In this document: positions 1-50,139 of the stretch, one piece after another | Position numbering within the stretch: position 1 is the first letter of the stretch | How the letters are laid out: each line of letters begins with the position of its first letter | Origin: Nitrospinaceae bacterium | Lineage (GTDB): Bacteria; Nitrospinota; Nitrospinia; Nitrospinales; VA-1 | DNA length: 50,139 nt | Reading direction: 5' to 3' | Assembly (NCBI GenBank): GCA_029261515.1 | Contig: JAJDBE010000234.1 | Coordinates: 1 to 50,139, forward strand | Translations under genes and position numbers: made by a program | The notes under the pieces: generated by a model | Databases searched by the model: none | Told to the model about the DNA's origin: nothing | What the model saw: only the letters and a program-made list of their open reading frames with translations

Positions 1-890
1 TTTTCCGGTTTCTGACCAAGCCCTGCGCACCAGAAGATTTTGGCAAAATCCTGAGCGCCGGAATAGAGCACCATCGGTTAATCACCGCCGAACGGGAACT
101 ATTAGAAAAAACCTTGAACGGAAGCATCTCTCTGCTGACCGAAATTCTTTCTTTATTTCACCCCGATTTATTTGGACGGTCCACTCACATTCGCGACTTG
201 ATTCGGGAAATAGCCCAATCCCTGAATCTGCCCTCCTCTTGGGAAATTGAGGTCGCCTGCATGCTTTCCCAGATTGGTTACCTCGGCCTGCCTCCGGATA
301 TTTTGGTGAAAGCAAAAAACGCAGATGATCTTTCCAACGAAGAAGAAGAACTTCTTACTCTGGTACCAGAGATCGGAGGGCACCTGTTGATCAATATTCC
401 GCGCTTGACGGTTGTTTCAAAGATAGTTCTTTATCAAAACAAACTTTTTAACGGCGCCGGTTTCCCAGACAATTCGGTCAAAGGTTCTGAAATACCGTTT
501 GGGTCAAGAATTTTAAAAGTAGTGTCCGATCTCGTCGAACTGGAGGAGGGAGGACTTACCCGGAACCAGGCCGTCAAAAAACTTCAGGAGCGGGAAGGGT
601 GGTACGACCCACAGGTGATCAATAAAATTTCCGCCATCCTAATGGACAAAGACGAAAAAGAAACCACTCCTGAAAAAAATATTATTTCTGTTATGGTGAG
701 AGATCTTAAACAGGGCGACATCACAAAGTCGGAAATCAGGACTTTGGATGGAACATCTCTGTTAAAATCGGGCCAGCAAGTCACATCCGTTCAATTGGAA
801 CGCATCAAAGGTTGCGCCAGACTCCGAACAGTTGTCGAGCCTATCCAGGTGGAGAGACCTTTAGCTCTGGTTGAGAGTGTTCCGGTTTAG
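1..890 (+). CDS. Response regulator with degenerate HD-GYP output domain (5' partial)
   Basis: The reading frame is open from base 3, so the gene begins outside the window; a TTG at 114 is only internal. The first residues read FRFLTKPC, the end of a receiver domain with its conserved Lys-Pro, followed by a linker helix and an HD-type helical domain. The HD signature is lost: where HD-GYP proteins have HDIGK this one has SQIGYLGLP, and the GYP loop is GAGFP followed by a conserved EIPFGSRIL segment. A roughly 60-residue C-terminal module starting near MVRDLKQGD follows. Loss of the metal-binding His-Asp argues against c-di-GMP phosphodiesterase activity and for a signalling or scaffold role, which is inferred. 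It converges with ispF, 39 bp away. Confidence 0.85.
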   Translation, partial: FRFLTKPCAPEDFGKILSAGIEHHRLITAERELLEKTLNGSISLLTEILSLFHPDLFGRSTHIRDLIREIAQSLNLPSSWEIEVACMLSQIGYLGLPPDILVKAKNADDLSNEEEELLTLVPEIGGHLLINIPRLTVVSKIVLYQNKLFNGAGFPDNSVKGSEIPFGSRILKVVSDLVELEEGGLTRNQAVKKLQEREGWYDPQVINKISAILMDKDEKETTPEKNIISVMVRDLKQGDITKSEIRTLDGTSLLKSGQQVTSVQLERIKGCARLRTVVEPIQVERPLALVESVPV

Positions 891-929
891 ACTCAATAGA
901 ATCAGAAAAACGCCCCGTAAAACAGTAAC

Positions 930-1415
930 TCAAGATTCCCGGGTTTTCTGAATGAGAGCCACGGCATAGGCGGCCATACCTTCCTGCCGCCCGATGTACC
1001 CCAGTTTTTCGGTGGTGGTGGCTTTGATGTTGATTTGATCGGGTTCGATGGCAAGGGTGGAGGCGATGTTTTGCTTCATTGCTTCGATAAAAGGGCTGAT
1101 CTTCGGCTTCTCTGCAGCGATGACCGAATCGATGTTGGCGATCTCAAATCCGCGTTCTTCGCACAATTTCCCCACCTGCTGTAAAAGCACGAGACTCGAT
1201 GCGTCTTTCCATTTGGGATCGGTATTGGGATAATTCTTGCCGATGTCGCCGCAACCTGCGGCCCCTAACAGGGCGTCGGCGATGGCGTGCAGGAGCGCGT
1301 CGGCATCGGAATGTCCTTCGAGCCCCAGCGGATGCGGAATCTCCACGCCGCCCAGAATCAGCTTTCTGCCTTGAACCAGACGGTGAACATCGTATCCATT
1401 GCCAATTCGGAACAT
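930..1415 (-). CDS. ispF: 2-C-methyl-D-erythritol 2,4-cyclodiphosphate synthase
   Basis: Cytosolic MEP-pathway enzyme that cyclises CDP-methylerythritol 2-phosphate to methylerythritol 2,4-cyclodiphosphate with release of CMP. The 161-residue length is normal. The N-terminal GYDVHRL segment supplies the metal-binding Asp and His, followed by [22 protein letters not shown] and [12 protein letters not shown]; the C-terminal part has [15 protein letters not shown], the conserved nucleotide-binding end. It lies last in the rpsB-to-ispF cluster, 59 bp after dxr, an enzyme of the same pathway. No strong ribosome binding site precedes the ATG. ispD is not in the window. Confidence 0.97.
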
Positions 1416-1474
1416 AACAAAAATTAGAGTTTAGCGAATGCGGGGGGTTTCAAAATGGCAAGACTCGATCGGAA

Positions 1475-2626
1475 TCAATGCACGACGGTGATCAGTTTGC
1501 GCGCTTCTTCCCTGGCCCAGCGATCGGCTTCCAACACGTCCGTAAGACAGGTCACAGGACAGCATTTGTGGTTGTTCATCGCCATGCGAATGATCTCGGA
1601 AATATCTTTAAAGGGAATCAACTCGTCGAGAAACGCCTGCACCGCGATTTCATTGGCGGCGTTCAAAACCGCAGGCATCGTCTGCCCGGCTTCCATCGCA
1701 TCGATCGCCAGTTGCAGGCAGGGAAACTTCAAGTAGTCCGGTGGCTCGAACGTCAACTGCGCCATTTGTGATAGATCCAGAGACGGCAATTCGGTATTCA
1801 GACGGTCGGGATAGGAAAGCGCATACGCGATGGGAACCCGCATGTCCGGAATGCCCATTTGAGCCATAATGGAAGTGTCGACAAATTCGATCATCGAATG
1901 GATGATGCTCTGGGCGTGAACGATGATATCCACGGGCACCTCCTGCCCGAACAGCCATTTGGCTTCGATGTATTCCAGCCCCTTGTTCATCATGGTGGCA
2001 GAATCAATGGTGATCTTGCTGCCCATCGACCAGTTGGGATGCTTGAGCGCCTGCGCCACGGTGACATGCTCCATCTGCTCCCGCGTGAAGGTGCGAAACG
2101 GTCCCCCGGAAGCGGTGAGAATGATGCGTTTGATCTGTTCTCTTTTTTCGCCATTCAGGGCTTGAAAGATGGCGCTGTGTTCACTGTCAATAGGAATGAT
2201 GGCGGTTTTATCCGCTGCGGCTTTCAACATCAGTTCGCCGGCAATCACCAGCGTTTCCTTGTTGGCGAGAGCCAGACTCTTTCCCGCCTGCACCGCCGCC
2301 AGCGCCGGAACCAGTCCCGCACTGCCGACAATGCCGGAAACCACAAGATCCGTATCCGGCCAGGTCGCCACTTTTACGGTTCCCTCTTCGCCGGAATGAA
2401 TAGCCACATCCAGGCCATTCAGCCTCTCTCTTAAAGTCCTAATTTTGGACTGATCGAAGATGGAGACCACCTTGGGCTGGAATTTCTTGACCTGGCGGAC
2501 AAACAGATCCAGGTTGCTGCCGGCAGAAAGACCACAGACTTCAAATCGTTCCGGACTCCGCTCGATGACATCAAGCGTGTTGACACCAATAGAACCGGTC
2601 GACCCCAGAAGGGAAATTCGTTTCAT
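1475..2626 (-). CDS. dxr: 1-deoxy-D-xylulose 5-phosphate reductoisomerase
   Basis: NADPH-dependent enzyme converting 1-deoxy-D-xylulose 5-phosphate to 2-C-methyl-D-erythritol 4-phosphate, the committed step of the MEP pathway. The 383-residue protein begins with the nucleotide-binding GSTGSIGVNTLDVIE. It carries the metal and substrate residues in IDSEHSAIFQAL, the flexible-loop segment ASGGPFRTF, and NWSMGSKITIDSATMMNKG, where MNKG is a family hallmark. Length and start match the family. The neighbour cdsA is 86 bp upstream in transcription order and ispF follows. In many bacteria dxr is followed by rseP and bamA; here ispF takes that place. Confidence 0.97.
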   Translation of the reverse strand: MKRISLLGSTGSIGVNTLDVIERSPERFEVCGLSAGSNLDLFVRQVKKFQPKVVSIFDQSKIRTLRERLNGLDVAIHSGEEGTVKVATWPDTDLVVSGIVGSAGLVPALAAVQAGKSLALANKETLVIAGELMLKAAADKTAIIPIDSEHSAIFQALNGEKREQIKRIILTASGGPFRTFTREQMEHVTVAQALKHPNWSMGSKITIDSATMMNKGLEYIEAKWLFGQEVPVDIIVHAQSIIHSMIEFVDTSIMAQMGIPDMRVPIAYALSYPDRLNTELPSLDLSQMAQLTFEPPDYLKFPCLQLAIDAMEAGQTMPAVLNAANEIAVQAFLDELIPFKDISEIIRMAMNNHKCCPVTCLTDVLEADRWAREEARKLITVVH

Positions 2627-2712
2627 ACGCTCTATTCTATTCGAAGGCTTAATTTGGGATGCAACTTGAGAAAGCAGACTGATAATTCGCCACGAATCCA
2701 GGGAAAGAGAAG

Positions 2713-3504
2713 CTAAACAAAAACCAATTGATAGTAAATATATAAGGCCGGGCCTGCAAACAGCAAGCTGTCGATACGGTCCAGCACTCCTCCATGCCCC
2801 GGAATCAGTCCGCTGGAATCTTTGACTCCGGTGTTGCGTTTCAATAAAGATTCAGCCAAGTCGCCGAATTGTCCGATAGTACCGCAAATGAGAGTAACAA
2901 GCAAACCATGGAACAGGGAAACCCCCTCGAGAAACCAAAATAAGGCAATCAATCCCCCCGCCAGACTGCCCAAAAGACCGAATATCGCGCCTTCTATGGT
3001 CTTATTCGGGCTAATCGCAGGGGCCAGGGGCCTAGCCCCAAATTTTCTGCCGCCGTAGTAGGCAGCGGTGTCCCCCAGCCAGATGACCAGGAACAAAAAC
3101 AGCAGCCAATGCCTCCCCTCCTGCAATCGGTGGATCAGCAAAAAATATCCGGAAAGACCTGCAACGTAGAGAACACCCAGAAGTGTGTAGGAGATTTGAT
3201 CGAGAGCCACCTTCACATTTTTTTCTTTGACCATCCAGGCGAACGTCAGCGCCAGAAACGCAAGGCCGCCCCACTCGAGAAAATAGCCCTCGTCGAGTTG
3301 AAAACAAAGAAGCAGCAGCAGCCCTAAAATACCGCCGACGATGGGAAATCCTTCCACCCCGACGCGGTCGATCATGGAAAAATATTCGTAAAGCCCCGTA
3401 AGCGCAAGTCCGGCCACCAGCGCGAAAAACAGCCAGGACGATCCGTAAAAAACAATTCCCAATACGATGGGAATGAATAGGACTCCGCTTAAAACACGCG
3501 CCAA
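2713..3504 (-). CDS. cdsA: Phosphatidate cytidylyltransferase
   Basis: Integral inner-membrane enzyme making CDP-diacylglycerol from phosphatidate and CTP, the branch point of phospholipid synthesis. The 263-residue protein is mostly hydrophobic helices. Its C-terminal signature runs from GQFGDLAESLLKR through KDSSGLIPGHGG to LDRIDSLL, the CDP-alcohol synthesis motif. SPNKTIEGA is the other conserved segment. The start is a TTG preceded by AAGGA at good spacing; a nearby upstream ATG is out of frame. A 151 bp gap separates it from uppS, longer than the other gaps in the cluster. I see no gene in that gap. Confidence 0.95.
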   Translation of the reverse strand: MARVLSGVLFIPIVLGIVFYGSSWLFFALVAGLALTGLYEYFSMIDRVGVEGFPIVGGILGLLLLLCFQLDEGYFLEWGGLAFLALTFAWMVKEKNVKVALDQISYTLLGVLYVAGLSGYFLLIHRLQEGRHWLLFLFLVIWLGDTAAYYGGRKFGARPLAPAISPNKTIEGAIFGLLGSLAGGLIALFWFLEGVSLFHGLLVTLICGTIGQFGDLAESLLKRNTGVKDSSGLIPGHGGVLDRIDSLLFAGPALYIYYQLVFV

Positions 3505-3655
3505 GAGGATTTCCTTTTCATGCTAGAAGTAAGAGTGAGGAGGCAGGTTCGCCGATAAAAAATCTAACTCCATGTCGGCGATAATATTAAACGATTCAAT
3601 TGTAAAGTTGCAACTCGCGGTCGATGCAGAGACCAAAAAAATTTTCATGCAGTCA

Positions 3656-4477
3656 TCAAGCCTTGACGATCTGCTCCTGGATCATGCCGAATCTGCGTTC
3701 CCGCTTTTGGTAATCGATGATGGCTTTCAACAAATCGTCCTCGGAAAAGTCCGGCCATAAAACCGAAGTGTAATGCAGTTCGGTGTAGGCGATTTGATAA
3801 AGAAGAAAGTTACTGATCCTCAGCTCGCCGCTGGTTCGAATCAGAAGATCAGGGTCGGGAAGCGGGTGAGAATACAGAAATGTCGAAAACAAATGCGAAT
3901 CGATCTCCTCGATTTCAAGATACCCGGACTTGACCTTTTCCGCGATTTTTCTGACCGCGTCGAGAATTTCCCGGCGTCCGCCATAACTCAAAGCCAAAGT
4001 CAAAACCATGCCGTCGTTATCGCGCGTGACTTCCTCCGCATTGCGGATGATCTCTTGAATGTTTTCGGCGAGGTCTTCAATCCGCCCGATGGTATTAAAA
4101 CGGATGTTTTCCTCCTGCATCCGCTTTAGTTCCTTCTTCAAATAGAAATCGAGGATTTTCATCAGAGCACCGATTTCCGTTGGCGGGCGGTTCCAGTTTT
4201 CGCCTGAAAAGGCGTATAATGTCAGCGCTTCGATATTGAGTTTCCGGCACAGGGTGACGATGCGGTCCACCGCTTTGACTCCCTCCCGGTGGCCTTCCAC
4301 CCTGGGGCGGAAATTTTTCTTCGCCCAGCGGCCATTTCCGTCCATGATGATGGCGATGTGCCGGGGCAACCGGGCGGGATCGATCTGGCCTTGCAAACTA
4401 GGATCGGTCAAGAACGCGTCTCCTGAAAAAACGATCGGGGGTCGGTGGCTGGTAAGCGTATGGATGGACTGAGCCAC
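3656..4477 (-). CDS. uppS: Isoprenyl transferase (undecaprenyl diphosphate synthase family)
   Basis: Cis-prenyltransferase that builds the polyprenyl diphosphate carrier used for peptidoglycan and other envelope glycans. The catalytic segment IAIIMDGNGRWAKK holds the Mg-binding Asp. Further motifs are GHREGVKAVDRIV, LTLYAFSGENWNRP, LALSYGGRREI and the C-terminal DLLIRTSGELRISNFLLYQ and WPDF. The 273-residue model carries about 40 residues before the core, longer than usual; the start is GTG without a clear ribosome binding site, so the true start may lie downstream. It sits between frr and cdsA, the standard order. Confidence 0.95.
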   Translation of the reverse strand: MAQSIHTLTSHRPPIVFSGDAFLTDPSLQGQIDPARLPRHIAIIMDGNGRWAKKNFRPRVEGHREGVKAVDRIVTLCRKLNIEALTLYAFSGENWNRPPTEIGALMKILDFYLKKELKRMQEENIRFNTIGRIEDLAENIQEIIRNAEEVTRDNDGMVLTLALSYGGRREILDAVRKIAEKVKSGYLEIEEIDSHLFSTFLYSHPLPDPDLLIRTSGELRISNFLLYQIAYTELHYTSVLWPDFSEDDLLKAIIDYQKRERRFGMIQEQIVKA

Positions 4478-4507
4478 TTTAAATCAAAATAGTTTCTAGA
4501 ACAGGAA

Positions 4508-5065
4508 CTAAACCTCCAAAATATCTTTCTCTTTTGCCTGTGCAATTTTATCCACATCCGCAATATGCTTGTCGGTGATTTTCTGCATCCGCTCAATCAA
4601 CTTATGGCTTTCGTCTTCTGAGATTTCATGCTTTTTCTCGGCGGTTTTCACTTTATCGTTAAAATCCCGGCGGATATTGCGAATCGCCACCCGGCCTTCT
4701 TCCGCATCTTTTTTGACCAGCTTCCCCAGCTGCTGACGCCGTTCCTGGGTCAAAGGCGGGATTGCGAGGCGCACCAGTTTGCCATCGTTGGTCGGGTTCA
4801 AACCCAGATCGGACGTTTGCACCGCTTTTTCGATATCTTTAAGGATAGAAGCGTCCCACGGCTGGATGGTGAGAGTGCTGCTATCGGGAACCCCAAGCGT
4901 CGCCACCTGACTGAGCGGTGTTGGCGTACCGTAATAATCGAGTTTGATTCCCTCGAGAATCGCCAGAGACGCCCGCCCGGTTCTCAGCTTGGCAAGCTCC
5001 GTGCGCAGGTGAGCCAGGGAATAACCCATCTTGGTTTCGCATTCCTTTAATAAAGCTTCCATCAT
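4508..5065 (-). CDS. frr: Ribosome recycling factor
   Basis: Works with EF-G to split post-termination ribosomes. The 185-residue length is exactly as expected. Conserved segments include [14 protein letters not shown] near the N terminus, [12 protein letters not shown] and [16 protein letters not shown], and a C-terminal helical stretch with VAIRNIRRD and KKHEISEDE. The ATG overlaps the TGA of pyrH by four bases (ATGA), indicating translational coupling. It is followed by uppS after 30 bp. Confidence 0.98.
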
Positions 5066-5802
5066 GACTCCGCTCCCACCGTCGTCCCTATGTTTTCACC
5101 TAAAAGAACCCGCTTGATGCTGCTTTTCTGCCGCACGTTGAAAATAACCATGGGCAGTTTATTGTCCATGCAAAGCGACACGGAAGTGGAGTCCATCACC
5201 TTCAGGCCTTTTTGCAGAACCTCCAGATAGGACAACCGGGCGAACTTGGTCGCCGTTTCATCTTTCATGGGATCGGACGTGTACACGCCGTCCACTTTCG
5301 TGGCCTTAAATATAACTTCTGCGCCGATCTCCATCGCCCGGAGGGAAGCGGCGGTATCCGTGGTGAAATAAGGGTTGCCGGTGCCGCCGGCAAAAATGAT
5401 AACCCGGCCCTTTTCCAAATGCCGGATCGCCCGGCGGCGCACGTAAGGTTCAGCCAGTTGATGAATCTCGATCGCCGTTTGCACGCGGGTGGAGATGCCT
5501 CGCGTTTCCAGAGCATGTTGCAAGGCCAATGAGTTGATCACCGTGGCCAGCATGCCCATGTAATCCGCGGTCACCCGCTCCATTCCCAGGCTGCTGGCGG
5601 TGGCGCCGCGAAAAATGTTGCCGCCGCCGATGACGATGGCGATTTCCACGCCCAGACTTTTCGCCTGGTGAATTTCCTCGGCAATATTCTGCAGAGCGCC
5701 TTGGTCGATGCCGAAACCTCCGTCCTCAGCCGCAAGACTCTCGCCTCCCAGTTTCAGAAGAACCCGTTTATAAATCGATTTGCCTGCGGAATGATCGTCC
5801 AT
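5062..5802 (-). CDS. pyrH: UMP kinase
   Basis: Hexameric amino-acid-kinase-fold enzyme phosphorylating UMP to UDP with ATP. The 246-residue protein shows LLKLGGESL near the N terminus, [11 protein letters not shown], the family's [34 protein letters not shown] and [13 protein letters not shown]. Length and motif order match bacterial PyrH. It starts two bases after the tsf stop and overlaps frr by four bases. With dcd (16043-16609) it is one of two core pyrimidine-nucleotide genes here, unrelated to the island at 31-34 kb. Confidence 0.98.
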
Positions 5803-5804
5803 AG

Positions 5805-6398
5805 TTATTTGGAAATCTCGAATCGGGCGAATTCTCCCACCGTGATATTTTCACCGAGCAGCGCGATTTTTTGTTTGATCAGCTCTTCGATGGTCAAACT
5901 CGTGTCCTTGATGAAAGGCTGGTCGAGAAGACAGTGCTCCTCATAAAATTTGTCCATCTTGCCTTCGACGATTTTATCGATAATTTTTTCCGGCTTGCCG
6001 GATTCCCTGGCCTGATGCGCAAAGATCTCCCGCTCCTTGTCCATGTCTTCGGCAGTGACCTCGTCGCGGGAAACATAGCGCGTCTTGGCCGCGGCGATAT
6101 GCATGCAGATATCCTTGATCAACTCCTGAAAGTCAGGTGTGTTCGCGACAAAGTCGGTTTCACAGTGAAGCTGAAGCATGACGCCGATCTTGCTTCCAGG
6201 ATGAATATAGGTTCCGATCGCGCCGTCGCCGGCTTCTCTGCCTGATTTTTTCCCGGCCTTGGCCAACCCTTTTTTTCTAAGGTTGGTGATCGCCTCATCC
6301 ACATCCCCATTGGTTTCTTTGAGGGCGCCTTTACACTCCATAATACCCGCGCCGGACTTCGTGCGCAGTTCCTTGACCATTGCCGCCGTAATTTCCAT
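5805..6398 (-). CDS. tsf: Elongation factor Ts (short form)
   Basis: Guanine-nucleotide exchange factor for EF-Tu. It has the N-terminal UBA-like segment [19 protein letters not shown] and the core [10 protein letters not shown] that contacts EF-Tu. At 197 residues it is the short type seen in Thermus and cyanobacteria, lacking part of the second core subdomain found in E. coli. I chose the ATG at 6398 (MEITAAMV) over a TTG nine bases upstream because AAGGAG lies ten bases before it. rpsB precedes it by 245 bp, an unusually long gap for this pair. Confidence 0.96.
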
Positions 6399-6477
6399 CC
6401 TTGTCAAACTCCTTGTCGCTCAATAAATAAAACTAGTTTTTAATTTCTAACAGACCATTTCACTCAAAACCTCCCCA

Positions 6478-6504
6478 CGGCATTGATCTCCTTCACCAAT
6501 GCCG
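6478..6504. repeat. Inverted repeat in the rpsB-tsf gap
   Basis: CGGCATTG and CAATGCCG form a perfect 8 bp stem around an 11-base loop. On the coding (minus) strand the T-rich run precedes the hairpin rather than following it, so it does not look like an intrinsic terminator for rpsB. It could be an RNA processing or stability element setting the rpsB to tsf ratio; that role is inferred. Confidence 0.5.
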
Positions 6505-6642
6505 AAAAAAATAAAAGGCAGTCTTGGGGAAAATTGAAGATTACCAAATCATTCGAATCGATTGGCTAAAACGCGCAAACAGCCGATCGAATAATAGCAG
6601 GGTCAGGCAGGGACAGCAGCCTCACTGTCGTCGCTTAAAATT

Positions 6643-7431
6643 TCAACTTTTGTCTTTGTCGCCATCGACCGCTTCAACCGGTTCAGCCGCCGCGGCAACT
6701 TCTACAGGTTCTTCGGCACTCTGTTCATCATCCTTCTTCAATGCCTGGCTGACCTGCTGTTCTTCCATCCACACATCGGCAATCCTGCTGGTGAACAATT
6801 TGATGGAACGAATGGCATCGTCATTTCCAGGAATGGGGAAGTCGATTCCATCGGGATCGCAGTTGGTGTCCACAAGGGCTAAAATTGTGATTCCCAGTTT
6901 TCTGGCTTCTGCCAGGGCAATTTTTTCCTTGCGCGTGTCGATAATAAAAATGACATCGGGAATCTGTTTCATGCTTTTGATGCCGCGGAAGAACTTGTTC
7001 AACTTCTCAATCTCTTTTCGCTTCTTGAGCGCTTCTTTTTTATGCAGACGCTCGAACTCTCCCTCTTCTTCCATCTTTTCGAGGGCAAGCAGGCGTTCAA
7101 TACTTTTTCGGATGGTGGTGAAGTTGGTGAGCGTGCCGCCCAGCCAGCGTTGATTGATGTAGAACATGCCGCAACGCAGGGCTTCCTGCGCAATGAGTTC
7201 CTGGGCCTGTTTTTTGGTGGCCACAAACAACACTTTTTTACCCGACCGGGCGATATCGCGAACGTACTTTTCCGCTTCGCGGTACTTCTTCAGGGTTTTT
7301 TGCAGATCCACGATATGGATGCCGTTGCGGGCGCCGTAGATAAACTTTTTCATCTTGGGGTTCCATCGGGTGGTCTGATGACCGAAATGGACCCCCGCTT
7401 CCAACAGGGTTTTCATTGAAATTTCTGGCAT
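6643..7431 (-). CDS. rpsB: Small ribosomal subunit protein uS2
   Basis: Structural protein of the 30S subunit. The N terminus reads [34 protein letters not shown] in shorter conserved pieces ([33 protein letters not shown]), followed by [11 protein letters not shown] and the C-terminal [20 protein letters not shown]. At 262 residues it carries an acidic, Ala/Glu-rich C-terminal tail (from about residue 230) beyond the usual core. AAGGAG lies six bases before the ATG. It heads the cluster that runs to ispF and has its own promoter at 7562-7590. Confidence 0.98.
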
Positions 7432-7561
7432 TTAGCACTCCTTCAGTTGGTTAAACCACCGCTGCCATCCTCTCAAACCAGGAACCTAGAGGCCACCTCC
7501 GGCTCGATCCGGCAACGTGAGAATTTAAGATTTTATTGGAAATCGTACTCTTTGGAGGGGT

Positions 7562-7590
7562 AGATTAACACACTGTTTTTTACGTGACAA
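7562..7590 (-). promoter_or_regulatory. Predicted sigma-70 promoter of rpsB
   Basis: On the minus strand TTGTCA, a 17-base spacer and TAATCT give a recognisable vegetative promoter about 130 bases before the rpsB ATG. The resulting leader contains a short CCGG-based hairpin and the AAGGAG ribosome binding site. Leader-mediated autoregulation by S2 is known in other bacteria; it is not demonstrated by this sequence. Confidence 0.55.
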
Positions 7591-7621
7591 GCAATAAACC
7601 GGGCATTGGAGAGCCCTGATT

Positions 7622-8716
7622 CTATCTTCCCAGGCTGATGCCGATGGCCTCGGCGCATTGGATCAGTTGCGAGGTGGGGGGAACCTTGCGGACGATGCCC
7701 GCCAGCGACTTTAAAGGCACCAGAGCCACCTCCGGGGTTTTCAAAGCCACCATATGACCGAATTCCCCTTGGGCGGCAGACTCGACCGCATGCGTCCCAA
7801 GGCGTGTGCCAAGCACCCGGTCGAAGCAATTCGGCGTTCCGCCTCTTTGGGTATGACCCAAAACGGTACAGCGCACTTCGAGGTCGATCTGTTCACTGAT
7901 CTTGCCGGCCAGATAATTTCCCACGCCGCCGTATTGCACCACGCCCTGTAAGCGGGTGGAAGCGCTTTCCAGAGTGACCTCGGTTCCGTCCCTCTCTTTG
8001 GCGCCTTCGGCCACCACAATCACACTGTAGGGGTGGCCCCCCGCTTCTCTTAACTTGATTTTTTCCAATACCTTATCCGCATTGTAGGGGATTTCCGGGA
8101 TCAGAATAATATGCGCCCCGCCGGCGATGCCGGATTCCAGAGCGATCCAGCCGGCACTGCGGCCCATCACTTCCAGAATCATGACCCGCTGATGACTCCG
8201 GCCCGTCGTCTGCAAGCGGTCCAGCGCATCGCACGCCACCTGCACGGCAGTTTGAAACCCGAACGTGTAATCGGTCCCTTCCAGATCGTTATCGATGGTT
8301 TTGGGGATGCCAATGACGGGAATTCCAAGCTCAAACAGTTTATAGGCAATCTGCAGGGTGCCGTCGCCCCCCACCACAAACAGGCAATCAAGCCCCAACT
8401 TTCTAAAGTTGTCTAAGGCTTTCTCGGAATAATCGTGCTCCTGAATGCGGCCAGTCTCATCTATCTCTCTGTAAGAAAAAGGATTACCTTTATTCGTGGT
8501 GCCGAGGATGGTGCCGCCAAGCGGCAGAATATCGCGCGTGTTCTGGGTGGTCAATTCCTGAGTGCGGTTGAAGATCAATCCGTCGAAGCCCTGCTCGATA
8601 CCGATGACCTTTGCTCCATGTTGAATGATGGCCGTGCGGGTGACGCCGCGAATCACCGCATTCAGTCCGGAGCAGTCTCCGCCTCCGGTCAATATGCCAA
8701 TACGTTTGAGAGCCAT
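7622..8716 (-). CDS. pfkA: 6-phosphofructokinase
   Basis: Phosphorylates fructose 6-phosphate to fructose 1,6-bisphosphate in glycolysis. The 364-residue protein has GILTGGGDCSGLNA at the N terminus, GGDGT at about 116-120, GIPKTIDNDLEGTDYTFGF at about 136-154 and EVMGRSAGWIAL. The Gly in GGDGT is the residue of ATP-using enzymes (PPi enzymes have Asp there), while the Lys of PKTIDND is the type found in PPi enzymes and in some ATP-dependent family members. ATP use is therefore the better guess, without certainty. rimO lies 57 bp upstream on the same strand. No ribosome binding site is obvious. Confidence 0.93.
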   Translation of the reverse strand: MALKRIGILTGGGDCSGLNAVIRGVTRTAIIQHGAKVIGIEQGFDGLIFNRTQELTTQNTRDILPLGGTILGTTNKGNPFSYREIDETGRIQEHDYSEKALDNFRKLGLDCLFVVGGDGTLQIAYKLFELGIPVIGIPKTIDNDLEGTDYTFGFQTAVQVACDALDRLQTTGRSHQRVMILEVMGRSAGWIALESGIAGGAHIILIPEIPYNADKVLEKIKLREAGGHPYSVIVVAEGAKERDGTEVTLESASTRLQGVVQYGGVGNYLAGKISEQIDLEVRCTVLGHTQRGGTPNCFDRVLGTRLGTHAVESAAQGEFGHMVALKTPEVALVPLKSLAGIVRKVPPTSQLIQCAEAIGISLGR

Positions 8717-8773
8717 GAAGTTTCAGGAGGGTTGTGAAGGTTTGCAAAATTTACTTGCGCCGGCAAAACCCCG

Positions 8774-10126
8774 TCAGATTTTCTCGCCATCGACCGAGGT
8801 GGCCACAAGATCATAATCGGTCGCTCCGGTGATGCGCATGAGAAGAATCTGCCCGGGCTCCACATCACTTTCCTCGATGATGACCTGGCCGTCGATTTCC
8901 GGCGCCTGAGTGGGCAGGCGTCCCGTCACCAGGAAACCTTCCTCCGCGTCCAGACCTTCGATAAGAACAGGATGCACCTCGCCAATGCGGGATTGGTTGC
9001 GGCGGCGGCAAATATCACGCTGCAGCGCCATCAATTCGGCTTTGCGTTCTTCCTTGACTGCCTCTGGCACATCGTCGGGATATTGGTGCGCGGTGGTGCC
9101 TTCTTCATGCGAGTAAGTGAATATGCCCACATGGTCAAACTGGATTTCCTGCAGAAAATCTTTCATGTGGTTGAAATGCGCCTCGGTCTCACCTGGAAAT
9201 CCGGTGATGAACGTGGTGCGAAGCGCGACGCCGGGAATCTTCTCGCGGATTTCATTCAGCATGGCGCGCACACCCTGCTCCCGCTCCTGGCGTTTCATTT
9301 TCGCCAGCATTTCATCGTGCGTGTGTTGCAGCGGCACGTCTATATAACTACAGATTTTTTCCTCCGCCGCGATCAAATCAATCAGGTCCGACTTGATAAA
9401 AGTCGGATAGCAGTAAAACAATCGAATCCACTCGATGCCATCGACTTTAACCAGCGCTTTCAATAGTCGGGTCAAACCGTCTTTCATTCTTAGATCAAAG
9501 CCATACATGGTGGTGTCCTGAGACACCAGATTCAACTCCTTCACTCCCTTCGCCGCCAACTGCCTGGCTTCCATAACCAGAGCATCCAACTCAAAACTAC
9601 GGAAGTTGCCGCGCATTTTGGGAATGATGCAAAAGGCACAGCGGTTGGAACAGCCTTCGCCGATCTTCAAATAGGCGGAATAAAAAGGCGTGGTCAAAAT
9701 CCGTTCAGCGTAAGGCGCAAAGTATTCTGCAGGCGAGGGCACCTGGTTGCGCCCCTTGGCCTCGCCATTGGCAGGATGGGACCCGTCTAAAACTTCTTTG
9801 AGCTTGGGATACTGGTTGACGCCAAAAAGATGGTCGATCTCTGGGATCTCTCTCAGCAAATCTTCGCTGTAGCGTTCGGAGAGGCAACCGGTCACGATCA
9901 ACTTGCGGCAGTTTCCATCCAGCTTCAACTGCGCCATTTCCAGAATGGCGTCGACGGATTCCTTTTTCGCCGATTCAATGAACCCGCAGGTGTTAACGAT
10001 CAACACTTCCGCCTCTTCCTGATGCGGGGTGATCTCATAACCCTGTGTCGTCAGGTCGCCCAGAAGGTATTCCGTGTCCACCGAATTTTTTGGGCACCCC
10101 AGGCTGACCACGCCGATTTTTTTCAT
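8774..10126 (-). CDS. rimO: Ribosomal protein uS12 methylthiotransferase
   Basis: Radical-SAM enzyme adding a methylthio group to the conserved Asp of ribosomal protein S12. Cysteines at about 11, 47 and 81 (SLGCPKN, VNTCGFI, VTGCLSE) bind the auxiliary 4Fe-4S cluster, and C-x3-C-x2-C in GCSNRCAFC (about 159-166) binds the radical-SAM cluster; a TRAM domain closes the protein. I chose the ATG at 10126, which begins MKKIGVVSLGCPKN as in the family; an ATG four codons upstream (10138) is possible. A longer reading frame would overlap the preceding gene. CPKN and the overall pattern favour RimO over MiaB. Confidence 0.95.
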   Translation of the reverse strand: MKKIGVVSLGCPKNSVDTEYLLGDLTTQGYEITPHQEEAEVLIVNTCGFIESAKKESVDAILEMAQLKLDGNCRKLIVTGCLSERYSEDLLREIPEIDHLFGVNQYPKLKEVLDGSHPANGEAKGRNQVPSPAEYFAPYAERILTTPFYSAYLKIGEGCSNRCAFCIIPKMRGNFRSFELDALVMEARQLAAKGVKELNLVSQDTTMYGFDLRMKDGLTRLLKALVKVDGIEWIRLFYCYPTFIKSDLIDLIAAEEKICSYIDVPLQHTHDEMLAKMKRQEREQGVRAMLNEIREKIPGVALRTTFITGFPGETEAHFNHMKDFLQEIQFDHVGIFTYSHEEGTTAHQYPDDVPEAVKEERKAELMALQRDICRRRNQSRIGEVHPVLIEGLDAEEGFLVTGRLPTQAPEIDGQVIIEESDVEPGQILLMRITGATDYDLVATSVDGEKI

Positions 10127-10184
10127 ACAACCACTCATCTTGAATATTTTTTGAAGAGAAATCCATTTTGCGGCAACGCACCCA

Positions 10185-10796
10185 TCACGCTTTGGACTCC
10201 TGCAATTTCTTTTCCATTCGGCGCACCAGTTCGTCATACCCCTTCTTGCCGATCACGCTGTAAAACTGGTTGCGCAAATTGTTGCGCATGCTGACGCCGT
10301 CGAGATGCACATCCACCACTTTCCATGTCTGCGAATTTTGTTTGAGGAAAAAATCGATGCCGATCTCGCCTTCCTCATTGTGTATCACTGTGACCGGGAC
10401 CAGCGCCGTGGACTTATCCATTTCTGTTTCGGCAAACTCGATTTTAAGATCGGCGAAAAATTTCCCCGAATTGGGAAACGCTACATAGACAAACAATTCA
10501 CTCAACAATTTAGAGAATTGCTCCTTTTCCGGGTCGGTCCGCTTTTCCCAGTATTTCTCCAGCGTCTTGCGGCTGAGTTCTTTAAGGTCAAGATAGGCCA
10601 GCGCCCGGTCGGAGCGCTTGCGGTTTTCCTGTTGTTGCTCTGGGGAGAGCTTGTCGTCAGCCTTAATTTCCTTGATGGTGTCCAGCAATTCCTTGACCCT
10701 GTCTTTCGGAGAGGCGCTATCGGCAAAGACCGCATGAGCCGCAAATATCCCAAGAAAGAGTACCCACAGGAAAATCGATTGTCTGAAGCGGATCAT
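10185..10796 (-). CDS. MlaC/Ttg2D-family periplasmic phospholipid-binding protein
   Basis: A 203-residue protein with a cleavable signal peptide (hydrophobic residues 8-24, predicted cut after AVFA). The mature part matches the MlaC family: an N-terminal helical region with DRVKELLDTIKEI, a central segment on the Tyr-rich helix with KFFADLKIEFAE, and WKVVDVHLDGVSMRNNLRNQ, the family hallmark (V-x-D-V..G.S....R..F). Family members carry phospholipids across the periplasm with the MlaFEDB complex, but no mla transporter genes lie nearby, so the partner is unknown. It is transcribed ahead of rimO, 58 bp away, and divergently from the TatT-like gene. Confidence 0.85.
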   Translation of the reverse strand: MIRFRQSIFLWVLFLGIFAAHAVFADSASPKDRVKELLDTIKEIKADDKLSPEQQQENRKRSDRALAYLDLKELSRKTLEKYWEKRTDPEKEQFSKLLSELFVYVAFPNSGKFFADLKIEFAETEMDKSTALVPVTVIHNEEGEIGIDFFLKQNSQTWKVVDVHLDGVSMRNNLRNQFYSVIGKKGYDELVRRMEKKLQESKA

Positions 10797-10933
10797 ATTT
10801 ATGATAAGTTTAAATAGCAGGGTGTTTCCATTGGGTTGACCTCAATCGAGATCATTTCCCGACCCAAACCGGTGAGAATACAGTTCTCCGGCTAATTTCT
10901 GGAGTCATCAGCCAAAACAGATTAACACTCCAC

Positions 10934-10952
10934 CCCCTCTCTTGAGAAGGGG
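10934..10952 (+). promoter_or_regulatory. Hairpin covering the ribosome binding site of the TatT-like gene
   Basis: CCCCTCTC pairs with GAGAAGGGG through eight base pairs and one bulged A around a TT loop. The 3' arm contains AAGGGG, the only purine-rich ribosome binding candidate before the ATG at 10965, though its spacing of 12 bases is long. Folding would mask that site. Regulation by this hairpin is inferred. Confidence 0.4.
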
Positions 10953-10964
10953 TAATCTAAAATC

Positions 10965-11747
10965 ATGAGACGACGGCTTTTTCTGACATGGGTTCTGGTT
11001 TTAATGACGGCGATTACTGCCAAGGCCGCGCCTTTGGTTTCTCCGGAGACGATCGACACGCACTATAAATCCACCGGAAACTCAAAAGCAGGCCTGCTGG
11101 AGTCCGAAACCATGCTATTAGATGCCCTCAAGCAGTCGGAGCCTTCCGATGCCTTGTCCTGGCGGCTGGCAAGAACTTATTATGCCCTTGGCAAGCAATC
11201 GGAAGGGGAAACGGGCAAACGGTATTTCAATCTGTGCATTGAAAATGCCGAGCGCACCATCGAGCTGAATGCCGAATCCGCATGGGGATTTTTCTTTCGC
11301 GCCATTTGCCGGGGCAAGCAGGGGCAAATACAAGGCGTCTTTCGCAGCTTGTCTTTGATAAAGCCCATCAGGCAGGATTTGACCACAGCCGCTGAACTCG
11401 ACCCATCGGTCGACCACGGCGGTCCGCACCGGGCCTTGGGGAAAATGTACCTGGACGTTCCGGGAGTTCTGGGGGGAAATTTGCATAAATCGATCGATCA
11501 TTTGAAAATGGCCCTGCTATACGGACCCTTGCATGAAGAAAACCTCCTGTTTCTGGCACAGGCTTTTTATGAGGACGGCGACTACATCGCCACCCAAAAA
11601 TCATTGACCACCCTTTTAGAAATCACTAAAGACTCAAAAGACGATCCCGAAATTCAAACCATTCGCCGCCAGGCCCAGGAACTCATGATACAAACTCTGG
11701 CCTGGATCGAATCGCAAGCCGCCGATGCTCAAAGAAATCAAAATTAG
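10965..11747 (+). CDS. TatT-like periplasmic TPR protein
   Basis: A 260-residue protein with a signal peptide (cut predicted after AKA) and TPR-like helical pairs across the mature part. Segments such as SWRLARTYYALGK, NAESAWGFFFRA, GGPHRALGKMYLDVPG and GGNLHKSIDHLKMAL resemble TatT proteins, the trimeric T components that partner with some TRAP-associated periplasmic binding proteins. No TRAP transporter gene is adjacent, so a lipid or metabolite carrier role is only suggested by family. It overlaps recN by 23 bases on the same strand, hence likely translational coupling. An unusual neighbour for a DNA-repair gene. Confidence 0.7.
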   Translation: MRRRLFLTWVLVLMTAITAKAAPLVSPETIDTHYKSTGNSKAGLLESETMLLDALKQSEPSDALSWRLARTYYALGKQSEGETGKRYFNLCIENAERTIELNAESAWGFFFRAICRGKQGQIQGVFRSLSLIKPIRQDLTTAAELDPSVDHGGPHRALGKMYLDVPGVLGGNLHKSIDHLKMALLYGPLHEENLLFLAQAFYEDGDYIATQKSLTTLLEITKDSKDDPEIQTIRRQAQELMIQTLAWIESQAADAQRNQN

Positions 11748-13425
11748 CAACTTCGCCATCATCGAAAACCTGAGAATCGAGTTTCGCGCCGGACTCAACG
11801 TAATGACTGGCGAAACCGGAGCCGGCAAATCGATCCTGATCGACGCGCTCAATCTGATTCTGGGAGGCCGCGCCGATACGGATTTCATTCGCTCGGGCCA
11901 GACCTCGGCCACTGTAGAAGCGGTGTTTCAAACCGGCGATGCGGAAATTCTCGACCAAATCCGGCAATTGGAAATCGACTCCGAAGCCGGAGAATTGATT
12001 ATCAAACGCACACTCTCCAACACAGGAAAAAACCGCTGCCTGTTAAACGACAGCACCATCACCGTAGCCACCCTGCAAAAAATCTGCAATCGCCTGGTGG
12101 ATATTCACGGTCAGCACGACCATCAGGCACTGCTGCGTCCTGAAACCCATCTCGACCTGCTCGATCGCTATGGAAAAACTCTGGAGGACAGGCAGACCTT
12201 CGGCAATCACTTTTCAGACTATCAAACCGGTCTCAAACAACTTGCCGCAATGCAGGCTCAGGAAAAGAACAAAAAAGAACGGGAAGAGCTGTTGCGGTTT
12301 CAATTGCAAGAGATCGACGCGGCCAATCTTTCCTCACCAGAGGAGGAAGAACTAAAAATAGAAAAACACAAATTGCGGCATGCTGAAAAACTGCATCAAT
12401 CCATTGAAAGCACTCTCAACCAATTGACCGAAGTCGAGGGTTCCGCACTGGAACAACTGGGCTGGGCCAACAAGGAACTGGCATCGCTTTGCGACATCGA
12501 CCCGGAACTTAAAAAACCCGCCGGGCGGGCGGAAACGGCCTATTTCGAGATCGAAGAGCTGGTGGAGGAGTTGCGCGGTTATCTGAGATCCATCGAGTTC
12601 AACCCTTCGCGCCTGGAAGAAATCGAGGACCGCCTGGCGGAAATCAACGGACTGAAACGCAAATACGGTGTCGACATCCCCGCTCTTCTGGAAAAAAGGG
12701 ATGCGATGGCGGTTGAGCTGGACTCTTTAAGTTCCAATCAGGAAAAAATGCAGGAGTTGCAAAACGAAATCCAACGCCAGGAAAAAGGGTTGCAAGAAGA
12801 AGCCGGGGCTTTAGCGGAAAAACGCGAGAAAACCGCGAAACTAATCAAAAAAAGTGTCGAGAAAGAATTGCGCGATTTAAATATGGCGCAGGTGCAGTTC
12901 GGCGTGCGGTTCGATTACGATCCCGACCCACACGGGTTTGCCCGGTTCCGGGGCAATACCGTCAAGCTTTATCCGACTGGAATCGGCACCCTCGAATTTC
13001 TGTTTTCCCCCAATCCTGGCGAAGAATTACGGCCCATGGTCAAAATCGCCTCAGGTGGAGAACTTTCGCGTGTGATGCTGGCCTTGAAATCCATACTCAA
13101 CAAACAGGACCCGGTGGCGGTCATGGTTTTCGATGAAGTCGACACGGGCATCGGCGGCAAAGTGGCGGAACAGGTGGGAAAGAAACTCAAAAAAGTCGCC
13201 GCGGAAAAACAGGTGTTCTGCATCACCCATCTGCCGCAAATCGCCGGCATGGCTTCGGCCCATTATCTGGTGCAAAAAACGGTAACAGGCAACCGCACCC
13301 ATTCCAGCATCCGCGAACTTGGCTACGATGAGCGGGTGGAAGAGATCGCCCGCATGTCCGGCGGCGCCACAATCACTCCCGCCACGTTGAAACACGCCGA
13401 GGAAATGATTAAATCCGCAAAATAA
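11725..13425 (+). CDS. recN: DNA repair protein RecN
   Basis: SMC-like ATPase acting in double-strand break repair. The 566-residue protein begins LKEISNFAII-like (KISNFAIIENL) and has the Walker A GETGAGKS at about 29-36. A long coiled coil spans roughly 160-370. The C-terminal head carries ASGGELSRVMLAL (signature), VMVFDEVDTGIGG (Walker B) and CITHLPQIAGMA. Length matches the family. It starts inside the 3' end of the TatT-like gene and converges with gpmA. Confidence 0.97.
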   Translation: MLKEIKISNFAIIENLRIEFRAGLNVMTGETGAGKSILIDALNLILGGRADTDFIRSGQTSATVEAVFQTGDAEILDQIRQLEIDSEAGELIIKRTLSNTGKNRCLLNDSTITVATLQKICNRLVDIHGQHDHQALLRPETHLDLLDRYGKTLEDRQTFGNHFSDYQTGLKQLAAMQAQEKNKKEREELLRFQLQEIDAANLSSPEEEELKIEKHKLRHAEKLHQSIESTLNQLTEVEGSALEQLGWANKELASLCDIDPELKKPAGRAETAYFEIEELVEELRGYLRSIEFNPSRLEEIEDRLAEINGLKRKYGVDIPALLEKRDAMAVELDSLSSNQEKMQELQNEIQRQEKGLQEEAGALAEKREKTAKLIKKSVEKELRDLNMAQVQFGVRFDYDPDPHGFARFRGNTVKLYPTGIGTLEFLFSPNPGEELRPMVKIASGGELSRVMLALKSILNKQDPVAVMVFDEVDTGIGGKVAEQVGKKLKKVAAEKQVFCITHLPQIAGMASAHYLVQKTVTGNRTHSSIRELGYDERVEEIARMSGGATITPATLKHAEEMIKSAK

Positions 13426-13456
13426 CCTGCACGCGTCCTGCGGATTTCCGCCAAGA

Positions 13457-14212
13457 TCAGCCCTTATTATTACCCGCGGCCTGATTGGCCACTTTTTCCG
13501 CGGCTTTTTTGGCAGCTTCCGGATCGCCCAGATAATAATGAGTAAGGGGTTTTAGCGCGTCATCCAGCTCGTAAACCAGGGGAATGCCGGTGGGAATATT
13601 CAAGTCGACGATTTTTTCCTCGCTGATGTCGTCCAGATGCTTGACTAAAGCTCGTAAGCTATTGCCGTGGGCGCAGATCAACACCTTTTTCTTCTGCTGC
13701 AAGACAGGAACGATCTCCTCGAACCAATAAGGCAGGAAACGTTTGACTGTATCGTTGAGCGCTTCGGTGCGTGGCAGGTCCTCTTTCGCAAGGCCTGCAT
13801 AGCGGGGATCTTTGTCGGGCAGACGCTCATCCCCTTCCGCAAGCGGCGGCGGCGGTATCGAGTAACTGCGTCGCCAGATCAGCACCTGGTCGGCTCCGTG
13901 TTTGGCGGCGGTTTCTGCTTTGTTCAGCCCCTGCAGGCCGCCGTAATGACGCTCGTTCAAACGCCAGGAGCGGATCACCGGAATCCACATCAGGTCCATG
14001 TCATCCAGCACCAGCCACAAGGTGCGGATGGCGCGTTTCAGCACCGAGGTGAAAGCCATGTCAAACACATATCCCTCTTCCCGCAATAATCTTCCGGCCT
14101 CACGCGCTTCCTGCTGTCCCTGTGGAGTCAGGTCCACATCCGTCCAGCCGGTGAAACGATTGTCCAGGTTCCATTGGCTTTGACCGTGCCGCAGTAAAAC
14201 CAGTTTCAGCAT
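13457..14212 (-). CDS. gpmA: 2,3-bisphosphoglycerate-dependent phosphoglycerate mutase
   Basis: Glycolytic enzyme interconverting 3- and 2-phosphoglycerate through a phosphohistidine. The 251-residue protein has the catalytic [10 protein letters not shown] at the N terminus (His9), [12 protein letters not shown], the second catalytic region [11 protein letters not shown] and the late [12 protein letters not shown]. An Ala/Lys-rich tail ends the protein. It is a single gene flanked by recN and an HD-type gene on the other strand. With pfkA it is one of two glycolytic genes in the window. Confidence 0.97.
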
Positions 14213-14391
14213 GATTCAGAATCTCCTCAATAATCGCCCTTGTTACAGAAACAAGCGGTTTATGAACCCTTTTGACGCTCCGGCCTATTTAAACATAATT
14301 AGCGGAGTGCAATGAGACAAAATTTCGATAAAGAAAATCCTGATTTTGCCGAATAGAAGCAGATCAACCACTTCAAAAAACCCACAACTTA

Positions 14392-14420
14392 TTGACTTTT
14401 AACGGTTTATTTTTTACTCT
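14392..14420 (+). promoter_or_regulatory. Predicted sigma-70 promoter
   Basis: TTGACT, a 17-base spacer and TACTCT lie in an AT-rich stretch upstream of the HD-type gene. Transcription from here would start near 14427, which supports translation from the ATG at 14469 rather than an upstream GTG at 14424. The -10 match is modest. Confidence 0.4.
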
Positions 14421-14468
14421 AAGGTGTGGGGTATTTTGGGAAACTTTAGTCAATCAAAAGAAATCACT

Positions 14469-15452
14469 ATGGACTCCATTGCAAACTATTACCGCGAAAT
14501 CAATCGTGGGTTCCTGAATAAAGCCTGGCGCCAAGGACCGACAATCGGTTTTGAACTGTACTACAAAAGCCAAAATGGTGGTGTGGAGCCCAAGTTTTTA
14601 AAGTTTGCCGATTATGAACCCGAGACCCGGGAAAAAATCTGGACCCTTCTGGAAACAGACGGTCACGAGAGATTGTACATTCACGAAAACGATCTCATCG
14701 CATACTACGAAAAATTTTTGATCGCCAACCTGGTCCAAAGCCTGGAAGACGAAGAACCGTTTCAAAAGGTATTAAAAGATGCCTACCAGGTCGCCCGAAT
14801 GCTGCTCAATGAGTATTTTGACAACATCGGTTCTACCCGCATTCTCAGGAGTCTGGACGACGTGGTCGATATCATGATCGTTTGCATCCTGCAAGGGAAA
14901 CTGGAACCCGCGGATATCTTTCAAATCACCGAAAAAGACAAGAGCCACCCTTCGCATTGTGCCAATGCAGGTCTTTACAACATGTTTTTGGGGGTCAAAC
15001 TCAATTTGAAATCCGACGATATCCAGCAACTGGGGCTGGGAGGGCTGCTCTACGATATCGGTAAAAAATCCATCCCTAAAAACGTGCTTGAGAAGCAGGG
15101 GAAACTTTCTCCGGAAGAGTGGCAATTCATACGCAAACACCCTTCCGCCGGAAGAAAGGTGTTGAACGACATGAAATGTTACAGCCCAGCTATTTTAAAA
15201 ATGGCCGGCGAACATCATGAAAAATTCGATGGATCGGGGTATCCCCTGGGGTTGGCAGGTGAAAAAATTTCATTGTTCGCCCGAGTGACCGCAATTTCCG
15301 ACGTCTTTAACGCCCTGGTGTGTAACCGCTCTCACCATGAAGCCCGAACGGCTTTTGGCGCCCTAATGGAAATGAAAGAAAAAATGCCCGGCCACTTCGA
15401 CCCGAAAATCTTGCTCAGTTTTATCAAGGCGTTCGTACCCGCAAAGAAGTGA
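14469..15452 (+). CDS. HD-GYP-like protein with altered HD motif
   Basis: A 327-residue protein from the chosen ATG. The first half has no recognised domain; the second half is HD-GYP-like, with HPSHCANAGLYNMFLG, LLYDIGKKSIP, HPSAGRKVL, HHEKFDGSGYP and ARVTAISDVFNAL. The histidine of the HDIGK motif is tyrosine (YDIGK), while the Asp, later histidines and GSGYP remain. Family members degrade c-di-GMP; loss of one metal ligand makes activity doubtful. It is the second HD-type protein here with a damaged HD motif (see 1-890). A receiver domain is absent. Confidence 0.85.
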   Translation: MDSIANYYREINRGFLNKAWRQGPTIGFELYYKSQNGGVEPKFLKFADYEPETREKIWTLLETDGHERLYIHENDLIAYYEKFLIANLVQSLEDEEPFQKVLKDAYQVARMLLNEYFDNIGSTRILRSLDDVVDIMIVCILQGKLEPADIFQITEKDKSHPSHCANAGLYNMFLGVKLNLKSDDIQQLGLGGLLYDIGKKSIPKNVLEKQGKLSPEEWQFIRKHPSAGRKVLNDMKCYSPAILKMAGEHHEKFDGSGYPLGLAGEKISLFARVTAISDVFNALVCNRSHHEARTAFGALMEMKEKMPGHFDPKILLSFIKAFVPAKK

Positions 15453-15572
15453 CCTCTCAGGCCCTATTCCGGCGGCAACCCCACCCTTCCTCATTCAAAA
15501 CAGTCTTGAAACGCAAACAATTTCTTCTATGGTAAGATAGTCTGTCCCATTTAATTGCATGCGAGAGCCGAT

Positions 15573-15929
15573 ATGTTCATCGACGTGGAACCCAATCCCA
15601 ACACCGAAGCCAGTTTCAATATGATCTACCGGGATGTGTCTTCCCCGCGCGAGGTATTCTGCGTCAAATACCTTCTGGGCACGGAAGAACAACCGGTCCA
15701 GATCACCGGCTGGGATGTGCAAACAAATGCGCCCTGCCCGGCTTTCGCCTGCCAGGTGGAGGAATCAGGCGATGGCGTGGCGTTGCTGATTTATGGCGGC
15801 TCCGGCGGCATCCGCATGAAACCGCTGGAGGACGAATCGCCCTGGGACGTACACTCGCCGCACCAGTGGGGTCAGTCGCATCTGGTCTATCCCGTCGACA
15901 GTTTCATCGTCTACCAGGATGAGATTTAA
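15573..15929 (+). CDS. Conserved-looking hypothetical protein
   Basis: A 118-residue soluble acidic protein that I do not recognise. It starts MFIDVEPNPNT and includes ITGWDVQTNAPCP, LLIYGGSGGIRM and QWGQSHLVYPVDS; it looks like a small beta-rich domain with no signal peptide or membrane segment. The ATG at 15573 has a GAGAG ribosome site about five bases upstream and is preferred to an in-frame TTG at 15555. Codon use is like its neighbours. It stands alone between the HD-type gene and dcd (opposite strand). Confidence 0.65.
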   Translation: MFIDVEPNPNTEASFNMIYRDVSSPREVFCVKYLLGTEEQPVQITGWDVQTNAPCPAFACQVEESGDGVALLIYGGSGGIRMKPLEDESPWDVHSPHQWGQSHLVYPVDSFIVYQDEI

Positions 15930-16042
15930 ATGGAGGGCCGCAACAGCCGATGGAGAAATTCAACTGACAAGGCTGCCGATCGAAAAAGGGGAGGCTCTGC
16001 GAAGATACTGAGGGCACGGAACCCTTGTCCCACGGCGGATGG

Positions 16043-16609
16043 TCACCCCTTTGGGGATTTCTGCTCTTTGAAGGTTCGGGTGGTCCGCTCCTCCGGTTCA
16101 CTCAACACCTGTTCGAGAATCAGTTGGCAGATTCGCGATACGCCGGGCGTGACCTCGATTGAAAACGCTCCCTGATTAAACATCTCCAGAGTGATGATTC
16201 CCAATCCGGTTCCGCAATGAATCGTTGGCGCCGTGATATGGACGGACAGGCCCAAACGGGCAAGACTGCTTTTCCCCTCGATCCGGGCGGCCAACCGGGA
16301 TCGGGAAGGAAGCTCAATCTTCTCAAAAGTCGAGGCAAGGTAAACCGTGTGCGGTTGGATCAGATAGGTTCCTGAAGCTTCCCTGGCTACTTCCACCAGA
16401 AATCGCTCTGACAACTCTTTATAGTTGAACTGCCCCACGCTGACCCTGAATCCCGTTCTCTGAATCAATTCTTCATCCCAGCTCCATAAGGATTCGCCCA
16501 TTCGCAAATCGATCGAGGTGCTGTCCATCTGGATTTCTTCGGGTAAGGGATCAATCACCAAGGCACCTTTTTGCAAAGCCTTGCGAATGTCCACATTGCT
16601 CAATATCAT
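16043..16609 (-). CDS. dcd: dCTP deaminase
   Basis: Deaminates dCTP to dUTP, feeding thymidylate synthesis. The 188-residue protein has SIDLRMG near the N terminus, the phosphate-binding EGKSSLARLGLSVH and IITLEMFN, whose Glu is the catalytic residue of true deaminases. It is the last gene of an xseA-xseB-tlyA-dcd operon, overlapping the tlyA stop by four bases (ATGA). The intact Glu contrasts with the dUTPase/Dcd-fold protein at 32162-32989, where that residue is Ser. Confidence 0.95.
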   Translation of the reverse strand: MILSNVDIRKALQKGALVIDPLPEEIQMDSTSIDLRMGESLWSWDEELIQRTGFRVSVGQFNYKELSERFLVEVAREASGTYLIQPHTVYLASTFEKIELPSRSRLAARIEGKSSLARLGLSVHITAPTIHCGTGLGIITLEMFNQGAFSIEVTPGVSRICQLILEQVLSEPEERTTRTFKEQKSPKG

Positions 16610-17402
16610 GGTTGCACCTGCCGGTAAATGTCTTCCTCACCAATCGACTCGCCCCGGTCTTTTTGAACGCAGTGGATCAAAAACTCGCGATTGCCCTTTT
16701 GCCCGAAAATCGGCGACGCTGTGAGTCCGCAAAGAACCAAACCGTGTTCTTTGACGAAGGTGTGTAAAGCGAGCAATACCTTGAGGTGCTTGGCGGGGTC
16801 CTTGATGATTCCCTTATGCTCGACTTCGTCCTTTCCCACTTCAAACTGCGGCTTGACCAGAGCGATCAAATCGCCTTCGGGTTTCAGCACTTTTAAAACG
16901 GCGGGAATCACCAGCTTTAAGGAAATGAAAGAAACGTCGATCACCGCAAGGTCCACCGCTTCGCCAAAATCCGCAGGCTTGAGAGTGCGCACGTTTTTGC
17001 GGTCGAGACAGACCACTCTTGCGTCCTGCTTGAGTTTCCAGTCGAGCTGACCGTAACCCACATCCACGGCGAACACTTTTTTCGCGCCGTGTTGCAGCAG
17101 GCAGTCGGTGAACCCGCCAGCGGACGCGCCGATATCGGCGGCGATCTTTGCTTCAGGAGAGAAGCCGAAAACTTTAAGAGCGTGGTCGAGCTTCACGCCG
17201 CCACGGCTGACGTAAGGGTGCAGGTCTTCAACGATATGGAGCGGACTGTCTTCCGCTACCAAGCGTCCGGGCTTGTCCGCCACCTGATCGCCCAAACGGA
17301 CTTTACCGGCCAGAATCAACGCCTGCGCCCGCTCCCTGGAGGAGACGAGTTTTTTTTTACCAGCAACTGGTCGAGACGGATTTTGTCACTCTTGTTTGGC
17401 AT
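16606..17402 (-). CDS. tlyA: TlyA-family rRNA 2'-O-methyltransferase (frame break in S4 domain)
   Basis: SAM-dependent methyltransferase with an N-terminal S4 RNA-binding domain. From the ATG at 17402 the S4 start reads MPNKSDKIRLDQLLVKK, then meets a run of nine A (coding strand; 17350-17358). Only after one added base does it continue KLVSSRERAQALILAGKV in the frame of the methyltransferase part. As written, the downstream frame has no start before a TTG at 17319, which would remove most of the S4 domain. The rest is intact: YVSRGGVKLDHAL, AADIGASAGGFTDCLL, VIDVSFISL and KPQFEVGK. The ATG overlaps the end of xseB by 17 bases. Sequencing error, slippage or mutation are all possible. Confidence 0.88.
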
Positions 17403-17634
17403 CGTCTTCGTCTTCAACGGGAAACAGTTCGGCGACCAGTTCGCCTTTCTGGTCCTTGGTGAGTTTTTCTATTTTGGCTTCGGCTTCGCCAAGTTTTTTG
17501 GAACACAAGCGCGACATTTTGATCCCTTCCTCGAAAATTTCCAGCGACTTGTCGATGTCCAGTTCGCCTTTCTCCAGTTCCTCGACAATGTGTTCCAGCC
17601 TCTGCATCGCCTTTTCAAATTTTATTTCCGCCAT
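17386..17634 (-). CDS. xseB: Exodeoxyribonuclease VII small subunit
   Basis: Small helical subunit of exonuclease VII, which cuts single-stranded DNA from both ends. The 82-residue protein has the family's FEKAMQRLEHIVEELEKGEL, the following DKSLEIFEEGIKMSRLC and a Lys/Glu-rich helix, ending in an acidic tail. It follows xseA by 38 bases and its 3' end carries the start of tlyA. Confidence 0.96.
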   Translation of the reverse strand: MAEIKFEKAMQRLEHIVEELEKGELDIDKSLEIFEEGIKMSRLCSKKLGEAEAKIEKLTKDQKGELVAELFPVEDEDDAKQE

Positions 17635-17672
17635 GATTCACCTGTATGAAAGTTTCTTAATAAAACCATAAC

Positions 17673-19178
17673 CTATTCTGAGATTTTGTCCACCGTACAG
17701 TCGAGGCGGCCTTTGGCCAAACGAACTTCAACGGCATCCCCCGGCTGCACATCGCGGCTTGATCTTAACGCTTTGCCTTTAACAGTGGAGATGCTGTATC
17801 CCCGTTCCAGAACCGCCAGCGGACTGAAGGCGTTTAGATTTTTCAGCACACCGTCGAATCGCTTTCGTTCCAGCCGCACCAGCGTTTCGATTCTTTGCAC
17901 CAGACGATGCGTAAGCGCCGCCTGTTTTTCCTGCAATCTCGGCAACGCCTTTTTAGGCGATGCATGAAATAGTTGTTCCGCCCGGCTTTTGAGCCGCTGT
18001 CCCTGAAACACCAATACCTTTTGCAACCCGCGCGCAAGGCGCGGATTCAATTCCTGAAGGCGTTCTTTCTGGCGCGCGGCGCTTTTTTGCGGCGAGGCCT
18101 GAAACAACCGCTCGGCACGATTTTGCAGACGTTGTTGTTGCAGTGTCAGCCACTGGTTGAGACCGCGCAGGAGACGGTGGTTCAACTCATCCAGCCTTTG
18201 TGCGCCAGGCGCTAAAATCTGCAACGGTGCGCGGAAAAACCGGCGGTCGATGAGCCGCCGCAAATGGGTCTGGTGATCCTGAATGAGCCGACGGACGGAA
18301 ACCGTCATCTGGCGGGTCAACGCGGTCAACTGCCGGACGGTTTCGCTGAGCATGGGAACCGTAATTTCCGCCGCCGCCGAGGGCGTCGGTGCGCGAAAGT
18401 CCGCGACAAAATCAGCGATGGTGAAATCAATCTCGTGCCCGACCGCAGAGACTACGGGAATTTTAGAGGCGTGAATGGCACGCGCCACCACTTCCTCGTT
18501 GAACGCCCACAAGTCTTCAATCGAACCGCCGCCGCGCCCGACGATCAACACGTCGATGTCTTTGCAACGGTTCATCTCCTCGATGGCGTTGGCGATTTCC
18601 TGCGCCGAACCCTCTCCCTGCACTTTCACCGGATTGATCAAAACCGAGACTTTAGGGTTGCGCCTGCGGATGACGTGCAGAATATCGCGGATCGCCGCTC
18701 CCGTGGGAGAAGTGACCACCCCCACTTTCCAGGGAAATTCAGGCAAGGGTTTCTTGTGCGCCGCATCGAACAGCCCTTCCTTCGCCAGTTTTTCTTTCAG
18801 TTGCTCAAAGGCTTTTTGCAGAGCACCAAGGCCCACCGGCTCGACGGTCTCGACGACGATCTGGTATTCGCCGCGTGCGTCGTACACCGTCACCCTGCCG
18901 AACAGCACCACGTGGTCGCCGTCTTCCGGTTGATACTTGAGCCCGGCGCGGAAGTTCTTGAACAGCACACAGCGGATCTGCGCTTTTTCGTCCTTCAGCA
19001 CGAAGTAGGCGTGCTTCGACGCCGCCACCCTGAGGTTGGAGATTTCCCCTTCCACCCAGACGGCATCGAACGCCGCTTCCAGAATGGCGCGCACATCCCG
19101 CGTCATCTCCGAGACGGAGTACACCCTCGGTTGATCTTCTTCGCTCCCGGCGGTGTGTAAAGAATGATCCAAGTTCAA
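17673..19178 (-). CDS. xseA: Exodeoxyribonuclease VII large subunit
   Basis: Catalytic subunit of exonuclease VII. The 501-residue protein opens with an OB-fold (VWVEGEISNLR, HAYFVLKDEKAQIRCV). The catalytic domain follows with VTSPTGAAIRDI, IVGRGGGSIEDLWAFN, VSAVGHEIDFTIADFVAD and RAPTPSAAAE. A long basic coiled coil follows, then the C-terminal LERGYSI segment. It is about 45 residues longer than E. coli XseA because of a repeat in the coiled coil. The start is TTG at 19178; another TTG six bases later has better spacing to GGGA. Confidence 0.96.
   Translation of the reverse strand: MNLDHSLHTAGSEEDQPRVYSVSEMTRDVRAILEAAFDAVWVEGEISNLRVAASKHAYFVLKDEKAQIRCVLFKNFRAGLKYQPEDGDHVVLFGRVTVYDARGEYQIVVETVEPVGLGALQKAFEQLKEKLAKEGLFDAAHKKPLPEFPWKVGVVTSPTGAAIRDILHVIRRRNPKVSVLINPVKVQGEGSAQEIANAIEEMNRCKDIDVLIVGRGGGSIEDLWAFNEEVVARAIHASKIPVVSAVGHEIDFTIADFVADFRAPTPSAAAEITVPMLSETVRQLTALTRQMTVSVRRLIQDHQTHLRRLIDRRFFRAPLQILAPGAQRLDELNHRLLRGLNQWLTLQQQRLQNRAERLFQASPQKSAARQKERLQELNPRLARGLQKVLVFQGQRLKSRAEQLFHASPKKALPRLQEKQAALTHRLVQRIETLVRLERKRFDGVLKNLNAFSPLAVLERGYSISTVKGKALRSSRDVQPGDAVEVRLAKGRLDCTVDKISE
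17808..18203 (-). repeat. xseA: Internal tandem repeat in the XseA coiled coil
   Basis: Residues about 326-367, 371-412 and 413-457 are three units of 42-45 residues. Units 1 and 2 share the pattern RL.ELN.RL.RGL, then Q.QRL..RAE.LF.ASP.K; the third is diverged but ends in FSPLAVL where the others have ASP.K. The DNA copies have drifted, so this is an old duplication rather than a fresh expansion. Confidence 0.7.
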
Positions 19179-19321
19179 TTCCCGCAGTTAATTCTTAATC
19201 GCCCTGTAGTATGCCAGAACAGGTCGGGGATAAAAATCATTCTGAGTACGAGGTGAGATGGGTTGGGAATAAATATTTGATACTTATAAAGATATCAGGC
19301 AAGGGGGGAACTTGATAAACG

Positions 19322-19341
19322 TTATTTACAATTGTGAATAA
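19322..19341. promoter_or_regulatory. 20 bp near-perfect palindrome
   Basis: TTATTTACAATTGTGAATAA pairs at nine of ten positions around a central ACAATTGT. It lies in the AT-rich stretch between xseA and an orphan membrane-protein gene and could be an operator. I cannot assign a regulator. Confidence 0.4.
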
Positions 19342-19392
19342 AGTTTTTCTCCCCCTCACGTTTTTTCCGGGAAAAGCCTTTTACTTAATTCT

Positions 19393-19722
19393 TTAATCAA
19401 GAAGTAATAGGTAAACTCTAAAACAAGAAGGAGAAAACATACTAACAAATAAACCATATAAAAAAATTGCAAAGCAAACCATCAATATTCTACAAACCGA
19501 CAGGAAGTATTCAGTTTTCAAATGAAAGGGTTGAACTTTATTATTTTTGATTTTTTCAAAAAGAAATATATTGATTACAAGAATACCTAATGTTATTAAA
19601 AAATTTAAAACTACTTCTTCGCCCCTAAAACCTCCTTTTTCATAAGAGATATTAAAAATCATGAGGAGATTGATGCAATAAAGAATTAGAAAAACACCTT
19701 TAAATCCTAGAATAAATTTCAT
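19393..19722 (-). CDS. Hypothetical AT-rich membrane protein
   Basis: A 109-residue protein with three predicted membrane helices: residues about 6-24, 39-54 and 77-97. A basic stretch, FEKIKNNKVQPF, lies between the second and third. I do not recognise the family. Base composition is much more AT-rich than the flanking xseA and epimerase genes, a sign of recent acquisition or weak constraint. No clear ribosome binding site precedes the ATG. It is monocistronic, with 214 bp of AT-rich non-coding DNA between it and the xseA start. Confidence 0.45.
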   Translation of the reverse strand: MKFILGFKGVFLILYCINLLMIFNISYEKGGFRGEEVVLNFLITLGILVINIFLFEKIKNNKVQPFHLKTEYFLSVCRILMVCFAIFLYGLFVSMFSPSCFRVYLLLLD

Positions 19723-19857
19723 AGGCAGAACTTGTCCGGAATTAATTTCTTAATTGAACTCGATAGGAACTAGGCGGTTTCTGTAACCACCAGCCTTCCT
19801 TATTCAGGAACTTTAACTGATGATGAGAACACCCGCGACTTTTTTTAGTATTGCACT

Positions 19858-20844
19858 ATGAAACCATCTTCTTTGATTGTGGGCGGCAGTGGGTTTCTTG
19901 GGAGCCACCTGGCCAAGGCCCTGGTTTCACGCCATTTTAATGTCAGAGCCACGTTTCACTCCAATCCCACGGGAGTCCCTTCATCTGGTGGACTCATCGA
20001 ACCCATGCAAGTTGATATCTGTGAAAAGCAAGAAATCAGCAAAGCTTGCCAAAACATGGATTATGTTTTCCTGTCTACCAATATAAACCCCAGTAACATG
20101 TCGAAAGAACAATATGAGAAAAAAATTTATCAAATCAATACCGAGGGAGTAGAAAATACGATTCAAGCGGCAATAGCCCATAATGTTAAGAAAATTGTTT
20201 TTATTAGTAGTGTCTCCGCCATAGGTATGGAACCCGGAATCGACATTTATGACGAGAGTTTTTGCAAAATTCCCGATGAAGCTTATGGAAGGAGTAAATT
20301 GGCGGCGGAAAAAATTTTGTTGAACACGTATCAAAAGGGAATAATAGACATTTCCATTTTGCGGCCATCCGCCATTTATGGAAAAGACGATCTCGGCCTG
20401 TTAACTAAAATCGTTTATTTTATAGATAAGGGAATTGTGCCCATGATGGGGAATGGCGAAAACCTGCAATCGGTCACTTACATCGACAATGTGGTGAATG
20501 CGTCCATTGCCCTTATGGAAAACAATCGATCTTCCGGGTCCATATATATCATTTCCGACAGAACACCCTATACAGTGAACGAACTGGTTCAGGCAGTGGG
20601 AAAAGAAATAGGGAAAAACTATCGAACGATTCACTTTCCCGTTTTTCTCCTGCGTTGTGCTGGGAATGCATTTGATTTTTTCGGAAAGATCAGCGGTCGA
20701 AATCTTCCTTATAGCCGCGAGGGGGTCGAGTCCATCGTATCAAGCCGTGCCTTCCGAGTGGATAAAATACAAAAGGAGTTGAATTTTTCGATCGAACACA
20801 ACCTGGAAAGCGGGCTTCGAAATACTTTCCTTGAGAAGCCTTGA
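19858..20844 (+). CDS. NAD(P)-dependent epimerase/dehydratase family protein
   Basis: Extended short-chain dehydrogenase of 328 residues. The N-terminal VGGSGFLGSHLAKAL is the dinucleotide-binding loop (GxxGxxG), VFISSVSAIG carries the catalytic Ser region and AYGRSKLAAEKIL the Tyr-x3-Lys pair. LRPSAIYG and TYIDNVVNA are later family motifs. Such proteins act on nucleotide sugars, sterols or dihydroflavonol-like compounds; the substrate cannot be read here. It converges with folD six bases away and is not in an obvious operon. Confidence 0.88.
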   Translation: MKPSSLIVGGSGFLGSHLAKALVSRHFNVRATFHSNPTGVPSSGGLIEPMQVDICEKQEISKACQNMDYVFLSTNINPSNMSKEQYEKKIYQINTEGVENTIQAAIAHNVKKIVFISSVSAIGMEPGIDIYDESFCKIPDEAYGRSKLAAEKILLNTYQKGIIDISILRPSAIYGKDDLGLLTKIVYFIDKGIVPMMGNGENLQSVTYIDNVVNASIALMENNRSSGSIYIISDRTPYTVNELVQAVGKEIGKNYRTIHFPVFLLRCAGNAFDFFGKISGRNLPYSREGVESIVSSRAFRVDKIQKELNFSIEHNLESGLRNTFLEKP

Positions 20845-20850
20845 TAGAAA

Positions 20851-21702
20851 TCAGGAAGGTTGGATGCTGGCGGTAAACGCTTTTAAGGTATTCTGCATGA
20901 GCATGGCGATGGTCATGGGGCCCACACCTCCCGGAACCGGGGTGATGAGCGCGGCCTTGGGTTCCACCTCATCGAAGGCGACATCCCCCACCAATTTGCC
21001 ATCCACGCGGTTGATGCCGACATCGATCACCACCGCGCCGTCGCGGACCATGTCCCCGGTGACAAAATTGGCTTTGCCGACAGCGGCAACCAGAATGTCC
21101 GCCGACCGGGTGACCACAGGCAAATCCTTCGTGCGCGAATGGCAGATAGTCACGGTGGCGTTGCGGTTGAGCAGTAACAGCGACACCGGTTTGCCGACGA
21201 TATTGCTTCTGCCCAGCACCACCGCGTGCTTGCCTTCGATGTCAACGGAATAGTGGTTCAACAGCTCGATGATGCCTGCCGGGGTGCAGGGGACCAGCGT
21301 CGCGGTTCCGGTCACCAGCTTGCCGACGTTGACCGGGTGGAACCCGTCCACATCTTTCCCGGGGTCGATGGCTTCCAGCACTTTTTGCGAATCGATGTGT
21401 TGGGGAAGCGGCAGTTGCACCAGAATGCCGCTGACTTGATCGTTTTGATTCAGTTCGTCCACCAGCGCCAGAAGGTCGTTTTCCTTGGTGGTCTCTGGCA
21501 GGTTGTGCTGAAAGGAATTGAACCCCAGCTCCTTGCAGGTCTTGTTTTTGTTGCGCACGTAGACCATTGAAGCCGGGTCTTCCCCGATCAGCACCGTCGC
21601 CAGACCCGGAACTTTTCCGGTTTGGTTTTTCACCACTTCCACCTTATGGGCGATGCGTTCCCGCATTTCCTTTGCAACTTTTTTCCCGTCTATCAGAGGC
21701 AT
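20851..21702 (-). CDS. folD: Bifunctional methylenetetrahydrofolate dehydrogenase / methenyltetrahydrofolate cyclohydrolase
   Basis: Converts 5,10-methylene-THF to 10-formyl-THF in one-carbon metabolism. The 283-residue length is typical. Motifs are [14 protein letters not shown] (with the catalytic Lys), [40 protein letters not shown] and the C-terminal [19 protein letters not shown]. It is a single gene on the minus strand. Confidence 0.97.
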
Positions 21703-21829
21703 AATTTATAAATGTTCGATCAAGTAATTAAAGGCACAATCCATCGCAAGCGGCTGGCATGATAGCAGAAACCGCACACCCCGGCAAAGCCGATGTTCGC
21801 TTGCACTAAAGGGATTGAGAAAGGACGAA

Positions 21830-23344
21830 TCAGTCGATTTCCAGTTCTTTGATTAAACGGGAAAGATACGAACGTTGCACGTTGAGGATTTTGGCGGCTT
21901 TGGTGCGGTTGCCGCCAGTCGATTTTAACGTATTGGTGATGAAGGTGTGCCGGAACGCGTCGTTGGCGTCCTTTAAGGAGGCCCCGACGTTGACTTCGAT
22001 AGGGGAATCCTGCGAATCAAATGGAAACGCCTCTGGCGTCAGTTCGTCGCCATCGGTCAGAACGATGGCGCGTTCCATGGTATTTTCCAGTTCGCGGATG
22101 TTGCCCGGCCACGAATATCCCATCAGATGCGATAACAAGCCTTTGCCGATTTTCTTGGTCGCAGGGCCTTCGTTGCCGTCGGTCCGCCGCCGGTGCGGGG
22201 AATGTTTTTTGATGAAATACGCGACAAGATCCGGAATATCTTCTTTCCTGTCCCTGAGAGGCGGCAATTTGATATCGATGACGTTGATGCGGTAATACAA
22301 ATCCTGCCGGAACGTGCCTTCCCGCACCATTTGCTCGAGGTCACGGTTGGTGGCGGTGATGATACGGACATCGACCTTGATGGTTTCGGTGCCGCCTAAG
22401 CGAATGAAGGACTCTTCCTGGATCACACGCAAAAGTTTGACCTGCATGTCCGGCGGCATTTCCCCCACCTCGTCGAGAAACAGCGTTCCCGTATGGGCGG
22501 CTTCGAACAAGCCTATTTTACCGGAGTCGGCGCTGGTGAACGCCCCTTTTTCGTGGCCGAACAGCTCGCGTTCCAGAATGGACGCCGGTAGGGCGCCACA
22601 ACTGACGGAAACGAAGGGTTTCGTCTGCCGGGGCCCCTTATCGTGGATCAAATGCGCGAACAGTTCCTTGCCGGTGCCGCTTTCCCCGTTGATTAAAACC
22701 GAGGCCTTGCTGTCGGCCAATCGTTCCGCCAGGGTGATGCACTTTTTAATGGCCTGGCTTTCGCCGACGATCATGTAACGGCGCATGTATTTTTCCTTGA
22801 GGCGGTCGAATTCCTGGCCCAGAACCTGGCGGCTTTTGGACGCCTGGAAAAACATGGGAATCATGTTGGCAAACCGTTCCAGGATTTCCACATCCTTTTC
22901 GGAATACCCTGCTCCATCCTGCTTATCAAAAAATTGCACAACGCCGATGACTCTTTTGTCGAGAAGCAAGGGGAAGCAGGCGATGGATTCCACCTGGTCG
23001 TGCACTTCCTCGCTCACTTTTTTATACCAGCGGGGATCGTTCTGGGCATCGTTGGAAACGATGGCCTTTCCGGTTTTGGACACGGTGCCGGCAATGCCCA
23101 CTCCAGGAGGAATTTCAATGTCCTTCAGTTGCCCCATGTTCTCCCCGGAGGCTTGATAATATTGCAGTTTTTTGGTTTTATCGTCCTGAACCAGGAGCAT
23201 GGAGGCGTTTTTGGCCGCCACCATTTCCCGCGCCGTATTGATCATGGCGCTGAGGAGTTCGTCGATCTCCATGGAAGCGGTTTTAAAAAGCGAGGAAATC
23301 GTCCGAATAGCCTGTATATTTGCTTGATTATCAATGAGTTTCAT
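21830..23344 (-). CDS. Sigma-54-dependent transcriptional activator (GAF-AAA+-Fis)
   Basis: A 504-residue enhancer-binding protein. An N-terminal GAF domain (about 25-180) is followed by an AAA+ domain with Walker A NGESGTGKELFAHL, GAFTSA (a variant of the sigma-54-contacting GAFTGA loop) and Walker B TLFLDEVGEMP, then a Fis-type helix-turn-helix ending NRTKAAKILNVQRSYLSRLI. The ATG at 23344 (MKLIDNQANI) is preferred; a frame open upstream to 23455 would add a hydrophobic segment, but in an AT-rich region that looks like leader. It is divergent from the GT-C operon. The GAF ligand is unknown. Confidence 0.92.
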   Translation of the reverse strand: MKLIDNQANIQAIRTISSLFKTASMEIDELLSAMINTAREMVAAKNASMLLVQDDKTKKLQYYQASGENMGQLKDIEIPPGVGIAGTVSKTGKAIVSNDAQNDPRWYKKVSEEVHDQVESIACFPLLLDKRVIGVVQFFDKQDGAGYSEKDVEILERFANMIPMFFQASKSRQVLGQEFDRLKEKYMRRYMIVGESQAIKKCITLAERLADSKASVLINGESGTGKELFAHLIHDKGPRQTKPFVSVSCGALPASILERELFGHEKGAFTSADSGKIGLFEAAHTGTLFLDEVGEMPPDMQVKLLRVIQEESFIRLGGTETIKVDVRIITATNRDLEQMVREGTFRQDLYYRINVIDIKLPPLRDRKEDIPDLVAYFIKKHSPHRRRTDGNEGPATKKIGKGLLSHLMGYSWPGNIRELENTMERAIVLTDGDELTPEAFPFDSQDSPIEVNVGASLKDANDAFRHTFITNTLKSTGGNRTKAAKILNVQRSYLSRLIKELEID

Positions 23345-23699
23345 ATAAATCCCAGGTGATTGAAGCGCTTTTTGTCCTACTCGCAAAAACCATCGCACAA
23401 AATTGAGCAGGATTGCAATAAATATTATATAAAAGTATACACTTTTTACTTTCATTTGAAAAGACCTAAAAATTCGCCCCCTTTATACCAATAAAGGTAT
23501 ATAATTTTGCTCTCATTGAACCCGTATTCATACAGGGACTGCCCGAATAGGTCGCAAAAACCCTATTGCTGAACCAGGCAATATTATTCATAATGTGGAC
23601 CGAAGATTGATTCGGATGCCTGAACATTCGGCACATTCCCCCAATTGCTTGGCTATCGATAATTCCGCGATTCACTCCTTTCAGAATTTTGAGGTGTCG
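23345..23699. other. Divergent intergenic region between the sigma-54 activator and the GT-C operon
   Basis: About 355 bp, AT-rich in its left half. It contains two overlapping inverted repeats: CCTTTAT/ATAAAGG around ACCA (23480-23497) and TATACC/GGTATA (23484-23501). A TATAAT hexamer at 23500-23505 on the plus strand overlaps the second, but no good -35 lies 17 bases upstream. No convincing -24/-12 sigma-54 promoter was found. The right end holds GAGGTG, the ribosome site for the gene at 23700. No gene is supported. Confidence 0.5.
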
Positions 23700-25874
23700 A
23701 TGAACCTTTCAGGGCCTTTCTCCCCCTTAAAACGGCAGGCAGGATGCCTCCTCATTCTGGTATTCCTGTCCCTGGTGGTTTACTCCAATTCATTGAAAGG
23801 TTCCTTTCAGTTCGATGACCAGAATCTGGTGGACGCAAAATGGGTTTTAAGTCTGGACGCTTTTAACCAACAAGTGCAAATTCGGCAGTTCGAAAACCGG
23901 CCCATTCTGCTTTGGACCTTTGCCTTAAACAACACCCTGCACAAAGGACAGGTTTTCGGGTTTCATCTCCTCAACCTATTGCTGCACGTCCTGGTGGTTG
24001 TGTTGATATTTTTCATTCTGCAAAAAACACAGACGATTCGCTGCCGAAGTGTTGCAGGAGAAACCCGTCTCGTTTTTCCGTTTCTCGCGGCTTTATTGTT
24101 CGCCGTGCACCCGTTGAACACGGATTCGGTCAGTTACATCGCTTCCCGCTCGACACTTCTAGCAACGTTTTTTTATCTGCTCACGCTTTATATTTTCCTG
24201 CAGATGTTTTCGTTAGCAGAAGGTAGAGGAAAAATACTGGCCCGGTGGGTTCTTGGCTCGCTTGTCGCCGCTGGCCTGTTTGCGGGCCTGGCCTCGAAAC
24301 TGATCGCGGTGACACTGCCCGCGCTTTTACTTCTCTGGTTTTGCTTTTTTATCTGTCCGGTCCAATTTCCCCGACTCGCGGCGCTGGCATTCAGCAAAAA
24401 AATGCGACCTGCCTATGCGGGAATTTTTATCCTCCTGGCGGCGCTGGCCTTGTGGAGGGGATCTCAACTCCTGTACTCGCCTAAAGATCAGGGACTGGAA
24501 TTGTTCGGCAGAATGCCTTATTTCTGGGTGCAGGCCAAGGTCATCGTTTTTCATTACCTCAACCTGTTTTTCGCTCCAATTAATCTCAGCGTGGACAGCG
24601 GCTTTCCCTTCAGCGGCTTTTTCGCCGACCCGCAAATCCCTTTGTCGATCCTGCTGATTGCGGCGATCCTGATTTTTTCCCTTAAGTTCGGCAACTTGTG
24701 GATCAAGGCGGGAGTCCTGTGGTTTTTTCTCACTCTGGCGCCGACGTCGAGCCTCGTTCCCCTCAATGATCTGGCAGTGGAACACCGCATGTATCTGCCG
24801 ATGAGCCTCGGTTTGTGCCTCATTGCCGGGTATGGGTCGAGCCGCCTGCCCAAAGTATGGCGGTCCGGAGTGTTCACGATCCTCATTATTCTGCTCGGCG
24901 CCTTGACCCTCGACCGCAACCGGGTGTGGACCGATGAACTGCATTTGTGGCAGGACGCGGTCCGAAAAAACCCGCACTCGCCGAGAACGCACAATAACCT
25001 GGGCAAAGCCTATTATGAGCAGGGGTTTCTCGATCAGGCTCTCGTTCACTTTCAAAAGAGCAACGAAAATATCCCGAGGCATATAGCAGTTCAATACAAT
25101 CTTAAAGACCCGGCGGCGTTTCTCGTCAGAAAAACAGGGAACGCAAATAATTCGGAGATGGTAGACCCTCAAAAAAACTTAAAAATTTACGCCGATCTCG
25201 CGGAACCGCACTACAATCTCGCCAGCGTGTATCTCGACAAGGGCGATCTTCAGCTTGCCAAGCAGGAATACCAGACGGCGCTCAGCCTCAACCCGAATTA
25301 CTTCAGCGCCCTTTTGGGCATTGGCTCGGTCTACACCCGGCTGGGGCAAAATGAAAAGGCCATCGAGTCGCTGCACCTGGCAATCGACAAAAGAAAAGCG
25401 GCAACCGGCGAAGCGGACTATTCCCTGGCGCGGCTGAATCTGGGCGAAATCTACGGACGCGCCGGCCAGTTTGCGAAAGCCGTTCGAGAACTCAAAATCG
25501 CCGTCCATCACGACCCGTCTTTGGTTCTTGGTCACTATAACTTAGGCGTGGCTTACCTGATGACGGGAAAACTGGAACAAGCCGAGCAAACGTTGCAACG
25601 GTGTTTGACCTTGAACGACCGCTTCGAACCGGCCCTATTCAATCTTGCCAGGGTGTATCAGGCTAAAAAAGAATGGGAAAAATCCAATCTGCAATTTGAA
25701 CGTTTTCTTAAAGTCAAAGGCCCGGATGCGGGGGCTTTTTATCAGATCGGCTGGAACCACGTGCAGGCGGGGAGTTTCGAGGAAGCGCGCAGACACCTCA
25801 AACAAGCCTTGCGATCCAATCCGCCGCCTAAACAAGCTGAAGAAATATCCCGGCTATTACAGGAATTGTCTTAA
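23700..25874 (+). CDS. GT-C-type membrane glycosyltransferase with C-terminal TPRs (paralogue 1)
   Basis: A 724-residue protein from the ATG at 23700, which has GAGGTG seven bases upstream. The N-terminal ~400 residues form many membrane helices. The first periplasmic loop has FQFDDQNLV with two Asp (39, 40), as in GT-C enzymes using polyprenyl-phosphate sugars. Later motifs are SYIASRSTLLATFF, FGRMPYFWVQAK and VEHRMYLP. The rest is TPR repeats with pattern HNNLGKAYYEQG, HYNLASVYLDKG, HYNLGVAYLMTG. The architecture resembles TMTC-type O-mannosyltransferases; protein O-glycosylation is inferred. First of four co-directional genes. Confidence 0.85.
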   Translation: MNLSGPFSPLKRQAGCLLILVFLSLVVYSNSLKGSFQFDDQNLVDAKWVLSLDAFNQQVQIRQFENRPILLWTFALNNTLHKGQVFGFHLLNLLLHVLVVVLIFFILQKTQTIRCRSVAGETRLVFPFLAALLFAVHPLNTDSVSYIASRSTLLATFFYLLTLYIFLQMFSLAEGRGKILARWVLGSLVAAGLFAGLASKLIAVTLPALLLLWFCFFICPVQFPRLAALAFSKKMRPAYAGIFILLAALALWRGSQLLYSPKDQGLELFGRMPYFWVQAKVIVFHYLNLFFAPINLSVDSGFPFSGFFADPQIPLSILLIAAILIFSLKFGNLWIKAGVLWFFLTLAPTSSLVPLNDLAVEHRMYLPMSLGLCLIAGYGSSRLPKVWRSGVFTILIILLGALTLDRNRVWTDELHLWQDAVRKNPHSPRTHNNLGKAYYEQGFLDQALVHFQKSNENIPRHIAVQYNLKDPAAFLVRKTGNANNSEMVDPQKNLKIYADLAEPHYNLASVYLDKGDLQLAKQEYQTALSLNPNYFSALLGIGSVYTRLGQNEKAIESLHLAIDKRKAATGEADYSLARLNLGEIYGRAGQFAKAVRELKIAVHHDPSLVLGHYNLGVAYLMTGKLEQAEQTLQRCLTLNDRFEPALFNLARVYQAKKEWEKSNLQFERFLKVKGPDAGAFYQIGWNHVQAGSFEEARRHLKQALRSNPPPKQAEEISRLLQELS

Positions 25875-25907
25875 CTGCAAAAGACCACGCTGACTCATCT
25901 CATTGGC

Positions 25908-27842
25908 ATGCGCAATATAGAACCCCACATCAAGGCCCTCGCCGTTTTAAGTCTGCTGGGAATCCTGTGCTTTTTCGCCACGCTTAAAGCGCCGTTTGTC
26001 TATGACGATCTCCACGCGATTGTGGAAAACCCGCACATCCGCAGTCTTGCGGATTTCCAGGAAGTGGTGGGCATTCAGAACATTTTCAACCGCTCGGTCG
26101 TGCTCTTCACCTATGCTGTCAACCGGCATCTTGGGGAACTCGACGTCTTTGGATTTCATCTCTTCAATCTTCTGCTCCACATATTTGTGGGAGTCGTATT
26201 TTATTTTCTGACAACGGAATTGCTCGCCCTGGAAACCACCGAACGCCGGGCACGGTTGCGGTCACTGCCTCTAGTGGCCGCCGCGATTCATCTGATGCAT
26301 CCGATGGCTGTGCAACCGGTCACCTACCTTTCCAGCCGGTCTTCTATTCTGGCCAGCTTGTTTTTTCTTCTGGGATTTTATTTTTTCATTCAAAGTCTGA
26401 AACTGTGGCAACAGCGCCATCGCCGCTACCAGATGTTTTTCTGCATAATTCTTGTACTTTTATGTTGCTTCTTGGGAGCCGGCAGCAAAGAAATCATCGT
26501 GACCCTTCCTGTCATCGTCATGGTGTATGTGTGGTTGCAATTTCCCCAGCTGGGATTGAGAAAGTTTGGTCTTCTCTGTCTCTTGGTTCTCGCTCCGCTG
26601 TTGCTCTACCTGGCGTACCGCTATCTCCACCTCGGCAACCTGTTCGTCCTTAAAGCCGACCCGGAATCCATGCAAATGGACCGTGTGCTTTATTTTTTAA
26701 CTCAAATAAAGGTCCTCATATTTTATTACCTGTGGAAACTTATCCTGCCACTGAACCTTAACTTCGAACCGGACGTTCGTCTGGCGGCGGGCCTTTTCGA
26801 TCCCGAATGGCTGACCGGACTGGCCGCAATGATCTGTTTGACCGCCGGGTTGTATCTGCAAAAATCCAGATTATTGCAATTTACTTTTCTATGGGCGTTC
26901 ATCGCATTTCTTCCCACTTCGAGTTTCATTCCTCTCAAGCAAATCGTCACCGAACACCGGGCCTATTTGCCAGGGTTTGGAATTTACTTGGCGCTGGGAC
27001 TGGCGTTGTTGGCCGCCTGCCGCAACCGTCCGGTGCGCACGGGAATGGTGATGGCGGCTTTTCTACTGCTGACCGCGCTGCTTACTTTGAACCGCAGTCT
27101 GGATTTCCGTTCGGAAATCGTCCTGTGGCAGGACACGGCGAAAAAATCGCCGCGCAAAGCCCTCGTCCATAACAATCTGGCCTCGGCCTATCTTGCCGAA
27201 AAAATGTGGACCCCGGCAGAGGCAGAATTGCAACGTGCGCTTGACCTCGATCCAGGGCAAACCGACGCCAGCATCAATCTCGGTCATCTATATTCACAGC
27301 GGGAACAATGGGAAAAAGCCCGCATCGAATTTGACCGGGCCATTCTGCTGGGCTCGCCCAAGGCAGAGGCTTTTTACAATGCCGGACTGGTGCGGATTCA
27401 TTTAAACAGGACGGAAGAAGCCATCGTGTTTTTTAAAAAAGCCGTCGAGATGAAACCACAACAAGCAAAATACCATTTTGAACTTGGCAATGCCTATCGG
27501 TCCCTGAGCCTGCTTGACGATGCCTTGCAAGAATACCGGCTCACCTTAGAAAACCAACCCGATCACTTACAGGCCCACAATAATCGGGGGGTGATCTTCT
27601 GGAATCTGAAACAATTTTCTCTAGCGGAAGAAGCCTTTCAAAAAGCGTTGCCCCTCAGCGACAAGGATCCGGAAATCCACAACAATCTGGCCAGTATCTA
27701 TCTCGTGCAGAATCGCTACGAAGAAGCGATTCCACACCTTGAGCGGTTGATCGCCCTGCAACCTCAAAATACCAAAGCCAAAGAACTGCTGCGCGTCGCC
27801 ATGACAATGAACGACGCCGCTACAGCACAGGACAGACCATGA
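25908..27842 (+). CDS. GT-C-type membrane glycosyltransferase with C-terminal TPRs (paralogue 2)
   Basis: A 644-residue paralogue of the previous gene, 33 bp downstream. It has the same layout: membrane helices to about residue 390, the acidic pair in FVYDDLHAIVENP (Asp33, Asp34), TYLSSRSSILASLFFL, RVLYFLTQIKVL and TEHRAYLPGFG, then about six TPRs (HNNLASAYLAEK, FELGNAYRSLSL, HNNRGVIFWNLK, HNNLASIYLVQN). The intact DD pair suggests an active enzyme. Its stop overlaps the ATG of the next gene by four bases. No clear ribosome binding site before the ATG. Confidence 0.85.
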   Translation: MRNIEPHIKALAVLSLLGILCFFATLKAPFVYDDLHAIVENPHIRSLADFQEVVGIQNIFNRSVVLFTYAVNRHLGELDVFGFHLFNLLLHIFVGVVFYFLTTELLALETTERRARLRSLPLVAAAIHLMHPMAVQPVTYLSSRSSILASLFFLLGFYFFIQSLKLWQQRHRRYQMFFCIILVLLCCFLGAGSKEIIVTLPVIVMVYVWLQFPQLGLRKFGLLCLLVLAPLLLYLAYRYLHLGNLFVLKADPESMQMDRVLYFLTQIKVLIFYYLWKLILPLNLNFEPDVRLAAGLFDPEWLTGLAAMICLTAGLYLQKSRLLQFTFLWAFIAFLPTSSFIPLKQIVTEHRAYLPGFGIYLALGLALLAACRNRPVRTGMVMAAFLLLTALLTLNRSLDFRSEIVLWQDTAKKSPRKALVHNNLASAYLAEKMWTPAEAELQRALDLDPGQTDASINLGHLYSQREQWEKARIEFDRAILLGSPKAEAFYNAGLVRIHLNRTEEAIVFFKKAVEMKPQQAKYHFELGNAYRSLSLLDDALQEYRLTLENQPDHLQAHNNRGVIFWNLKQFSLAEEAFQKALPLSDKDPEIHNNLASIYLVQNRYEEAIPHLERLIALQPQNTKAKELLRVAMTMNDAATAQDRP

Positions 27843-29611
27843 TCCTCCCGGCAAAAACCCTGTGGAGACAAGTCGGCTGTTGCGGGATGATCGCCTTCTT
27901 GGGAATCGTGATTTATGGCAACCATCTGCAAAACGCCTTCCAGTTCGACAGCGTCGCCTACGTCGTCAACAGCCCTAAACTGCAAGCTCCCGATGAGATG
28001 CTGACCTTTGAGTTTTTAAAAAAAGATTACTTTGCCAGAAGCCTCTTGCAAATTTCGCTGGCTGTCAACGCCAAACTGGGCGGCTTCCAACCTTTTGGGT
28101 ACCACCTCTTCAATCTTACATTTCACATTTTTAACGCATTGTTGGTGTTTTTTATTACCGGGAAACTGTGCCGCTTTTTTTCTTTGCATCGAACAGGCTG
28201 GAACCAGAAGAGTATCAACTTAGCTTCTCTCTTGACCGCACTGTTGTTTCTTTGCCATCCGATTCAGACCGAATCGGTGGTCTATATCATGAGCCGGTCG
28301 GAAGTGCTGGCGGGCACATTTTACCTCACAGGTTTTTTTATTTTTCAATCCTGCCTGGATAAGGAATTTCCTCCCTCAGGCCTATTTAAATATGTTTTCG
28401 GTCCGGCGGGTATTATTCTCGCTTTTATTTTCGGGTTCAGCGTCAAGCAAACTCTGATCACCCTGCCCGCGGTTTTATTGCTCTATCTCTTTTGCCAACT
28501 CGGCCCCGAATCCCGGTTCGTTCGATTTTTTAAGCGCTGGAAGTGGGTTCTTGGCGGAATCGCCTGCGTCGTTCTCGCCCTGCTGCTCCGCAAACTCCTG
28601 ATCGATGAAACCTTTTTGATCGGCCCTTCCAACCCGGAAGAAATGGTGGGCCGAAAAAAATACATGCTGAGCCAGCCGTCGGTCATCGTTTTCTTTTATC
28701 TGCGACTGTTGTTATTTCCCATCAACCTCAACATCGATCCGGATATTCCCGTGGTCACGAGCTTGTTTTCCCTGCGATTTCTTTTGCCTGCAGGACTGAT
28801 GATTGGCTTAGTTTATGCGACCGTCAAGACCAGCGCCCCGCGCATCGCGTTCTTTTGCATCCTGTGGTTTCTCATCATTCTTTCCCCGTCTTCTTCGATC
28901 GTGACTCTGCACGACCTGGCGGCGGAGCACAGGATTTATCTGGCCGCCTATGGGTTCTGTCTCATTTCTTCAGTGAGCATGGTGCGCCTGATGAACCGGC
29001 TTGAAACCACTGCGTTCCTCAAACCCACTAGCGCGGCTCTTCTGCTGATACTTTTTGTGGCGTTTCTTGCAGCCACAACCGGAAAAAGGAATCTGGCATG
29101 GAGAAGTGAATTGAGTCTATGGGAGGACGCCCGGAAAAAATCGCCGCATCTCGTGCGTCCGTTGATAAACCTGGGAAGAGCTTACAGCCTGACGGGGCAG
29201 ACCGATCGGGCGATTTATTTTTACGAAATGTCTCTAAAAAAAGCGCCCGGAGTTTTTGTCACCTATTACAATCTGGGGGAACTTTATCTTGAGCAAGGGA
29301 GGATCGAAGCCGCCTTAAAATTATTGCATCACGCGGAGAAGCTGGACTCCAGCATTCCCGAAGTCCACGCCTCACTCGGCGAAATTTATCTCAACACCAA
29401 ACAGTATGAACTCGCAGAGCATTATTTTAGAAGAGCCGTGGAGCTGAACCCGAAATACGCCGTGGCGTTGCGTAATCTCGGCATCCTGAATTATTTTCAC
29501 CTCGACCAACCGCAACAGGGAATCGTCTATTTTTCCCGATCTCTGACGCTGGACCCAAATCAGCCTGAGGCGGAAGATATTCGCAAACTCGTCGCGCAAA
29601 AATTCAACTAA
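27839..29611 (+). CDS. GT-C-type membrane glycosyltransferase with C-terminal TPRs (paralogue 3, altered acidic pair)
   Basis: A 590-residue third paralogue, starting with an ATGA overlap. Membrane helices occupy the first ~400 residues, with FQFDSVAYVVNSP where the others have DD; the second acidic residue is Ser (38). VVYIMSRSEVLAGTF, GRKKYMLSQPSVIVFF and AEHRIYLAAYG match the paralogues, and about four TPRs follow (YYNLGELYLEQG, HASLGEIYLNTK). Either one Asp suffices or this copy has a changed role; that is undecided. It is followed after 11 bases by the SGNH-type gene. Confidence 0.85.
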   Translation: MILPAKTLWRQVGCCGMIAFLGIVIYGNHLQNAFQFDSVAYVVNSPKLQAPDEMLTFEFLKKDYFARSLLQISLAVNAKLGGFQPFGYHLFNLTFHIFNALLVFFITGKLCRFFSLHRTGWNQKSINLASLLTALLFLCHPIQTESVVYIMSRSEVLAGTFYLTGFFIFQSCLDKEFPPSGLFKYVFGPAGIILAFIFGFSVKQTLITLPAVLLLYLFCQLGPESRFVRFFKRWKWVLGGIACVVLALLLRKLLIDETFLIGPSNPEEMVGRKKYMLSQPSVIVFFYLRLLLFPINLNIDPDIPVVTSLFSLRFLLPAGLMIGLVYATVKTSAPRIAFFCILWFLIILSPSSSIVTLHDLAAEHRIYLAAYGFCLISSVSMVRLMNRLETTAFLKPTSAALLLILFVAFLAATTGKRNLAWRSELSLWEDARKKSPHLVRPLINLGRAYSLTGQTDRAIYFYEMSLKKAPGVFVTYYNLGELYLEQGRIEAALKLLHHAEKLDSSIPEVHASLGEIYLNTKQYELAEHYFRRAVELNPKYAVALRNLGILNYFHLDQPQQGIVYFSRSLTLDPNQPEAEDIRKLVAQKFN

Positions 29612-29622
29612 CCGGAGACAGA

Positions 29623-31092
29623 ATGCTCATGCCGGTCTTAGTAAAAAAATATTCATTCCTCACTCTGATCATCTACCTTCATGTCTTGATATTTATCCTA
29701 GGCGGCTTCAGTTTTATTATCCGATACTTGCAATACCATTCCCCTCAACATTTAGCGGGATCTCTGGTTTTATTCTGTTTCTCTGGATTTTTGATCTTTG
29801 CCTCACGAAAAAACTCAGAATTTAAAACCAATTTGGCGCTTTTCCTGGCCGGAGCGACCATTTCCGTTTTTGCTTGCGAATATTTGATGCAGTTTTATTT
29901 TTCACAAACCGAAGAAAAAACCAATCTGGAATGGGCCCGGCAACAGGGACTCTCTTTTGACACAAGAACCCCTTTGCAGGTTTTGGAAGACTTGAAAAAT
30001 ACTGGGGAAGAATACTACCTGGTCGTGCAGGCAAGCTCTTTCAGGCGTTTATACAACCGGCCTTTGTTAATAAACGAAAAAGAAGTCATCCCCTTCGGTG
30101 GCGTGGCCAATGTGAATACATTGTTGTGCAATGAATCAGGAACCTATGTCACTTATGATTCGGACGAGTTCGGTTTCAATAATCCACCGGGTGTTTGGAA
30201 AAACAAAAATAAAACCAATCTTTACTTTGTCGGAGATTCTTTCACCCAGGGAAGGTGCGTCCCCAGGGAGGATACTTTCGTTGATCGGGTAAGAAAACAA
30301 TTTCCCGATACGATTGCAATGGGTATTTCAAACAATGGTCCCTTAAGCGAATTAGGCTCCCTCAGGGAATATTTGCACGACTTAAAAACCAGCTATGTTT
30401 TCTGGATGTATTTCGAAGGAAATGACCTGACCAATCTGAATGAAGAGAAAGGCTCCCCTATTTTGATGAACTATTTGGAGCCAAATTTTTCGCAACAGCT
30501 GAAAAAAAACTTTGGTGCCATCAATGCCTCTCTAAAGTCATACATGAATACTTTAGTCGAGGAGGAAAAAAATAAGATCCACAAAACTCAGATTAAAGAA
30601 GAAACAAAAAACATCTGGCAGAATATGTGGACACACCCGCTCAACTTTTTTTTCCCCAGCATCTATTCGTTGGCAAAAAAAACTTTTACTCTTAAAAAAG
30701 AAAACTATAAATTCCTCGTGGATATGGAATTGTTTGAGAAGGTAATGCGCCAGGCAAAGTCATTTGTCAATGAAACAGGAGGCAAACTGGTTTTTGTGTA
30801 TCTCCCTTCCTATGAAAGTTTTGCCGGTTTGAAAACCATTGGGGCTTTGGCCAAAAAAGATGTTTTGCAAATCATTGAAAAAATAAATGTCGATTTTATC
30901 GATATGGAAGCCGAATTTGAAAAATTGAAGGACCCCAAATCCGTTTTCCCGTTCAGGAAAAAAAACCATTACAACGTTTTGGGAAATTTCTTAATCGCAG
31001 AGCAAATCATAAAATATCTCCATGCAAATAATCCGAGTTCGCCTCATCAAACGAGTCACACGGGAGCAAATGACAACCTGATACGCCGTTAA
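29623..31092 (+). CDS. Membrane-anchored SGNH/GDSL-type hydrolase-like protein
   Basis: A 489-residue protein with three N-terminal membrane helices within about residues 10-90, then an extracytoplasmic domain. SGNH-type blocks are visible: YFVGDSFTQGR near residue 203 (nucleophile Ser), SNNGPLSELG, YFEGNDLTNL (the G-N-D block) and a C-terminal NHYNVLGNFLIAEQ with the block V His. Relatives are esterases or acyltransferases, including enzymes that acetylate exopolysaccharide. It is somewhat AT-rich compared with the preceding genes. GGAG lies five bases before the ATG. Placement after three glycosyltransferase genes suggests modification of their glycan product, an inference. Confidence 0.75.
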   Translation: MLMPVLVKKYSFLTLIIYLHVLIFILGGFSFIIRYLQYHSPQHLAGSLVLFCFSGFLIFASRKNSEFKTNLALFLAGATISVFACEYLMQFYFSQTEEKTNLEWARQQGLSFDTRTPLQVLEDLKNTGEEYYLVVQASSFRRLYNRPLLINEKEVIPFGGVANVNTLLCNESGTYVTYDSDEFGFNNPPGVWKNKNKTNLYFVGDSFTQGRCVPREDTFVDRVRKQFPDTIAMGISNNGPLSELGSLREYLHDLKTSYVFWMYFEGNDLTNLNEEKGSPILMNYLEPNFSQQLKKNFGAINASLKSYMNTLVEEEKNKIHKTQIKEETKNIWQNMWTHPLNFFFPSIYSLAKKTFTLKKENYKFLVDMELFEKVMRQAKSFVNETGGKLVFVYLPSYESFAGLKTIGALAKKDVLQIIEKINVDFIDMEAEFEKLKDPKSVFPFRKKNHYNVLGNFLIAEQIIKYLHANNPSSPHQTSHTGANDNLIRR

Positions 31093-31177
31093 CCAGTTAA
31101 AAAGGTTTCTGATCTGCCAATGATTGGCTAGTTAAACTAATTTTCTAAACAACTTGTCCAATAAAACTAAACTCACT

Positions 31178-32158
31178 TTAATTTATTAAATGATTAATAT
31201 TCCATTTTGGTGGGTACCAATAGTGAATTGGTTCGGGATTCAGTTTGAATTTTTGCTTGATCTTCTGTCGACCGGATATACCTTTAATATGAGGATGGCT
31301 GATTCTAGAATATTTGTCGACCTCACAAAAAATATTTTGGCAATCGATAAGCTGAAGTGGCCTTCCCCAAAGAGATTTGAACTCTAAACCCAGCCTTTCA
31401 AATTCTCTTTCCTGAATATCAGCCATATACCTTATTACATCGGAGTCACACAGCCCTCCGGTGTCCAAAAAACATTTTCTAATCCCATCCTTGGCCCCAG
31501 GCCCCGCTACAACGAATTCATTCTCTTGAGCATTGGTCAACTCGCTATAAGCAACATCGATGGCATATTGATAAGCTAAAAAAGGACCCAGGGTTGGATA
31601 TTCAAAGAATAACTTAAAAATTTCTTCCAAACTTTTTGCGTCTGTTATCTTTTTAGGAAGATGAGTTTTTATCATCAATTCAATCAACCTTAAATGATTT
31701 TGATGTTTTTTCGTGGCACCAAAGCTACTTTTTCCTGAGGGCATTATATAGGCTCCCGAGTATATCTTTTTCCCCTCCTTTATTATCTTTTGTAACAACG
31801 AATCATAAGTCTTATATGAAAAATCTTTTAACTCAATTTGGTTTCCTAGACTATTCTCTAGAAATTGCCAAGTTTCTATTTTATTGAAAATTTTGAAAAG
31901 AATAATTCGGAAGAAAACTTCTTTTGGGCGTTGAGACCCTTTATAGATAACATTTCGAATCAGGAATTGACTGACTCTATCCGATGCGCGGTAGGCATTA
32001 GTGAATTTATAACAGCTTAAGATGGGGTCTAAGGTGAGGGGAGCAACCGGATTTGAAATTCGTCTAAAAAAAATATTTTGTCGCTCAAATGCAAATTTCC
32101 AGTAGACATCGAAAATTGAAGTATTGCGAAAAAACGTTGGGGAAATGGAAGTAAGCAA
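31178..32158 (-). CDS. 5-hydroxymethyl-dU DNA kinase-helical / thymine-pyrophosphorylase-like family protein
   Basis: A 326-residue protein matching a family described for phage DNA base hypermodification and annotated as 5-hmdU DNA kinase helical domain or alpha-glutamyl/putrescinyl-thymine pyrophosphorylase. Hallmarks are WKFAFERQNIFFRR (20-33), DPILSCYKFTNAYRASDRVSQ (44-64, given in part), FRIILFKIFNKIETW, GAYIMPSG, YPTLGPFLAYQYAID (187-201, like a helix-hairpin-helix glycosylase with trailing Asp), GPGAKDGIRKCF and RPLQLIDCQNIFCEVDKY. Start is TTG, six bases past the TAG of the upstream gene and in its frame. It is AT-rich. The exact reaction is unknown; a role on modified or free bases is inferred. 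Confidence 0.75.
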   Translation of the reverse strand: MLTSISPTFFRNTSIFDVYWKFAFERQNIFFRRISNPVAPLTLDPILSCYKFTNAYRASDRVSQFLIRNVIYKGSQRPKEVFFRIILFKIFNKIETWQFLENSLGNQIELKDFSYKTYDSLLQKIIKEGKKIYSGAYIMPSGKSSFGATKKHQNHLRLIELMIKTHLPKKITDAKSLEEIFKLFFEYPTLGPFLAYQYAIDVAYSELTNAQENEFVVAGPGAKDGIRKCFLDTGGLCDSDVIRYMADIQEREFERLGLEFKSLWGRPLQLIDCQNIFCEVDKYSRISHPHIKGISGRQKIKQKFKLNPEPIHYWYPPKWNINHLIN

Positions 32159-32161
32159 AAC

Positions 32162-32989
32162 CTAATCTTTTAAAGGGAGTCCGTTGGGCTTTGGTTTTAA
32201 ATTTCTCATTTCTTGTTCTACGAGTTTTTTAATTTGATCCTTTGATTGGGTTTGGATTTCCTTTTCAATTTTCATATGAACTTTCTCTTCGATTTTATTA
32301 TTTTTGTGCAAATCCCACAACAATCTACCAGAAAAAGTTAATAGAATAAAACTAAGAGCAGCTATTAGTCCTCCGAGCACCCATTTTTTTACATTATTCT
32401 CAACGTCCTTGATTTCATCTCTAAGGTCAGTAATTCTATCCTTAAGAGCTATTGGATTATACACTTCGCCATTTATAGAATTTATCAAGTCCACACCGAT
32501 TTCATTAAAGCCCTCGGCCTTCTTAATATAATTGGATTTTTTATCTAAACTGGCGTACCAAATTAGAAAAAATTTTTGACCTCTCCTTAAAGTTATACTT
32601 TTCGGTCCCGCGTTATAAACCGAAAATATTAGCCTTCCTTTATATCCAGGATCAACGTGAAAACCAGAAACATTCACTAACCCTTGGAATTTGTATTTGG
32701 CCTTAAAAGAAATAAAAGCTATGGCATCTTCCGGGACATGAACTATTTCTTCAGTAAGAAAAAATGCAAATTGACCATACGGAATATTAAAATGTTGATT
32801 TTCCTCTAGGGCTTGTTTTGTGTGGTTTCTAATTTCAGGAGACTCATAATTGGGGGTAATAAATACTTCAGACCCAATTCTTAAAGGGTAAGCAGCACAA
32901 TCTATATTGTTTTCGGAAGCTGCTGTCCCATCTTCCAAAGTAATCAATTCGGGAAGTCTATCTCTGAGAGTCTCACCACTCCAAAACAT
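32162..32989 (-). CDS. dUTPase/dCTP-deaminase-fold protein with transmembrane and coiled-coil tail
   Basis: A 275-residue protein. Residues 1-150 follow the dCTP deaminase/dUTPase fold: AAYPLRIGSEV, SFKAKYKFQGLVNVSGFHVDPGYKG in pieces, then LIFSVYNAGP and RRGQKFFLIWYA. Asp113 of GFHVDPGY matches the conserved Asp of the fold, but the deaminase Glu aligns with Ser123 and the SS of the phosphate loop is replaced. Deamination is therefore unlikely; dUTP hydrolysis or nucleotide sensing is possible. A coiled coil, one membrane helix (203-221) and a second charged helix follow. AGGA lies eight bases before the ATG. Being membrane-tethered is unusual for the fold. Confidence 0.75.
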   Translation of the reverse strand: MFWSGETLRDRLPELITLEDGTAASENNIDCAAYPLRIGSEVFITPNYESPEIRNHTKQALEENQHFNIPYGQFAFFLTEEIVHVPEDAIAFISFKAKYKFQGLVNVSGFHVDPGYKGRLIFSVYNAGPKSITLRRGQKFFLIWYASLDKKSNYIKKAEGFNEIGVDLINSINGEVYNPIALKDRITDLRDEIKDVENNVKKWVLGGLIAALSFILLTFSGRLLWDLHKNNKIEEKVHMKIEKEIQTQSKDQIKKLVEQEMRNLKPKPNGLPLKD

Positions 32990-33013
32990 AATGAAGTCCT
33001 AAAAATAGAACTA

Positions 33014-33667
33014 TTACAGATTTCCGAAGAAAATTGATCGCTTTTCAACTTCCAACCAGCGGTCTCGGACGGCCTGAAAAAGATCCAGGTTTAATTGAGA
33101 GGAAAATATGAGGGTGGATTCAAAAATTTCCTTTAATCCTTTAGTAATTATTTCCTTGAATGAGTAAGCCTCTAAATGATCCAGCTTTTCGCAGGCCTTT
33201 GCAATTTTCCCATTCCCTTTGGACAAAGCTTTTAAAAACCAATCGGGATCGAATTTTGAAAGGTGATTTGCTTCTTTCAATGCATTTCCTAACTCCTTAC
33301 AAGTAAGCACCCCTTGGTTTGGCAATTCTTTTAATCCATCAGAAAGTTTCAAGTTCAAAATATTGCCCATAATTAGGCTGATCACAAAAATGTCTATAAT
33401 CGTTTGCTCAAGGTTCGTTCGGTTTTTTTGAGTTGATCCATTTTCTTCAATGGTTTCAGCAATTTGGCCAGCATACTTTGCAAAATGTAAGGTCATATGA
33501 TTGATTCGGTTCTGAACCGATAACGAACAAATTTCTTTATGATATTTCTCATCATGCTTTAGCTGTTCCAATTGAAGCTCGAAAATCTGTTCAAAGACAT
33601 CTTTAAATGGATTTTCCTCCTTTGGACTCACTCCTTTTATATCTAAAACCTTCGCCCGAGCTCCCAT
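33014..33667 (-). CDS. Unrecognised all-helical protein, faintly MazG-like
   Basis: A 217-residue, AT-rich, probably soluble helical protein. I do not recognise it with confidence. The segments HFAKYAGQIAETIEEN (about 60-75) and TIIDIFVISLIMGNIL recall the two metal-binding helices of MazG-type all-alpha NTP pyrophosphatases (E..GELAE and ELADVLIYLL), but the acidic residues are mostly absent. It would thus be inactive or merely similar. It overlaps the stop of the upstream ribbon-helix-helix gene by one base (TGATG) and precedes the dUTPase-fold gene by 24 bases. A partner-toxin role with the small regulator is another possibility. Confidence 0.6.
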   Translation of the reverse strand: MGARAKVLDIKGVSPKEENPFKDVFEQIFELQLEQLKHDEKYHKEICSLSVQNRINHMTLHFAKYAGQIAETIEENGSTQKNRTNLEQTIIDIFVISLIMGNILNLKLSDGLKELPNQGVLTCKELGNALKEANHLSKFDPDWFLKALSKGNGKIAKACEKLDHLEAYSFKEIITKGLKEIFESTLIFSSQLNLDLFQAVRDRWLEVEKRSIFFGNL

Positions 33668-33918
33668 CAGGTTCCCCCTTTATCCTTATTTAATTGGATA
33701 ATTTTACTCTTCTCATTATTTTTTCTACTTTCCCAAGCAATCTTCACATCCTTTTCTTCCTTAAGTTTTTTTGCAAAAAGCTCATTTATAGCCCGTTCCA
33801 CAATTTGGGAATACTTTAGACGAAATTCCAGGCAGTCACTTAATATTTCAATTTTGGCAACAACTTCTGAGTCTAAAGTGAAATTTTTACGGGCTTTATT
33901 TTCTTTTTTTGGTGCCAT
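33667..33918 (-). CDS. Ribbon-helix-helix DNA-binding protein
   Basis: An 83-residue basic protein. KNFTLD forms the expected beta strand, followed by helix VVAKIEILSDCLEF, a short turn and helix SQIVERAINELFAKKL, the usual ribbon-helix-helix order, then a charged tail. GAGGG precedes the ATG. A palindrome at 33942-33952 between the promoter and the ATG fits autoregulation. First gene of the four-gene island, whose members are separated by -1, 24 and 3 bases. Such proteins also serve as antitoxins. Confidence 0.7.
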   Translation of the reverse strand: MAPKKENKARKNFTLDSEVVAKIEILSDCLEFRLKYSQIVERAINELFAKKLKEEKDVKIAWESRKNNEKSKIIQLNKDKGGT

Positions 33919-33941
33919 CTAACTTCCCTCTAAAAAGTGTA

Positions 33942-33952
33942 GAGTAATACTC
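33942..33952. promoter_or_regulatory. Palindromic operator-like site before the island operon
   Basis: GAGTAATACTC has two perfect 5 bp arms around a single base and lies between the predicted promoter and the first gene of the island. Its size and place fit a ribbon-helix-helix operator. Binding is inferred. Confidence 0.5.
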
Positions 33953-33973
33953 ATTTCCACACATTTATACACA

Positions 33974-34002
33974 CTATTACATATCATTGCACATTTTGTC
34001 AA
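33974..34002 (-). promoter_or_regulatory. Predicted sigma-70 promoter of the island operon
   Basis: On the minus strand a perfect TTGACA, a 17-base spacer and TAATAG lie about 55 bases before the first ATG of the island. The surrounding DNA is very AT-rich. The -10 is only a partial match. Confidence 0.5.
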
Positions 34003-34146
34003 GCATAGGAAAAAATATCTTTTATTAAACATGCAAGGTTTTGAGAATCAATTCGGAGTGAATTATGATGTATAGGAAATTAGAGGATTGTTCTATCCAT
34101 CCCATTGAAAAGAAAAACCGCTTATGCTAACGTGGGTTTCTTCAAT

Positions 34147-34233
34147 GCCGGAGTGGTGAAATTGGTAGACGCGCAGGATTCAAAATCCTGTATCCGCAAG
34201 GGTGTGACGGTTCGAGTCCGTCCTCCGGCACCA
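34147..34233 (+). tRNA. tRNA-Leu (anticodon CAA)
   Basis: An 87-base class II tRNA. The acceptor arm GCCGGAG pairs with CTCCGGC, followed by A and an encoded CCA. The anticodon stem CAGGA/TCCTG encloses TTCAAAA with anticodon CAA at 34181-34183, reading UUG. A long variable arm (ATCCGCAAGGGT region) and the T arm GACGG-TTCGAGT-CCGTC are present. It borders the AT-rich island, whose promoter lies about 145 bases upstream on the other strand. Confidence 0.97.
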
Positions 34234-34346
34234 CTCACCGTGGGGGGCAACCTGCTAACGACGGGTAAAACCCCTTTAGTTTGGGTCGAACAAATTCCCG
34301 AGGAACCGCGCTCCTTCCCGGAGAACGGGTTTGCGCTAACAAACCC

Positions 34347-35540
34347 TCAGACACGGCAGCGCATTGCATCCTCAATCAAACGTGTGAGCACACGATTCGA
34401 ATCAAAATACTCTCTCGCCATTTCCTTAGCTTTCTTGGCATGATGCAGATAGTTTGCTTCCGCTTCCTTGAGGCCCGCCGCTGCCGCCTGCAGTGTATTG
34501 AAGGAAAGCAGTCCATCGCCGCAAGGAAGGTGTTTGGAAAACCCCGTATCCTGCACCACAACCGGTCGTCCGGATGCCAGATAACAGGCCGACCGGCAGC
34601 TGAACCAGCCGGTCCGCATCGCCACATACACCTGTTTGGCGGTGGAGAACTCTCCCTTCGAGGCTTGAATAAAATCCTGATAGTTTCCGGGACTGAGAGT
34701 CGCTCCGGGTCCATCGACGACGTCCCATCCCGACCGAGACAGTTTATCTAAAGGCGCGTTGACGCCGCCCACCGCCACTTTTAATGGTAAAGATATTTTT
34801 TGCGGCAGATTTATAAACTTGTCGAACTCCGCCCCTTTGCTTTTATATTCCACACCCTGATACATCAGTTTTCCCTTGAACGCATTCCAGGTCATGACCG
34901 TGGTCCAGGGCGCTCGCTCCGACAAATTGGAAGAAAGAGGACTCCACAGATCCAGGACCATCGGCATCCGCGTGGTTTTCCAGTCGAAGTTCAATTTTGG
35001 AACGAGGCAATCTTCTTCATGGATATTCTCTGCATAGGTGAAGTGCTGGTCATGCGCCGCCACCGTCTCGCACCAACGCTCGATATTTTCCGACCAAGCA
35101 AATTGTTCCTTGAGCAGGATCTGGTTATAGCCCGGGTCCGTATCCAAAAATATTTTGATGCAATGGGAAGAAAGGTTTTTAGGAATCGCCGAAGCGCCGC
35201 TGACATTCAAAAACAAGTCCGCCGTCTGGGCGACCTGGTCGAAAGCGGTATCGGCCATGCCGTAACTGCTGGAGTGCAAATGCCGGTAATGCCACCGGTC
35301 ATTCAATTCCGGCGCGTGGCGCACAAAAAAATTCGCAATGAATTTTGCGGAATAAGCGCCGTCTGCCGTGATCTCTTTTTTTAGCGGATGATACGGCCAG
35401 CTCCACGTGTCTTCATGATAATAGACATCGTGGCCCAGCCGGGCGAGACCGATCACATACTGCAGATAATCCCAGGCCACTCCGCCCACCGGATAAAGCC
35501 CTGCGAGACCTGTAACGATAATGCGGAGCTTGCTTTTCAT
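34347..35540 (-). CDS. Glycosyltransferase, GT-B-like
   Basis: A 397-residue protein. The N-terminal half begins LRIIVTGLAGLYPVGGVAWDYLQY, a Gly-rich beta-strand and loop with a nearby helix as in GT-B folds. The C-terminal half has SGRPVVVQDTGFS and LLSFNTLQAAAAGL, the donor-binding region typical of GT1/GT4-like enzymes, followed by a helical tail. Sugar donor and acceptor cannot be inferred. It is the last gene of the 41823-to-34347 cluster, 57 bases after the methyltransferase gene. Confidence 0.8.
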   Translation of the reverse strand: MKSKLRIIVTGLAGLYPVGGVAWDYLQYVIGLARLGHDVYYHEDTWSWPYHPLKKEITADGAYSAKFIANFFVRHAPELNDRWHYRHLHSSSYGMADTAFDQVAQTADLFLNVSGASAIPKNLSSHCIKIFLDTDPGYNQILLKEQFAWSENIERWCETVAAHDQHFTYAENIHEEDCLVPKLNFDWKTTRMPMVLDLWSPLSSNLSERAPWTTVMTWNAFKGKLMYQGVEYKSKGAEFDKFINLPQKISLPLKVAVGGVNAPLDKLSRSGWDVVDGPGATLSPGNYQDFIQASKGEFSTAKQVYVAMRTGWFSCRSACYLASGRPVVVQDTGFSKHLPCGDGLLSFNTLQAAAAGLKEAEANYLHHAKKAKEMAREYFDSNRVLTRLIEDAMRCRV

Positions 35541-35597
35541 AGTTTTAGTGTCCGGGAAAAGAATACTCCGCTAATCGAAAACGGATTATTTTTCCCT

Positions 35598-36458
35598 TTA
35601 AGTTTTTTGAAATACTTTGTGCCCCCACAGCCATTCATCCTGCCAGACCTGAACAAAACCCAACGCGCGTAAGCGATCGGTGATGGGCGTGAAGTCGAGA
35701 ACAATGTGTTGTGGCCGGTCATCATCTTCTTCCGCCGCCAGCCGGGTAAACAAAAAGCCGCCCGGAACCAGCGCCTTGTTAATTTGCTCCGCCGTTTTTA
35801 CAGGATCCACCAGATGTTCAAACACATCCATCGCGGTAATAAAATCAAAGGCCGCTTCGGGAAGGTCGTTTACTTTAAGATCAATGAAACGCGCCGCAAG
35901 CCCTCTTTGATTGAAACGCCACTTGCAAAAACGTTGCAGGGGCGAACTGATGTCCGCCAGCGTCACTTCCCGGCCATCGTTGGCAAACAGCAACCCCCCG
36001 GACCCCACTCCAGCGCCAAAATCCAGATAACGGCGGCATCCGTTCAGCTGTGCAAAACGCAGCGCCGTCACATAAGCCAATGGAGAGGAATCCTCCACCA
36101 AAGTGTGCCACCATAATAACTCATAAATCACGTTCTCACTGTCGGCATAATACTTCTCGACCGTGTGACCATCCTGTAAATCCACTGTTGCCTGCCACTC
36201 TTCTTTAAGTGCTTCCAAAGAAGCCTGGCAACGGTTTTGCACTTCCGCGATATCCGCACACCCAAGATACAGCGCCAACTCCGCCAGCAGGCTTTCTTTT
36301 AAATCCGGGTATTCTCCAAGGCAAAGGGCGTCCTGCCACAAATAGCGGTATTTCGAAAGCAGGCGTTCCTGTTCGTCGGCAAATGCTTCCGAAGTCAGTT
36401 TCTCTTCGACAACCCCCTGCCACAACTCCTTCAATTGGTCGGGCAATAGCTTTTTCAT
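35598..36458 (-). CDS. Class I SAM-dependent methyltransferase
   Basis: A 286-residue protein. The start is the ATG at 36458 (MKKLLPDQLKELW), preceded by GGGAG at good spacing; the frame remains open upstream to 36752 but that sequence looks non-coding. An N-terminal helical region of about 120 residues comes first. The methyltransferase core has YLDFGAGVGSGGLLFA (motif I), VTLADISSPL, FDFITAMDVFEHLVDP and ALVPGGFLFTR. The substrate is unknown; small molecule or glycan methylation fits the cluster. Confidence 0.85.
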   Translation of the reverse strand: MKKLLPDQLKELWQGVVEEKLTSEAFADEQERLLSKYRYLWQDALCLGEYPDLKESLLAELALYLGCADIAEVQNRCQASLEALKEEWQATVDLQDGHTVEKYYADSENVIYELLWWHTLVEDSSPLAYVTALRFAQLNGCRRYLDFGAGVGSGGLLFANDGREVTLADISSPLQRFCKWRFNQRGLAARFIDLKVNDLPEAAFDFITAMDVFEHLVDPVKTAEQINKALVPGGFLFTRLAAEEDDDRPQHIVLDFTPITDRLRALGFVQVWQDEWLWGHKVFQKT

Positions 36459-36543
36459 TTTGGCTCCCTTAAGACGAAAATTCCAATAACTTTTATTGAA
36501 AAAAATTTTAAGGCAGTACACGCCTATCTGAGTCCCCTCTTGC

Positions 36544-37512
36544 CTAGATAAGACCCAATCGCTCCCCGGCCGAACGCAAAGCTTCGAACCGCCATAGGTT
36601 GCTATCCAAACGCGTCCATTCCTTACGATCCCCCAGCCAGCGAAATTGCAGATAAAGACAGGCCAAAAGCCAGGCGCGCTCACAGTCTTCCGGCGTTCCT
36701 TTGGGCCAACGTGCACGGCGGTATTCCAGAACACATTGCTCTGTGATTTCAAAAGACCATCTGTCGGTCAAGGATGCCAGATCGATTTCCCCTAGAGCGA
36801 TGGCCGCGGTTTGCCAATCAACGATACGAATGCGCCCTTCCTGAATCAGAATATTATGCGGATAAAATTCTCCATGAATCAGAGTCACAGGAAAATTAAA
36901 CAGCGCGGGAAGACACGCCTCAAATTCTTTGCAAAGCGCTGAGAACCAGGGGAAATCCTGACGCAAGCTTCCCGCAAACCGGAAGGCCCGTTCCACCCAC
37001 CCCTGGTAATATTCCAGATCGTACCACTGTAAAAGATCGTAAGACGAATCACCCAGTTGCGTTTCATGAGAAGCATGGAACTCTCCAATCCTGCGTGCGG
37101 CTTTGATCAGAACCTCCGGGTCCTCGCTCTGGTCAAGACGAACTGCATCCCTCAAAAACTCTAAAACAAGAAAGTGGCCACTATTCTCTGTATTGCATAT
37201 CCCAATGAACTCAGGAGCAAAATATCTTTGTGACTGCAGAACATCGCGGTAGACACGGGCTTCATAGGCAATATCCCCTCGACTGCCAAAAGAATCCTTC
37301 TGGGAAGTCTGGTATTTGCAAAGTAGCTGGCGCTGGCTGCCATCAGAAAACCGGCAGGTCACCACTTCACTGGGGAAAGTGCTGGAATAAATATTTCGGC
37401 AGCGGTCGATCACTGTGACGGGTCCCGCGGTCACGCCATCGGCGGTCAGCATTTTCGTTAAATGAACCGCCAAAACCGTTTGATCGGGAAAAACCGTTAG
37501 AGTCGTTTCCAT
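36544..37512 (-). CDS. Aminoglycoside phosphotransferase-like kinase-fold protein
   Basis: A 322-residue protein of the APH/choline-kinase fold. The N-terminal lobe has LLCKYQTS (with the ATP-binding Lys), and the catalytic loop reads LIHGEFYPHNIL where most family members have HGD....N; the Asp is Glu here. The metal-binding segment is RIVDWQTAAIALGEIDLA. Glu at that position lowers confidence in kinase activity, although related subfamilies may share it. It starts three bases after the ABC transporter stop, so it is clearly in the same operon. Sugar or choline-like phosphorylation is a guess. Confidence 0.8.
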   Translation of the reverse strand: METTLTVFPDQTVLAVHLTKMLTADGVTAGPVTVIDRCRNIYSSTFPSEVVTCRFSDGSQRQLLCKYQTSQKDSFGSRGDIAYEARVYRDVLQSQRYFAPEFIGICNTENSGHFLVLEFLRDAVRLDQSEDPEVLIKAARRIGEFHASHETQLGDSSYDLLQWYDLEYYQGWVERAFRFAGSLRQDFPWFSALCKEFEACLPALFNFPVTLIHGEFYPHNILIQEGRIRIVDWQTAAIALGEIDLASLTDRWSFEITEQCVLEYRRARWPKGTPEDCERAWLLACLYLQFRWLGDRKEWTRLDSNLWRFEALRSAGERLGLI

Positions 37513-37515
37513 ACC

Positions 37516-39297
37516 TCAGTTCACCTTTTCCTTTACCAAGTCAGGCAGTGCCATATCCTGAGCGGGAATTTCCACTTTAACCTGTCGGCCATTTTCGATT
37601 TCCAACAGCAGATCGCAGTTTTTAAGCGTGCTCAACCGATGCGCGATCATGAAAACCGTTCGCCCCTGCATGAGGCGCTCCATCGTCTGCATGATCCCGG
37701 CTTCTGTCTTGACGTCCACAGAGCTTGTGGGTTCATCGAGAATAAGAATCGGTGCATCCTTCAAAAACGCCCGGGCCAGAGCGATGCGCTGACGCTCGCC
37801 GCCAGAGAGCCGCATTCCACGCTCGCCAACCAGCGTGTCGTAGCCTTCAGGTAGATTCACTATAAAATCATGTGCATTGGCGGCTTTGGCGGCGGTCTTG
37901 ATTTCTTCCTCACTTGCGCCTGGACGGGCATAAGCAATATTCTCTTCAATGCTGGCGGAAAAAAGCACCGGCTCCTGCAACACAATGGAAAACTGGTTGC
38001 GAAGATCGGCCAGCTTGTAGTCGCTAATATCCACCCCATCCAGGAGAATTCTTCCGGCGTCAGGATCGTAAAACCGCGTGAGCAGACTGACCAAGGTGGT
38101 TTTCCCGGCTCCCGTCCTGCCTGCAATCCCCACACGGGTTCCAGCTGGGACTTGCAACGAAATATCCTGCAACACCGGAAATCCCTCAGCATAAGAAAAG
38201 GAAACATTTTGGATTTCAATGTCTCCTATGGCGCGTTTAAGAGGCCGCGCATCGGGCTTTTCCATCACATCGGGGATTTCATCCATCAGCTCAAACGCCC
38301 GGTGCGCACTGGCCATGGAATCCTGCAGTTTGGCAATTTGGTTGCTGATCGTCTTTAGAGGATCATACAACTGGGTCAAGTAAGCGATCACCATGAGCAG
38401 TTCGCCGAGCAATAATGTTCCGGCCAGAACGTTTTGGACGCCAATAAAAAGAACCGCCGCGGTTCCCAAGGCAATTGCGAGGTTCACCAATAAACCGAAT
38501 CCTCCTTCAGCCAGGGACAACCGGACCCGGGCTTTAACGGTTTTTTTCGAATGATTGGAAAAACGTTCCCGTTCGCTGTCCTCACGGCCAAAGGCTTTCA
38601 CGACACGAACTGCAGTCAAAACTTCCTGGATGATATTGAACGCGCCGCTTTCCATTTTCTTGACATCGGTGTACTTGCCACGCATGCGGACGCTGTACGT
38701 CCGGCAAAGAAGGAAAAGAAAAGGCGCCACTGTAAGAGCCACTAAAGCCAGTTGCAGGTTGATTCTTGCGGTGACATAGATCATCGAAATCAACGTCGCC
38801 GCGGCGGCGATTAACGGGATCACCCCGTAAATAGTGAGGTACTGAATCGACGGCGCGTCGTATTGAATGCGGTAAATGGAATCCGCCGTGCCGCGCGAAT
38901 CATGAAATAAAAAAGACAGCCGCTGCACATGGCGAAATAAATGTTCCCGGAAACCTAAGGTCAACCGCTCTCCAGTGTAGGTTTGCAAAACATGAATTCC
39001 AGCGGACTGTAGATGTAAAAATAGGATGACCAGCACCTGCATGCAGACCGCCAGTATCAGCAAAGCGGATTTTGAACCAGCGACAGATTCCGGCACGAAG
39101 AACTGAATAAAACCAGGCAGCGCATCGGTTCCAATCACGCTGTCCACGACGATTTTTATGGGCAGAGGCAACAGCAAAGCCAAAGGAGCCGCCAACAGTC
39201 CCAGGCAAAAAATCCAGAATAAATGCGGCCAATGAGAGCGGGCCTGCAGAAGTGTCCGCCGAAAAACCGGAATATCTCCAGCCAATTTAGGGGCCAT
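37516..39297 (-). CDS. ABC transporter, fused membrane and ATPase domains (MsbA-like exporter)
   Basis: A 593-residue half-transporter. Six membrane helices occupy about residues 30-320, with a nucleotide-binding domain after them. It shows Walker A GIAGRTGAGKTTLVSLL, the Q-loop in IVLQEPVLFSASI, the signature RLSGGERQRIALARA, Walker B ILILDEPTSSVD and the switch His in IAHRLSTL. Such proteins homodimerise and export lipids or lipid-linked glycans. The surrounding glycosyltransferases suggest export of a glycoconjugate. It starts 15 bases after the GH-GT2 gene. Confidence 0.92.
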   Translation of the reverse strand: MAPKLAGDIPVFRRTLLQARSHWPHLFWIFCLGLLAAPLALLLPLPIKIVVDSVIGTDALPGFIQFFVPESVAGSKSALLILAVCMQVLVILFLHLQSAGIHVLQTYTGERLTLGFREHLFRHVQRLSFLFHDSRGTADSIYRIQYDAPSIQYLTIYGVIPLIAAAATLISMIYVTARINLQLALVALTVAPFLFLLCRTYSVRMRGKYTDVKKMESGAFNIIQEVLTAVRVVKAFGREDSERERFSNHSKKTVKARVRLSLAEGGFGLLVNLAIALGTAAVLFIGVQNVLAGTLLLGELLMVIAYLTQLYDPLKTISNQIAKLQDSMASAHRAFELMDEIPDVMEKPDARPLKRAIGDIEIQNVSFSYAEGFPVLQDISLQVPAGTRVGIAGRTGAGKTTLVSLLTRFYDPDAGRILLDGVDISDYKLADLRNQFSIVLQEPVLFSASIEENIAYARPGASEEEIKTAAKAANAHDFIVNLPEGYDTLVGERGMRLSGGERQRIALARAFLKDAPILILDEPTSSVDVKTEAGIMQTMERLMQGRTVFMIAHRLSTLKNCDLLLEIENGRQVKVEIPAQDMALPDLVKEKVN

Positions 39298-39312
39298 CGG
39301 TGATATCCCCCT

Positions 39313-41823
39313 TCAATCTTGTTTGAGGGCGTTCAAGAGAGAAGCCGTCGCAACCGAGCATTCCGTTAGCATGCGAAACACCAGCGTCCCGGTGGCTGCA
39401 CTCAAAAGAGCAAACGCCATCCAGGCCTGATCCAGCGCCGCCCAACAGGAAAGCAAGGCAAATAATCCGGTGATCGCGATTCCCACAGGAGAACAACGGG
39501 TCCAGGCGCGAAACCGCACGAGTTGTTTGCCTGCGCCGTGTTCTTCAATCGCCATCAACGTCCGCACCGAGCCGCACAACCCGCCGCGGATTTCAAGGTC
39601 CCAGTCGTTAAAATCGCCGCCACGAAAAACCGCGGCGCTCTGTTTGCGCAGAGTCTCCTCAAGAGAACCTAGCCAGTTTTCAGGCGACCGCCAGGTTTCG
39701 CTCCACAAAGTGACGCCGCGTTTTCCTGGCCAGGCAAGTCTTGCCAGGCCCCGGCACCGCCAAGGAGTGAGACCGTGACGAATCCGGCCTATCAACCGGG
39801 CTAATGGTTGAACCAAATGCAGAAAAGCTGTGATAACGCGCTTTTTGAATCGCTCTATTGCAGATGGACTCGGAGTCGGAAAAGAAGCGCGTCTCGAACT
39901 GCGTACCGCCTGCACGACCGGCAGGGTCAAAGCCAGCAGGAAAAGGGGGAACACCAGTTGCAGAGGCGCCCACCAAACGCCCACAAACGATAAAACTCCC
40001 AGTAGGGCGATCATGAGAAACCACTCCGGCATCAGAGGCAGAGACAATAAAGTCCCCGGCATGCGCTCATACAGGGACTGAAACAGAGCGCTTCCCCACA
40101 CTCCCTGGTACACCTGCCACTTTCCATTCGTCACCGGTTGCGTGAGCCGCTTGCTATAAATCCGCCCAGCCCAGGTCAAATGTCCCGCCGAGTTGTATTT
40201 CTCCGGCCATTTTTGTTCCAACAGGGCTTCTGCTTTTCCGTAGCCCTGTTGTTGTTTCCAATAGGTTTTCACCGAATTGCGACAATGGTGCCAAACCACC
40301 GCCGCAGGATTGAAGCCGATTTTCCATCCCTTTTCCTGAAGCCGCCAGCACACATCGACGTCATCGCCCGCCGCCCGAAAACGCGGATCAAACCCGCCGA
40401 TCGCCTGTAGCGCAGATTTGCGAAACGCCTTATTGCATCCTGGAATGTGTTCCGCTTCTTCATCCGAAATCAACACATGCGTCGGACCGCCAGGCGCATT
40501 GGCCACGCAATCCGCAACCAATCCATCCCCCGGCGGAGCCAGGTTCGGTCCGCCCACGCCGACATAAGAAGTCGTCATGAACGTCGTTGCCAGATACTTC
40601 AGCCAATGCGGATCGGGATAAGCGTCATCATCGATATAAGCGACAATCTCTCCTGTGGCCATTTCCATCCCGGTATTGCGGGCGGCGCTCAAACCACGGT
40701 TTTCCGTGCTGATCAGGGTCACGTCATATTCTACGGCAATATCAGGTGTGCCATCGGTCGAGCCGTCGTTGACCACGATGACTTCGTAATTCGGGTAATC
40801 CAGCTTCTGCAATCCTTCCAGAGCATCGCGTATCGTGCGCGCGCCGTTGAGACTGCACACAACCACCGAAATGCGCGGCCAGGAAATATTGGGTTGAACA
40901 GCGACTTCCGCAAATGCCTTGCGTACTGTAGACAAAGCAGGTTTTGGTTGCCGATCGCGTGTGGTCAAACCAAAATCCCAATCTTCAATTTCATTGCCAC
41001 CACGGTGCCACTCGTCGGTCCAGGCAAAAATAAAAGTCCCGGCGCAACCGGCCTCGTGCGCGGCCCGCACCTGCCAATCCAGACTCCGGGCCTGGGCGAT
41101 CTCGCCGTTGCCGCGGCTGTCCAGCCCGATCTCCGCCATCACCAAAGGACGTTCGTCGGCAATGTTCTGCAACCGCGCCAGATAACCTTTGAACTTCTCA
41201 CGGGTTTCCAAATACACGTTAAAACAAACCAAATCCAAAAAGGGCAATTGCAGGTATTCTGTAGTGGGAAAGTTCACATAGGTAAACAACCCGTTCGGAT
41301 CTTCTGATTTGCCAATCCGATACAGCCGCTGCAAAAACCGCTCGATCCGTTGGCGGCCATGCCAGCGGACAATCGAAGCGGGACTTTCGTTGCCAAGGCA
41401 ATAACACAGGATGGCCGGGTGCTTGCCGCAGCTGATCACATCCTGGCGTATCCGTTCTTCGATCTGCTTGGCACGGCGTTTGTCATCGAGGAAAGCGATG
41501 TGCTGCTCCCAGGGCAACCCCACCATCACCCGAAGGTCAAACTTCTGCGCCAGATCCAGCAACCAAAGCGGCGGAACCGTGTAGACGCGAACCGAGTTCA
41601 ACCCATTGGCGCACATTTCGGCAAAATCCCGTTCCACGGTTTCCGGTTCCGGGAATTGACTGCCATCTTCACGCGGGCTGAAAGTTCCATAGGTCACCCC
41701 GCGAACCCAGAACTTTTTTTGATCCACAAAAAGAAACTTGCCTTTGACTTCGGGACGGGACAAAACATTTCTGATAGGCTGGGTATGAATTACCGGCGCC
41801 TCACGCACTGATACACGAACCAC
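39313..41823 (-). CDS. Glycoside hydrolase clan A-like / GT2 glycosyltransferase fusion
   Basis: An 836-residue bifunctional-looking protein. Residues about 25-320 form a TIM-barrel with VRGVTYGTFSP, CYCLGNESPAS (acid/base Glu) and LVMAEIGLDSRG (nucleophile Glu). Residues about 330-560 are a GT2 domain with SVVVCSLNGARTI, VIVVNDGSTDGT, IVAYIDDDAYPD (DxD) and AAGDDVDVCWRLQEKGW. Two or three membrane helices and a C-terminal cytoplasmic-looking segment follow (from about 610). No signal peptide precedes the hydrolase. Start is GTG with GAGGT upstream. Combined hydrolysis and synthesis of one glycan is inferred. Heads the five-gene cluster. Confidence 0.88.
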   Translation of the reverse strand: MVRVSVREAPVIHTQPIRNVLSRPEVKGKFLFVDQKKFWVRGVTYGTFSPREDGSQFPEPETVERDFAEMCANGLNSVRVYTVPPLWLLDLAQKFDLRVMVGLPWEQHIAFLDDKRRAKQIEERIRQDVISCGKHPAILCYCLGNESPASIVRWHGRQRIERFLQRLYRIGKSEDPNGLFTYVNFPTTEYLQLPFLDLVCFNVYLETREKFKGYLARLQNIADERPLVMAEIGLDSRGNGEIAQARSLDWQVRAAHEAGCAGTFIFAWTDEWHRGGNEIEDWDFGLTTRDRQPKPALSTVRKAFAEVAVQPNISWPRISVVVCSLNGARTIRDALEGLQKLDYPNYEVIVVNDGSTDGTPDIAVEYDVTLISTENRGLSAARNTGMEMATGEIVAYIDDDAYPDPHWLKYLATTFMTTSYVGVGGPNLAPPGDGLVADCVANAPGGPTHVLISDEEAEHIPGCNKAFRKSALQAIGGFDPRFRAAGDDVDVCWRLQEKGWKIGFNPAAVVWHHCRNSVKTYWKQQQGYGKAEALLEQKWPEKYNSAGHLTWAGRIYSKRLTQPVTNGKWQVYQGVWGSALFQSLYERMPGTLLSLPLMPEWFLMIALLGVLSFVGVWWAPLQLVFPLFLLALTLPVVQAVRSSRRASFPTPSPSAIERFKKRVITAFLHLVQPLARLIGRIRHGLTPWRCRGLARLAWPGKRGVTLWSETWRSPENWLGSLEETLRKQSAAVFRGGDFNDWDLEIRGGLCGSVRTLMAIEEHGAGKQLVRFRAWTRCSPVGIAITGLFALLSCWAALDQAWMAFALLSAATGTLVFRMLTECSVATASLLNALKQD

Positions 41824-42069
41824 GTTACGACCTCAAATTAGGTGTGACTTAAAACCCACATTTTTCTGCGAAATTCGAATTGAAAGAATGCGGCACATAA
41901 ACTTACTTTTCTGGATGATGAGTTTTACTGTAAAATTTTTAGCTTCAAATAAGAAGGGGGCGCATCACAAACAAATGTGACAAATATTACAAATTTAATC
42001 TTTCAGAGGAGCCCTATTTAAACTGCATTCTCAAGCTAAAGTCAACGAACAAACCTTGGCTTTGCCAAT

Positions 42070-42089
42070 AAAAAAACGCCTTTTCAGGC
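42070..42089 (-). terminator. Terminator-like hairpin on the minus strand
   Basis: Minus-strand GCCT-GAAA-AGGC, then G and seven T. The 4 bp stem with a GAAA loop is short, but the T tract is clean. It does not follow any annotated minus-strand gene: the next gene to the right is on plus. It would end an undetected minus-strand transcript. Confidence 0.35.
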
Positions 42090-42092
42090 TTT

Positions 42093-42114
42093 CGCTATGC
42101 CGATACGGTTAGCG
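42093..42114. repeat. Imperfect hairpin next to the terminator-like element
   Basis: CGCTA pairs with TAGCG, and inside it CCG pairs with CGG around ATA, with a small asymmetric internal loop. It lies three bases from the terminator-like hairpin at 42070-42089, so both could belong to one minus-strand RNA. Confidence 0.4.
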
Positions 42115-42426
42115 CCTTAAAAATCAAATAAAATAAGATCTAGAAAAGTCGAAATCGGCAAGAAATTACTTTTGGATTGCCGATATGGGCTTAACAAAAT
42201 ATCAGCAATCTAAAGAATCAATACGGTTCGAGTTATCCGAAAACCAGAACCCTCCAGCCAAATCTCCTGCAAACGGCAGAGGTAGAAAGGTCGGTTTAAA
42301 CTCTACTTCAACAGAACCGGCGTTTTGCTATGCCGTCAAAACAATAAGGATATTGCCCAATGACCCGATAAGGATTAATGTGAGAATGATTTGGGTTAAG
42401 CGCGTGAACTGTGGAGAGAACTGACT

Positions 42427-43500
42427 ATGAAGAAGCAAAAAATAAAATCTGTACTGGTGATCGGTCTTGGAAAAGTCGGCGCTCTGGTTGCCACGCTTCT
42501 AAATAAACATGGATACCAGGTAACTGGGCTGGACAGGACAGCGGAACCTAAACTGCTTTTCAAAACCGTTGCCGGAGATGTTCAGGATGCCAAGACCCTG
42601 GCCACTTTAATAAAGCAGCACCACGCCGTGGTAACCTGCCTGCCCTATAACCTCAATCTCGGCGTGGCCAAAGCCGCTCACGCGGCGGGACGACACTACT
42701 TTGATCTGACCGAAGATGTTCCCACGACAAAAGGCATCCGCAAGCTTTCCGAAACGGCAAAAGCCGTCATGGCGCCGCAATGCGGTTTGGCGCCAGGCTT
42801 TATCGGGATCGTCGGCGCGGATTTAACTCGATCTTTCGAAAAACTGCGCAGCATCGAACTCAGGGTAGGAGCCCTGCCGCAACACCCGAGAGGACTGTTG
42901 GGTTACGCGTTCAACTGGTCACCCGAAGGCGTCGTCAATGAGTACTTGAACGACTGCGAAGTCATACAGGACAGGAAACGCGCCAAGGTGCCCGCCATGG
43001 AAGGGCTGGAAACCATCGTCATCGACGGCACTCAACTCGAGGCGTTCACCACCTCCGGCGGCCTTGGCACCATGTGTGAAACCTTCGACAAAAACGTCGA
43101 CCGCCTCAATTACAAAACGGTCCGCTATCCCGGACACTGCGAATTGATGCGCTTTTTCTTTGACGAGCTTTACATGCGGGAGAAAAGACCGCTGGCGGGA
43201 GAAATCCTGGTACACGCCAAACCTCCGGTCAATGACGACGTGGTGTATGTGCACGCCGCTGTGGAAGGCTGGAAAGACGGCAATTTGTTGCGCGAGGAAT
43301 TTGTCCGCAGCTACTATCCCATTGAAGTCGCCGGGGGAACCTGGAAGGCGATCTCCTGGACCACGTCTGCATCTGTTTGCGCGGTAGTGGAAATGGTTGC
43401 CAAAGGCGATCTCCCGGCCAAGGGATTTTTGAAACAGGAAACCATACCTTTGGATTTATTTTTTAAAACCCCCACCGGTGCGTTGTTCAAAAGAAATTAA
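42427..43500 (+). CDS. Saccharopine dehydrogenase family protein
   Basis: A 357-residue oxidoreductase. The N-terminal Rossmann segment is VLVIGLGKVGALVATLL, followed by DVQDAKTLATLI, HHAVVTCLPYNLN and HYFDLTEDV. The substrate half has CGLAPGFIGIVGADLTR and GGLGTMCETF, as in saccharopine dehydrogenase/L-lysine dehydrogenase-like proteins. GGAGAG lies eight bases before the ATG. Family members act on lysine or related amino acids; context gives no pathway. It converges with treS. Confidence 0.88.
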   Translation: MKKQKIKSVLVIGLGKVGALVATLLNKHGYQVTGLDRTAEPKLLFKTVAGDVQDAKTLATLIKQHHAVVTCLPYNLNLGVAKAAHAAGRHYFDLTEDVPTTKGIRKLSETAKAVMAPQCGLAPGFIGIVGADLTRSFEKLRSIELRVGALPQHPRGLLGYAFNWSPEGVVNEYLNDCEVIQDRKRAKVPAMEGLETIVIDGTQLEAFTTSGGLGTMCETFDKNVDRLNYKTVRYPGHCELMRFFFDELYMREKRPLAGEILVHAKPPVNDDVVYVHAAVEGWKDGNLLREEFVRSYYPIEVAGGTWKAISWTTSASVCAVVEMVAKGDLPAKGFLKQETIPLDLFFKTPTGALFKRN

Positions 43501-43533
43501 TCCGGTTGCGATTGACGATAGAAGGTTCGCCAT

Positions 43534-46500
43534 TCATTCCCCTTTGGCATCGTCTGCCATTAAATTCAACAGCCCGGAAATCGGAATCCCAACCCAATCC
43601 GGGCGATTCTCCAGTTCATAACGCAGTTCGTAAAGGGCTTTTTCTAACGTGAACAGATCGATCATCGCCCGCGTATGTTCCGGCTCGGAAGGAAAAGAAG
43701 CGCAACCCTGCATGGCCGCTTCATACCCGGTCAAAAATGCCCGGCACGCCTTTTCCTGCCAATCTTTAGCGAAAGGATTTAAAACCGCCGCGTCGTTGGG
43801 CCGGTCGGCCAGAATAGGGCGCAACGCTGCAAAAACCGCATAGTTGAAGGAACGCAAAATTCCCGCCGCATCTCTTAAAGGCGAATGTTTGAGCCGGCGT
43901 TCTGCCAGAGGCCGCGCGGGTTCGCCTTCAAAGTCGATAAAAATAAAATCGTTTTGCGTGATCAACACCTGCCCGAGATGCAAGTCGCCATGATAGCGGG
44001 TCTTCATGGCCTGCAAACCGGATGGCGCCCATTGCGCCAAACGATCGAGCATCGCGGGCTTTAATAGCCGAAGATATTGCGCATCTCCTTGAACCGAGTC
44101 CGGAAGACTTTTCAAACCGAGCTCCAGCATGTCCTGGGTATTTTTAACATCCTCCCCAACCCGGTGCACCCAGGAATCCAGATCCTGTTTGCTGATCGGT
44201 TCCGGATCGAAATCCGGGTTCCCGGTTTGTTTCCCCAGTGCCTGATGCAGCTCTCCAGTGCGCGCACCTAAGGTGTTCATCAAATTCAGAAACACCGCAT
44301 GGTAATCGGTAATAGCCGCCCACACTTCATCCTGTGGTTTGAGTAAGCAATCCTCAAAAAACCGCTGCAAGTATTCCAGGGTGTAAGACCAGGCATCCCC
44401 TTGCGTGTCCACGTAACCCTGCAACAAAGCCAGCGCCACTCGAGTGCCGTCCGCAAGCTCATATTCCAGCGCGCCTGCCAGCGGAACAATATTTTCAAAG
44501 GGAGACGTCTCGGTCAGAAATCGTCCCATTTCCAACTCCGGATTCTTGCCCGATTGCAGGTTGCGGTAGCCTTTTAGAAAGAGTTTATTGCCAAGGATCA
44601 CCGTCGTGTTACTGCCTTCCGCCTGCGGGCGTTTGACTTCTAACGGACCATTCTGCTTCTCGGTCAAGCTTGCAAACGCCTGAGTGGAGGAGAAATTCAA
44701 TTTCCCCTGATCGAATGCTATAGAATCGTTCCTGCCCATGGCTTGAACCAATTCCCAACAGAAGGCTGAATCGGCAAAAGCATCAAACATCACGCCGATC
44801 CGCGCCCCCTGCCGAACCTTTGCCAGGGTATAAACAAAGTAAAAACGGATCGCTTCTTCGTCGCCCTCATCCCACGCCAGAGCCAGGGGAAGAAAATAAG
44901 TCTGCGGCTGGCGATCGGAAAAATGCACTGTCGCCTCGGCCAACAACCAGTTTCCCTGGCCGGACTGCCATGCTCCAATTTTTGCAAATTCGATTTTTTC
45001 GATTGTCTCACGTTTGGCGGCGTACCAGCGTTGCTCTGGAATAAAATGTCGCAACACTTCGCCCTCCATTCCGATTTTTAATTTTTTTGCCATGAACTGT
45101 TTATTGCTCTCCACCCTTTCCGCAAAGAAACTGTTCCAACCTTCAAACAAAACCAGGATCGGCATTTCAAGCGGCGGCAGACGGTCCTCGTGCCAGCGGG
45201 GGGCTTCGGCTTCTGTCGTCAGCCGGAACCAATAGAACCCGTATCCTGCCAGGGTGAGAAGATAAGGCAGTTCACCGATCGCCGGGAAAGGCGTCCGCCC
45301 CATCAACTCCACCGGTACGCGCCCTTTATGGCCGGACAAATCCAGTTCCACCGGTTGTGCGGTGCGCGAAAGATTCGCCACACACAAAATTATTTCACCA
45401 TCAAACTCCCGCACATAAGCCAGAATCTTGCGGTTGCCCGGTTGTAAGAACTTTAAGGCACCTCGGCCAAACGCCTTGTGCGACTTTCGTACCGTGATAA
45501 CGCGTTTCATCCAGTTTAAAAGAGACGAAGGTTCCCGGCTTTGCGCTTCGACGTTTACCGCCTCATAACCGTAAACCGGGTCCATGATCGGAGGCAGATA
45601 CAACCGTTGCGGGTCGGCGCGGGAAAATCCTGCGTTGCGGTCCGGACTCCACTGCATGGGTGTGCGCACACCATTGCGGTCACCCAGGAAAATATTATCC
45701 CCCATGCCGATTTCGTCGCCATAGTAAAGGATCGGCGTTCCCGGAAACGAAAGCAGAAGACTATTCAGCAGTTTGATTTTGTCGATGTCATTTTCCATGA
45801 GCGGTGCCAGACGCCTGCGGATGCCGACATTAATGCGCATACGCGGGTCCTCGGAATAGGTCTTGTACATGTAATCGCGTTCCCGATTGGTCACCATCTC
45901 CAGCGTCAACTCATCGTGATTTCTCAAGAAAATCGCCCACTGGCAATTCTCGGGAATGTCCGGCGTCTGCTGCATGATCTCAGTGATGGGATGGCGGTCT
46001 TCCTGCGCCACCGCCATGTAGATACGCGGCATCAAGGGGAAGTGATACGCCATGTGGCACTCGTCGCCGTCGCCAAAATATTCCCGCACATCCTCGGGCC
46101 ATTGATTGGCTTCCGCCAGCAGCATGCGGTTTTTATGATGCGCATCCAGAACCGCGCGGAATTTTTTCAACACGGCATGGGTCTCCGGCAGGTTTTCGTT
46201 GTTGGTGCCTTCGCGCAGGCAAAGATAGGGAATGGCGTCCAGACGCATGCCGTCGACGCCCATGTCCAGCCAGAACCGCATGACGCGGGTGATGGTGTCC
46301 ACCACATGCGGATTGTTATGATTGAGATCCGGCTGGTGCGAAAAAAAACGATGCCAGTAATACGCCTGGGCTTCAGGGTCCCATGCCCAATTGGACGTTT
46401 CCGTGTCAGTGAATATGATCCGCGTCTCCGGATATTTGGTATCGGTATCGCTCCAGACATAAAAGTCGCGTTTGGAAGATCCCGGTGGCGCCTTGCGCGC

Positions 46501-46872
46501 GGCCTGAAACCACGGATGCTGATCGGAGGTGTGATTGATGACAAGCTCAGTGATGACTTTTAAGCCGCGCCGGTGCGCTTCCCGAACAAAGAATTTAAAA
46601 TCCCGGCGCGTCCCGTAATCCGGGTGCACGTTGCGGTAATCGGCGATGTCGTAGCCGTCGTCCTTGAGCGGCGAAGGGTAAAACGGCAACAGCCACAGCG
46701 TGTTCACCCCCAGATTCTGGATATAGTCGAGCTTTTCTGTCAACCCGCGGATATCCCCGATGCCATCGCCGTTGCTGTCGAAAAACGCTTTGATGTGCAA
46801 CTGGTAGATGATGGCGTCCTTGTACCACAGCGGGTCATCCTTCCAGGAAGGCGTTTCGTCTTTTTGATCCAT
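43534..46872 (-). CDS. treS: Trehalose synthase fused to maltokinase
   Basis: An 1112-residue bifunctional protein. Residues about 10-560 are a GH13 trehalose synthase with [38 protein letters not shown] (nucleophile Asp), LLAEANQWP (Glu) and FLRNHDEL. From about 600 the maltokinase part follows, beginning near [12 protein letters not shown] and showing [11 protein letters not shown] and [12 protein letters not shown]. The two activities turn trehalose into maltose and then maltose 1-phosphate, the donor used by GlgE 15 bases upstream. The fusion is known from several bacterial groups. Length fits the fused form. Confidence 0.95.
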
Positions 46873-46887
46873 AATGCCTTTCTTTAA

Positions 46888-48882
46888 TTACAGGTAATAA
46901 TCGAAATCCTCTTCCGTGTGGACCCGCCGCCTGAGACAAAAAATATGCGCCGGGACTGCGTGAGGATCGAGCTCCACATAGTTTCGGCGCCCCTGCCACA
47001 GGTAGCGGGCATCGCTTAATAGATCATGCATCTGATAAGGGTGCGCCGGGTCCAGCCCCAGTTCCTCAAGCGGAAGCTCCACCCAGCCCGACTGCATGCT
47101 GTAGGGGTCGAGGTTCACCACCACGATGATGAGGTTGGCCTTGTCATCGGTCGACTTGCTGTAACAAATCAGTTTGTCGTTATCGACATCGAAAAAATGA
47201 AGATTCTCCATCCGGTGCAGGGCGGGGTTTTCTTTTCGGATGCTGTTGACCCTGGCGATGAAATCTTTCAGGCTGTCGCGCCGGTTCAAGTCCCATTTTT
47301 GGGTCTGATATTTTTCCGAGTCGAGGTATTCCTCACTGCCCGGCTCCCTTGGATTGTTGGCAAACAGTTCATACGCCGGACCATAAATCCCGTAATTAGC
47401 CCCCAATGTCGCCGCCAGCGCCAAACGGATCTGAAACGCCGGCCGCCCGCCGAACTGAAGATACTCGTGTAGAATATCCGGAGTGTTCGGCCAAAGATTA
47501 GGACGGAAATATTCCCGGCTTTCCTCGCGCGTGAGTTCGAGAAAATATTGCGTCAACTCTTCTTTGGTATTGCGCCAAGTAAAATAAGTATACGACTGGG
47601 TAAAACCAAGTTTGGCCAGCCGGTTCATGACCTTGGGCCGGGTGAACGCCTCAGCCAGAAAAATGACTTCCGGATGCTCAGCCTTGATTTCCCCGATCGC
47701 CCATTCCCAGAAAGGAAACGGCTTGGTGTGCGGATTGTCGACGCGAAACACCCTTACGCCCTGATCGACCCAGAACAAAAACACGCTTTTCAACTCCTGC
47801 CACAACTCCTGCCAACCATCGGTTTCGAAATTAAAGGGATAGATGTCCTGGTATTTTTTTGGCGGGTTCTCGGCATACTGCACCGTGCCGTCGGGACGCC
47901 AGCGGAACCAGTCAGGAAACGCCTGCACATAAGGGTGATCCGGCGAACATTGAAACGCGATGTCGAGCGCCACTTCGATTTTATATTTGCGGGCCTTATC
48001 AATAAAACGCTGGAAATCCTTTAGCGTCCCAAGATCCCGGTGCACCGCTTTGTGGCCGCCTTCGGCGGAACCAATGGCCCAGGGGCTTCCTGGTTCGTCC
48101 GGCCCGGCATCCAGTGAATTATTCTTCCCCTTGCGAAAGGTTTGCCCGACCGGATGAATCGGAGGGAAGTACACGATGTCAAATCCCATCCCGGCAATGT
48201 AGGGAAGCATGTGCTCGCAATCGGCAAAGGTGCCGTGTTCGGTTTCTGCCCCGCAAGACCGTGGAAACAATTCGTACCAGGCGCTGAAACGCGCCAGTTC
48301 CCGGTCGACCACCACCTTCAGTTCCCGGCCATAGTTTGTGGCAAAGCGTTTGTCGGGATAGCGGGACATCAACATTTCGAGATCGCCTTTCAACACGCGC
48401 TGGCGAATGACGTTCGGATCTTTCTTCTGTTTTAAAGTTTTCACCCAGGCGGTCAATTTGGTGGCATCGCCTTTGGAAGCCCTATCAGACGCTTCCTCAA
48501 CCAAACCAGCACCTGTTAAAAGGGCAAGGGCAATGTCCTCCTTTTCGGCTCTTCTCGTCAAATCATGCAGCCAGGATTTAAAGTGATCGACCCACGCCGA
48601 GACTGTATAGACGGCAACTCCCAGTTCATTGACGGTGAACTCTCCACGCCAGCGGTCGTTGTTAAGAAATGTCATGGGCACTTCATTCCATTTTTTATCG
48701 CCATGATTGCGATACAGGAGAACGCCCGTTATGGCATCATGCCCATCTGTGAACAGATCGGCCTCGACGACGACCGGTTCGCCAACCGTGCGCTTGATGG
48801 GGAACCGCCCGCCGTCGATTTCCGGTTGCACCCCTTCGATGATGACGCGGGTTCTCCCCTGTTCGTTAATGTCGTTGGTCAT
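46888..48882 (-). CDS. glgE: Alpha-1,4-glucan:maltose-1-phosphate maltosyltransferase
   Basis: GH13 enzyme that extends linear alpha-glucan using maltose 1-phosphate. The 664-residue protein has the N-terminal beta domain (RVIIEGVQPEIDGGRFPIK), CGAETEHGTFADCE, YFPPIHPVGQTFRKGK, FRVDNPHTKPF (nucleophile Asp382) and IFLAEAFTRP (Glu411). Length matches the family. It lies between glgB and treS-mak, 15 bp and 34 bp away, which places the whole GlgE pathway in one operon. Confidence 0.97.
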   Translation of the reverse strand: MTNDINEQGRTRVIIEGVQPEIDGGRFPIKRTVGEPVVVEADLFTDGHDAITGVLLYRNHGDKKWNEVPMTFLNNDRWRGEFTVNELGVAVYTVSAWVDHFKSWLHDLTRRAEKEDIALALLTGAGLVEEASDRASKGDATKLTAWVKTLKQKKDPNVIRQRVLKGDLEMLMSRYPDKRFATNYGRELKVVVDRELARFSAWYELFPRSCGAETEHGTFADCEHMLPYIAGMGFDIVYFPPIHPVGQTFRKGKNNSLDAGPDEPGSPWAIGSAEGGHKAVHRDLGTLKDFQRFIDKARKYKIEVALDIAFQCSPDHPYVQAFPDWFRWRPDGTVQYAENPPKKYQDIYPFNFETDGWQELWQELKSVFLFWVDQGVRVFRVDNPHTKPFPFWEWAIGEIKAEHPEVIFLAEAFTRPKVMNRLAKLGFTQSYTYFTWRNTKEELTQYFLELTREESREYFRPNLWPNTPDILHEYLQFGGRPAFQIRLALAATLGANYGIYGPAYELFANNPREPGSEEYLDSEKYQTQKWDLNRRDSLKDFIARVNSIRKENPALHRMENLHFFDVDNDKLICYSKSTDDKANLIIVVVNLDPYSMQSGWVELPLEELGLDPAHPYQMHDLLSDARYLWQGRRNYVELDPHAVPAHIFCLRRRVHTEEDFDYYL

Positions 48883-48916
48883 AGTGTTTCCTGAAATTTT
48901 AGAAAATGACGATCGC

Positions 48917-50089
48917 TTAAACCGCTTCAGGTTGCTTGAGAAAAATCATGCTAAGAGGCGGCAACGTCAATGCCAGGGAATAGTACCTGCCGTGGCAGGC
49001 AAGGGGAACCGCTTCTACTCCTCCCAGGTTGCCCTGGCCGCTGCCGCCATAAGGACTGGCGTCGCTATTGAGAATTTCCTTCCACTCGCCGCCTGCGGGG
49101 ACGCCGACGCGGTAGTTTTTTCTTGGCACCGGCGTGAAATTGCACACCACAAGAATCGGTTTCCCCGAAGCCGCGTCTTTCCTAAGAAAACAAATGACGC
49201 TCTGCTCCCAGTCACTGCAATCAATCCATTCAAAACCATCGTGGGAAAAATCCAGCGCATGCAACACCGGTTCTTTTCTATAAAGCGCGTTTAAATCCTG
49301 CACCCAGTGTTGCATTCCCTGATGCGGCAAAAATTCCAACAGGTGCCAGTCGAGGCTGGCGTCGTGATTCCATTCCCGCCATTGGCCGAACTCACCGCCC
49401 ATGAACAGCAGTTTCTTGCCCGGATGCGCAAACAGGTATCCCAACAACAGCCGCAGGTTGGCGAATTTTTCCCAGTCGTTGCCCGGCATCCTGCCGATCA
49501 GCGACCCTTTGCCGTGCACCACTTCATCATGTGAAAAGGGCAGCATGAAATTTTCGGTAAACGCGTAGCAAAGGCTGAACGTCAAGCGGTCGTGATGAAA
49601 ACGGCGGTAAATCGGGTCCTGCGACATATAATCAAGTGTGTCGTGCATCCAACCCATATTCCATTTCATGCCGAATCCGAGACCCCCCACGTAGCTCGGG
49701 CGCGACACCATCGGCCAGGCGGTGGATTCCTCCGCAATAGTCTGCACATCGGGAAACTCGCGGTAGACCGCTTCGTTCAACGTACGCAGGAATTGAATCG
49801 CTTCGATGTTTTCCTTGCCGCCGAATTCATTGGGAATCCACTCCCCCGGCTTGCGGGCATAGTCCAGATAAAGCATGGAAGCCACGGCGTCCACCCGCAA
49901 CCCGTCGATGTGATATTTGTCGAGCCAGAACAGCGCGCTGCTGATGAGGAACGCCTGCACTTCATTGCGTCCATGATTGAAGATGTAGCTCTTCCACTCC
50001 GGGTGATATCCCTTTTTCGGGTCCGCGTGCTCAAAGAGGTACGTGCCGTCAAAATAAGTGAGGCCATGCACGTCATCGGGAAAATGCAT
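48917..50089 (-). CDS. glgB: 1,4-alpha-glucan branching enzyme, 5'-truncated at the window edge
   Basis: C-terminal 390 residues of GlgB, which makes alpha-1,6 branches in glycogen-like glucan. They include [13 protein letters not shown] (nucleophile Asp67 of this fragment), [10 protein letters not shown] (Glu120), [13 protein letters not shown] and the C-terminal beta domain. The normal N-terminal half (CBM48 and first part of the barrel) is missing. The ATG at 50089 corresponds to the start of the HFP segment inside the family sequence. A TAG at 50099-50101 interrupts the frame, and the last 50 bases do not read as branching-enzyme sequence in any frame I checked. A true truncation or an assembly-edge error are both possible. 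Confidence 0.9.
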
Positions 50090-50139
50090 TCTTCTGGTCT
50101 ACAATCTGTAACAAGCGTGACGGTGGCCAGGGAATAGGC

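What the first reader, a model, noticed from the sequence alone, without database searches (positions are those of the whole stretch)
31178..32158. Orphan member of the DNA base-hypermodification family with a glycosylase-like core
The protein keeps WKFAFERQNIFFRR, YPTLGPFLAYQYAID and RPLQLIDCQNIFCEVDKY, but no hmdU kinase P-loop domain, hydroxymethylase or thymidylate synthase-like gene is adjacent. A stand-alone copy in a bacterial chromosome may act on phage modified thymines rather than make them.
Basis: partly seen in the sequence, partly recalled or inferred. Interest (0 to 1): 0.7.

Follow-up and report, generated by a model that had tools for sequence, protein, structure and literature searches.

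The report
Nucleotide-handling operon containing an HMUDK protein
The protein is a real member of a DNA-base hypermodification family and is predicted to fold like a DNA glycosylase, but it is not an orphan: it is the last gene of a small, laterally acquired operon with two dUTPase-like genes, a partnership that formed several separate times in evolution and looks like an anti-phage module.

Summary
ORF 31178-32158(-) is a full-length PF18723 HMUDK_hel protein (E 1.7e-110). It has no P-loop, and no thymidylate synthase lies next to it. The "glycosylase-like core" is supported as a fold: AlphaFold2 (pLDDT 93.6) matches HhH-GPD-type enzymes, best a phage 5-PmdU glycinyltransferase (Z 10.9).

"Orphan" is wrong. 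The gene ends a tight, AT-rich operon (35.5% GC against 50%): RHH, p217, DCD-TM, HMUDK. p217 is predicted to fold like dimeric dUTPases. DCD-TM is a membrane-anchored dCTP-deaminase/dUTPase homologue whose deaminase Glu is Ser/Ala in 14/14 homologues. The same p217-DCD-HMUDK triad occurs in Pseudomonas, Rhizobium and Acinetobacter. Its HMUDKs are not one clade (AU p 4e-56; 4 changes), so the pairing recurred. Other p217/DCD loci carry uracil-DNA glycosylase or DUF1643 instead. Most bacterial HMUDK genes sit with TS-like, MazG, XRE/M78, TIR or Nmad2 genes. Systems with a 5-hmdU kinase and a thymidylate synthase domain have blocked phage in E. coli (PMC13092281).

Best reading: a conflict, probably anti-phage, module around 5-substituted deoxyuridine. 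Chemistry is unproven. New variant of a known kind.

The parts
31178..32158 (-). HMUDK: HMUDK_hel-family protein, 326 aa, predicted HhH-GPD-like fold, no P-loop
   Evidence: PF18723 E 1.7e-110; model pLDDT 93.6; structure matches; 40-row alignment with about 50 invariant residues
32162..32989 (-). DCD-TM: dCTP-deaminase/dUTPase-like domain plus C-terminal transmembrane segment and charged tail, 275 aa
   Evidence: PF22769 E 2.7e-13; TIGR02274 68.9 bits, below its 92.8 cut-off; Glu138 equivalent Ser/Ala in 14/14, hydrophobic tail segment
33014..33667 (-). p217: all-alpha protein, 217 aa, dimeric-dUTPase-like fold
   Evidence: model pLDDT 82.9; top 11 structural rows are dimeric dUTPases, Z 10.4-11.3, next row 7.4; invariant H/D/E/K residues
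33667..33918 (-). Small putative RHH/Arc-type regulator, 83 aa; not conserved with the triad in L045
   Evidence: weak PHROG regulator matches, E 0.006-0.02; overlaps the p217 start
34147..34233 (+). tRNA-Leu(CAA) next to the island (boundary landmark; not part of the system)

Best explanation
A laterally acquired biological-conflict module, most likely anti-phage, centred on 5-substituted deoxyuridine. Shown by computation: a compact operon of HMUDK (HhH-GPD-like fold), p217 (dimeric-dUTPase-like fold) and DCD-TM (deaminase Glu lost, membrane-anchored, trimeric-dUTPase/dCTP-deaminase-like), assembled repeatedly from unrelated HMUDK lineages. Inferred: p217 and DCD-TM form a unit that binds or hydrolyses a deoxyuridine-type nucleotide at the membrane. 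HMUDK flips or binds a modified uracil (hydroxymethyl- or phosphomethyl-dU, in phage DNA or as a nucleotide) and processes it. During infection this either destroys modified DNA or nucleotide, or yields the ligand that switches DCD-TM at the membrane. My split: conflict-module status about 0.75, the detailed mechanism about 0.25; the figure below is for the statement as a whole.
For: Operon layout and AT-rich island, lowest GC of 237 windows. Sparse in the phylum: HMUDK in 4 of 77 genomes, a strong DCD-TM match only in this one. Same triad in Pseudomonas L045, Rhizobium plasmid L056, Acinetobacter plasmid L058 (twice) and L145, the last followed by TIR and Nmad2. Four separate gains of the link, one clade rejected, p-AU 4e-56. 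Of 13 plasmids with p217 or DCD-TM, 5 hold HMUDK (21 of 72,556 plasmids do) and 5 hold UDG. Dimeric-dUTPase fold of p217; lost deaminase Glu and conserved TM of DCD-TM. Most bacterial HMUDK loci carry TS-like, MazG, XRE/M78, TIR or Nmad2 genes. Published: a 5-hydroxymethyluracil kinase domain and a thymidylate synthase domain occur in phage-protective systems in E. coli (PMC13092281).
Against: No activity, binding or phage data for this operon. Genes around it are not known defence genes and PADLOC gives no convincing match. The p217-DCD pair also occurs without HMUDK (L062, L063, L064, L146, L147). The p217 model rests on 5 sequences. No empty site was found in relatives.
Confidence: 0.5

Rival explanations
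1. Strict form of the first reader's idea: HMUDK alone is a base-excision enzyme that removes modified thymine from invading phage DNA, and the two dUTPase-like proteins only tune dUTP pools.
For: HhH-GPD-like fold; UDG takes HMUDK's place beside p217-DCD or DCD-MazG_C in L059-L061, L063 and L064.
Against: The best fold match is a transferase, not a glycosylase; phage relatives lie in modification gene clusters; no sequence homology to HhH-GPD enzymes; the membrane anchor of DCD-TM is unexplained.
Confidence: 0.15
2. HMUDK takes part in modifying the host's own DNA or nucleotides, as its phage relatives do, and the operon is a self-marking or epigenetic system.
For: Phage relatives sit with thymidylate synthase/pyrimidine hydroxymethylase and glycosyltransferases; bacterial relatives often have TS-like and dNMP-kinase genes.
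Against: No hydroxymethylase, kinase or transferase near this copy; no restriction partner seen.
Confidence: 0.15
3. House-cleaning: the operon removes damaged or non-canonical deoxyuridine nucleotides and has nothing to do with phages.
For: Two dUTPase-like folds plus a base-handling fold.
Against: Sparse distribution, low GC, plasmid carriage and links with TIR, Nmad2 and XRE/M78 genes; lost deaminase Glu and conserved TM are odd for a housekeeping enzyme.
Confidence: 0.1
4. A relic of a phage or other mobile element with no present function.
For: p217 homologues in T4-like Acinetobacter phages; p217-DCD remnant in viral contig L067; low GC.
Against: All four genes are open and the invariant residues of HMUDK, DCD-TM and p217 are kept; no phage structural, integrase or replication gene among the neighbours scanned.
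Confidence: 0.1

Closest known systems
Phage 5-hmdU DNA kinase / aGPT-Pplase helical-domain family (PF18723; SP10, PhiW-14, LuckyBarnes, Montesquieu)
   Same: Same Pfam family over full length and same predicted fold
   Different: This copy is chromosomal, lacks a P-loop, and has no TS/hydroxymethylase or transferase neighbours; phage copies lie in modification clusters
Systems with 5-hydroxymethyluracil kinase and thymidylate synthase domains, validated, and predicted aGPT-Pplase / MazG-C / dUTPase / UDG systems (DefensePredictor, PMC13092281)
   Same: HMUDK_hel-type protein with nucleotide-metabolism partners; dUTPase and UDG domains are also named there
   Different: Here the partners are p217 and DCD-TM, with no TS or dNMP kinase; the gene orders of the published systems were not available to compare
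ACP-XRE-M78-TS-HMUDK-MazG_C-AcpS operons of cyanobacteria and proteobacteria (L003-L016, L047)
   Same: Closest HMUDK sequences, up to 63% identity
   Different: None of those partner genes is in the window
5-PmdU glycinyltransferase gp46/PUGT of phage PaMx11 (8z2n)
   Same: Best solved structural match, Z 10.9 over 221 residues
   Different: 8% identity; different substrate and chemistry possible
Dimeric and trimeric dUTPases as regulators in phage/SaPI conflict (PMC5608427)
   Same: p217 resembles dimeric dUTPases, DCD-TM the trimeric fold
   Different: Both are bacterial operon genes here; DCD-TM is membrane-anchored; p217 has its own conserved residue set

Membership tests
HMUDK_hel (PF18723) | Full-length profile match above the curated cut-off | tested here: met
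   369 bits against 25, profile 1-281/281
5-hmdU DNA kinase (active enzyme) | P-loop kinase domain fused or adjacent | tested here: not met
   No Walker A in the operon; only an ABC transporter in 26-40 kb
HhH-GPD superfamily fold | Overall fold similarity | tested here: met
   Z 10.9 to 8z2n and about 6-9 to OGG/AlkA/AGOG-type enzymes; Foldseek E-values weak
HhH-GPD DNA glycosylase | Catalytic Asp after the HhH motif, glycosylase activity | tested here: inconclusive
   By eye GPGA stands where the Asp is expected, but no residue-level superposition was possible and hhalign found nothing
dCTP deaminase (DCD-TM) | Catalytic Glu138 (E. coli numbering) | tested here: not met
   Ser/Ala in 14/14 homologues; score below the NCBIfam equivalog cut-off
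Trimeric dUTPase (DCD-TM) | Conserved Asp and hydrolysis of dUTP | tested here: inconclusive
   Asp113 kept in 14/14; activity not tested
Dimeric dUTPase / MazG superfamily (p217) | All-alpha dUTPase fold | tested here: met
   11 dUTPase entries at Z 10.4-11.3, next row 7.4; helical folds give middling Z easily, so moderate strength
Dimeric dUTPase / MazG superfamily (p217) | Metal-binding EExxE / ExxD motifs | tested here: inconclusive
   The alignment keeps H38 D39 H43 H57 H61 K64 D92 N102 E160 D163 H164 E166 instead of an invariant EExxE; no residue-level superposition
Anti-phage defence system | Protects cells from phage | not testable with these tools
   Only contextual evidence here; related systems were tested by others (PMC13092281)

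The most novel reading that the evidence does not exclude
An undescribed immune module in which a membrane-anchored, deaminase-dead dCTP-deaminase fold acts as sensor or effector for a modified-deoxyuridine ligand, partnered with an atypical dimeric-dUTPase-like protein and an interchangeable base-handling enzyme (HMUDK, UDG or DUF1643).
Probability: 0.3. Interest if true: 0.85.

Novelty: new variant of a known kind. Interest (0 to 1): 0.57.

Why it matters
If the module is immune, bacteria use against phages the same protein family that phages use to hypermodify their DNA, coupled to both unrelated dUTPase folds. It would give many bacterial HMUDK_hel genes a role and offers a small testable unit: p217 and DCD-TM as a core with a swappable base-handling enzyme. 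It also shows that lack of a P-loop or hydroxymethylase does not make such a gene an orphan.

Tried and rejected
Orphan gene: rejected by the operon and by recurrence of the triad. Kinase by itself: no P-loop. dCTP deaminase activity of DCD-TM by the known mechanism: Glu absent. One inherited HMUDK lineage tied to p217-DCD: rejected by the AU test. Led nowhere: empty-site comparison, because the flanking genes are not clearly orthologous or syntenic in the family; a repeat of the tRNA as an integration mark (no exact repeat of 12 nt or more in the window); sigma-70-like sites, no more than chance, although TTGACA-18-AATAGT lies upstream of the first gene; E. coli copies of the L045 triad (no blastn match); DCD-TM in viral contigs (none with the single protein, one with the alignment); HhH-GPD sequence homology by hhalign; PDB sequence search with the HMUDK profile (chance hits only). 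Papers on DCD-TM-like effectors or UDG/MazG/ACP systems: none in the library searched; Iyer et al. 2013 is not held.

Full report
Observation. The ORF at 31178-32158 on the minus strand encodes 326 aa and carries the three motifs quoted. Pfam assigns PF18723 HMUDK_hel across the full profile, E 1.7e-110. There is no P-loop in it or in its operon; the only Walker A in 26-40 kb is an ABC transporter. No thymidylate-synthase gene is near. So the sequence statement is correct.

It is not an orphan. Four minus-strand genes are packed almost without gaps: RHH 33667-33918, p217 33014-33667, DCD-TM 32162-32989, HMUDK 31178-32158. Their GC is 35.5% against 50.1% for the window, the lowest of 237 sliding windows. 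The island lies beside tRNA-Leu, on the side of its 5' end, so the usual 3'-end integration mark is absent. HMUDK occurs in 4 of 77 genomes of the phylum; a strong DCD-TM match occurs only in this one. This points to lateral acquisition.

Partners. DCD-TM carries a dCTP-deaminase/dUTPase-like domain, E 2.7e-13. Aligned to E. coli Dcd, the position of Glu138 is Ser or Ala in 14/14 homologues, that of Arg115 is Lys in 14/14, and the dUTPase-type Asp is kept in 14/14. A hydrophobic C-terminal segment is present in all 13 homologues whose tail was included. p217 was modelled at pLDDT 82.9. Its 11 best structural matches are all dimeric dUTPases, Z 10.4-11.3, before a drop to 7.4. So both unrelated dUTPase folds are represented. 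Dimeric and trimeric phage dUTPases act as regulators in phage-island conflict (PMC5608427).

HMUDK fold. The model (pLDDT 93.6) matches phage 5-PmdU glycinyltransferase 8z2n best (Z 10.9, 221 residues, 3.9 A), then the queuine-salvage enzyme DUF2419 and HhH-GPD glycosylases. Foldseek puts 8z2n first too, with weak E-values. Against viral models it finds SP10 5-hmdU DNA kinase and several stand-alone phage proteins including PhiW-14. The glycosylase-like core is thus supported as a fold. Sequence profiles do not reach HhH-GPD proteins, and glycosylase chemistry is unproven.

Recurrence. The contiguous triad p217-DCD-HMUDK is also in Pseudomonas L045, Rhizobium plasmid L056 and Acinetobacter plasmid L058 (two copies). 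In L145 a small membrane protein gene separates DCD from HMUDK, and TIR and Nmad2 follow. L048 and L057 carry all three within one region. On a tree of 54 HMUDKs the p217-DCD link needs four changes, and the AU test rejects one clade of the four linked rows, p 4e-56. The HMUDK of L145 is 77% identical to a TS/TIR/Nmad2-type HMUDK and only 54% to the window's. In the plasmid collection 13 records hold p217 or DCD-TM. Five of them also hold HMUDK, which occurs in 21 of 72,556 plasmids; five hold UDG; none holds both. UDG was confirmed as PF03167 in L060; the others rest on similarity to it and on annotation. L062 and L147 have DUF1643 instead, and L146 has neither. So p217-DCD-TM looks like a core with interchangeable base-handling partners. 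Mutual exclusion of HMUDK and UDG in 13 records is only modestly significant (my calculation, p about 0.04).

Wider family. Among 51 bacterial HMUDK loci, 39 have a TS-like gene, 31 MazG/MazG_C, 27 XRE or M78 peptidase, 13 Nmad2, 12 holo-ACP synthase and 10 TIR within 7 kb. Many form ACP-XRE-M78-TS-HMUDK-MazG_C-AcpS operons. DefensePredictor reports phage-protective systems in E. coli that contain a 5-hydroxymethyluracil kinase domain and a thymidylate synthase domain, and predicts aGPT-Pplase, MazG-C, dUTPase and UDG-containing systems as defensive (PMC13092281). Figures were not readable, so gene orders there could not be compared. The general idea is therefore known; the particular triad was not found described in the library searched.

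Mechanism. Shown by computation: architecture, folds, residue losses, recurrence, lateral spread. Inferred: p217 and DCD-TM bind or hydrolyse a deoxyuridine-type nucleotide at the membrane; HMUDK handles a 5-substituted uracil in DNA or nucleotide; the trigger is phage infection. Whether HMUDK removes, reads or makes the modification cannot be decided from sequence. Replacement by UDG favours removal or reading; phage kin and the 8z2n match favour transfer chemistry.

Limits. The operon lies in a draft genome of 308 contigs. The p217 model rests on five sequences. No empty insertion site was found.

Noticed in passing
L058 (NZ_CP113934.1) 339-2599 and 13434-15681: An Acinetobacter plasmid carries two copies of the p217-DCD-HMUDK triad, and the HMUDK match is split into two pieces in different frames in both copies.
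   Followed up: partly
L045 8965-9294 and L145 6971-7312: Small proteins (109 and 113 aa) with two hydrophobic stretches accompany the Pseudomonas-type triads; no Pfam match.
   Followed up: partly
L003-L016, L047, L056, L118: Bacterial HMUDK operons often include an acyl-carrier-protein-like gene and a holo-ACP synthase beside XRE, M78 peptidase, papain-like peptidase and TS-like genes; the role of ACP chemistry in a nucleotide system is unexplained.
   Followed up: no
L023 8956-9681 (Mucilaginibacter): HMUDK lies next to an AlkB-type 2OG-Fe(II) oxygenase gene (PF13532) and has no TS or MazG; oxidation might be another route to hydroxymethyluracil.
   Followed up: no
L115 3995-4597; other T4-like Acinetobacter phages Acj9, Ac42, 133; jumbo phage pPa_SNUABM_DT01: p217 homologues occur in early regions of T4-like Acinetobacter phages without DCD-TM nearby.
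   Followed up: partly
L033 6224-7183 and 8001-8924: Two HMUDK genes in tandem in an uncultured cyanobacterium.
   Followed up: no
window 23595-29611: Three successive large proteins with C-terminal tetratricopeptide repeats, probably membrane proteins, upstream of the SGNH-like gene.
   Followed up: no

Follow-up and report, generated by a model that had tools for sequence, protein, structure and literature searches.

A gene in the 50,139-nucleotide contig of a Nitrospinaceae bacterium analysed here in its full length (the window) encodes DCD-TM, a protein in which a domain of the dCTP-deaminase/dUTPase fold is followed by a coiled coil and a predicted membrane helix. We propose, with a probability of about 0.45, that DCD-TM sits in the membrane as a receptor or adaptor that binds a pyrimidine deoxynucleotide, and that it is a core part of a mobile defence system centred on thymidine nucleotides. 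The defence role is suggested by related operons and not by the operon of the window, and we likewise infer the ligand, the direction of signalling and the effect on the membrane. This receptor/adaptor reading is favoured over a tethered hydrolase, a scaffold for base modification, or a toxin neutralised by its neighbour P4. An earlier note on the same DNA had already suggested sensing or signal-triggered membrane action, on the grounds that the catalytic Glu of deaminases is lost; the operon context, which was not considered there, carries most of the evidence and is a stronger argument than the loss of the Glu. The features of the locus are listed in Table 1.

Table 1. Features of the DCD-TM locus, in positions of the window
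Feature	Position	Strand	Basis
RHH/Arc-like small putative regulator, operon head	33667..33918	-	weak PHROG transcription-regulator matches, 0.006-0.02
P4 partner, all-helical, MazG/dimeric-dUTPase-like	33014..33667	-	directly upstream of DCD-TM
DCD-TM (dCTP-deaminase/dUTPase-fold domain, coiled coil and single TM helix, 275 aa)	32162..32989	-	Pfam, AF2, Foldseek, 89-member family
Nucleotide-binding-fold domain of DCD-TM, residues 1-150	32540..32989	-	column counts over 89 sequences
D113 of DCD-TM	32651-32653	-	
S123 of DCD-TM (Dcd Glu position)	32621-32623	-	
Heptad coiled coil of DCD-TM, residues 179-200	32390..32455	-	conserved 3-4 hydrophobic spacing; helical in model
Putative transmembrane helix of DCD-TM, residues 203-221	32327..32383	-	Kyte-Doolittle 1.95 over 19 residues
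PF18723 (HMUDK_hel) protein, related to thymine-hypermodification proteins of phages	31178..32158	-	Pfam 1.7e-110

The open reading frame of DCD-TM was confirmed at 32162-32989 on the minus strand, with a start, MFWSG, that is common to the family. Residues 4-145 match the Pfam family DCD (PF22769; 2.7e-13; score 50.7 bits, cut-off 27), and the score with TIGR02274, the dCTP deaminase equivalog, is 68.9 bits, below the curated cut-off of 92.8. The AF2 monomer model (mean pLDDT 90.7) consists of a beta-rich domain and then one continuous helix spanning residues 179-263. Its best Foldseek matches were the dUTPase 8y1w of T. pacificus and E. coli Dcd (E 1.4e-12), and the dUTPase P45 (9ln0) and E. 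coli Dcd variants were also matched, at E about 1e-12. DCD-TM thus has the same fold as Dcd (TIGR02274; E. coli 1xs1; Foldseek E about 1e-12 to 1e-11), but it is devoid of the catalytic Glu and the SS pair of the E. coli enzyme. Among the matches there were also a dTTP complex from M. tuberculosis and the E138A Dcd-dTTP complex (2j4q), the latter of which indicates that the Dcd fold binds dTTP without the Glu. By sequence profile and predicted structure, the family can be assigned to the Dcd/dUTPase fold superfamily, and its members are probably trimeric. Public annotation presents its genes as deaminases or as hypothetical.

Scans of genomes and viral contigs with the single DCD-TM sequence found no relatives, which were recovered by an alignment-based scan. 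A profile search over one genome per species yielded 189 of them, and 80 loci were retained; further relatives came from plasmids (9) and a viral contig (1), and the alignment and its counts cover 89 sequences. They occur in Alpha- and Gammaproteobacteria, Cyanobacteria, Acidobacteria, Bacteroidota, Planctomycetota, Chloroflexi, Acidimicrobiia, Binatota and Eremiobacterota. Active sites were compared across homologues, a check that the earlier note had proposed. The column of the deaminase Glu (E. coli E138), to which Ser123 had been aligned by eye, holds Ser in 54 sequences, Ala in 32 and Thr in 3, and Glu in none of the 89. The reported replacement of the SS phosphate-binding pair was also borne out: the two Ser of motif 2 correspond to A97/K98 in the window protein (in the family mostly A, then K/T/R/G), so that the RSS phosphate-binding motif reads K-A-K here and mostly K/R-A-K/T/R/G at positions 96-98 of the family. 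In addition, the Arg after motif 2 has mostly become aromatic or Met (F/W/Y/M at 101), the Gln of motif 4 is mostly Leu (L142), and the C-terminal motif 5 of trimeric dUTPases is missing, with residues 150-178 running into the coiled coil.

Other parts of the domain are strictly kept. Eleven positions (K100, G103, L104, N106, S108, G109, F110, D113, P114, G118 and N126) are invariant in 89/89 sequences, and H111, V112, G115 and L120 vary in at most one. The GYKG motif is retained, as had been noted, with its G118 invariant, and D113 is the motif-3 Asp of trimeric dUTPases. The retention of this Asp, which had been read from an alignment with the window's own dcd, holds against Dcd of the E. 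coli type but not against that gene, which has no Asp there. The window's own Dcd (16043-16609, minus strand; by its score of 104.6 bits a true dCTP deaminase) carries IHCGTG in place of the RIDPGW of E. coli Dcd. The lack of the Glu in all 89 sequences, taken together with the invariant set, therefore points to a pocket under selection that lacks deaminase chemistry: judging from the alignment, the fold is under strong selection with a changed set of ligand contacts, which is a repurposed pocket and not decay. A degenerate pseudogene is ruled out by the 11 invariant positions and the intact operon, and an ordinary dCTP deaminase by the missing Glu and motif 2; with these residues, the family would be unable to deaminate dCTP by the known mechanism.

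The coiled coil and the transmembrane helix that had been described after the domain are both recurrent in the family. In 72-100% of the 89 sequences, hydrophobic residues occupy positions 179, 182, 186, 189, 193, 197 and 200, whereas the positions in between are mostly hydrophobic in 15% or less (35% at most; 31% at 196). By this pattern the linker is a conserved heptad coiled coil, and it is helical in the AF2 model. A hydropathy peak after the domain (Kyte-Doolittle mean of at least 1.6), as expected for a membrane helix, is reached by 86 of the 89 proteins, compared to 202 of 1780 shuffled tails (11%).

The closest solved relatives of DCD-TM, both by sequence (family profile, E 7e-21) and by fold, are the archaeal Dcd-like dUTPases 8y1w and 9ln0, which, like DCD-TM, lack the deaminase Glu and keep VDPG.G, and which have Met in place of the Glu. 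Since these proteins are called dUTPases, the loss of the Glu removes deamination but not necessarily hydrolysis, it is not on its own a proof of lost catalysis, and it was a weak reason for the earlier note to invoke sensing. DCD-TM could accordingly be an active membrane-localised pyrophosphatase of the dUTPase type, possibly for 5-modified dUTP, working through D113 and tethered only to be positioned near the modification or replication machinery. The invariance of D113 and the prevalence of nucleotide enzymes among the neighbours agree with such an activity. However, the archaeal enzymes are short untethered chains that retain the RSS, Arg and Gln, all of them replaced in DCD-TM, which has instead a coiled coil and a membrane helix and no motif-5 tail. 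Moreover, a dUTPase is already present in the host, and we consider the tethered hydrolase unlikely.

The genes of the window operon follow the order RHH-like, P4, DCD-TM and PF18723, all on the minus strand. Neighbouring genes overlap by 1 nt or are separated by up to 24 nt, and with 35% GC they lie below the 50% of the window. Dut (dUTPase) and Dcd enzymes of its own are encoded in the host genome, so pool maintenance is already covered. Together with the family-wide absence of the Glu, and with a low-GC operon that carries a phage-type modification gene, this upholds the earlier view that DCD-TM is not a pool-maintenance deaminase. The gene was detected in none of 76 other genomes of the host phylum, and the DCD-TM of the window clusters with gammaproteobacterial sequences from Pseudomonas, Acinetobacter and Marinobacter (tree support 0.94); with the deviating GC of the island, this points to a horizontal origin. 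No convincing att repeats were found around the island, and in a search for an orthologous empty site in relatives the flanking gene proved too poorly conserved. A gene (29623-31092, plus strand, 39.7% GC) whose 489-aa product has no match in Pfam adjoins the island, of which it may be a part. The operon has no TS-family (thymidylate synthase) gene, and in the host genome, which is about 90% complete, neither such a gene (PF00303) nor MazG_C was detected; the host possibly depends on ThyX. As the minimal operon contains no TS-type source of modified dUMP, the substrate may come from the phage.

Across the family, 83 of the 89 loci carry one or more genes of the PF18723, TS-type, MazG_C or P4 kinds within 8 kb of DCD-TM. 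Within this distance, PF18723 occurs in 57 loci, TS genes in 48 (TS-like in 43, PF00303 TS in 9), MazG_C in 39 and P4 in 34, accompanied by regulators (ImmA/IrrE in 36, HTH in 26), AcpS (23), C1 peptidase (13), Nmad2 (11), TIR (10), UDG (9) and DUF1643 (7). The phylum-wide background of PF18723 (4/77 genomes) and MazG_C (1/77) places this association far from chance. In 22 loci, PF18723 is the immediate downstream neighbour of DCD-TM, with a median gap of 2.5 nt. The partners point to thymidylate-type nucleotides, since they include TS, a thymidylate kinase fused to PF18723 (L070 and L074), a dNMP kinase in E. coli and a PF18723-MazG_C fusion (L082); the catalytic PC motif is present in the neighbouring enzyme of the TS superfamily. 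In 10 loci, DCD-TM comes with a ThsB-type TIR and Nmad2, and in the haloarchaeon Natronomonas a DUF4231/SLATT-like protein with two membrane segments and a TIR come after P4. Both contexts suit the sensing or signal-triggered membrane action that had been suggested earlier.

A kinase role for PF18723 in the window operon was rejected, as the protein consists of the helical domain alone and the Walker A pattern is rare (3 of 60 PF18723 proteins); its public labels, nucleotide or 5-hmdU DNA kinase, may mislead for the same reason. An ACP-annotated gene, with weak Pfam support as such, adjoins the HTH regulator in related loci, and may be the reason for the presence of AcpS/PPTase. There are also cassettes with no DCD-TM gene in view (L097, L099, L109 and L110), so DCD-TM is not needed in every system. 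One of them (L097, genome G009), from the order of the host, is composed of PPTase, ACP-like, HTH, ImmA, C1 peptidase, TS, MazG_C and PF18723 genes.

Such a gene content could also be that of a base-modification pathway of mobile elements, for self-marking or anti-restriction, in which DCD-TM would be a membrane scaffold or a regulator of the nucleotide pool, with no immune signalling. The relatives of PF18723 in 491 phage records and the DCD-TM relatives on plasmids speak for this, and the TS-like genes, ACP/PPTase and MazG_C look biosynthetic. We find it quite unlikely, however, because the window operon and 11 other loci contain, of the tracked families, only P4 and PF18723, with no TS-type gene nearby, and because the TIR, SLATT-like and UDG partners and the HTH-ImmA regulators are better suited to a conditional conflict system.

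Wherever P4 was recognised (34 loci), its gene directly precedes that of DCD-TM on the same strand, at a median gap of 4 nt. The P4 alignment shows thirteen invariant residues (H38, D39, H43, R54, H57, H61, K64, Y65, D92, E160, D163, H164 and E166), and its model is all-helical (pLDDT 90.6), with fold matches below threshold only, the sensible best being the dimeric dUTPase of T. cruzi and DCTPP1 (Foldseek). The P4 of the window has no Pfam match above cut-off, a PDB profile search with P4 gave nothing significant, and its hhalign match to MazG/MazG_C is weak. An assignment as an established MazG is thus unproven by Pfam, PDB profile, Foldseek and hhalign, and P4 is kept as MazG-like only. Near DCD-TM, P4 and MazG_C occur together in 4 loci, P4 only in 30, MazG_C only in 35 and neither in 20 (n=89; Fisher p 1e-6, for loci that are not independent, both types being found in several parts of the tree), a mutual exclusion that fits P4 as a stand-in for MazG. 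It is very improbable that P4 and DCD-TM form an inhibitor or toxin-antitoxin-like pair, with P4 holding the membrane protein in an inactive state: its fixed position upstream, and its fusion to an N-terminal membrane domain in one locus (L064, 5672-7012, directly upstream of DCD-TM), are in line with this, but a recognised P4 is missing from 55 of the 89 loci and its invariant His/Asp/Glu set resembles that of an enzyme.

If DCD-TM is a receptor or adaptor, phage infection would change the pool of thymidine/uridine deoxynucleotides, either natural or 5-modified, and P4 (or MazG/MazG_C) and the PF18723 protein would act on these nucleotides or on the modified base in DNA. The resulting pyrimidine deoxynucleotide would be bound by the DCD-TM trimer in its retained pocket, and through the coiled coil this binding would be signalled to the membrane or a partner effector (the ThsB-type TIR where present), so that membrane action or the effector would stop the infected cell. 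A more specific version is possible but on the doubtful side, namely that DCD-TM is a trimeric immune receptor-effector of the dUTPase fold, unrelated to the known cyclic-nucleotide receptors, which senses a thymidine-type or modified pyrimidine deoxynucleotide arising from infection and acts on the membrane or the TIR. Modified thymine bases are a battleground between bacteria and phages, and DCD-TM is a candidate for reading this chemistry as a danger signal. The minimal operon of the window (P4, DCD-TM and PF18723) is small enough for cloning and testing.

A similar operon, TS-DNMK-PF18723-TIR-Nmad2, is found in E. coli in an apparent chromosomal mobile element. Two DNA queries for DCD-TM copies in E. 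coli, which diverged copies could escape, matched TIR-Nmad2 only, a match seen in 16 of 5,426 genomes. According to the text of the DefensePredictor paper, validated anti-phage systems contain thymidylate synthase and 5-hydroxymethyluracil kinase, a figure legend lists TS, dNMPk, 5hmdUk and NMAD, and MazG, MazG-C, aGPT-Pplase, dUTPase, UDG and NMAD are named in predicted systems (PMC13092281). The domains of the E. coli operon match the list of the validated systems (PMC13092281), and the operon may be the validated system itself. With the loci of DCD-TM, the systems in the same text have PF18723, TS, MazG_C, Nmad2 and UDG in common, but neither a membrane-tethered Glu-less family of the Dcd fold nor P4 is described in it (PMC13092281). 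Compared to the 5hmdUk/TS/TIR/NMAD-type systems, the operon of the window has the PF18723 gene but no TS, and the TIR and Nmad2 pair is absent.

In the nucleotide-depletion defence of the AvcID/dCTP-deaminase type, dCTP is destroyed by an active deaminase; the use of nucleotide metabolism against phages is a likeness to the DCD-TM operons, whereas DCD-TM is without the catalytic residue. Several of the aGPT-Pplase/MazG/MazG-C/dUTPase/UDG domains were reportedly predicted earlier by Burroughs et al. 2015. Both the Dcd/dUTPase fold and nucleotide-centred defence operons as a wider class are already known or predicted, and what is new relative to the accessible literature, to which Burroughs et al. 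2015 does not belong, is the Glu-less, membrane-tethered family with its coiled coil and the P4 partner. Homologues of P4, annotated as hypothetical, also occur in T4-like Acinetobacter phages and a Pseudomonas jumbo phage; in Acinetobacter phage Acj61 (L105, 3995-4597), the gene lies near those of dexA and topoisomerase.
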